Assembly: GCA_026986775.1 (NCBI GenBank)
Contig: JALSNX010000021.1
Coordinates: 1-33,095 of the forward strand
Direction: 5' to 3'
Source of the DNA: Caldifarciminota bacterium
Lineage (GTDB): Bacteria > Hydrothermota > Hydrothermia > UBA1063 > CAJXJZ01
Length of the DNA stretch: 33,095 nucleotides
In this document: piece after piece, positions 1 through 33,095 of the stretch
Position numbering within the stretch: position 1 is the stretch's first letter
How the letters are laid out: the number at the start of each line of letters is the position of its first letter
Notes under the pieces: generated by a model
Database searches by the model: none
What the model was told of the DNA's origin: nothing
What the model saw: only the letters and a program-made list of their open reading frames with translations
Made by a program: the position numbers and the translations under genes

Positions 1-473
1 ACAAGGTGAATTCTTTTTACGTCCAGATTCTTATGAAGGGCAAGAGCCAGGATGCCGAGATTAAAGGCGCCTGCGCTATGTGATACGCTGACAATATGTT
101 GAATTTCCTCTGGATTAAACATGTTTGCAGGAAGCAGTGTCATATAAGAGTGTGAACTTACGAGTTCAGGATTCTTTAAAAGCCAGAGTATTGAAAAAAG
201 GAAAAAAGCAGAGAAGTGACATGTGGGATGAGTAAAGGGCTGTGGCTCAACCCTTATTATTTGACTTCCTCTATTTGCAGGAAGGGATGTGAGTATTTCT
301 TTGAGATCCGGATGGAAATCGTTTACTATAATGATGTTTTTATCATTTGTTGCAATTATCCTGAAAATTACCTTGTTAAACGTATCTTCTGTGTATTCTA
401 TGATTTCAAAGGTTTCAGGTAATCCTGAAAGCTTATCCCGCCACCCCTCTTTTATTATTAGAAAGTCTTTCAT
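1..473 (-). CDS. Hypothetical protein, 5' part only (runs off left edge)
   Basis: An open frame starts at ATG 473-471 and stays open to the window edge, giving about 157 residues with no stop. It begins MKDFLIIKEGWRDKL and contains the segment PQPFTHPTCHFSAFFLFSILWLL, part of which is hydrophobic (about residues 85-97). I do not recognise the family, and no signal peptide is visible. A Shine-Dalgarno-like AAGGGTGG lies about 8 nt upstream (482-489), and a promoter-like TTTACT-N17-TATAAT sits just before it, which supports a real start. It lies 94 bp downstream of the threonine synthase homologue on the same strand, so it could also be reached by read-through. Existence as a gene is well supported; function is unknown. 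Confidence 0.7.
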   Translation of the reverse strand, partial: MKDFLIIKEGWRDKLSGLPETFEIIEYTEDTFNKVIFRIIATNDKNIIIVNDFHPDLKEILTSLPANRGSQIIRVEPQPFTHPTCHFSAFFLFSILWLLKNPELVSSHSYMTLLPANMFNPEEIQHIVSVSHSAGAFNLGILALALHKNLDVKRIHL

Positions 474-502
474 AAAATAAGCCACCCTTAATTGATATAT
501 AA

Positions 503-531
503 ATTATAAAGTTAGAGTTGCGAACAGTAAA
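503..531 (-). promoter_or_regulatory. Putative sigma-70 type promoter for the left-edge gene
   Basis: On the minus strand there is a perfect -10 TATAAT (plus 503-508), a 17-bp spacer and a -35 TTTACT (526-531; 4 of 6 matches). The predicted transcript would start near 496, giving a leader of about 23 nt that contains the AAGGGTGG ribosome site. The 17-bp spacing matches most of the other promoters seen in this window. Confidence 0.45.
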
Positions 532-567
532 ATGTTGATAAATTTTTGTGAATGGTATAATTTGGTG

Positions 568-1815
568 TTACCTTTCTATTGCTTTAATTACACCATCAAG
601 GTCATCTGATGAGAGAACAGGGACATCCTTTTTTACAATATTCCTGATTGCCTTTGGGTCTTTTAATCCATTCCCTGTAAGCAGTATAACAGAAGTTGAA
701 TTAACAGGAATACGCCGCTCTTTCAGAGATCTTTTGAAGCCTGCGAATGCAGCTGCTGCAGCAGGCTCAACAAAGAGTCCTGTGTCCTCTGCAAGTTCGC
801 GTATTGCAAATAAAATTTCCTCGTCGCTTACACCGACAAAGAAACCATCTGAGTCTCTTACAGCTTTGAGAGCTTTTATACCATCTCTTGGAATTCCCAC
901 GCTGATGGAATCTGCCACTGTTTCAGGGTTTTCAATAAATTCAATTTTTTGAGAATTGTTTTCAAAGGCTTTAAGGAGAGGAGCACTGTTTTTTGCCTGA
1001 ACGCCTATAATCCGTGGTACAGTGTTGGTTAGTCCAAGCAGTTTGAGCTCTTTAAAGCCCTTATATACGCTTTCTATAATACAGCCATCACCAACAGGCA
1101 CAAATACGTAATCAGGTAGATTATATCTGAGTTGTTCGGCTATCTCAAAGGCAGATGTTTTTTTGCCTTCTGACAGATAAGGATTTACTGCAGTACTTCT
1201 TAAGTACAGTCCGGTTTCTTTCGCAACTTTTATGGAAATATCAAAACATGTATCGTATATCCCATCAATCATAACAACGTTGGCTTTAAATAGCAGTAAT
1301 TGCAGCAGTTTACCTTCTGGTATGCTTTTGGGAACGAGTACATGTACAGGCATACCAACTGATGCTCCAAAGCCTGCCATTGAGGATGCTGCATTGCCTG
1401 TTGAAGCAACAATTATACCCTTTGAGCCTTCTTCCCTTGCTTTTATAAGGGCTATAGAACTTGCTCTGTCCTTATAAGAAAGCGTTGCATTTCGTGTGTC
1501 ATCTTTAAGGTAAATGCCCTTACTTTTGTATTTTTGTTCAAGAGTATGGCTTTTAATAAGTGGCGTGTTTCCCACCTCAAGTGGTGAAATAAGGTTCGTA
1601 TCTTCAAAGGGCAAAAGGTGAATGTATCTATAATGACCCGGTAAAGATGGAACTACCCAGTTTTCCCTGTTAAGTCGTTTTTTTAATCCCTCATAATCGT
1701 AAATAACCTCAAGGGTACCGTTATAAGGCCCGCATTCTGGACACGTAAATATTCCCGTATCCGGTGGATAGATTCTGCCACATGTTATGCATCTTAAACC
1801 AATTACCTTACCCAT
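568..1815 (-). CDS. thrC: Threonine synthase homologue (PLP-dependent, fold type II)
   Basis: 415 aa. Family role: conversion of O-phosphohomoserine to threonine with pyridoxal phosphate, in the cytoplasm. An N-terminal zinc ribbon is visible (Cys9, Cys12, Cys25, Cys28), as found in thermophile-type threonine synthases. The PLP-binding lysine is K115 in SYKDRAS, the phosphate-binding loop includes STGNAASS, and NPYLSEGKKT follows, close to the NPYxxEGKKT stretch of this family. The lysine context (TLSYKDRAS rather than PTGSFKDRG) is slightly divergent, so a related PLP enzyme such as a cysteate synthase-like protein is not excluded. The ATG at 1815 overlaps the end of the PilT-like gene by 8 bp, which suggests translational coupling. 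No other threonine-pathway gene is nearby. Confidence 0.85.
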   Translation of the reverse strand: MGKVIGLRCITCGRIYPPDTGIFTCPECGPYNGTLEVIYDYEGLKKRLNRENWVVPSLPGHYRYIHLLPFEDTNLISPLEVGNTPLIKSHTLEQKYKSKGIYLKDDTRNATLSYKDRASSIALIKAREEGSKGIIVASTGNAASSMAGFGASVGMPVHVLVPKSIPEGKLLQLLLFKANVVMIDGIYDTCFDISIKVAKETGLYLRSTAVNPYLSEGKKTSAFEIAEQLRYNLPDYVFVPVGDGCIIESVYKGFKELKLLGLTNTVPRIIGVQAKNSAPLLKAFENNSQKIEFIENPETVADSISVGIPRDGIKALKAVRDSDGFFVGVSDEEILFAIRELAEDTGLFVEPAAAAAFAGFKRSLKERRIPVNSTSVILLTGNGLKDPKAIRNIVKKDVPVLSSDDLDGVIKAIER

Positions 1816-2719
1816 TGGTGAGTTTGCTGTAGTCCCCTTCCCTTATGGCTTTCTTACATTCTTCAGTAATATGAGTGATTTTTACATTTATCTTATCTTT
1901 TTCAGCTTCTTCAAGTGTAAAGCAGGTTCTCAAGAAGAAAGAGATTATATTTCTTGCAAGAACAGGGTCATCCGTAAGTCTTTCCAGTGACAACATTGCG
2001 GCTTCAAGCGAGGCGGAAATTACAGGTAGTATTACCATATTTCCTCTTTCTATGAGTGACAGGAGTTCTTTTAGCTCAGTTGAATTTGTAAGATTTGAGA
2101 CATACACAACATCCGGATTGATGAACTGTGCGATTTTGAGGCCTTCTTCTATTGAATCTATATCCTGTCCAACCTCTGTCTGGAGTATAAGGGATTGCTC
2201 ATGTCTCAAAGTATAGGTGATTGGGTCTTCAATCGTCTGAATAACAAACTTGCTGTATCTTGATAGATATGTGAGAATTGCGGCAATAAAATCCTTTGCT
2301 GGTTCCTCAGATGGAGATTGTATGAGTATGAAACCAACCGGGTCATGAAATACAGAGAGAATACTATCCCTGTCCAGCGGGTTTATGAGTAATTCTCTAA
2401 GAAATGGAGGCATGTCTTTGACTTTTTTAACGGCCATAAGGTAAGAACCACGCTGAACGGAGTAAAATACCTGTAATCTTCCAACCCCCGGAATGCCCAC
2501 AGAGAAATGGCCCTTTGTTCCAAGTGGTTGATTTACGAGTTTAGAACGTTGCTTAAGATTGAGAAGAAGACTTTTGACTTCATCCGGTTTAATTCTACTA
2601 TGATTGAAAAATTCAATTCCTCTTTTTAGTTTTACTCCAGGACGGGCTCCTGCTGCAAGTATAACCTCTCTTGCTCCCTCTATATCAAGGGCTTTTACTA
2701 TGTCCTGAATACTAATCAT
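1808..2719 (-). CDS. PilT/GspE-like protein with lost nucleotide-binding motifs
   Basis: 303 aa. The layout follows PilT: an N-terminal segment with IPGVGRLQVFYSVQRG (residues about 76-91, cf. PilT GxGRFRxNxxxQRG), then the RecA-like half with TIEDPITYT (162-170, Asp box) and LQTEVGQD (179-186). The Walker A loop expected after GFILI is SPSEEPAKD (135-143) instead of GPTGSGKST. The Walker B segment is NPDVVYVSNL (201-210), with Asn where PilT has the catalytic Glu. The His box is not recognisable. I infer a structural or regulatory pseudo-ATPase, not a working motor. A strong AGGAGG lies just upstream inside the end of kdsB, and the gene overlaps both neighbours by 8 bp. It is somewhat shorter than typical PilT (about 340-370 aa). 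No pilus genes are present in the window. Confidence 0.8.
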   Translation of the reverse strand: MISIQDIVKALDIEGAREVILAAGARPGVKLKRGIEFFNHSRIKPDEVKSLLLNLKQRSKLVNQPLGTKGHFSVGIPGVGRLQVFYSVQRGSYLMAVKKVKDMPPFLRELLINPLDRDSILSVFHDPVGFILIQSPSEEPAKDFIAAILTYLSRYSKFVIQTIEDPITYTLRHEQSLILQTEVGQDIDSIEEGLKIAQFINPDVVYVSNLTNSTELKELLSLIERGNMVILPVISASLEAAMLSLERLTDDPVLARNIISFFLRTCFTLEEAEKDKINVKITHITEECKKAIREGDYSKLTNG

Positions 2720-3452
2720 ATTGACCTCCTAAAAAACGTACAGCATTTCTATAATCCTCTGGAGTATCTATTGATATACCAGAGTACTCAACCAGTACCG
2801 TTTTAATTGTAAGACCATTCCATAGGGCACGCAACTGTTCAAGAGATTCAACCTCTTCAATAACAGGTGGCCTAAATTCAACAAATTTTTTAAGTGCTTC
2901 TTTTTTAAAAGCATATATCCCTATGTGTATATAGTAGTTATCAGCAATGTATTTCCCGTCTCTCGGGAATGGTATTGGAGCTCTTGAAAAATAGAGTGCC
3001 AGTCCTTTGTTGTTTACAATAACCTTTGCAGTATGCTTTGAAGTAATCTCATCAATACTGTTTGCTTTTCTGATTGGTGTAGCTATATCAGCTTTTTTAT
3101 TGGTTTTAAGCTCCTCAACGAGTTTTCTAAGGATAGCAGGTTTAATAAAAGGTTCGTCACCTTGAAGATTAACAATAATTTCATGGTCTTTCTCTCTTAC
3201 GACCTCCCACACCCGGTCACTTCCGGATGGGTGGTCCTTCCGTGTAATTACTGCGGTTGCACCGTAGTGGCGGACGGTTTCAATAATTCGCCGGTCATCT
3301 GTAGCAATAATAACCTCATCAAACACACCACTATTTTTTGCAGCATCATAAACCCATAATACAATGGGTTTATCTTTTAGTTTAAGCAGGGGTTTTCCCG
3401 GTAATCTGGAAGAGGAATATCTTGCCGGAATGACACAAATAGAGGTTCCCAT
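2712..3452 (-). CDS. kdsB: 3-deoxy-manno-octulosonate cytidylyltransferase (CMP-Kdo synthetase)
   Basis: 246 aa, the normal length for KdsB. It activates Kdo with CTP to CMP-Kdo for the inner core of lipopolysaccharide, in the cytoplasm. The diagnostic N-terminal IPARYSSSRLPGKPL (residues 8-22) is present, along with NLQGDEPF, YFSRAPIPFPRD, HIGIYAF, the EVESLEQLRALWNG segment and SIDTPED near the C-terminus. The gene starts 10 bp after the barrel-protein gene and overlaps the PilT-like gene by 8 bp. Its presence is the best evidence in the window for an LPS-bearing outer membrane. Confidence 0.96.
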   Translation of the reverse strand: MGTSICVIPARYSSSRLPGKPLLKLKDKPIVLWVYDAAKNSGVFDEVIIATDDRRIIETVRHYGATAVITRKDHPSGSDRVWEVVREKDHEIIVNLQGDEPFIKPAILRKLVEELKTNKKADIATPIRKANSIDEITSKHTAKVIVNNKGLALYFSRAPIPFPRDGKYIADNYYIHIGIYAFKKEALKKFVEFRPPVIEEVESLEQLRALWNGLTIKTVLVEYSGISIDTPEDYRNAVRFLGGQYD

Positions 3453-3462
3453 TTAAAAGGTT

Positions 3463-3915
3463 TTACCTATTTGCTCTGAAAAAGTAAAATCTACCTCCGA
3501 TTCCACCTTCCATAAATGCATTTGTGTTCGGAAATAGCCTGACGCCTGGAGAAACCTCAAGAAATATATCAATTGGACTGCCTTTAAACTCATATCTCAA
3601 TCCCAGATCAGCCCTTATACCAAGATAGGAAGATGTGTTGTCTATCTCAAAACTCGCACCTGGTCCAGAATAAAATACGAATCTTCCCGGAAGTTCTATT
3701 TCAAAGTCCTCCTGATTGGGCTCAAGGTCCCACTGAAACAGGAAGTCAGCGTTAAAATGAAACCTTCCCGGTATTGCCCATGCAAGGGCGAATTCACTGA
3801 AATTGTTTTGAGATACTATGTACGAGAAGGAAAGACCTGTGGGTTGACCGAGTATAAATCCTGCTCCAAGTGAACCGGGGGAAAGTGATAAAATTAAAGT
3901 GATTAAGAGATTCAT
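3463..3915 (-). CDS. Exported outer-membrane beta-barrel-like protein
   Basis: 150 aa from ATG 3915. It has an N-terminal signal peptide (MNLLITLILSLSPGSLGA) followed by GFILGQPTGLSFSY and a run of alternating hydrophobic and aromatic strands that ends in RFYFF. This resembles small barrel proteins that start G-x-ILG-x-PTGLS (BAPKO_0422/DUF3996-like), but that assignment is from memory. An in-frame TTG at 3924 is an alternative start with no ribosome site. The ATG is preceded by GAGG, although the spacing is short. The gene begins only 13 nt after the 3' end of tRNA-Asp and ends 10 bp before kdsB, so it probably depends on the tRNA promoter. The role is probably in the outer membrane. Confidence 0.8.
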   Translation of the reverse strand: MNLLITLILSLSPGSLGAGFILGQPTGLSFSYIVSQNNFSEFALAWAIPGRFHFNADFLFQWDLEPNQEDFEIELPGRFVFYSGPGASFEIDNTSSYLGIRADLGLRYEFKGSPIDIFLEVSPGVRLFPNTNAFMEGGIGGRFYFFRANR

Positions 3916-3927
3916 TTTCCTCAAAAG

Positions 3928-4002
3928 CGGGGCCGACGAGACTCGAACTCGCGACCTCCGGCGTGACAGGCCGGCGTTCTAACCGGACTGAACTACGGCC
4001 CC
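3928..4002 (-). tRNA. tRNA-Asp (anticodon GTC)
   Basis: 75 nt read on the minus strand. The acceptor stem is GGGGCCG paired with CGGCCCC, with discriminator G at 3928. The D arm has GTTC/GAAC. The anticodon stem CCGGC/GCCGG encloses the loop CTGTCAC, giving anticodon GTC. The T arm has loop TTCGAGT. CCA is not encoded; the next bases are CTTTTG. A good promoter ends 14 bp upstream of the 5' end. The downstream protein gene starts 13 nt after the tRNA, so RNase P/Z processing would liberate the mRNA. Confidence 0.97.
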
Positions 4003-4016
4003 GCGTTATGTTAAAT

Positions 4017-4045
4017 ATTATAAGATACCGGAAGTGAAAAATCAA
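4017..4045 (-). promoter_or_regulatory. Promoter for the tRNA-Asp operon
   Basis: On the minus strand: -35 TTGATT (plus 4040-4045), a 17-bp spacer and a perfect -10 TATAAT (4017-4022). The predicted start near 4010 is about 8 nt before the tRNA. It has the same -35 hexamer, spacer length and -10 as the promoter of the amidohydrolase operon. Confidence 0.8.
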
Positions 4046-4185
4046 GAATTCGCTATTCCTCAAAAGTTAATAGGGCTTGAAGGGGAAAATGTAGCAGGAG
4101 TGTTGAGACGGGAAGGGTAGTGTAGGTATTAAAAAAACAGAAATGTTTAAGAGGGGCTCTTTTTCTTTGCACGTATTGGAAGATG

Positions 4186-4191
4186 TATAAT
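4186..4191 (+). promoter_or_regulatory. -10 element of probable pgk promoter
   Basis: A perfect TATAAT lies 27 bp before the pgk ATG and is preceded by GATG. No good -35 is visible at 16-18 bp (only T-rich TTCTTT). The 4046-4185 stretch between the divergent promoters shows nothing else I can name. Confidence 0.5.
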
Positions 4192-4218
4192 AATGAATAA
4201 TCAGAGGAGGTTGTGAAA

Positions 4219-5397
4219 ATGAAGCTTTTACGTGTAATACCTGAGAGTATGCTCAAAGGCAAGAAGGTTTTTGTACGTGTTGATTTTAACGTGCCTCTTG
4301 AAAATGGAAAAGTGAAGGATGATACCAGGATAAGAAAAGCGCTTGTGACAATAGAATATCTCATTGGTAAAGGGGCAAAAATTACACTTGCATCGCATCT
4401 TGGACGACCCAAAGGAGAAAAGAAACCGGAGTTTTCCCTTGAACCTGTAGCCCAGAGGTTGGCAGAACTTATAGGAAGAAAAGTAGAATTTGTTGGAGAT
4501 TGTATTGGAGAGGAGGTGAAGAAAAAGGTTGATACCCTGAATGATGGTGATATTCTTCTTCTTGAAAATTTGAGGTTTTACAAAGGTGAGGAGCAGAATG
4601 ATGATGAGTTTGCTAAGAAACTTGCGGAGCCATTTGAAGTGTATGTGAACGATGCTTTTGGTACTGCTCACAGGGCACATGCTTCTACGTATGGAATGGT
4701 AAAGTACTTTAATGTAAAAGGTGCCGGCTTTCTTCTTGAGAAGGAAGTTCATGTGCTATCTGAAATTCTTGAGAGTCCTGAGCACCCGTTTATCGTTATT
4801 CTTGGGGGAGCAAAGGTTAAGGATAAAATAGGTATTATTGAAAACCTTTTAAATAAAGCAGATGCTTTTATCATAGGCGGTGGAATGGCTTATACATTCC
4901 TGAAGGCACAGGGTAAAGAAATAGGGAAGTCTCTATTTGATGAAAAGCATTTTGAAAAAGTCAGGCAGTTCCTGAAGGAAGGTAAGGATAAATTCGTCCT
5001 CCCACTGGACCATGTGGTGGTATCGGATTTCTCAAACCTCTCTGGCTTAAAAGAGGTTGATGAAATACCAGAAGGGTTTATGGGAGTTGATATAGGAGCC
5101 AAAACAATAGATTTCTTCAAGGAGAGGTTAAGAACTGCTAAAACAATTTTCTGGAATGGCCCTATGGGGGTGTTTGAAAAAAAGGAGCTTTCACGGGGTA
5201 CTGTGGAAATTGCAGAAGCGGTGAAAAGGGCAACAGAGAGTGGAGCAAAAAGTGTAATTGGCGGTGGTGATACTGTTTCGGCTATTCATGTGGCCGGTTT
5301 GAGTGACAATGATTTTACACACGTTTCAACCGGTGGTGGTGCCACCCTTGAATTTCTCGCTGGTATACCCCTGCCGGGTGTAGAGGCTCTGAAGTAA
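4219..5397 (+). CDS. pgk: Phosphoglycerate kinase
   Basis: 392 aa, the typical bacterial length. It transfers phosphate between 1,3-bisphosphoglycerate and ADP in glycolysis and gluconeogenesis (cytoplasm). Visible motifs: RVDFNVPL, SHLGRPKG, LLENLRFYKGEE and NDAFGTAHRAHAST in the substrate-binding N-domain; GGAKVKDKIG, NGPMGVFE, GGGDTVSA and STGGGATLEFLAG in the nucleotide-binding C-domain. I chose ATG 4219 over the in-frame GTG 4213 because GGAGG at 4206-4210 sits 8 nt before the ATG but only 2 nt before the GTG. It is monocistronic: a promoter lies upstream, a terminator hairpin follows, and the neighbour converges from the other strand. Confidence 0.97.
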   Translation: MKLLRVIPESMLKGKKVFVRVDFNVPLENGKVKDDTRIRKALVTIEYLIGKGAKITLASHLGRPKGEKKPEFSLEPVAQRLAELIGRKVEFVGDCIGEEVKKKVDTLNDGDILLLENLRFYKGEEQNDDEFAKKLAEPFEVYVNDAFGTAHRAHASTYGMVKYFNVKGAGFLLEKEVHVLSEILESPEHPFIVILGGAKVKDKIGIIENLLNKADAFIIGGGMAYTFLKAQGKEIGKSLFDEKHFEKVRQFLKEGKDKFVLPLDHVVVSDFSNLSGLKEVDEIPEGFMGVDIGAKTIDFFKERLRTAKTIFWNGPMGVFEKKELSRGTVEIAEAVKRATESGAKSVIGGGDTVSAIHVAGLSDNDFTHVSTGGGATLEFLAGIPLPGVEALK

Positions 5398-5407
5398 GAT
5401 TTAAGCA

Positions 5408-5440
5408 GGGGTGGATACTTAACCACCCCCGTACTTTTTT
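5408..5440 (+). terminator. Rho-independent terminator of pgk
   Basis: An inverted repeat GGGGTGG (5408-5414) and CCACCCC (5423-5429) with an 8-nt loop is followed by a T run (5435-5440). It begins 11 bp after the pgk stop. The same bases encode the Gly-rich end and stop of the convergent rnhC gene. There is no T run on the minus strand, so it should work only for pgk. Confidence 0.8.
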
Positions 5441-6282
5441 ATGTTTTTAAAATGTATTTTGGCAACTTCGCTTAGTCTGGATTTTCCGTATTTTTGGATA
5501 AACTCCTTTATGGCTCTATCGGCTTCACTTCCAGCTCCTTTTGGAAAATTTATACCGTAGGTTTCCTGCATTCTTTTCATGTATTCCAGGTAGTGGATAC
5601 GGGCTATAATAGATGCCAGAGCAGGGGAAAGATGGCTTTCTGCCCCCGATTCAATTATAAATTTCTTATCTTTAGATTTTTGAAACATGTGGCTTTTTAT
5701 AAATTCGGGGTCTGCAAACATGTCAATTATAATTAAAGTTGCCTGTTTCTTCTCAAGCAGGTTTTCTATAACCCTTGCATGGGCCCATGCAAGAATCTTA
5801 TTAGCACTTTTCATTCTTGAGTGTAGCTGGTTGTATTTTTTAGGTGTTATCAATACCACATCATACAGGAAATTCACTTCAATATGTTTTTTCAGTTTGC
5901 ATATAGCGCTGTCGTCCATTTTTTTACTGTCCTTTATACCCATATCAATCAGCCCGGGAATGTCGTTTCTGTCTATAAGGCTCCCTGCAACCACAAGAGG
6001 CCCGAAAACATCACCTTTTCCGGATTCATCGGTCCCTATCTGGGGAAATTCAAGGTTTCTGGTGAAAATGTCTATCAGCATTGCTTTCACAGTGGGATAT
6101 ACAGGTACAGGATATATGAATGTTCCTGTGGCAGGATAAAGTATGTATTTTCCCCCATCTATTTCGTATATCTCCTGACTGGAAGTTTTCCTTACTGTAT
6201 CGGCTATGGTGGAGAGGAAGGTGCGCACTTTTGTGCGCACCTTTAAAGGGAGGATTATGGACCCTGTTTTTTTATTTTCCAA
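5419..6282 (-). CDS. rnhC: Ribonuclease HIII
   Basis: 287 aa, a normal length for RNase HIII, which cleaves RNA in RNA:DNA hybrids. The N-terminal ~80 residues are the size of the TBP-like substrate-binding domain of this type. The catalytic part contains GTDESGKGD (83-91, active-site D85 and E86), KDSKKM, LIIIDMF (D187) and ESHLSPALASIIAR (215-228). The earliest possible start is TTG 6282, directly after an in-frame TAA and 11 bp inside the end of the peptidase gene. It has no clear ribosome site, so coupling is likely; GTG at 6240 is an alternative. An 11-bp perfect hairpin lies within the first 22 codons. This is the last gene of the amidohydrolase/peptidase unit and converges on pgk. Confidence 0.92.
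   Translation of the reverse strand: MENKKTGSIILPLKVRTKVRTFLSTIADTVRKTSSQEIYEIDGGKYILYPATGTFIYPVPVYPTVKAMLIDIFTRNLEFPQIGTDESGKGDVFGPLVVAGSLIDRNDIPGLIDMGIKDSKKMDDSAICKLKKHIEVNFLYDVVLITPKKYNQLHSRMKSANKILAWAHARVIENLLEKKQATLIIIDMFADPEFIKSHMFQKSKDKKFIIESGAESHLSPALASIIARIHYLEYMKRMQETYGINFPKGAGSEADRAIKEFIQKYGKSRLSEVAKIHFKNIKKYGGG
6218..6243. repeat. Perfect inverted repeat in the 5' end of rnhC
   Basis: AAGGTGCGCAC (6218-6228), a TTTT loop and GTGCGCACCTT (6233-6243) form an 11-bp perfect stem. It encodes the repeated tetrapeptide KVRT in RNase HIII. There is no U run after it on either strand, so a simple terminator is unlikely. Confidence 0.75.
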
Positions 6283-8458
6283 TTAGAAGGGAGTATTGTT
6301 TGTTATCAATAAAAACCACATATTTTCCCGCTTTTAAGTGACCGAATGAAAGCGTGTTTGTTCCTTTATGGAGAATTACACTGTATTTTTTTACCATTCT
6401 TCCATCTACATCAAATATTGTAATATGAGCGCTGTGTTCAAGAGGACTATTGTAAATGATTCTGTTTATGCCACCTATACTACCTTTATCGGAGATACGC
6501 TCTTTTACACCAGAGGGTGAATAAAATTCAGGTATCTTTTTGAAAGTTATATCATCAACATAGATGCCATCGTATGTTACTGATTGGTCTGTAGTCATAT
6601 AGAAACGGAATTTCAGTCTCTTACCCCTGAACTTTTCAAGATTTATAATGACCCTGTGCCAGTCTGCTGTATCATTGAATGTTTTTAAGGTGTTCCATGT
6701 GCTTTCATTAATCTCTCTTACCTGAAAGTAAGCATAGTCATAACCCTGTTCAAGACTGTACTTTGTATAGAAACTTATATAATACATGGCTGTAGTGTCT
6801 GTAAGGTCAAAGGTGTCTTTAAGTTCAAGATACGATGTATCATAGTTTGAATAATTTCCGCCCTTTGAGTCAGTTATGGAATGATATGGGGAATGATAGG
6901 TAGAGCTGGTTGTGTCCCAGTGGTTGGTCAGAAACTCCGCGTATCCGTTCTCAAAATCACAGAAAAATTCTGGAACTATGTTGCCTACTATGAATGTGGC
7001 GGATTTTGTTGATGAATAGTTTGGAGAGGATATTGAAAAGTACATCTTTATCCAGCCGGGTATAAAGGAATCGGGTAGTAAAAGATTGAAATTGAGCACA
7101 GTGTCATTTTTATCAGGGATTATTCCAAGTGATGGAATTGTAAAAGCCTGAGGTGAAACAGAAGTAATGCCATACCTTTTGAGACTATCCTCAATTATTG
7201 TTATGTTTCCATTGTTAAATACTGAAACTGCAGAAACATTTTCCAGCCTTATGGCATGAGTTTCTTCATAAAGCGAATCCCCATCAGCACTCTCAATGTC
7301 TATCCACGCTCCTGCCATCTTAGCAAGCAGCATGTTCATGGGGATATTCTCGTTTATCTGCTCAAGTATAACAGCAGTATCAGGTTGCCAGAAGGCTTCT
7401 CCAACTTCTGCTGTGTAGGCAAGTATTTTTGGGTGGGTTGAATCGCTGTACCACCAGTCAATGGTTACACCATTGGCATTGTAGAGAAGTTCTCCTGGAC
7501 GTCCTATTGCATAACCGTTTGTTTCTGTGAGTTTTTGGGCAAAAGTTCTGAGCAGGGCATCGTCCGATGTTGGAACATTCGCGTATCCCCAGGGAAACAT
7601 GAGAAGATTTGAATAGGTATGGTAGTCTATCGCTACTTTTGGCTGTATGCTGTCTGTAAGGAATTTTACCGCCTGGGTCTCCGGTTCGGAGAAAGGATAG
7701 GGGCCTCTGTAGGTATTTGTTGTTGGATCAGGAGATGAACCATTATCATCATAGCCCCATTCATAACTGAAGTTTCTATTCAGGTCAACGCCATCATCGC
7801 TTTCTTCAAAAATTCCATCATTATCGTTATCCCTTTTATTTTTTCTCCAGTAACCATCAGAAGATTCATTATAAACGTAACCATCAGGATTTACTATGGG
7901 AATAAAGTATAGCCTTCTTGAATTCAAAAGCTCCGTTACTTCAGGGTCATTCCCATAATTTCTGACAAGGTGCCAGACAAAGCCGAACAGGGTTGATACT
8001 CCACCTGGTTCCCTTGCGTGAATGGCAGCCTCGTATAAAACAGAAGGTCTTGTATCCTCTGAACCGTCAAAATAGGTTACTTCAAATGCCCAGATGGTTC
8101 TACCCTCATAGGTGGTTCCAATGGAAAACTTCTCTCCGACGATACTGGGATATAGGTTGTGGAGTTTATCCATTTCCGCAACCGCTTCATTGTATGTATA
8201 GTATGGCCCGAAGTTGATTTTATAGGGTGATTTATCCCACCATTTCTTTGTATCTCTGATTACGTATGAAAAATTCAGTTTCAATTTGTCCGGGTTTCTG
8301 GTATATATAAGGACTTCCTGTGTTTTTCTATCATAATGGATTACATCATATCCCGAGGTAAGTAACCTCTCAAGCTCTTTGTAGGATGCCACCTTTACCC
8401 TTATTACACTTTGTGCAAACAGGATGGCGGGAACGAGTAAAAACAAGAGTTTTTTCAT
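6272..8458 (-). CDS. Secreted M14 zinc carboxypeptidase with C-terminal sorting domain
   Basis: 728 aa. Signal peptide MKKLLFLLVPAILFAQ. The M14 domain (about 85-385) has HxxE zinc ligands H147 and E150 (IHAREPG), the third ligand H280 (DYHTYS), NPDGY at 190-194, DLNRNF at 225-230 (carboxylate-binding Asn-Arg type) and catalytic E351 (TAEVGEAF). A Ca-binding-like NDNDG run lies at 210-215. Residues about 500-640 look like a beta-sandwich. The last ~80 residues (SPSGVKER..., IFDVDGRMVKKY, LKAGKYVVFI) match the pattern of Por/T9SS type A sorting domains. It probably trims C-terminal residues from peptides outside the cell or at its surface. It follows the three amidohydrolases by 10 bp and has an AAAGGGGGT ribosome site. 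Confidence 0.93.
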   Translation of the reverse strand: MKKLLFLLVPAILFAQSVIRVKVASYKELERLLTSGYDVIHYDRKTQEVLIYTRNPDKLKLNFSYVIRDTKKWWDKSPYKINFGPYYTYNEAVAEMDKLHNLYPSIVGEKFSIGTTYEGRTIWAFEVTYFDGSEDTRPSVLYEAAIHAREPGGVSTLFGFVWHLVRNYGNDPEVTELLNSRRLYFIPIVNPDGYVYNESSDGYWRKNKRDNDNDGIFEESDDGVDLNRNFSYEWGYDDNGSSPDPTTNTYRGPYPFSEPETQAVKFLTDSIQPKVAIDYHTYSNLLMFPWGYANVPTSDDALLRTFAQKLTETNGYAIGRPGELLYNANGVTIDWWYSDSTHPKILAYTAEVGEAFWQPDTAVILEQINENIPMNMLLAKMAGAWIDIESADGDSLYEETHAIRLENVSAVSVFNNGNITIIEDSLKRYGITSVSPQAFTIPSLGIIPDKNDTVLNFNLLLPDSFIPGWIKMYFSISSPNYSSTKSATFIVGNIVPEFFCDFENGYAEFLTNHWDTTSSTYHSPYHSITDSKGGNYSNYDTSYLELKDTFDLTDTTAMYYISFYTKYSLEQGYDYAYFQVREINESTWNTLKTFNDTADWHRVIINLEKFRGKRLKFRFYMTTDQSVTYDGIYVDDITFKKIPEFYSPSGVKERISDKGSIGGINRIIYNSPLEHSAHITIFDVDGRMVKKYSVILHKGTNTLSFGHLKAGKYVVFIDNKQYSLLIGK

Positions 8459-8468
8459 TATACCCCCT

Positions 8469-9599
8469 TTATTTTATTCTTTTTCCTTCTATATAAACCT
8501 CCATTGCTTCTGATTTGAGTTCAAATGGATGATGGGACCATATTACAAAGTCCGCATCCTTATCGGGTTCAAGGCTACCTACTTTCTTATCAACCCCCAG
8601 CAGTATAGCAGGATTGATTGTGATTGCTTTCAGTGCCTCTATTTCATCCATACCCTCTTTATGAGCCATTGCAGCGTAAAGTGTCAGGTATTTTGCATGA
8701 GTGAAGGGATGGTCGCTCATAATTGCAACTAAAAATTCGTGTTCGCTTAAGATTGCAGGGTTTTTGAATGATAAATTCTTAAGTTCAACCTTCCATGGAA
8801 AATACAAAAGTGGGCCGCTCACACATCCTATTATGTTTTTATATCCTTTCATTTCTTCCACCGCAAGGTGTCCCTCAGTGCAGTGCTCAATTATAATGGA
8901 AAGGTTAAATTCTTCGGCTATTCTCAGTGCAGTGAGTATGTCATCTTTTCTGTGGGCGTGTGCTCTTATGGGTATCTTTCGCCGCAAGGCCAGACACAGG
9001 GCTTCCTGCTGTGGGTCCCGTTCTTTACCTCTTCTTTTATTGCAGTACACACGGGCTTTGTAAAAGGCCTCTCTTATTATAGCGGCTATAGCCATTCTTG
9101 TTATGGGTTTCTTCCCATTAACACCGTAAGTTGCCTTTGGATTTTCTCCAAATGATAGTTTAAGGCCAGCCCTGTCTTTGAGTATCATATCCTTCAGATA
9201 ACCATCTTTTAGTTTTACAACTGCACCAAGACCGGCTATAGGATTGGAACTGCCGGGGGTTATATATACTGTGGTTATACCGCTTGCTCTTGTTTCCCTT
9301 ATTGCGGGGTCGTCGGGATAAAAGCCGTCAATTGCTTGAATATCCGGAGTTGTGGGATTTGTGCTTTCATTTAAATCAGCATAGTCACGTCCTGCCCCTT
9401 CTTCAACCATACCAATGTGGGAATGTGCATCAACAAGTCCAGGTGTTATGAATTTTCCTTTTACATTTATAATTTCTGCATTTTTTGGTAACCTTTTCCT
9501 TCTGAGAACCTTTACAATTCTGTTTTCTTCTATTATAAGGGCTCCATCTTTGAGCCACTCTGTTCCTGTGAAAATTCTTGCTCCAACAAATGCCTTCAT
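8469..9599 (-). CDS. Amidohydrolase (imidazolonepropionase-like), paralogue 1
   Basis: 376 aa metal-dependent hydrolase of the COG1228-like group. N-terminal and C-terminal beta-sandwich strands flank a TIM barrel. Metal ligands are visible: HSH (H59, H61) in DAHSHIG, HAH (H214, H216) in RAHAHRKDD, H239 and H244 in EHCTEGH, and D296 in MSDHP. The C-terminal ITINPAILLGVDKKVGSLEPDKDADFV is typical. Substrate is unknown; family members act on cyclic amides or on peptides (prolidase-like). AGGAGGAG precedes the ATG. It is 9 bp downstream of paralogue 2 and 10 bp upstream of the secreted carboxypeptidase, so a peptide-breakdown role is inferred. No signal peptide is seen, so it is probably cytoplasmic. 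Confidence 0.9.
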   Translation of the reverse strand: MKAFVGARIFTGTEWLKDGALIIEENRIVKVLRRKRLPKNAEIINVKGKFITPGLVDAHSHIGMVEEGAGRDYADLNESTNPTTPDIQAIDGFYPDDPAIRETRASGITTVYITPGSSNPIAGLGAVVKLKDGYLKDMILKDRAGLKLSFGENPKATYGVNGKKPITRMAIAAIIREAFYKARVYCNKRRGKERDPQQEALCLALRRKIPIRAHAHRKDDILTALRIAEEFNLSIIIEHCTEGHLAVEEMKGYKNIIGCVSGPLLYFPWKVELKNLSFKNPAILSEHEFLVAIMSDHPFTHAKYLTLYAAMAHKEGMDEIEALKAITINPAILLGVDKKVGSLEPDKDADFVIWSHHPFELKSEAMEVYIEGKRIK

Positions 9600-9608
9600 T
9601 TTCTCCTC

Positions 9609-10778
9609 CTATATTACTACCTTACCGTATTTTTTCAGGTCAAAAACTATTTCTCCATCAATTACAGTGTAAATCACTCTGTGTAATGGGTCAAGTATTG
9701 AAGTGTCAGTAATGGTAATATCGGCATCCTTCCCTTTTTCTATACTCCCCAATCTGTTATCAACTCCAAGTATTCTGGCCGCATTTATTGTCATTGCCTT
9801 AATGGCTTCGTCTTCTGGTAAACCTTCCCTTACTGCAAGTGCAGCCTCAAGTGGAAGTGTGTAGATGGGTATTACGGGCGCATCTGTTATAAATGCAAAA
9901 AGAACGTCGTTGTCATATAACGCTTTTGCTGTTTTAAAGGTTATATTCTTGAGTTCCTGTTTTATCTTTGTAGAAATTGAAGGGCCAAGGGCGCATGGTA
10001 TTTTCTTCTCACCGATGAAATCTGCTATGAGGTGCCCTTCTGTACAGTGTTCTATTGCAAATTTCAGGTCAAACTCGTTCATTATTCTCCATGCTGTAAT
10101 AATGTCGTCGGCTCTGTGGGAATGTATTCTTGCAGGATATTTACCTTCAAATACCCCTTTAATTGCTTCCAGATTGAGTTTAAATTTCCTGGGGTCGTTT
10201 TTGCTATTCTCATTCTTTTTATAATAGTTAAATGCTTCAAGTAATGCTTTTCTCGCAACGGCGGCATTTCCCAGCCTGGTAGATGGCAGTATGTTTTTAG
10301 AGGAATATACACGCTTTGGATTTTCTCCGAATGCCATTTTAAGTCCTGATGGTTCTTTTACGATCCTGTCTTTAAGTTTCTTCCCATAGGTTTTTACTGC
10401 TACCCCAAGTCCCCCTATTATATTCGCACTTCCGGGAAATATGTTTACTGTGGTTATTCCATTGGCGTAGGCGTCAAAGAACGCAGGGTCGTCTGGATTG
10501 ATGGCGTCAAGTGCTCTTAAATGTGGGGTGACAGGTTCAGAGTATTCATTTCCGTCAGCACCTGCCCATCCGGCATTCTCCTCATAAATACCCAGATGCG
10601 TGTGAATGTCTATGAGTCCGGGATAAATATGAAGTCCACCTGCATCAATGACTCTTGCGTCGGGATGGGATACATTTTCACCTATCTCTACTATTTTCCC
10701 ATCCTTAATGAGGAGGTCTCCCTTTATAGTCCCTGTGCTTGAAACAGTGTGAATAATTGCGTTTTTAAAGAGTATCAT
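9609..10778 (-). CDS. Amidohydrolase (imidazolonepropionase-like), paralogue 2
   Basis: 389 aa, aligned along its length with paralogues 1 and 3. All expected metal-site residues are present: HTH (H59, H61) in DIHTHLG, HSH (H219, H221) in RIHSHRADD, H244 and H249 in EHCTEGH, and D299 in FITDAP. The shared signatures GITTVNIFPGS and MAFGENPKRVY match GITTVYITPGS and LSFGENPKATY in paralogue 1. The start overlaps the stop of paralogue 3 by 4 bp (ATGA), with GAGGGGGG just upstream. Substrate unknown. No signal peptide. Confidence 0.9.
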   Translation of the reverse strand: MILFKNAIIHTVSSTGTIKGDLLIKDGKIVEIGENVSHPDARVIDAGGLHIYPGLIDIHTHLGIYEENAGWAGADGNEYSEPVTPHLRALDAINPDDPAFFDAYANGITTVNIFPGSANIIGGLGVAVKTYGKKLKDRIVKEPSGLKMAFGENPKRVYSSKNILPSTRLGNAAVARKALLEAFNYYKKNENSKNDPRKFKLNLEAIKGVFEGKYPARIHSHRADDIITAWRIMNEFDLKFAIEHCTEGHLIADFIGEKKIPCALGPSISTKIKQELKNITFKTAKALYDNDVLFAFITDAPVIPIYTLPLEAALAVREGLPEDEAIKAMTINAARILGVDNRLGSIEKGKDADITITDTSILDPLHRVIYTVIDGEIVFDLKKYGKVVI

Positions 10779-11899
10779 ATTTCCCCCCTCTGTACTATCT
10801 CTCCTTCTATCATGGTCCAGACCACTTTGCTTTTCCAGTCCATGGGGTCTTTGTCAAATGCCACGATATTGGCTATTTTACCCTCTTCAATATTGCCCAT
10901 GTCGTTTAATCCAAATATTTCGTATCCTGTCTGTGCAATGGCTTTAAGGGCACCCCATTTACTCAGCCCGGCCTTGTGAGCATACATGGCAAGAAATCTC
11001 AGAAGTTTTACAGGATTTTCACTCTGTGCATGGGATAATGCGAATTTGACACCATGGTCTTCAAGCACCTTGCACGTTCTGAAGGTTGTATTGCGTGTTT
11101 CGGGGTCTTTATCTGCCCTCATTAGTGGGCCAAGAATACATGGTATATTGTGTTCTTTGAGAAGTGATGGGATAAGATGTGCCTCTTCGCATCCGGATAG
11201 AATAAGGGAAAAACCAAACTCTTCTTTCAGCGCTATAACTCTTTCTATGTCGTCTCTACGATGAACATGCACAAGAAGAGGTATTTCCCCTTTCAGTACC
11301 ATGGATAGAAGTTTCATATCCTCTTTTGAATTATCCCTTTTCTTTTCAGATTTCTTCATATATTCGCGTGTCTCTTCAAGTTTCTTCCTGAGGACTGCAT
11401 ATGCATACATCTTTGTCCTGAGTTTGTCTTTTTGATGATATGCTATTGGTGTACGTGTCAAATTTACCTTTATGCAACAGGGCTCCTTTATGAAGAGGTC
11501 GTTGATAGATTTTCCATGGGTTTTTATGATGGTCCCAGCACCTGCTATAATGTTTGAAAATCCTGGCATAACTATTGCTGTGGTAATACCCCACGATGCA
11601 GATTCCTTTATAGCAGGGTCTTCAGGGTGTATTGCATAGGATGGTAGCATCTGGGGTGTTATAATATCGGACGTTTCATTAAGATCAAATTCTCTGTATC
11701 CCACTCCATCTTCGGCTATACCAAGAAAAGTATGGGGGTCTATCATGCCATACATCAGAAAAAGCCCGTTTGCATCTATGATTTTGTTCCCTTTAAGCCC
11801 TTTAGCTATACGCTTAATTCTGCCTTCGGTGATTTCAATATCACCCTCTACTACTTTTTTGTTTGAAAAATCAAGGATTCTGGCATTCTGAATAACCAC
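10775..11899 (-). CDS. Amidohydrolase paralogue 3 with degraded metal site
   Basis: 374 aa from GTG 11899 (378 aa if ATG 11911 is used). It has the same fold and signatures as the next two genes (GITTAIVMPGFSN, VHVHRRDDI, GNIEEGKIANIV). The metal site is broken in three places (numbering from the ATG): HxH is HTF (H60, F62), the EHC ligand is SGC (G240 replaces His), and the catalytic Asp aligns without gaps to Ala295 in SHAQS. H215, H217 and H245 remain. It is probably not an active hydrolase of the usual type; a partner role for the active paralogues is inferred. GTG is preferred because GGAGG (11905-11909) sits 5 nt before it, whereas the ATG has no ribosome site. It is the first gene of the operon. 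Confidence 0.85.
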   Translation of the reverse strand: MVIQNARILDFSNKKVVEGDIEITEGRIKRIAKGLKGNKIIDANGLFLMYGMIDPHTFLGIAEDGVGYREFDLNETSDIITPQMLPSYAIHPEDPAIKESASWGITTAIVMPGFSNIIAGAGTIIKTHGKSINDLFIKEPCCIKVNLTRTPIAYHQKDKLRTKMYAYAVLRKKLEETREYMKKSEKKRDNSKEDMKLLSMVLKGEIPLLVHVHRRDDIERVIALKEEFGFSLILSGCEEAHLIPSLLKEHNIPCILGPLMRADKDPETRNTTFRTCKVLEDHGVKFALSHAQSENPVKLLRFLAMYAHKAGLSKWGALKAIAQTGYEIFGLNDMGNIEEGKIANIVAFDKDPMDWKSKVVWTMIEGEIVQRGEI

Positions 11900-11904
11900 T
11901 TTCG

Positions 11905-11909
11905 CCTCC
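11905..11909 (-). promoter_or_regulatory. Ribosome binding site that selects the GTG start of amidohydrolase 3
   Basis: GGAGG lies 5 nt before GTG 11899-11897 and overlaps the upstream ATG (11911-11909). The sequence before the ATG (GCAATAAGAAC) has no Shine-Dalgarno match. The GTG start also lines up better with the N-termini of the two downstream paralogues. Confidence 0.6.
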
Positions 11910-11936
11910 ATGTTCTTATTGCTAATTAGTTTTTAA

Positions 11937-11965
11937 ATTATAAACTTTTTATGGAGTAAAATCAA
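11937..11965 (-). promoter_or_regulatory. Promoter of the amidohydrolase/peptidase/rnhC operon
   Basis: On the minus strand: -35 TTGATT (plus 11960-11965), a 17-bp spacer and a perfect -10 TATAAT (11937-11942). The predicted start is near 11930, about 31 nt before the GTG start codon. The rest of the 11966-12030 gap shows no clear terminator for the upstream radical SAM gene. Confidence 0.8.
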
Positions 11966-12030
11966 TCAAAAATAGTAATGGCTGGTCAAAATGGAAAATA
12001 ATCCAAAAGTAGATAATTCAAAGCAGATTT

Positions 12031-13521
12031 TTATTTATTGCATAACCCGCATAATCTGCAATATTCTGGTTTGCATTCTGGAGTTAGTCTTGCATTGTGA
12101 TATTTTGCAATCTCTCTCTTTATAAAAGAGTTTGTTACTCCGATGTTTACAGGATGGGTGGATACGAGTTGCGCTATTTTAGATGTATCAAACAGGTATG
12201 TTTCAAAGTTAATGTTTTTACGAATGGACTCACCGGAATATACTTTTCTGTAAAGTGCCATTCCTATCTCCTCATCTCCCCGTGCAAGCAGGACTTCCAC
12301 TTTTGCATGGTGATAGGATGGAAGCCTGAGATGCAGTCTTTTTTTGCTGGATAAACCTTTGAGTATTTTTAACTTTTTTCTGATATCTTTTTCCTCGGCA
12401 AACTGCTTTGAAGCTAAAGGAGTATGAAATTTTGGTACGAATATGCTGACTGTTACCTTAACGCTGCCTCTGTAAATCATCAGGATTTTTTCCAGGAGTT
12501 GTCTAATTTCTTCCACATTTTCGGGGGTTTCTTCCGGTAAGCCAATTATAAAATACAGCTTCAGTGACATTATTTTGTGCTTCTGAAGCAATTCAACAAG
12601 AAAGTAAATGTCCTCGTCAAGATAAGGTTTATTGATTTTCTTTCTCAAAGTTTTACCAGTTTCAGGTGCTATGGTTACTGTTTTTACTCCACCTTTCTTA
12701 AACAGGTTTATAAGATGAGGCTTTTTCAGTATATCTTTAAGTCCCATTGAAGAAAATGACATTTTTTTGTATATTCTAAGTGTTTCCTCAAGAATTTCGG
12801 TTATACGGGGATGAGAGAGTATTGCACTACCGACAAAACCGGCTGTTTGTGCCCGAGCTTTTCCTTTATGCAGTATCGTTTTTACAACATCTTCTGGCAT
12901 GAATCTTGGGGGGAGATAGGCATGTCCTAAAAGGCAGAATCTACATTTTTTTGGGCAACCACGCTGTATTTCAAGGAGGAACATGTTAAAGTATGATTTA
13001 TCAGATATTATTGCAGAGAATGCCCTTGATAGTGAAAGGTCCATAAGGTAAGTTCTGCTGGCATATTCCTTTTGCCCTGGTATAATGGAATATGATTTTT
13101 TTGCGAGGTAATTTTCTAATGTGTGTTTTTCTTCAAAAATCCACTCAGCGTCATTCAATATGGATTCAGCTTCACCTATTAATAAAACATCAAAGAAAGG
13201 GAAGAGGGGACGGGGATTGAGGATCACAGCTGGACCGCCAGCTATCAGAACTGGCAAGCGGTGTTTATCTCTGAATGGCTTAATATTCCAGTTTTTTAGA
13301 ATATGTAGCACATTTTCATAGTCTGGTTCAAATGGAATACTGAAAAAAATAACAGGAAATTCTGTTAGGGGCTCATTTTTAAAAAGACTTCCTTTTGAAT
13401 CAAGGAAAAAAATATCGGTTTCCCCGTATTTTTTCAGGAGATGGAGAAGCGTATGAGGAGCGAGGTTGGAAAGCCCCAGTCGCTCCTCCTCAGGAAATAC
13501 AATGGCAATCTTTTTTTTAAT
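12031..13521 (-). CDS. Radical SAM protein with B12-binding-like N-terminus; no canonical start codon
   Basis: 496 aa if read from ATT 13521; the first ATG/GTG/TTG is GTG 13311, which would give 426 aa. Codons 1-70 are open, in frame, and look like a family N-terminus: KIAIVFPEEERLGLSNLAPHTLLHLL, then FSIPFEPDYENVLHIL. The radical SAM 4Fe-4S motif CxxxCxxC is C189, C193, C196 (RGCPKKCRFC). SAM-binding parts follow (TIAPETG, LKLYFIIGLPEETPENVEE). The C-terminus ends in C483-x4-C-x2-C-x2-C494, a possible second cluster site. It resembles uncharacterised radical SAM proteins of the TIGR03960/YgiQ-like type. ATT overlaps the ftsZ stop (ATTAA). Alternatives are CTG at 13479, which has GAGGAGGAG upstream, or a sequencing error in the A8 run. 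Function is unknown. It is the last gene of the dcw unit. Confidence 0.8.
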   Translation of the reverse strand: MKKKIAIVFPEEERLGLSNLAPHTLLHLLKKYGETDIFFLDSKGSLFKNEPLTEFPVIFFSIPFEPDYENVLHILKNWNIKPFRDKHRLPVLIAGGPAVILNPRPLFPFFDVLLIGEAESILNDAEWIFEEKHTLENYLAKKSYSIIPGQKEYASRTYLMDLSLSRAFSAIISDKSYFNMFLLEIQRGCPKKCRFCLLGHAYLPPRFMPEDVVKTILHKGKARAQTAGFVGSAILSHPRITEILEETLRIYKKMSFSSMGLKDILKKPHLINLFKKGGVKTVTIAPETGKTLRKKINKPYLDEDIYFLVELLQKHKIMSLKLYFIIGLPEETPENVEEIRQLLEKILMIYRGSVKVTVSIFVPKFHTPLASKQFAEEKDIRKKLKILKGLSSKKRLHLRLPSYHHAKVEVLLARGDEEIGMALYRKVYSGESIRKNINFETYLFDTSKIAQLVSTHPVNIGVTNSFIKREIAKYHNARLTPECKPEYCRLCGLCNK

Positions 13522-14635
13522 TGTTCTTGCGGCCCTTTTTCTTTAAGATAGAAGGTATTCTCGGTGCATGGACTCTTTTGTGGATAGCAGGAATTTCTTC
13601 GCTGGATTCTGCAAGGTCTTTTTCCACTGAGAGCTCTTCCTGAATATTTTCCTCATTTTCAGTCATTTTCCCCCGGGTGGCAATAATGGTTACCTCCACA
13701 TCATACTCTGGCTCCTCTCCATAGGGAAAATTACCTATACCAAAAAAGACCTCGTGTTCATCATCAGTGGTATTTGTTATTTCCTTGATGTAGTTTACCG
13801 CTTTTTCAATTTTCTTTAGAGACATTCTCTCAGGAATGCCTGTGAAATAGGCAAGAATATTTCTTGCATTAATCATCGTCCCATCTTTAAGGAGCGGGTT
13901 GTTGATGGCCTGTTCAACCGCTTCCATCACCGCATTATCTCCTGAACCTGTGCCACTTCCCATTATGGCTCTTCCGCCTTCTCTTATTGTGGTCTCTAAG
14001 TCTGCAAAATCAACATTTACCGTTCCCACTCTGAAAATGATTGATGTTATCCCCCTTACGGCCTGATACAGCATGTTGTCTGCAATATGGAAGGCTTCTT
14101 CATAGGACAAATCCTGTGGAGCTATTTCTATAAGTTTTTCGTCTTCAATGACCAGCAGGGTATCAACAGTATCCTCTAATTCTTCAAGTGCGCTCAATGC
14201 CTTTTTCATTCTTTTTTTACCCTCAAATGCAAAAGGAAGTGTGACTATGCCTATTGTTAATATACCCAGTTCTTTTGCCAGTTTTGCCACAACTGGAATA
14301 CCACCTGTACCAGTTCCCCCGCCGAGTGTCGCCACCAGCATCAAAAGGTCTGTTCCTTCTATCGTATTCTTTACTTCCTCTATTGAAGACTCCATGGCAA
14401 TTCTGCCTTTTTCAGGGTCACCTCCTGCACCAAGCCCCTTTCCCAGTGTTATTTTTTTATGAGCGAGCGTTATTGAAAGTGCCTTGGCATCTGTGTTTGC
14501 TGCGATTAAATAACCGTTTGCAAGGTTCTGTTTATAAATGTAAGTAATGACGTTTGAACCTCCACCTCCTATTCCCATTATTTTAAGTCTTGCAGGAACA
14601 TCCTGTTTTTTTGAAGAATCGTCTAATATAAACAT
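13517..14635 (-). CDS. ftsZ: Cell division protein FtsZ
   Basis: 372 aa tubulin-like GTPase that forms the division ring. GGGGSNV (23-29) and the tubulin signature GGGTGTG (105-111) bind GTP. The T7-loop motif NVDFADLET supplies the catalytic Asp residues. A variable linker (about 315-355) ends in the conserved C-terminal peptide PRIPSILKKK (cf. DIPAFLRKQ), which binds FtsA and other anchors, followed by basic residues. A strong AGGAGGT lies 8 nt before the ATG. It lies 12 bp after ftsA, the classic pair order. Confidence 0.98.
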   Translation of the reverse strand: MFILDDSSKKQDVPARLKIMGIGGGGSNVITYIYKQNLANGYLIAANTDAKALSITLAHKKITLGKGLGAGGDPEKGRIAMESSIEEVKNTIEGTDLLMLVATLGGGTGTGGIPVVAKLAKELGILTIGIVTLPFAFEGKKRMKKALSALEELEDTVDTLLVIEDEKLIEIAPQDLSYEEAFHIADNMLYQAVRGITSIIFRVGTVNVDFADLETTIREGGRAIMGSGTGSGDNAVMEAVEQAINNPLLKDGTMINARNILAYFTGIPERMSLKKIEKAVNYIKEITNTTDDEHEVFFGIGNFPYGEEPEYDVEVTIIATRGKMTENEENIQEELSVEKDLAESSEEIPAIHKRVHAPRIPSILKKKGRKNN

Positions 14636-14647
14636 ATTGAAAACCTC

Positions 14648-15913
14648 CTAAAAGTTCTTTCTGAAGAAATCTTTAATGTCTTCCAGAAACAGTTTACTGC
14701 GCTCTTTTTTAACAAGTTCTCCAGTAGGGTCTTCTTTTATCTGTCTGTACTTATATTCTATTGCACCCCACAGAGATGCAAAAGCAGGAGTATTCATGTC
14801 AGGAGGAACTTTTTTCCAGCGGAGCTTGCCGGATAGAGAGGGTAGATTCAGAACGCTTTTACCCACCTCTTTTATACCAGGGAGGAGACTTGTTCCACCA
14901 ACAAGGACTGCACCCACGGATATCAGAGATGTAGTGACTTTACCCTGTCTGTCCACAGTAATAAGACGTTTTTTCTTAAGTTCATCACGTATTTCAAGGA
15001 AAATGTCTTCCACTGTTGCTCGTATGATTTCGGCGAGTTCTCTTTTATATATGCTCTTTTTTTCGCCATCATAGACCTCTATGGGTATAAGTGCCTTTTT
15101 GTCAACACTGTCCGGGTCACAATTACCGTGTTCAATTTTCAGTTTTTCTGCATCGCTTCTACGGAGATGAAGAATGTTTGCTATGTCGTATGTGATGGTA
15201 TCTCCGCCTATATTCAGGGTCTTTGAGAATAAGAGTGTTCCGCCACTCCATGCAGCAATGTCTGTAGTGTCTTTCCCTATATCTATTAACAGTATACCTG
15301 TTTCCAGGTCTTCAGGGTCAAGCACACCGTAAGATGCCATGATTGGTTGATAGAGATACTCTTTTGACCGAATATTAGCAGAAAGGAGTGCTATTTCAAT
15401 GTTCCTCAGTGGTGTGGATTCACCCGTCAATATAAATGTATCTATTTCAAGACGTATTCCCATCATGTTGTATGGCCTTTTGACCTGATCCCCGTCTACG
15501 TAATAAGCACTGGGAAAAACAGATACTATCTCTTTACTCTGTGGTAGGCGAATTTTTTTTGCCTGCTCAAGTGCGATTCTTATATGTTTAGCGCTTATCT
15601 GCTGTTCTCTGTGGTTGTTCTCTCCAATTGTAGCAATGCCTTTTGAGTAGGTGTTGGCAAGATGGCTGCCTGTAATTAAAACATGGGCTTCCTTTGGCAT
15701 TTTGACGCCCTTTACTCTTAGTTTGCGTATGAGCGACGTGATAGCTCTTTTTGCTTCCTCTATATGTGTAACCTTTCCCCCTGATATTCCCGTTGTTGGT
15801 TCGTAATTAGATGCGTGGATAATTATCTCTCTATCCCTTATTTCACCGAGTGTTCCAGATATTTTGCTGGAACCAATATCAATTACAAGAAAAGTCTCGC
15901 CTTTTCTGGCCAT
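14648..15913 (-). CDS. ftsA: Cell division protein FtsA
   Basis: 421 aa actin-like ATPase that tethers FtsZ to the inner membrane. It has the phosphate-1 motif FLVIDIGSSKISG (residues 8-20), an SHS2/1C domain, phosphate-2 LLIDIGKDTTDIA and an adenosine motif near VLVGGTSLLPG. The last residues LFLEDIKDFFRKNF form an amphipathic helix, the expected membrane anchor. GGAGG lies about 7 nt before the ATG. The gene overlaps the end of murB by 35 bp; the ftsQ gene usually found at this junction is absent. Confidence 0.97.
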   Translation of the reverse strand: MARKGETFLVIDIGSSKISGTLGEIRDREIIIHASNYEPTTGISGGKVTHIEEAKRAITSLIRKLRVKGVKMPKEAHVLITGSHLANTYSKGIATIGENNHREQQISAKHIRIALEQAKKIRLPQSKEIVSVFPSAYYVDGDQVKRPYNMMGIRLEIDTFILTGESTPLRNIEIALLSANIRSKEYLYQPIMASYGVLDPEDLETGILLIDIGKDTTDIAAWSGGTLLFSKTLNIGGDTITYDIANILHLRRSDAEKLKIEHGNCDPDSVDKKALIPIEVYDGEKKSIYKRELAEIIRATVEDIFLEIRDELKKKRLITVDRQGKVTTSLISVGAVLVGGTSLLPGIKEVGKSVLNLPSLSGKLRWKKVPPDMNTPAFASLWGAIEYKYRQIKEDPTGELVKKERSKLFLEDIKDFFRKNF

Positions 15914-16769
15914 CCTGATCCTCCTTTAAAATTATAACTTCAGGTTCCAATTCAATCCCGAATCTATTTCTCACCTCTTTCTGTGCAGTTTCCATGAGTG
16001 TAAGAACATCGCTGAAAGAGGCTTTGCCCGTGTTTATTATGAAGTTTGCGTGTTTTTCAGATATTTTCGCATCATTCTTTCTGTGCCCTTTAAGACCACA
16101 CATGTCTATGAGATACCCTGCAGAATAACCCTCCGGGTTTTTAAACACAGAACCAAATGTTTTCTGCCCGACAGGTTGAGATTTTCGCCGTCTGATTTTC
16201 ACAGTATTTATAAGAGATGACATTCTGTATCTTGTGCCTTTTGAAAGTTTAAGCCATACCCTTGTTATTATCCAGTCTCTTTTAATACGTGTTTTTCTAT
16301 AAGAAAAGCCGATTTCATCACCCTTTATTGTAATGAATTGATCCCCATTAAATATCTCTATCTTTTCCACAACTTCGCCAATTTCTCTCCCATAAGAGCC
16401 AGCATTCATATAAACAGCTCCTCCTATTTCTCCCGGTATTTCCGCAAGTTCTTCCAGTCCTGATAGTTCTTCCTCCAGCAGAGTTTTAATCAGTATGGGT
16501 AGTTTAAAGGATGCTCCTACCACAACAGTGGTCCCTTGCACTTTTATATCAGAAAAACGTGGTTTAATTATCGCTATATTCAGTTCTCTATCTTCAATAA
16601 GGAGATTTGAGCCTCCGCCAAGCACAAAGTATTCAAGGTTTTTGTTTTTGATAAATTCAAATGCTTTTTTGAGTTCATCTTTATTTGCAACTTCAATAAA
16701 ATAGCGAGACCTGCCCCCTATACCGATTGTGGTGTAGCGAGATAGAATAACATGCTCTTTAATCCTCAT
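15879..16769 (-). CDS. murB: UDP-N-acetylenolpyruvoylglucosamine reductase
   Basis: 296 aa, the size of type II MurB. It is an FAD-dependent reductase making UDP-MurNAc from the enolpyruvyl intermediate. N-terminal TTIGIGGRSRYFI and VLGGGSNLLI are FAD-binding. IPGEIGGAVYMNAGSYG contains the core pocket, SYRKTR a substrate-binding stretch, and GSVFKNP the serine that protonates the product. C-terminal EPEVIIL is typical. It overlaps murC by 11 bp and ftsA by 35 bp. Confidence 0.97.
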   Translation of the reverse strand: MRIKEHVILSRYTTIGIGGRSRYFIEVANKDELKKAFEFIKNKNLEYFVLGGGSNLLIEDRELNIAIIKPRFSDIKVQGTTVVVGASFKLPILIKTLLEEELSGLEELAEIPGEIGGAVYMNAGSYGREIGEVVEKIEIFNGDQFITIKGDEIGFSYRKTRIKRDWIITRVWLKLSKGTRYRMSSLINTVKIRRRKSQPVGQKTFGSVFKNPEGYSAGYLIDMCGLKGHRKNDAKISEKHANFIINTGKASFSDVLTLMETAQKEVRNRFGIELEPEVIILKEDQDGQKRRDFSCN

Positions 16770-18126
16770 TTATAATTTCTTCCCCGATTTTATAAACATT
16801 ACCCGCTCCAAGGGTAAGCAGGAGGTCTCCTTTTTTCAGTTCTTTCTTTATTTCTTCCAAACATTCTTCGTGTGAATTAACCATTTTTACATGCTTGTGC
16901 CCTGATTTTTTTACTGCGTTGTAAATAAGTTCATGTGTCACTCCCTCAATAGGTTTCTCACCTGCAGGATATATGGGCATAATGTAAACGAGGTCGCTGT
17001 CCATAAAAGCTGGTCCAAATTTTTCGTGAAGGTCACGGGTTCTTGTGAACCTGTGGGGCTGGAAGACCACAATTATTCGCCCATTCCAGAAGTTTTTTAT
17101 TGCTTTTAGGGTGGTAATAATTTCTGTGGGATGATGACCATAATCGTCTATTACCATGATGCCGTCTTTTTCCCCTTTTACCTCAAGCCTTCTTTTGACC
17201 CCTTTGAATTTTTCAAGCCCTTCTATTACCTTACTTTCGGGTATTTCAAGCTCAAGAGCAACTGCAAAGGTAGTAAGGGAGTTTAGCACATTATGAAGTC
17301 CCGGTACGTTGAGCCTGACTGTACCTGCATATCTGGAGTAAATATAAAGGTCGTAGGATGACGAAAAACCATCAAGTTTCACGTTTTCAGCCCGTATCTC
17401 AGCCTGTCTTGAAATACCATATGTTATCTTTTTCCTCTCTATTAGGGGCAGAATACTTGTGTTCGTTTCCCAGTCAAGGTTAATGATTACAGATCCATAG
17501 AAGGGAACCTTGTTGGCAAATTCAACAAAGGCCTTTTTTATATTATCCAGATTTCCGTAAGTATCCATATGTTCCATATCTATATTGGTTATGACGGCGA
17601 TGGTAGGAAATAGTTTGAGAAATGACATATCTGATTCATCTGCTTCAGCCACAAGAAAATTGCTCTTTCCTACACGTGCGCCGCTGAAGGCTCCCATGAC
17701 TTTACCACCAACTATAACAGTAGGATCAAACCCGGCATACTCAAGAACCTCACCTATCATGGATGTAGTTGTTGTTTTACCGTGTGCTCCAGATACAGCA
17801 ATTGAATACTTCATTCTCATGAGCTCTGCCAGCATTTCTGCCCGTTTTATAATAGGGATACCCATCTCTCTTGCGGTTTTCACTTCTATGTTATCTTCTC
17901 TTATGGCTGTTGATATTACCATCACATCTATATTCTTAACGTTCTGGGGTCTGTGTCCTATACAGATATCTATCCCGAGTGTCTTGAGGTAATCTATAAC
18001 CTCGCTTTCCTGTATATCCGAACCTGTGACTTCAAATCCAAGATTGTGCAGTATTTCAGCAATACCGCTCATGCCTGCGCCACCGATACCTACAAAGTGG
18101 ATTTTCTTATACTTTCCCCAGATCAT
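16759..18126 (-). CDS. murC: UDP-N-acetylmuramate--L-alanine ligase
   Basis: 455 aa Mur ligase that adds L-Ala to UDP-MurNAc using ATP. FVGIGGAGMSGIAEIL (11-26) is the UDP-binding Rossmann motif of MurC. ATP loop GAHGKTTTT is at 113-121. The central domain has EADESD and NIDMEHMDTY. The C-domain has DDYGHHPTEI and FQPHRFTRT, both diagnostic of MurC. It overlaps murG by 20 bp and murB by 11 bp. Confidence 0.98.
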   Translation of the reverse strand: MIWGKYKKIHFVGIGGAGMSGIAEILHNLGFEVTGSDIQESEVIDYLKTLGIDICIGHRPQNVKNIDVMVISTAIREDNIEVKTAREMGIPIIKRAEMLAELMRMKYSIAVSGAHGKTTTTSMIGEVLEYAGFDPTVIVGGKVMGAFSGARVGKSNFLVAEADESDMSFLKLFPTIAVITNIDMEHMDTYGNLDNIKKAFVEFANKVPFYGSVIINLDWETNTSILPLIERKKITYGISRQAEIRAENVKLDGFSSSYDLYIYSRYAGTVRLNVPGLHNVLNSLTTFAVALELEIPESKVIEGLEKFKGVKRRLEVKGEKDGIMVIDDYGHHPTEIITTLKAIKNFWNGRIIVVFQPHRFTRTRDLHEKFGPAFMDSDLVYIMPIYPAGEKPIEGVTHELIYNAVKKSGHKHVKMVNSHEECLEEIKKELKKGDLLLTLGAGNVYKIGEEIINED

Positions 18127-19171
18127 TTTTAATCTCCTTCAGTATAATTTCCTCTGCATTGTGCGGGAAAAGTTCTCCTAATTTTTGTCCAAATGTTTCC
18201 GCATTTTCTATAAGCTGTGAAAATGCCTGTCTAAAAGTTTCAGTCTCAAGCTCCTTTTCCTCCAGGAGGATACCGGCTTTTTTCTTCTGAACGAAAAGAG
18301 CATTGTAGTACTGGTGGTTATCCTGAGCATAAGGAAATGGTACAAATATGGCCGGTTTTTGATGATAGGATAGCTCGTAGATGGTGCCAGCACCTGCTCT
18401 TGCCACGACATAATCAGCGGCACTATATAGTATCCCCGGCTTTTCATGAAATGCCAGGAGAAAGTGGTTATCTCTTCTTTCACCAAACATGGCGGTTAAT
18501 TTTTTATGATGTTTACCTGTTTGAACCAAAAAGAAGTATTCAGGGAAGTTGTAAGAGATTTCAAGCATTTTTTTTGAGAAATTGTAAGCACCAAGGCTTC
18601 CTCCCAGTATAAGTACCACTTTCCCTTCTTTTCTTATTCCCAGAGACGCCCGTGCCTTATGTTTTTCAACCTTTAGTTTTGCTTCTTCTCTTACGGGATT
18701 TCCTGAAAACACGGAAGGCCCCTTTAAAAGTTCTTTGCTTTCAGGAAAACTTATAAATGTTTTTGTTCCTCTTGCAGAGAAAAATCTGGTTACACGTCCC
18801 GGAATAGAGTTTTGTTCAAGCATATATGCAGGAATCCTTTTGACTTTGGCAGCAAGGAGAAGAGAGAAAGATGCATAACTGCCGGTGCCTATTACAAAAT
18901 CTGTATTTTTAAGCAAAAAGAGACCTCTTATAAAGAGCCCTGCAATCTGAAACAGATTCCGCATACGTATAAATACGTTGCCTGAAAAAGGTGAATTTGC
19001 TTGAAAGTATCTGCTGGATATATGGGGGATGTTTAACTGCCCCATTTTGTTCCCTACAATAATATAATCAATATCAAACCCTGCCTTTTCAAAAGTCCTG
19101 CCAACAGAGATGGCAGGGAAGATATGTCCACCGGTTCCTCCTGTTACGATTACTCCCTTCATAGCTCCCAT
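18107..19171 (-). CDS. murG: UDP-GlcNAc--lipid I GlcNAc transferase MurG
   Basis: 354 aa GT28 glycosyltransferase on the inner face of the membrane; it adds GlcNAc to lipid I to make lipid II. The N-domain G loop GGTGGHIFPA (11-20), EQNSIPGRVTR, GGSLGA and the C-domain nucleotide-binding ARAGAGTIYE are all visible. There are two close starts: ATG 19171, and ATG 19162, which overlaps the ftsW stop as ATGA. Neither has a well-spaced ribosome site, so the exact start is uncertain by three codons. Confidence 0.97.
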   Translation of the reverse strand: MGAMKGVIVTGGTGGHIFPAISVGRTFEKAGFDIDYIIVGNKMGQLNIPHISSRYFQANSPFSGNVFIRMRNLFQIAGLFIRGLFLLKNTDFVIGTGSYASFSLLLAAKVKRIPAYMLEQNSIPGRVTRFFSARGTKTFISFPESKELLKGPSVFSGNPVREEAKLKVEKHKARASLGIRKEGKVVLILGGSLGAYNFSKKMLEISYNFPEYFFLVQTGKHHKKLTAMFGERRDNHFLLAFHEKPGILYSAADYVVARAGAGTIYELSYHQKPAIFVPFPYAQDNHQYYNALFVQKKKAGILLEEKELETETFRQAFSQLIENAETFGQKLGELFPHNAEEIILKEIKNDLGKV

Positions 19172-20259
19172 TCCGCCTGTATTTCGTATGATAGACGTAA
19201 AAGCACACCTGCAAGAAACATATTGACCAGTATGGCCAGCTTACCATAGCTTACAAAGGGTAATACCACACCAGTTGGTGGTATTACCCCTGTATTGATT
19301 CCAATATGCAGTGCGGCCTGCAGAGCAAGCAAGAATGTGATGCCTGCTGCCAGGGTGGTTTTATAAGTGGATAGTATGTGCCTTCTGGCAATACGAAGAC
19401 CCTGGACAGTTATAACGACAAAAAGGAGGATGATGCCAAAACTCCCTAAAAAGCCAAACTCCTCAGCTATTAATGCAAAAATAAAGTCGTTGCTTATTTC
19501 AGGAAGATATCTGTACTTTGCAAGCCCTCTTCCGGGTCCTCTTCCGATGATATGACCATTGGCTATTGCCAGTTTAGCCTGCTTTACCTGATATAATTCT
19601 GAAGCGCCATGTTTTCTGCTCTTTTTCATGATTCTGTTCCTTGCATGTGGATATGCCAGAATAAGTAAAGAAAATAGCGCTGCACCTGTTAATAATACCA
19701 CAAGTACGTGTCGTATACGGGCACCAGCGTAGAAAATCATGGAAAAACCCACAGCAAATATAATAAACGCAGCAGATATACTCGGTTCAAGGGCGATTAA
19801 AAGGGCCGTAAATCCGACAATTGATGTTATTATGAGAAACTTCCTGAACCTTAGCAGTTCTGTATCCCAGTCATCAAGGATGTCTGCGAGAAGGAGGATC
19901 AGTGCTACCTTGGCAAGTTCAGAAATCTGAACTTTAAAGTGCCAGATTTTTAACCATCTTTTTGCATTGTTTATTGTAACACCCTTTATGAGTACAAGTA
20001 TAAGAAGGACAATGGTTATAACAAAGAGAGGTTTTGTTATAACTCTCCAGTAATCAGTTCTAACTGCCATTCCCACAAAAAGTGCTATAATCCCGATTGT
20101 CAGCGTCAGAATTGCCTGAGTGGAAAATGATACATTTTTTGTATAGAAAGTAGAGGAGTACAGTGCTGCCATACCAAAGGACACAAGCATGGCTATGGCA
20201 CTGAAAAGCGCAATATCTATCTCTTTAAGCTCTTTTCTGGAAACTTCTTCTGAAATCAT
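19159..20259 (-). CDS. ftsW: Lipid II polymerase / division protein FtsW (SEDS family)
   Basis: 366 aa from ATG 20259. The frame is open further upstream (to 20382), but that part lies inside murD and does not look like FtsW. AGGAG sits before 20259. It is multi-pass, with about ten hydrophobic segments. SEDS signatures visible: NNAKRWLKIWHFKVQISELAKVA, then EPSISAAFIIF (the usual Asp of EPDxG is Ser), NGHIIGRGPGRGLAKYRYLPEISNDFIFALIAEEFG, and GVIPPTGVVLPFVSYGK. It polymerises glycan strands with FtsI. It overlaps murD by 35 bp. Confidence 0.95.
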   Translation of the reverse strand: MISEEVSRKELKEIDIALFSAIAMLVSFGMAALYSSTFYTKNVSFSTQAILTLTIGIIALFVGMAVRTDYWRVITKPLFVITIVLLILVLIKGVTINNAKRWLKIWHFKVQISELAKVALILLLADILDDWDTELLRFRKFLIITSIVGFTALLIALEPSISAAFIIFAVGFSMIFYAGARIRHVLVVLLTGAALFSLLILAYPHARNRIMKKSRKHGASELYQVKQAKLAIANGHIIGRGPGRGLAKYRYLPEISNDFIFALIAEEFGFLGSFGIILLFVVITVQGLRIARRHILSTYKTTLAAGITFLLALQAALHIGINTGVIPPTGVVLPFVSYGKLAILVNMFLAGVLLRLSYEIQAEWEL

Positions 20260-21535
20260 CGCCTCTCTCCTTGTAGTTTCTGTACATATCAAAACTTGAA
20301 CAGCCTGGAGATAAAAGAACAGTATCTCCTTTTTTCCCTTTCTTAAGGGCAATATCAACCACTTCATCCATATTATGTGCAAAATACACAGGTACTATAC
20401 CATTAATTTCTTTTTTAATACGATTTCTGGTCTGGCCAATGGCTATTATAAATTTCACTTTTTTCCTTATTTCTTCTTTGAGATAGGTAAATGAAAGTCC
20501 CTTATCCTCACCGCCTAATATGAGAATAACGTTGTTTTCAAATCCCTTAAGTGCCCACAGGACTGCATGAGGGTTTGTTCCCTTTGAGTCGTTGTAAAAT
20601 TTTATACCGTTTATCTCTCCAATGTATTCTATCCTGTGGGGAAGCCCGCTGAATGTCTTCAGGACTTCGCGAATAATATCAAGGTCGCCGTGATATAGAT
20701 ATGCAGCAAGGGAGGCAAATAGTGCGTTATAAATGTTGTGCAGACCTTTCAGTTTCATACTGTTGGCGTCAATAATGTCCATTTCTCTGTCAACGTTAAG
20801 ATAGAGCACGCCGTCTTTGAAGAAAGCACCTTGTACCCTTTTCTCTATACTAACAAAATATACGGTGCTCTGTGCCATATTGGCAAATGACTTGGTGTTT
20901 TTGTCATCGTAGTTGAGAATAAGCGTATCTGATTTACTCTGATTTTCAAATATCCTTGCTTTTGCGTTTTTATATTCCTCAAAGGTTTTATGCCAGTCAA
21001 GGTGGTCTTCTTCAATATTCAGAATCATTGCAATATCAGGCTTAAATGTGTCTATGGTTATAAGCTGGAAACTTGAAACCTCAAGAACAAACACTCCATT
21101 TTTACCTGCATATTCTGAAAGTGGAGTGCCCACATTGCCAGCCTTGAATGAGTGCGGGATCATTTTATGAAGAAGATTTGTTGTGGTGGTTTTTCCATTT
21201 GTTCCCGTAAGTGCTATGTATGTTCCTTCTGTTAACCTGTACCCGAGTTCAAGTTCAGAGATAACCGGAATTTCAACGCTCATAAGTCTCTGTATTAGAG
21301 GATTATGAACTATCACTGATGGAGAAAGAACAACCATATCGCTCTGAAATATACGGGATGTATGTCCGTTTTCTTCAATAAGAGCACCTTCTGGGGCGAA
21401 TTTAACCCTTTCTCTATCGGATATGAGCACTTTTGTGCCCCTTTTTATTAGAGCCTGCGCTGCAGACATGCCTGAACGTCCAGCTCCAAGCACAGAAACG
21501 GTTTTACTGCCAAGCGAATTTTTAAATCCCCTCAT
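20225..21535 (-). CDS. murD: UDP-MurNAc-L-alanine--D-glutamate ligase
   Basis: 436 aa from ATG 21535. An upstream extension to 21595 would lie inside mraY and adds non-homologous residues; AAGGTGA precedes the chosen ATG. It adds D-Glu to UDP-MurNAc-L-Ala. VLGAGRSGMSAA (15-26) binds UDP, GTNGKTTTT (111-119) is the ATP loop, then NIEEDHLDWH, YNDSKGTNPHAV, and the C-terminal SPGCSSFDMYRNYKERGDDF typical of MurD. It starts 2 bp after mraY and overlaps ftsW by 35 bp. Confidence 0.97.
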   Translation of the reverse strand: MRGFKNSLGSKTVSVLGAGRSGMSAAQALIKRGTKVLISDRERVKFAPEGALIEENGHTSRIFQSDMVVLSPSVIVHNPLIQRLMSVEIPVISELELGYRLTEGTYIALTGTNGKTTTTNLLHKMIPHSFKAGNVGTPLSEYAGKNGVFVLEVSSFQLITIDTFKPDIAMILNIEEDHLDWHKTFEEYKNAKARIFENQSKSDTLILNYDDKNTKSFANMAQSTVYFVSIEKRVQGAFFKDGVLYLNVDREMDIIDANSMKLKGLHNIYNALFASLAAYLYHGDLDIIREVLKTFSGLPHRIEYIGEINGIKFYNDSKGTNPHAVLWALKGFENNVILILGGEDKGLSFTYLKEEIRKKVKFIIAIGQTRNRIKKEINGIVPVYFAHNMDEVVDIALKKGKKGDTVLLSPGCSSFDMYRNYKERGDDFRRSFQKRA

Positions 21536-21537
21536 TT

Positions 21538-22617
21538 TCACCTTATCTTTATTAATGTAAGTGCTACCATTGATGCAAGAAGGGATACTATCCACATTCT
21601 TGTAACTATTTTCGGTTCATTCCAGCCAATGAGTTCAAAGTGATGATGCAAAGGCGCCTTTTTAAAGAATCTTTTCTGCCCATTGCTTCGTCTGTAAACA
21701 TATATCTGAATAATAACCGATAGAGTTTCAGCCAGAAAAATGAAGCCTGCTATGGGTAACAATAGCTCCTGTTTGGTAAGTATGGACATAATGGCGAGAG
21801 CCCCACCAAGCCCCTGAGAGCCAGTATCTCCCATAAAAATCTCTGCAGGATATGCATTGTACCATAAAAATCCCAGTGTCGCTCCTGCAATTGCGCTTCC
21901 AAAGATGGCAAGTTCGCCTATTTCGTTTATTTTCATGAGATGGAGGTATTCTGCAAGGACCCTGTGCCCTTCAAAATATGCAAGGAGGATGAAAACACCT
22001 ATTACCGGAAGATAGGTACTCGCAGCAAGACCATCAAGGCCGTCTGTGAGATTTACGGAGTTTGTGGTTCCCACAAATACAAACATTACAAAGAGTATGT
22101 AAAACGCACCGAAATTAAGGTTTATGTTTTTGAAAGAAAGAAACTGTGTTGTGGTAACAATTTGCTCAGGATACAGTTTATAGAGGGATAGAACCACTAT
22201 ACCTGATAAGACAAACTGAAAAATAAGTTTTGTCTTTATAGAAAGGCCTTCTTTTTCTTTTCCTCTGAGTTTTACCACATCATCGTAAAATCCCATCGCA
22301 GCCATATAAATAGTTACAAATATGGCAACATAAATATACATTACATTGAGTCTGGCCCAGAGCAGGGTGGCAATTATAGCTGCGGTGAGAAATCCCATGC
22401 CACCAGATGTGGGTGTCCCGCTTTTCTGCCCGTGCGATTCTGGAACCCTGTCAGAGATTCTCTCTTTAATGAAAGGATGCTTCATAAGATGGCGTATAAA
22501 TATGAGAGAGAGCAAAAGAGCTGTAACAAATGCGCCACCACTCCGTGTGGTTATGTACCTGAATATGTTAAAAAAGGATATATGAGTTTTTAGCGGGTAC
22601 AGGAGGTGGTAAAACAT
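21538..22617 (-). CDS. mraY: Phospho-N-acetylmuramoyl-pentapeptide transferase
   Basis: 359 aa, ten predicted membrane helices. It transfers phospho-MurNAc-pentapeptide to undecaprenyl phosphate to give lipid I. Family motifs: SHGQKSGTPTSGGMGF near the N-terminus, GFYDDVVK, VNLTDGLDGLA (catalytic Asp cluster), FMGDTGSQGLGGAL, and the HHHFE loop (APLHHHFELIGW). The ATG follows the murF stop with no gap (TAGATG), and AGGAGAGG is upstream. Confidence 0.98.
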   Translation of the reverse strand: MFYHLLYPLKTHISFFNIFRYITTRSGGAFVTALLLSLIFIRHLMKHPFIKERISDRVPESHGQKSGTPTSGGMGFLTAAIIATLLWARLNVMYIYVAIFVTIYMAAMGFYDDVVKLRGKEKEGLSIKTKLIFQFVLSGIVVLSLYKLYPEQIVTTTQFLSFKNINLNFGAFYILFVMFVFVGTTNSVNLTDGLDGLAASTYLPVIGVFILLAYFEGHRVLAEYLHLMKINEIGELAIFGSAIAGATLGFLWYNAYPAEIFMGDTGSQGLGGALAIMSILTKQELLLPIAGFIFLAETLSVIIQIYVYRRSNGQKRFFKKAPLHHHFELIGWNEPKIVTRMWIVSLLASMVALTLIKIR

Positions 22618-23949
22618 CTATATCCTCTCCTTGAGTTTTTCTATAAGCCTTTCAAGTTGCATTCCCCTTGAAGCCTTTACAAACAGAATACCTCCATCCT
22701 CACCGGATAATTTTTCCAGGATTTCATCTATATTATCAAAGTATTCCTTTACTTTTAAACTCCGTGCTCCTTTTATATACTCTTTGCCAAACCTGCCTGT
22801 GGTATATAGCACTGCATCCGGTATTTTTCTTGCAAGATAATTTCCGATTTCTTCGTGGAAAATAGGAGAACGGGGGCCAAGCTCAAGCATATCTCCAAGA
22901 ATGAAAATCTTTTTCCCGTTAAAGTTTATATCGCCTGCCGTGTCTATGAGCGCCTTCATGGATTCGGGGTTTGCATTATAAGCATCGTTAATAACAGTAA
23001 ATTTCCCGAGATGTGTTATTTCAAGCCTCATAGGTGATGGAGTCAGTTTCTCTACTTCCTCTTTTATTTCATCAACATCCACCCCGAGTGTTTTTGCCAC
23101 AATGATGGCTGCTGCGAGATTTGTAATTATATGTTTTCCTATGAGGGGAGTGTTATAGGTGACTTCATCCAGTTTAAAAACAGTCCCCTGCACGCTCATT
23201 TCTATTATTTCTGGAGTTTCATAGTAAATAACCCGTACCATTTTAGGTATGGCTGCCTCAAAGAAGTCAAGCATTGGAGTGTTTTTGTTTAAAACTGCAA
23301 TGTCAAACATCTTAAGTGCTTTAAACAGTTTAGATTTTTCTATGGCCACTTCTTCTTCTGTATTTAAGAATTCAAGATGGGATTTCCCCACTTTCGTAAG
23401 AATTGCCACATCAGGGGGAGCAATGGAAATAAGATAATCCATTTCATAAGGCCTGCTTATACCGTATTCAAGCACCAAATAATCGTCTTTTTCAGAAGCA
23501 TTAAGTATAGTGAAGGGAAGTCCTATGAAGCCATTTTGACTTTTTTGGGTCTTTGAAACACTGTATTTTATAGACAGGAGTCTGTGTAGCAGGTCTTTTG
23601 TGGTTGTTTTTCCTACAGAGCCGGTTATGCCTATGATTTTAGCCTTTAGTCTGCTATTAAGATAGGCTCTGGCGAGTCTTCCCATGGCCATAACAGGCTC
23701 ATCAACAAGAATAGAGGGTACATTTTCTGTCCTTTTGAATTCAGGTACAACTGCACATACGGCTCCCTTTCTTACAGCATCATGGGCAAATTGTGTGCCA
23801 TCAAATCTCTCACCTTTTATACCAAAGAACATCTCTCCCTTTTTTATTGTTCTTGAATCAATGGATACACCTTCTATAATTTCATCTCCACTCAATCTGT
23901 AAAGTTTTCCTCCCATTAACCTGGCTGCCTCTTTCGTTGTATATTTCAT
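22618..23949 (-). CDS. murF: UDP-MurNAc-tripeptide--D-alanyl-D-alanine ligase
   Basis: 443 aa. It adds the D-Ala-D-Ala dipeptide to complete the UDP-MurNAc-pentapeptide. Visible: SIDSRTIKKGEMFFGIKGERFDG (uridine-binding N-domain), ATP loop GSVGKTTTK (110-118), EYGISRPYEMDYL, NDAYNANPESMKA and the C-domain ILGDMLELG. The ATG overlaps the murE stop as ATGA with GGAGG 5 nt upstream. No ddl gene for the dipeptide substrate is in this cluster. Confidence 0.97.
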   Translation of the reverse strand: MKYTTKEAARLMGGKLYRLSGDEIIEGVSIDSRTIKKGEMFFGIKGERFDGTQFAHDAVRKGAVCAVVPEFKRTENVPSILVDEPVMAMGRLARAYLNSRLKAKIIGITGSVGKTTTKDLLHRLLSIKYSVSKTQKSQNGFIGLPFTILNASEKDDYLVLEYGISRPYEMDYLISIAPPDVAILTKVGKSHLEFLNTEEEVAIEKSKLFKALKMFDIAVLNKNTPMLDFFEAAIPKMVRVIYYETPEIIEMSVQGTVFKLDEVTYNTPLIGKHIITNLAAAIIVAKTLGVDVDEIKEEVEKLTPSPMRLEITHLGKFTVINDAYNANPESMKALIDTAGDINFNGKKIFILGDMLELGPRSPIFHEEIGNYLARKIPDAVLYTTGRFGKEYIKGARSLKVKEYFDNIDEILEKLSGEDGGILFVKASRGMQLERLIEKLKERI

Positions 23950-25370
23950 AATTCCTCCAGTATTTCTTTTACGATTTTTCTATCATCAAACGGGTATTTT
24001 TTACCCTTTATTTCCTGATAGGTTTCATGCCCTTTGCCAGCTATTATCAGAACATCCTCTTTTTTCATAAGCGATATTCCTATCTCAATGGCCTTTTTTC
24101 TATCCGGCTCAACAATATATCTATTACCGGAAGTTACACCCTTGAGTATATCATCAATTATTTTTTCAGGGTCTTCTGAGCGAGGATTATCGCTTGTTAT
24201 AATGGAAATATCGGCATATTTTGTTGCCGCTTTTCCCATTAGGGGCCTTTTTCCAGGGTCTCTATCTCCGCCTGCTCCGAATACAATTATCAATCTCCCC
24301 CTTACGTACGGTTTTACAGAAGCTAAAAGCTTCTCAATAGCCTCTTTTGTGTGAGCGTAATCCACGAATATGAGATAACCTTTAGAGTTTTTGACGTATT
24401 CCATTCTGCCAGGGGGTGCCTTGATTTTCTCTGTATGTATCTTATTCGGTTTAATACCCATAACATATGCCACAGACAGTGCAGCAAGAAAGTTATAGGC
24501 ATTGAATCTGAGCCCCACTGGTATGGTATAAATACCTTCCATTTTTCCCTTTACTCTGATAACCAGTTCCATCAGGGAGTCCTTTAATATCTCACCGTGT
24601 AGATCCCCACCTTTGAGACCAAAAGTGATGGGTGTGCCTCTGTAGTCCTTTAATATTTTAAAGGAGGTTTTACAGTCTATGTTAAAGATGCCATATTCTG
24701 GTGTAAGTTCGGTAAAGAGCTTCTTTTTTGAGTTAAAGTAATCTTCCATATCCGTATGGTATTCAAGGTGTTCTCTTGAAAAATTTGTGAATACACCTGC
24801 ATAAAACTTCAGGGTGTCAACCCTTTTTTCTTTTAGACCGGCTGATGATACTTCCATAACCACTGCCTGTGCCCCGTTCTCTTTACTCTCCTTGAGAAAC
24901 TCATATATATCTGCTGACTCAGGTGTTGTTCTGGATGCTGTATACTTCTTTTTAAGAGTATCGTATATTACAGTGCCGAAGTTGGCTGTGGGAATACCTG
25001 CCTCATTCAATATCTTTTGTGCAAAAAAGGCAGTTGTGGTTTTTCCATTTGTCCCTGTAATACCGATTATTTTAAGGCCTTCTATAAAGGGTGAATAGAA
25101 TTTCTTTGCAATAACACCCATATATTCCCGTGCTTTTTCAACCACCACGTAAGGCTTTTCAGTATCAATGTGGTGTTCTGTAACAAAGGCAATTGCCCCA
25201 TTTTTCTCGGCTTCTTTTATAAACATGTGGCCGTCAAAGGTTTTGCCCTTTATGGCAACAAAAACATATCCAGGTTTTACCTTTCTTGAAAAAGATGTAA
25301 TACCCTTTACAACTCTATCTTCCTTTAAGTTTATTATTTTGTTGGGATAAAAAAGCTCAGATATTCTCAT
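23946..25370 (-). CDS. murE: UDP-MurNAc-L-Ala-D-Glu--meso-diaminopimelate ligase
   Basis: 474 aa. ATP loop GTNGKTTT is at 106-113. SRTTPES and MEVSSAGLKEKRV line the substrate site, and YFNSKKKLF carries the lysine expected to be carbamylated. DNPR at 394-397 is the selectivity motif for meso-diaminopimelate rather than lysine. The peptidoglycan is therefore predicted to be the DAP type, as expected in a diderm. The gene overlaps ftsI by 14 bp and murF by 4 bp. Confidence 0.98.
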   Translation of the reverse strand: MRISELFYPNKIINLKEDRVVKGITSFSRKVKPGYVFVAIKGKTFDGHMFIKEAEKNGAIAFVTEHHIDTEKPYVVVEKAREYMGVIAKKFYSPFIEGLKIIGITGTNGKTTTAFFAQKILNEAGIPTANFGTVIYDTLKKKYTASRTTPESADIYEFLKESKENGAQAVVMEVSSAGLKEKRVDTLKFYAGVFTNFSREHLEYHTDMEDYFNSKKKLFTELTPEYGIFNIDCKTSFKILKDYRGTPITFGLKGGDLHGEILKDSLMELVIRVKGKMEGIYTIPVGLRFNAYNFLAALSVAYVMGIKPNKIHTEKIKAPPGRMEYVKNSKGYLIFVDYAHTKEAIEKLLASVKPYVRGRLIIVFGAGGDRDPGKRPLMGKAATKYADISIITSDNPRSEDPEKIIDDILKGVTSGNRYIVEPDRKKAIEIGISLMKKEDVLIIAGKGHETYQEIKGKKYPFDDRKIVKEILEEL

Positions 25371-26997
25371 GCAATCTGCTCCACATTATGCTTTCTGCAA
25401 TTTTCCTGAATACAGGTGCAGCCACTTCACCTCCATACATGAGCCATGGAGTTCCCTTGGGTTCAAAAATTACCACATATATGAGATATTGCGGTGCATT
25501 ACAGGGAAAAAATCCAATAAAAGATACAACCTTTCTTTTTGGGTCATAGTATCGTTTTTCCTTATCGTACACCATAGCGGTGCCTGTTTTTCCGCATACT
25601 GTAATTCCAGGAACTTTTGCCTTTTTACCCGTACCGTTTTCCACCACCTCTCTCATAAAGAGTTTAAGATATTTTACGCTCCTTTTACCAAGAGCTCTTC
25701 TTATCTTTATGGGGTCTTTGTTAAGAAGGATTTTTGGGGAGTAAAGATATCCACCATTGGCAACTGCTCCATAAGCCATGACCATCTGAAGCCCATTAAC
25801 TAAAAGTCCGTAGCCAATTCCAAGGGTCGCAAGTTTTGATTCCTTCCATTTTCTATAGTCCCCCGGTGGCACACACTGACCCTTGAGAAATGAGCCTGTG
25901 GGAGATCCGAATCCAAGTTTGAGTATCTGCTCGTATACCCTTTTTCTGCCTAATTTGAGGGCAAGTTTTGCAGCTGCAACATTGGATGAGTGTGAAAATG
26001 CCTCAAGCCATGTTATTTTACCCATTTTATGGACATCCCGTATGGTTCTATTTTCAACTCTTAGCCTTCCTTCCTCTGTATCTATGCTGTCAAAGGGTGA
26101 AATAATCTTATCATCAAGTGCAGCAGAATAAACAACAATTTTAAAAGTTGATCCGGGTTCGTAGGGATAGGCTATAACAAAGTTTTCATTGTTTTTTACA
26201 GGGTAAGAGACCATTGATAAAATTTCACCGTTTTCTGGTCTTGTGATTATAACAAAACCGCCTTTTGCAGAAAGTTCGTCAACCTTTTCTTTGAGTGCTG
26301 CATACGCTATTTCCTGTATATATGCATCTACGGTTAATTCAATGGGCTTTCCCTGTATCGGATTTATGCGTTCTCTGTCAAGTGTGAAAAACTTTTTGCT
26401 TGAGTATCTCTCGGCGCTTTTGATGCATGGCAGGCTTCCGTCTGTTCCCCTGAGGTAGCTATCAAGAACCTTTTCTATACCATAAAGACCATATCTGTCC
26501 TTTCCAACATACCCTATTAAACTGCTGTGACCCTCTTCTATTACGGCATGCCGTGCCCAGTATTCATGACTGCTTAACACGTATGTTTTCTTACCAGGAT
26601 GTCTCTTTGCATATTTTTTATTTATGAGATTTATGGAATCCACGTATTCTGGTGATACGTAACCTATTTTAGCAAGACGTTTAAAATTTTTTACAGGAGA
26701 TAGCCCATAACGCCTTAATGTTTTGTACATATCTTCATCAATGCTACCATGCTGGTATACTTCAACCTTTTCAACATTTACTGTGAGTGGTCTTTTGTGT
26801 CTGTCGTAGATAATACCTCTCTGCGCTGGAAGAGGTATATTTGAAAAATACTGTTTCTCTGCTTCTTCCCGAAGTCTCTGGCCCTCTCTACCTATTTGCA
26901 AGGTCCACAGTGTCTTTAAAGACAAAGTGAATACAGACAGGGGAATTATCCCTATAAGGTAGAGTCGCCAGAGCCTCAGATTTCTGAAATGCAGCAT
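25357..26997 (-). CDS. ftsI: Division transpeptidase FtsI (class B PBP, PBP3 type)
   Basis: 546 aa. One membrane helix (about 13-33), then a PBP dimer domain starting IPLPAQRGIIYDR (54-66), then the transpeptidase domain with SxxK S283-TFK (PGSTFK), SxN S337-S-N339 and KTG 470-472. No PASTA domain. It cross-links septal peptidoglycan with FtsW. AGAGGAGA directly before the ATG fixes this start, even though it lies 110 bp inside ftsL. Confidence 0.97.
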   Translation of the reverse strand: MLHFRNLRLWRLYLIGIIPLSVFTLSLKTLWTLQIGREGQRLREEAEKQYFSNIPLPAQRGIIYDRHKRPLTVNVEKVEVYQHGSIDEDMYKTLRRYGLSPVKNFKRLAKIGYVSPEYVDSINLINKKYAKRHPGKKTYVLSSHEYWARHAVIEEGHSSLIGYVGKDRYGLYGIEKVLDSYLRGTDGSLPCIKSAERYSSKKFFTLDRERINPIQGKPIELTVDAYIQEIAYAALKEKVDELSAKGGFVIITRPENGEILSMVSYPVKNNENFVIAYPYEPGSTFKIVVYSAALDDKIISPFDSIDTEEGRLRVENRTIRDVHKMGKITWLEAFSHSSNVAAAKLALKLGRKRVYEQILKLGFGSPTGSFLKGQCVPPGDYRKWKESKLATLGIGYGLLVNGLQMVMAYGAVANGGYLYSPKILLNKDPIKIRRALGKRSVKYLKLFMREVVENGTGKKAKVPGITVCGKTGTAMVYDKEKRYYDPKRKVVSFIGFFPCNAPQYLIYVVIFEPKGTPWLMYGGEVAAPVFRKIAESIMWSRLHENI

Positions 26998-27196
26998 TTA
27001 TCTCTCCTCTTATTAATGTGTACTTTAAAAGGTTCTCTTTTTTTAAAAGTGTGCTATAAATACCCTCGCCCTTAATTTTCTCGTTGCTGAGCTTTGCAAT
27101 TTCTCCTCCCAGTATTAATGTTCTACGTGCTATAAGGAGAGGGAGGAAAAGCAGAGACCACAGCACTAAAGATAGAACGAGCGGTTTCTTCAACAT
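26888..27196 (-). CDS. ftsL: FtsL-like division protein
   Basis: 102 aa. The layout fits FtsL: short cytoplasmic start, one membrane helix (about residues 5-23), then a short charged helical segment (ILGGEIAKLSNEKIKGEG...). FtsL sequences are poorly conserved, so the call rests on size, topology and position between rsmH and ftsI. The ribosome site AAAGGAG with 7-nt spacing is strong. The gene overlaps rsmH by 74 bp and ftsI by 110 bp, leaving only about 125 bp that is not shared. Confidence 0.75.
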   Translation of the reverse strand: MLKKPLVLSLVLWSLLFLPLLIARRTLILGGEIAKLSNEKIKGEGIYSTLLKKENLLKYTLIRGEINAAFQKSEALATLPYRDNSPVCIHFVFKDTVDLANR

Positions 27197-28061
27197 AGTT
27201 TTCTCCTTTTAAAAAGGCACGGAGTTTTGCACTTCGTGCTGCTTTGTTTCTTTGTATTTCTTCATAAGATGGTTTTATAGGGTATGGCTTTATCCGTTGC
27301 ATTCCCAGAACAGTATCTATCTTTTTAACGATTCTGTCTTCTATAGAATGATAGGTAATAAATGCTACAATACCGTTTGTCTTAAGTACACTCAGGGCAC
27401 CTATTATTCCCTCTGTAAGTTCCCTTAACTCATCATTTATATAAATTCTGAGTGCCATAAATACCTTCTGTATTTCCTTTTCTGGAACATGCAGGTTCCT
27501 GAGAAGTCTGGTCAGGTCTTCTGTCGTTTTTACCACTGTTCTTTTTCTCTCTTTTACAATGTATGTGGCTATTTTCTTCGCTCCTTTCACGTCTCCATAT
27601 ATTTTGAGAATATAAGAGAGTTTTTCTGGATTTATTTTTTTTAGTTCAATGAAAAGTGGAACACCACTATCTTTATTGAACCTCATGTCAAGATTTTCAC
27701 TTTTTTTAAAGGTAAACCCACGTTTTGATGATTTTATCTGCCACATGGAAAGCCCCAGATCAAAAAGAATAAAATCTGCTTTCCTGTTTTCCCTTTTTAG
27801 TATATCACCAATAAGGGTATAGGACCCATTAATACATTTTATAAAGGTAAATTCTGACAGGCGTTTTTTTGCTATCTCCATACTTTCTGAATCCTTATCA
27901 AAGCAGTAAAGTGCTTTAATAGAATCTCTGTAAGACGATGCAATTTTGAGTGAATGACCACCATTTCCGCATGTGGCATCAACTACAACCTCATGATGCT
28001 CTTTCATAATATTGATAACCTCCTCAAGAAGCACAGGCTCATGGAGCCCGCTATTATTCAT
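27123..28061 (-). CDS. rsmH: 16S rRNA (cytosine1402-N4)-methyltransferase
   Basis: 312 aa (formerly MraW). It methylates C1402 in the decoding site of 16S rRNA using SAM. HEPVLLEEV at the N-terminus, the SAM-binding DATCGNGGHS (28-37), FILFDLGLSMWQI, FTFKKSENLDMRF and the C-terminal YHSIEDRIVK and RSAKLRA are all family signatures. The start overlaps mraZ by 8 bp (ATGAATAA). A C-terminal tail of about 25 residues after RSAKLRAF is shared with the start of ftsL. Confidence 0.97.
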   Translation of the reverse strand: MNNSGLHEPVLLEEVINIMKEHHEVVVDATCGNGGHSLKIASSYRDSIKALYCFDKDSESMEIAKKRLSEFTFIKCINGSYTLIGDILKRENRKADFILFDLGLSMWQIKSSKRGFTFKKSENLDMRFNKDSGVPLFIELKKINPEKLSYILKIYGDVKGAKKIATYIVKERKRTVVKTTEDLTRLLRNLHVPEKEIQKVFMALRIYINDELRELTEGIIGALSVLKTNGIVAFITYHSIEDRIVKKIDTVLGMQRIKPYPIKPSYEEIQRNKAARSAKLRAFLKGENYVEETARSIFSAVVSAFPPSPYST

Positions 28062-28482
28062 TGTGTAAAATCCCGTCAGGCCTTACTGGATGTTCCTTCT
28101 GATAATTCCTGTACACCTCTGGATTCCACAGTTCAAACCATGTATCCATTTTAATAAAGAAGACGCTGTCCTTTAGTCGTGCATATTCAAATAGGTGCCC
28201 GGGAATCAGAATTCTTCCCTGAGAATCCAGTTCCACCTCTTCTGAATTACCCTGAAGATGCCTTAAAGTATTTTTCAGTTCAGGAGAAGAGAATGGAGTA
28301 ATCGTGCCTATCTCATTTTTGAGTTTCATCCAGCTGGATTCTGAGAAAGCATATATACATGGCTCAAATCCGGTGGTAAGTATGATTTTCTCTCCATAAA
28401 AAAGGCCCTTTTTAATGCTAACAGGAAGGAAAACCCTTCCTTTTTCGTCTATCTTGACCAGTCTTGAATTTCTATTTCTCAT
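28054..28482 (-). CDS. mraZ: Transcriptional regulator MraZ
   Basis: 142 aa from ATG 28482. GTG 28518 is also in frame, but it lies in the promoter/operator zone and has a poor ribosome site. There are two SpoVT-AbrB-like repeats: VKIDEKGRVFLPVSIK (residues about 9-24) and VELDSQGRILIPGHL in the second half. This is the MraZ pattern (DxKGRxxxP, DxxGRxxIP). In other bacteria MraZ binds tandem TGGGN boxes upstream of its own gene and controls the dcw cluster; such boxes occur here. It is the first gene of the operon. Confidence 0.93.
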   Translation of the reverse strand: MRNRNSRLVKIDEKGRVFLPVSIKKGLFYGEKIILTTGFEPCIYAFSESSWMKLKNEIGTITPFSSPELKNTLRHLQGNSEEVELDSQGRILIPGHLFEYARLKDSVFFIKMDTWFELWNPEVYRNYQKEHPVRPDGILHNE

Positions 28483-28506
28483 CCACTTATACCCACTTTT
28501 ACCCCT
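28482..28506 (-). promoter_or_regulatory. Putative MraZ operator (three 10-bp-spaced boxes)
   Basis: On the minus strand AGGGGT, GTGGGT and GTGGAT occur exactly 10 bp apart, with A-rich sequence between them; the G cores lie at 28502-28505, 28492-28495 and 28482-28485. In E. coli MraZ binds TGGGN repeats with 5-bp gaps, which is the same 10-bp period. The boxes run from the predicted transcription start to the mraZ start codon, so binding would also mask the ribosome site. Confidence 0.65.
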
Positions 28507-28508
28507 AA

Positions 28509-28537
28509 AGTTTAACACCTTGAAATTGATTTGTCAA
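28509..28537 (-). promoter_or_regulatory. Promoter of the dcw operon
   Basis: On the minus strand: a perfect -35 TTGACA (plus 28532-28537), a 17-bp spacer and -10 TAAACT (28509-28514; 4 of 6). The predicted start at about 28502 falls on the first MraZ box, about 20 nt before the mraZ ATG. Confidence 0.75.
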
Positions 28538-28541
28538 GAAT

Positions 28542-28614
28542 TGTGGAAAATTTTTTTGAAAGGCAAGGTATTACAACACAATCAGGGTTGTGGAAAAGTG
28601 GAGAGTTTTCCACA
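28542..28614. promoter_or_regulatory. Cluster of three TTTTCCACA (DnaA-box-like) sites
   Basis: TTTTCCACA occurs at 28542-28550 (minus), 28589-28597 (minus) and 28606-28614 (plus). The last two form a 9-bp inverted repeat with an 8-bp spacer. The 9-mer is one base from the E. coli DnaA box TTATCCACA. The cluster lies in the truA-mraZ gap, next to AT-rich runs and 5 bp upstream of the dcw -35. Confidence 0.45.
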
Positions 28615-28646
28615 GGGGCAGGTAAAAACATGTAACACTTTATATT

Positions 28647-29375
28647 TCAATAGAATACATTGACAAGGTATAGCCCATTTGCAGGAGCTATGTGGAAACT
28701 TTTCGGTTTTTTATTGTTCAAAAATTCGATGTAATCCTTTATTCCTAAGTGTTTACGTGTGTTATACACCATTTCACCTATAAGAATACGAACAAGTTTA
28801 TACGTAAATCTATCTCCCACAATATGAAAAATAAATTTTTCTCCACTTTTCTCCACATTTGTTGAAAAAAGCTTCACAATGGGAGAATTGTCAGGGTCAC
28901 CTATAAGAAGGTGCTTGAAATTGAATGTCCCTTTTGTTAAGGAGGCAAGAGTAGAAAGGTGTTCAAAATCAAGACTAAAATCTATTTGCCATTCATACCT
29001 TGAAGTAAAAGGATTTCTCAGGGCTGAAATGGTGTATCTGTAGTATTTTCCACGTGCGGAAAACCTTGCGTGGAAATTTTCTTTAGCTGGCTCAATGCTT
29101 TTAATATGAATATCATGCGGCAGGGCGGAGTTAAGGGCACGCAGGAATCGTTTTTCATCTATTTTAAGAGGATGGGGCAGATGAAGTGATGCTACCTGTC
29201 CCTCCGCATGTACGCCTCTGTCAGTTCTTGAAGCTCCCACAAATTTAAAGCCTCCCTCAAAAAACCTTTTGAGAGAAGCCTGTATTACACCCTGAACTGT
29301 TCTTCTATTTTTTTGTATCTGCCATCCGAAAAAATCTGTGCCGTCGTAACTTATGGTGAGTTTGTAAACGTACAA
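28647..29375 (-). CDS. truA: tRNA pseudouridine(38-40) synthase TruA
   Basis: 242 aa. It isomerises uridines 38-40 of the tRNA anticodon arm. LTISYDGTDFFGWQ, RTVQGVIQASL and the catalytic D52 in ASRTDRGVHA are diagnostic. FHARFSARGKYYRY and VRILIGEMV also fit. The start is TTG 29375, 3 bp after the DUF3467 gene; the family begins just before LTISYDG, so a later start would cut the fold. The ribosome site is weak (GGGTGGGC, widely spaced). Confidence 0.95.
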   Translation of the reverse strand: MYVYKLTISYDGTDFFGWQIQKNRRTVQGVIQASLKRFFEGGFKFVGASRTDRGVHAEGQVASLHLPHPLKIDEKRFLRALNSALPHDIHIKSIEPAKENFHARFSARGKYYRYTISALRNPFTSRYEWQIDFSLDFEHLSTLASLTKGTFNFKHLLIGDPDNSPIVKLFSTNVEKSGEKFIFHIVGDRFTYKLVRILIGEMVYNTRKHLGIKDYIEFLNNKKPKSFHIAPANGLYLVNVFY

Positions 29376-29378
29376 CGT

Positions 29379-29663
29379 CTAAAAGCCCACCCGCTTTTCT
29401 TCTCCTTTGGGAAATTTTATCTCACCGAACTGGGCTTCATACTTTTTCAGATTCTCCTCAAGTGTTTTTAAAAGGCCCTTTGCATGTTGAGGTGTCATGA
29501 TTATTCTTGCCTGAACCCGTGCCTTTGGAAGTCCAGGCATTATTCTTGCAAAATCAATTATAATCTCTGAGGGTGAGTGTGAGATTACCACCATATTGGC
29601 ATAGGTTCCATCGGCCTTATCAGGAGGCAATTCTATTTCAAAAGGCTTCTTTATTTCTTCCAT
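29379..29663 (-). CDS. DUF3467 family protein
   Basis: 94 aa. The layout EIELPPDKADGTYANMVVISHSPSEIIIDFARIMPG followed by KARVQARIIMTPQHAKGLLKTLEENLKKYE matches my memory of DUF3467, small proteins of unknown function found in many bacteria. No signal peptide or membrane segment. AGGTAGGTG lies before the ATG. It lies 8 bp after gcvT and 3 bp before truA, so it is co-transcribed with them. Confidence 0.88.
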   Translation of the reverse strand: MEEIKKPFEIELPPDKADGTYANMVVISHSPSEIIIDFARIMPGLPKARVQARIIMTPQHAKGLLKTLEENLKKYEAQFGEIKFPKGEEKRVGF

Positions 29664-29671
29664 AATTACAC

Positions 29672-30769
29672 CTACCTTTTTACTGTTCCGTTTTTATAAA
29701 ATGGGAGTTTAACTATTGTTGCTTTTTCTTTTCTACCTCTTATGTCAATTTCTATTTCTGTGCCTCTTCTGGTATGATGTCTTCTAACGTATCCCATGCC
29801 AATTCCCTGTTGGAGAGAAGGTGACATTGTTCCACTTGTAACGTGCCCAACTTCTTCTCCATCTTTAAATATTTTCTGGCCATGTCTGGGAATAGCTGCT
29901 CTTCTTTCCGTAATAAAGGCTACACGTCTTCTTGCAGGGCCTTCCTCTTTTATTTTAAGAAGTGCCTTTTTGCCGATAAAGTCTTCTTTGTCCAGCTTCA
30001 GAATCCATGATAAACCTGCTTCTATCATGTTTGTCGTTTCATCAATATCGTTTCCATAAAGGCAGTATCCCATTTCAAGTCTCAAAGTGTCACGAGCGCC
30101 AAGTCCTATGGGTTTTACCTCATCAAACTCAAGCAGTTTAAGGAAAACTTTCTTTCCATGTTCAAAGTCTTCAAAGTAAAGTTCAAATCCATCCTCTCCT
30201 GTATAGCCTGTTCTTGACAAAAGGACCTTTTTACCGAGTACGGTTGCATACATGGCATAATAATAAGGAAGTTCCGATAGATTCTCTTTGGTGATTCTCT
30301 GAAGCACTTTTTCGGATAATGGACCCTGAAAAGCTATTTCGGCGTAATCATCTGACCTGTTTTTAATTTCCACATCACCTTTCTTATGGGATAAAATCCA
30401 TTGATAGTCTTTCTCTATGTTGGCGGCGTTTACAACTAAAAGAAAATGATTTTCATCTAACCTGTAAACTAAAAGGTCGTCCACAATAGTTCCCTCTTCA
30501 GTTGGAAAAGCCGAGTACTGAACCTGCATAACTTCAAGTCTTGAAGCGTCGTTACTGGTTATATAGTTTACGAAATTTAGTGCATCTTTTCCTTTGATTT
30601 CTATCTCTCCCATGTGTGAAACGTCAAACATCCCGGCTTTTTCTCTTACCCAGATGTGTTCTTTGACGATGCCATCGGGGTACTGGATTGGCATTTCAAA
30701 TCCCGCAAAGTCAACTATCTTTGCACCCAGATTTTTGTGGAACTCAAAAAATGGCGTTTTTTTGGGCAT
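29672..30769 (-). CDS. gcvT: Glycine cleavage system T protein (aminomethyltransferase)
   Basis: 365 aa from ATG 30769, chosen because GAGGAGGAG lies 5 nt upstream; the frame is open to 30820, but that part covers the promoter. It moves the methylene group from H-protein-bound aminomethyl to tetrahydrofolate. Visible: VDFAGFEMPIQYPDGI, FDVSHMGEIEIKG, LSRTGYTGEDGFELYF, GLGARDTLRLEMGYCLYGNDID and GHVTSGTMSPSLQQGIGMGYV. No gcvH or gcvP is adjacent. Confidence 0.96.
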   Translation of the reverse strand: MPKKTPFFEFHKNLGAKIVDFAGFEMPIQYPDGIVKEHIWVREKAGMFDVSHMGEIEIKGKDALNFVNYITSNDASRLEVMQVQYSAFPTEEGTIVDDLLVYRLDENHFLLVVNAANIEKDYQWILSHKKGDVEIKNRSDDYAEIAFQGPLSEKVLQRITKENLSELPYYYAMYATVLGKKVLLSRTGYTGEDGFELYFEDFEHGKKVFLKLLEFDEVKPIGLGARDTLRLEMGYCLYGNDIDETTNMIEAGLSWILKLDKEDFIGKKALLKIKEEGPARRRVAFITERRAAIPRHGQKIFKDGEEVGHVTSGTMSPSLQQGIGMGYVRRHHTRRGTEIEIDIRGRKEKATIVKLPFYKNGTVKR

Positions 30770-30791
30770 TTTCTCCTCCTCTATGTCGAAA

Positions 30792-30820
30792 ATTATAACA
30801 CTCTCTCCTTGAATGTTCAA
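30792..30820 (-). promoter_or_regulatory. Promoter of gcvT-DUF3467-truA
   Basis: On the minus strand: -35 TTGAAC (plus 30815-30820), a 17-bp spacer, and an extended -10 TGTTATAAT (TATAAT at 30792-30797). The predicted start near 30785 leaves a 16-nt leader holding GAGGAGGAG. Confidence 0.75.
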
Positions 30821-30837
30821 AAATTAGGTCTTAATAT
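30809..30837 (+). promoter_or_regulatory. Divergent promoter of the sigma-54 activator gene
   Basis: On the plus strand: -35 TTGAAT (30809-30814), a 17-bp spacer and -10 TAATAT (30832-30837). Its -35 abuts the -35 of the gcvT promoter, and together they form the dyad TTGAATGTTCAA (30809-30820). The predicted start falls at or within one or two bases of ATG 30844. Confidence 0.6.
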
Positions 30838-30843
30838 ATTCAC

Positions 30844-32700
30844 ATGGGCGAAATGACAGTGCAGCTCCTTGATAAATTCTCAGATTTTAGAGATGTCGAA
30901 GATCTGGCACACTCTATCATAAGGTATCTTGTTGAAAGGTCTTTTACCAAAAAAGTGGCTATATTTATATTGAAACCCAATGGTTCAATAAGACTTGAGG
31001 TTTCACAGGGGTATGATGAAGGCGAGTTAAATAAATTCAGGCATATAGCAGAACATCTCTATGAACAGCTTGAAGTTGGAACCGATGTGCTTATTCCCAT
31101 AAAGGGGGTTGGATTCGTAACTGCTGTTATAGTTATTGACAATCAGAGGGCTTTGAGAAAATCTGAGTTTAAAACCATCCTTTCCTTCCTTCCCCAGCTT
31201 GTTGATTATTATATTTTAAAGGAATCTGTTTATCAGGACCCTCTTACTGGTCTTCCCAATCTCCACTACCTTAAACTCAGGACAGATGAGCAGTTGCATA
31301 GATTTTATAGGTACGAGGAAGATTTTTCTCTTGCTCTTGTTGAGATAGCCGGTTATGAGGAGATTGTGGGTACATATGGGGCACAGTTTGCCGAGAAGCT
31401 TGTGGTTAAAGTGGCAGAGGTACTTAAAAAAGTATTAAGAAGAAGCGATCTTCTTGCAAGGTATTCTTCTTCAACCTTTGCAATACTTATGCCCCATACC
31501 GGTGCTGAAGGAATAAAGACCTTCGCGGACAGATTGCGTTCTACCATGAAATTTCACACCTTTCAGGTAATGGGCAAAAGCATTGATATTGATGTTAATA
31601 TTGGAGTGACATCCAGTAAGGTTGAGAATTTTAAAGATGTGGAAGAGATATTCATAAAAGCTGAACAGTCTCTGAACAGGGCGCGGGAGGGTGGAAAAGG
31701 TTACCTCACACCAGGTGCCTCGGGTAGAGCAAAGGTTATCGTTGGCGAAAAAGAAATCATAGGTAATTCCAAAGCCATAAAGAGGGTTAAGGATGCCATA
31801 ATAGTTGCTGCCCAGAATGACCTGCCTGTGTTGATTCTTGGAGAGACTGGAACAGGAAAGGAACTTGTGGCGAGAAAAATTCACGAACTTTCTGCAAGAA
31901 GACTGGCACCCTTCATTGTTATAGACTGTGGTGCCATTCCAGAGACGCTTCTTGAATCGGAGCTCTTTGGCCATGAAAGAGGTGCTTTTACAGGGGCCAT
32001 TTCCAGAAAGAGGGGATTATTTGAAATAGCACATGGTGGAACGATATTTCTTGATGAGGTGGAGGCAACCTCTTTAGCCATGCAGGCAAAGCTTTTGAGG
32101 GTTCTTGAGGAAAAGACAATACGGAGAGTCGGGGGGACAGAGCCCATTCAGGTGGATATAAGAATTATAGCGGCATCCAATATGAGTCTTGAAAAAATGA
32201 TAAAAGAAGGAAGGTTTAGAAAAGACCTATTCTTCAGACTGGCAGGTATAACCATAGAACTTCCGCCTTTGTGGGAGAGGAAGACGGATATTCCATTGCT
32301 TGTTGATTACTTTGTGAAGAGAGCAGCTATAAAGATGGGTAAGCGTATTCCTGGTGTTAGCAAGAAGGTGATGGATTCCTTTATGCTCTATAAGTGGCCG
32401 GGAAACATAAGAGAACTGGAACATGAGATTGAAAGAGCTGTTGCCTTCTGTAATGATGGAGAGAAACTCCAGTTCAGGCATCTTTCAGATAGAATAAAGA
32501 AGAAACTCATGCAGGGAACGAATTTAAAGGCAATGGTAGAGGATTTTGAGAGAAACATAATTGTAGAGACCCTTGAAGAAACTGGCTGGAATGAAAAGCA
32601 GGCGGCAAGACGGCTTGGAGTTGCCAGAACAACACTCCTGTCGAAAATTAAAAAATACGGCATTACCATACCCAAATCGTTCAAAAAACAAACATCATAA
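30844..32700 (+). CDS. Sigma-54-dependent activator with GAF-like and degenerate GGDEF domains
   Basis: 618 aa. Residues about 1-125 look like a GAF-type sensor. Residues 130-290 are GGDEF-like: DPLTGLPN (132-139) is kept, but the signature GG(D/E)EF is SSSTF (208-212), so it should not make c-di-GMP. An AAA+ sigma-54 activator domain (about 300-530) has Walker A GETGTGKE (333-340), the sigma-54 contact loop GAFTGA (380-385), Walker B GGTIFLDE (398-405) and FRKDLFFRL (458-466). A Fis-type helix-turn-helix lies at about 565-607 (NEKQAARRLGVARTTL). All parts needed to open sigma-54 promoters are intact. No phosphoreceiver domain is present. The start has no Shine-Dalgarno; ATG 30853 is a close alternative. 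A sigma-54 promoter follows downstream. Confidence 0.94.
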   Translation: MGEMTVQLLDKFSDFRDVEDLAHSIIRYLVERSFTKKVAIFILKPNGSIRLEVSQGYDEGELNKFRHIAEHLYEQLEVGTDVLIPIKGVGFVTAVIVIDNQRALRKSEFKTILSFLPQLVDYYILKESVYQDPLTGLPNLHYLKLRTDEQLHRFYRYEEDFSLALVEIAGYEEIVGTYGAQFAEKLVVKVAEVLKKVLRRSDLLARYSSSTFAILMPHTGAEGIKTFADRLRSTMKFHTFQVMGKSIDIDVNIGVTSSKVENFKDVEEIFIKAEQSLNRAREGGKGYLTPGASGRAKVIVGEKEIIGNSKAIKRVKDAIIVAAQNDLPVLILGETGTGKELVARKIHELSARRLAPFIVIDCGAIPETLLESELFGHERGAFTGAISRKRGLFEIAHGGTIFLDEVEATSLAMQAKLLRVLEEKTIRRVGGTEPIQVDIRIIAASNMSLEKMIKEGRFRKDLFFRLAGITIELPPLWERKTDIPLLVDYFVKRAAIKMGKRIPGVSKKVMDSFMLYKWPGNIRELEHEIERAVAFCNDGEKLQFRHLSDRIKKKLMQGTNLKAMVEDFERNIIVETLEETGWNEKQAARRLGVARTTLLSKIKKYGITIPKSFKKQTS

Positions 32701-32738
32701 CTCCAAGTATATCAATAAATTGCAAAACCGTTGCCAGA

Positions 32739-32757
32739 GTGTCCAGATTTTCGACAC
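32739..32757. promoter_or_regulatory. Possible activator site (inverted repeat)
   Basis: GTGTC (32739-32743) and GACAC (32753-32757) are separated by 9 bp. The centre lies about 147 bp upstream of the predicted sigma-54 start, within the usual range for enhancer sites of such activators. Another GTGTC is at 32836-32840. The arms are short, so this is weak. No clear terminator for the activator gene was seen in 32701-32800. Confidence 0.25.
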
Positions 32758-32800
32758 CTTGGGTCCTGTATGTTATTATTGACTGGATTCTCGTAACTTT

Positions 32801-32829
32801 TTGCATACTAATACTTTATATTATATACT
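32801..32829 (+). promoter_or_regulatory. Weak sigma-70-like promoter upstream of the secreted-protein gene
   Basis: TTGCAT (32801-32806), a 17-bp spacer and TATACT (32824-32829). It is an alternative or additional promoter to the sigma-54 site downstream. The region is AT-rich, so chance matches are likely. Confidence 0.3.
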
Positions 32830-32869
32830 CTTTGCGTGTCAAAGGTTGTGCTCAGCGCTTCAAAAAAAC

Positions 32870-32885
32870 TGGCATTAAAATTGCA
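32870..32885 (+). promoter_or_regulatory. Sigma-54 (-24/-12) promoter
   Basis: TGGCATT-AAAA-TTGCA, with the invariant GG (32871-32872) and GC (32883-32884) exactly 12 bp apart; the consensus is TGGCACG-N4-TTGCW. The predicted start at about 32895 leaves a 17-nt leader carrying GGAGG before ATG 32912. The adjacent upstream gene encodes an intact sigma-54 activator. Confidence 0.75.
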
Positions 32886-32911
32886 GTATTGTAGGCAAAA
32901 GGAGGTTTTTT

Positions 32912-33095
32912 ATGGGATTTATTTCAATCTTCCTCGCTATCGGAATTTTGCAGGGAAGCACAACAATCCTTCAGGAAAATATGACGAACTTTCCGAGTGG
33001 GTGGGAGGTTCATGGTGATTGGGTAAAGAGCAGTACGAGATATCATTCAGGGAGTTATTCAGCTAAGACATTCAGTGGAGGTGCATATTCCAACT
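32912..33095 (+). CDS. Secreted protein, 5' part only (runs off right edge)
   Basis: ATG 32912 with AAAGGAGG about 6 nt upstream; the frame is open for 61 codons to the window end. A short signal peptide (MGFISIFLAIGILQG) is followed by ENMTNFPSGWEVHGDWVKSS and HSGSYSAKTFSG. This pattern (FPxGWxxxG..W......HSGSYSA) is typical of jelly-roll or 'choice-of-anchor' adhesion and binding domains of large extracellular proteins. Function cannot be fixed from 61 residues. It is probably under sigma-54 control. Confidence 0.75.
   Translation, partial: MGFISIFLAIGILQGSTTILQENMTNFPSGWEVHGDWVKSSTRYHSGSYSAKTFSGGAYSN

What the first reader, a model, noticed from the sequence alone, without database searches (positions are those of the whole stretch)
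13309..13549. Radical SAM gene lacks any ATG, GTG or TTG at its true N-terminus
Seventy in-frame codons upstream of GTG 13311 encode a family-like N-terminus (KIAIVFPEEERLGLSNLAPH). In that stretch the only candidates are ATT 13521 (overlapping the ftsZ stop as ATTAA), a second ATT at 13509, or CTG at 13479 with GAGGAGGAG upstream. It may use a rare start coupled to ftsZ termination, or the A8 run holds an error. Automated annotation would cut off the first 70 residues.
Basis: partly seen in the sequence, partly recalled or inferred. Interest (0 to 1): 0.6.

Follow-up and report, generated by a model that had tools for sequence, protein, structure and literature searches.

The report
Radical SAM gene with non-AUG start
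An enzyme gene that begins exactly where the cell-division gene ftsZ ends has none of the usual start signals, and its relatives in the same bacterial group share this, most of them carrying the very rare start codon AUA at the same spot, so standard annotation would clip off the front of the protein.

Summary
The radical SAM (rSAM) frame after ftsZ is coding for 70 codons upstream of GTG 13311 and has no ATG, GTG or TTG there. It is not a lone error. Of 12 WOR-3/Hydrothermota genomes with the gene directly after ftsZ, 9 lack a usable canonical start. Eight of these carry an in-frame ATA 11 nt before to 3 nt after the start of the ftsZ stop codon, with the best (in one genome joint-best) Shine-Dalgarno (SD) match among the non-canonical candidates. 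The window has ATT overlapping the stop (ATTAA). No indel of the A8 run gives a canonical start, and the ftsZ-to-rSAM frame offset takes all three values within one genus, which argues against a frameshift fusion. The same genomes use ATA/ATT in other genes: a glycosyltransferase (ATA in 4/4 congeners, GTG/ATG at the homologous codon elsewhere), TatD, an NAD-epimerase, and infC (ATT). Best reading: a weak AUU/AUA start beside the ftsZ stop, probably served by translational coupling. In the window itself the SD is weak, so the exact codon (ATT 13521, less likely CTG 13479) is inferred. The kind is known (infC, pcnB, S. aureus ccpN); the conserved stop-tracking case next to ftsZ appears new.

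The parts
13517..14635 (-). ftsZ, upstream gene, stop TAA at 13519-13517
   Evidence: TIGR00065 E=3e-86
12031..13521 (-). radical SAM gene, full-length reading frame from ATT 13521 (496 aa)
13519..13521 (-). most likely start codon ATT, overlapping the ftsZ stop (ATTAA)
   Evidence: position at the ftsZ stop as in relatives; inferred
13532..13538 (-). weak Shine-Dalgarno match AAAGGGC, 10 nt upstream of ATT 13521
   Evidence: -4.3 kcal/mol
13511..13518 (-). A8 run, beginning in the ftsZ stop codon (after its T); indels in it give no canonical start
13507..13509 (-). alternative ATT, no SD match
13477..13479 (-). alternative CTG start; would delete the first beta strand and the invariant V and P of IVFP
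13483..13491 (-). GAGGAGGAG, SD-like, codes Glu-Glu-Glu; not conserved in congeners
13309..13311 (-). GTG, first canonical start, which standard annotation would choose (426 aa)
13543..13545 (-). in-frame TAA that closes the rSAM frame upstream

Best explanation
The rSAM gene is translated full length from a near-cognate start codon at the ftsZ stop: ATT 13521 in the window, ATA in eight relatives. Ribosomes that finish ftsZ most likely re-engage at the overlapping or abutting AUU/AUA, helped in most genomes by an SD inside the ftsZ tail. The weak codon keeps output of this enzyme low next to a highly expressed gene and could make it sensitive to IF3, as for infC. Shown: N-terminal coding, lack of canonical starts, conserved ATA position with SD in relatives, and use of ATA/ATT starts in other genes of these genomes. 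Inferred: the exact codon in the window, termination-reinitiation, low output and IF3 control.
For: N-terminus coding, conserved and structured. Nine of 12 genomes with ftsZ upstream have no usable ATG/GTG/TTG; ATA lies 11 nt before to 3 nt after the start of the ftsZ stop codon in eight. In genus g2 the ATA is separated by 8 codons from the conserved Trp codon in 4/4 genomes, exactly where the sister genus has TTG with SD (L004). L006/L014 have AGGAGG just upstream of ATA in ATAG (-10.9 and -9.8 kcal/mol). ATA has the strongest SD among the candidates listed at its junction in seven of eight genomes and ties in L003. Anti-SD is canonical. infC starts at ATT after AAGGAGGTAGGAT in the genus. 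The glycosyltransferase has AGGAGG-N9-ATA in 4/4 congeners with GTG/ATG at the homologous codon in distant relatives; TatD has ATA in 4/4, GTG/ATG outside the genus; the NAD-epimerase has ATT in 3/3. Conserved AUA/AUU starts with strong SDs are experimentally known in S. aureus (PMC13009471).
Against: The window's own ATT has only a weak SD at long spacing (-4.3), whereas CTG 13479 has a strong one (-11.1). In E. coli reporters without an SD, AUA in an AUAA or UAAUA junction did not start the downstream gene (PMC9955659). In g2 the ATA lies inside the overlapping ftsZ tail, so part of its conservation may be FtsZ-driven. In-frame ATA/ATT/ATC near a stop is not rare by chance in an AT-rich genome. 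No protein or ribosome data exist.
Confidence: 0.68

Rival explanations
1. The window's gene starts at CTG 13479 behind GAGGAGGAG, giving a protein 14 residues shorter.
For: Strongest SD of the candidates (-11.1 kcal/mol); CTG is a known weak start (own knowledge).
Against: Removes the first beta strand (E4-9) and the invariant V and P of IVFP. The two congeners have neither this SD nor a CTG. The GAG run codes Glu-Glu-Glu, and IVFPE upstream of it is unchanged in all three congeners.
Confidence: 0.15
2. FtsZ and rSAM are joined by programmed frameshift or stop readthrough into one fusion protein.
For: The frames abut or overlap; in L002 only one in-frame TAA separates them.
Against: The ftsZ-to-rSAM frame offset takes all three values within the genus (L001, L002, L003), with no shared slippery site. 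The A8 run starts inside the ftsZ stop codon, after its T, so slippage there cannot remove the stop. In four genomes the gene is not next to ftsZ and has ATG; two ftsZ-linked genomes have ATG and one TTG.
Confidence: 0.06
3. Sequencing or assembly error hides an ordinary start.
For: Homopolymer A8 at the junction.
Against: A6-A10 give no ATG/GTG/TTG. Relatives from independent MAG projects lack one as well. ftsZ is intact.
Confidence: 0.03
4. The protein really starts at GTG 13311 and the upstream similarity is a relic.
For: First canonical start.
Against: Upstream codons are under purifying selection in three congeners and form three strands of the N-terminal domain.
Confidence: 0.03

Closest known systems
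Conserved AUA/AUU starts of Staphylococcus aureus infC, ccpN, cvfC1, citZ (PMC13009471)
   Same: Near-cognate AUA/AUU starts, conserved across relatives, with strong SD; a handful per genome; output about 10-30% of AUG in reporters there.
   Different: Not reported at a stop-start overlap with an abundant upstream gene; unrelated phylum; in the WOR-3 rSAM some SDs are weak.
E. coli infC and pcnB AUU starts
   Same: AUU start limiting translation; IF3-dependent logic; infC itself starts at ATT in these WOR-3 genomes.
   Different: rSAM start overlaps the upstream stop; the upstream gene is ftsZ.
Termination-reinitiation at ATGA/TGATG overlaps (PMC6728339)
   Same: Start and stop codons share bases; SD within the upstream gene.
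   Different: Start codon is ATA or ATT (ATAA, ATAG, ATTAA) instead of ATG; E. coli AUAA without SD failed in a reporter (PMC9955659).
TIGR03960 / MgmA-like B12-type radical SAM proteins
   Same: Radical_SAM and Radical_SAM_N2 domains; best solved match MgmA 9ccb by sequence and fold.
   Different: Far below the TIGR03960 cut-off (155.6 vs 462.3 bits); substrate unknown.

Membership tests
Genes with a near-cognate (AUA/AUU) start | Coding N-terminus with no ATG/GTG/TTG | tested here: met
Genes with a near-cognate (AUA/AUU) start | AUA/AUU at the expected N-terminus, conserved in orthologues | tested here: met
   ATA in 8 orthologues, ATT in the window
Genes with a near-cognate (AUA/AUU) start | Strong SD at proper spacing | tested here: inconclusive
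   Strong in L006, L014, L008, L009; moderate in L002, L003, L007, L011; weak in the window
Genes with a near-cognate (AUA/AUU) start | Initiation at that codon seen by ribosome profiling, proteomics or reporter | not testable with these tools
Termination-reinitiation gene pairs | Start and stop codons overlap or lie within a few nt | tested here: met
   start 11 nt before to 3 nt after the start of the stop codon in all nine
Termination-reinitiation gene pairs | Downstream translation depends on upstream translation | not testable with these tools
   Needs a reporter experiment
Programmed frameshift fusion | Constant frame offset and conserved slippery site | tested here: not met
   offset takes all three values inside one genus
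TIGR03960 radical SAM family | Score above curated cut-off | tested here: not met
   155.6 vs 462.3 bits
Radical SAM superfamily (PF04055) | Pfam score above cut-off and CxxxCxxC cluster motif | tested here: met
   67.5 vs 29.5 bits; CPKKCRFC in the translation, three Cys invariant

The most novel reading that the evidence does not exclude
An order-level clade of WOR-3/Hydrothermota has recruited AUA/AUU as regular, conserved start codons for a small regulon (infC, ftsZ-coupled rSAM, TatD, a glycosyltransferase, an NAD-epimerase), possibly tuned together by IF3 level, with AUA reinitiation directly at stop codons.
Probability: 0.25. Interest if true: 0.75.

Novelty: new variant of a known kind. 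Interest (0 to 1): 0.52.

Why it matters
Gene finders allow only ATG, GTG and TTG in practice, so such proteins are published truncated, here without the first part of the enzyme's N-terminal domain. A conserved AUA/AUU start that stays at the stop codon of ftsZ while the frame between the two genes changes would be a natural case of near-cognate start selection next to a terminating ribosome.

Tried and rejected
First genome-contig scan with the single protein found nothing. General enrichment of ATA/ATT at SD-positioned codons: none (G000 ATA 14 observed vs 21 expected), so these starts are few, not a genome-wide relaxed code. Candidates rejected after inspection because an in-frame ATG with SD or nearby exists: UPF0173-like hydrolase, Fur-like regulator, HslV and others. 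All-against-all comparison of 791 kb of G000 with 400 kb each of G005 and G087 gave no further clear case in the part of the output shown (it was cut). A PadR-like ORF with a possible CTG start stays unresolved. A8 indel error, frameshift fusion and GTG 13311 start rejected as above.

Full report
Observation. On the minus strand ftsZ ends AAC AAT TAA and the rSAM frame passes through that stop in another phase. It is open from an in-frame TAA at 13545-13543 to 12031, and its first ATG/GTG/TTG is GTG 13311. The protein matches Radical_SAM and Radical_SAM_N2. A missing canonical codon over 70 codons is not rare by itself (4.7% of internal stretches), so the question is whether those 70 codons are protein. 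They are. All 15 orthologues align there with invariant V and P of IVFP. Congeners differ mostly at third positions. AlphaFold gives pLDDT about 88-97, with residues 4-9 as the first strand of the N-terminal domain.

Relatives. Only 16 genomes in the phylum set hold this orthologue. GenBank titles name the relatives candidate division WOR-3 / Candidatus Hydrothermota, from separate MAG projects. Twelve have the gene directly after ftsZ. Six of them (L001, L002, L003, L006, L007, L014) have no ATG/GTG/TTG between the upstream in-frame stop and the conserved core. L011 has only a TTG deep inside ftsZ, and L008/L009 only a GTG inside the conserved N-terminus that is GTA or ATC in sister species. 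L004 has TTG with a strong SD and L015/L016 have TGATG. Four genomes with the gene elsewhere have ATG.

The codon. Eight of the nine carry ATA at the junction: TAAATA in L002, ATAA in L003, ATAG behind AGGAGG in L006 and L014, and ATA 8 or 11 nt before the stop in L007, L008, L009 and L011. In the last four, 8 codons separate ATA from the conserved Trp, the same distance as the TTG start of L004. Scored against the canonical anti-SD, ATA has the strongest SD of the candidates listed at seven of these junctions and ties with an ATC inside the core in L003. The window has ATT overlapping the stop, with only a weak SD (-4.3 kcal/mol at spacing 10). CTG 13479 has a stronger SD (-11.1), but the two congeners lack it and it would remove the first strand.

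Independent support. In the same genus infC starts at ATT behind AAGGAGGTAGGAT, the classic case. A sampled scan and orthologue searches found three more. A family 4 glycosyltransferase has AGGAGG-N9-ATA in all four congeners and GTG or ATG at that codon in more distant genomes. TatD has ATA in all four g2 genomes, with GTG or ATG outside. An NAD-epimerase has ATT in three of three. A control from another family of the phylum showed none in 400 kb. These starts remain few: there is no general enrichment of ATA or ATT at SD-positioned codons, and a further all-against-all comparison showed no other clear case in the output seen.

Alternatives. Changing the A8 run to 6, 7, 9 or 10 gives no canonical start, and the run begins inside the ftsZ stop codon after its T, so slippage there cannot fuse the genes. 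Frameshift fusion is unlikely because the offset between the two frames takes all three values in one genus. Against the favoured reading stands an E. coli reporter in which AUAA and UAAUA junctions without SD gave no downstream product (PMC9955659). In S. aureus AUA/AUU starts with strong SDs work at about 10-30% of AUG (PMC13009471). Initiation at AUA/AUU therefore seems to need an SD, which most of these junctions have and the window has only weakly.

Mechanism. I infer that ribosomes terminating on ftsZ re-engage at the adjacent weak start, giving a low, ftsZ-linked supply of a radical SAM enzyme. The best solved match is the B12-type methylase MgmA by sequence and fold; the substrate is unknown. 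Coupling, low output and IF3 sensitivity are untested.

Verdict. Observation confirmed and the rare-start interpretation supported. The exact codon in the window is inferred. Start codons of this kind are known; the conserved, stop-tracking version next to ftsZ and the small set of conserved ATA/ATT genes in this clade appear not to be described in the papers I could search.

Noticed in passing
L232-L235 (G000-G003), G000:C9:6389-7438: Family 4 glycosyltransferase gene with conserved AGGAGG-N9-ATA start in all four congeners; distant relatives have GTG/ATG at that codon.
   Followed up: yes
L221-L224, G005:C1:85102-85872 and orthologues: TatD DNase gene with ATA start in all four species of genus g2.
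   Followed up: yes
L228-L230, G005:C1:162365-163330: NAD-epimerase gene with conserved ATT start behind an AGG-rich SD.
   Followed up: yes
L189 18787-19179 (-), G000:C3: PadR-like ORF with coding N-terminus and a possible CTG start behind GGAG.
   Followed up: partly
L033 (G001): A congener has ftsZ but no detectable rSAM orthologue.
   Followed up: partly
window 8469-11911 (-): Three consecutive amidohydrolase-like genes downstream of the rSAM gene.
   Followed up: no
G000:C30:126855-128459: A longer rSAM paralogue (792-codon frame, 31% identity) elsewhere in the genome.
   Followed up: no
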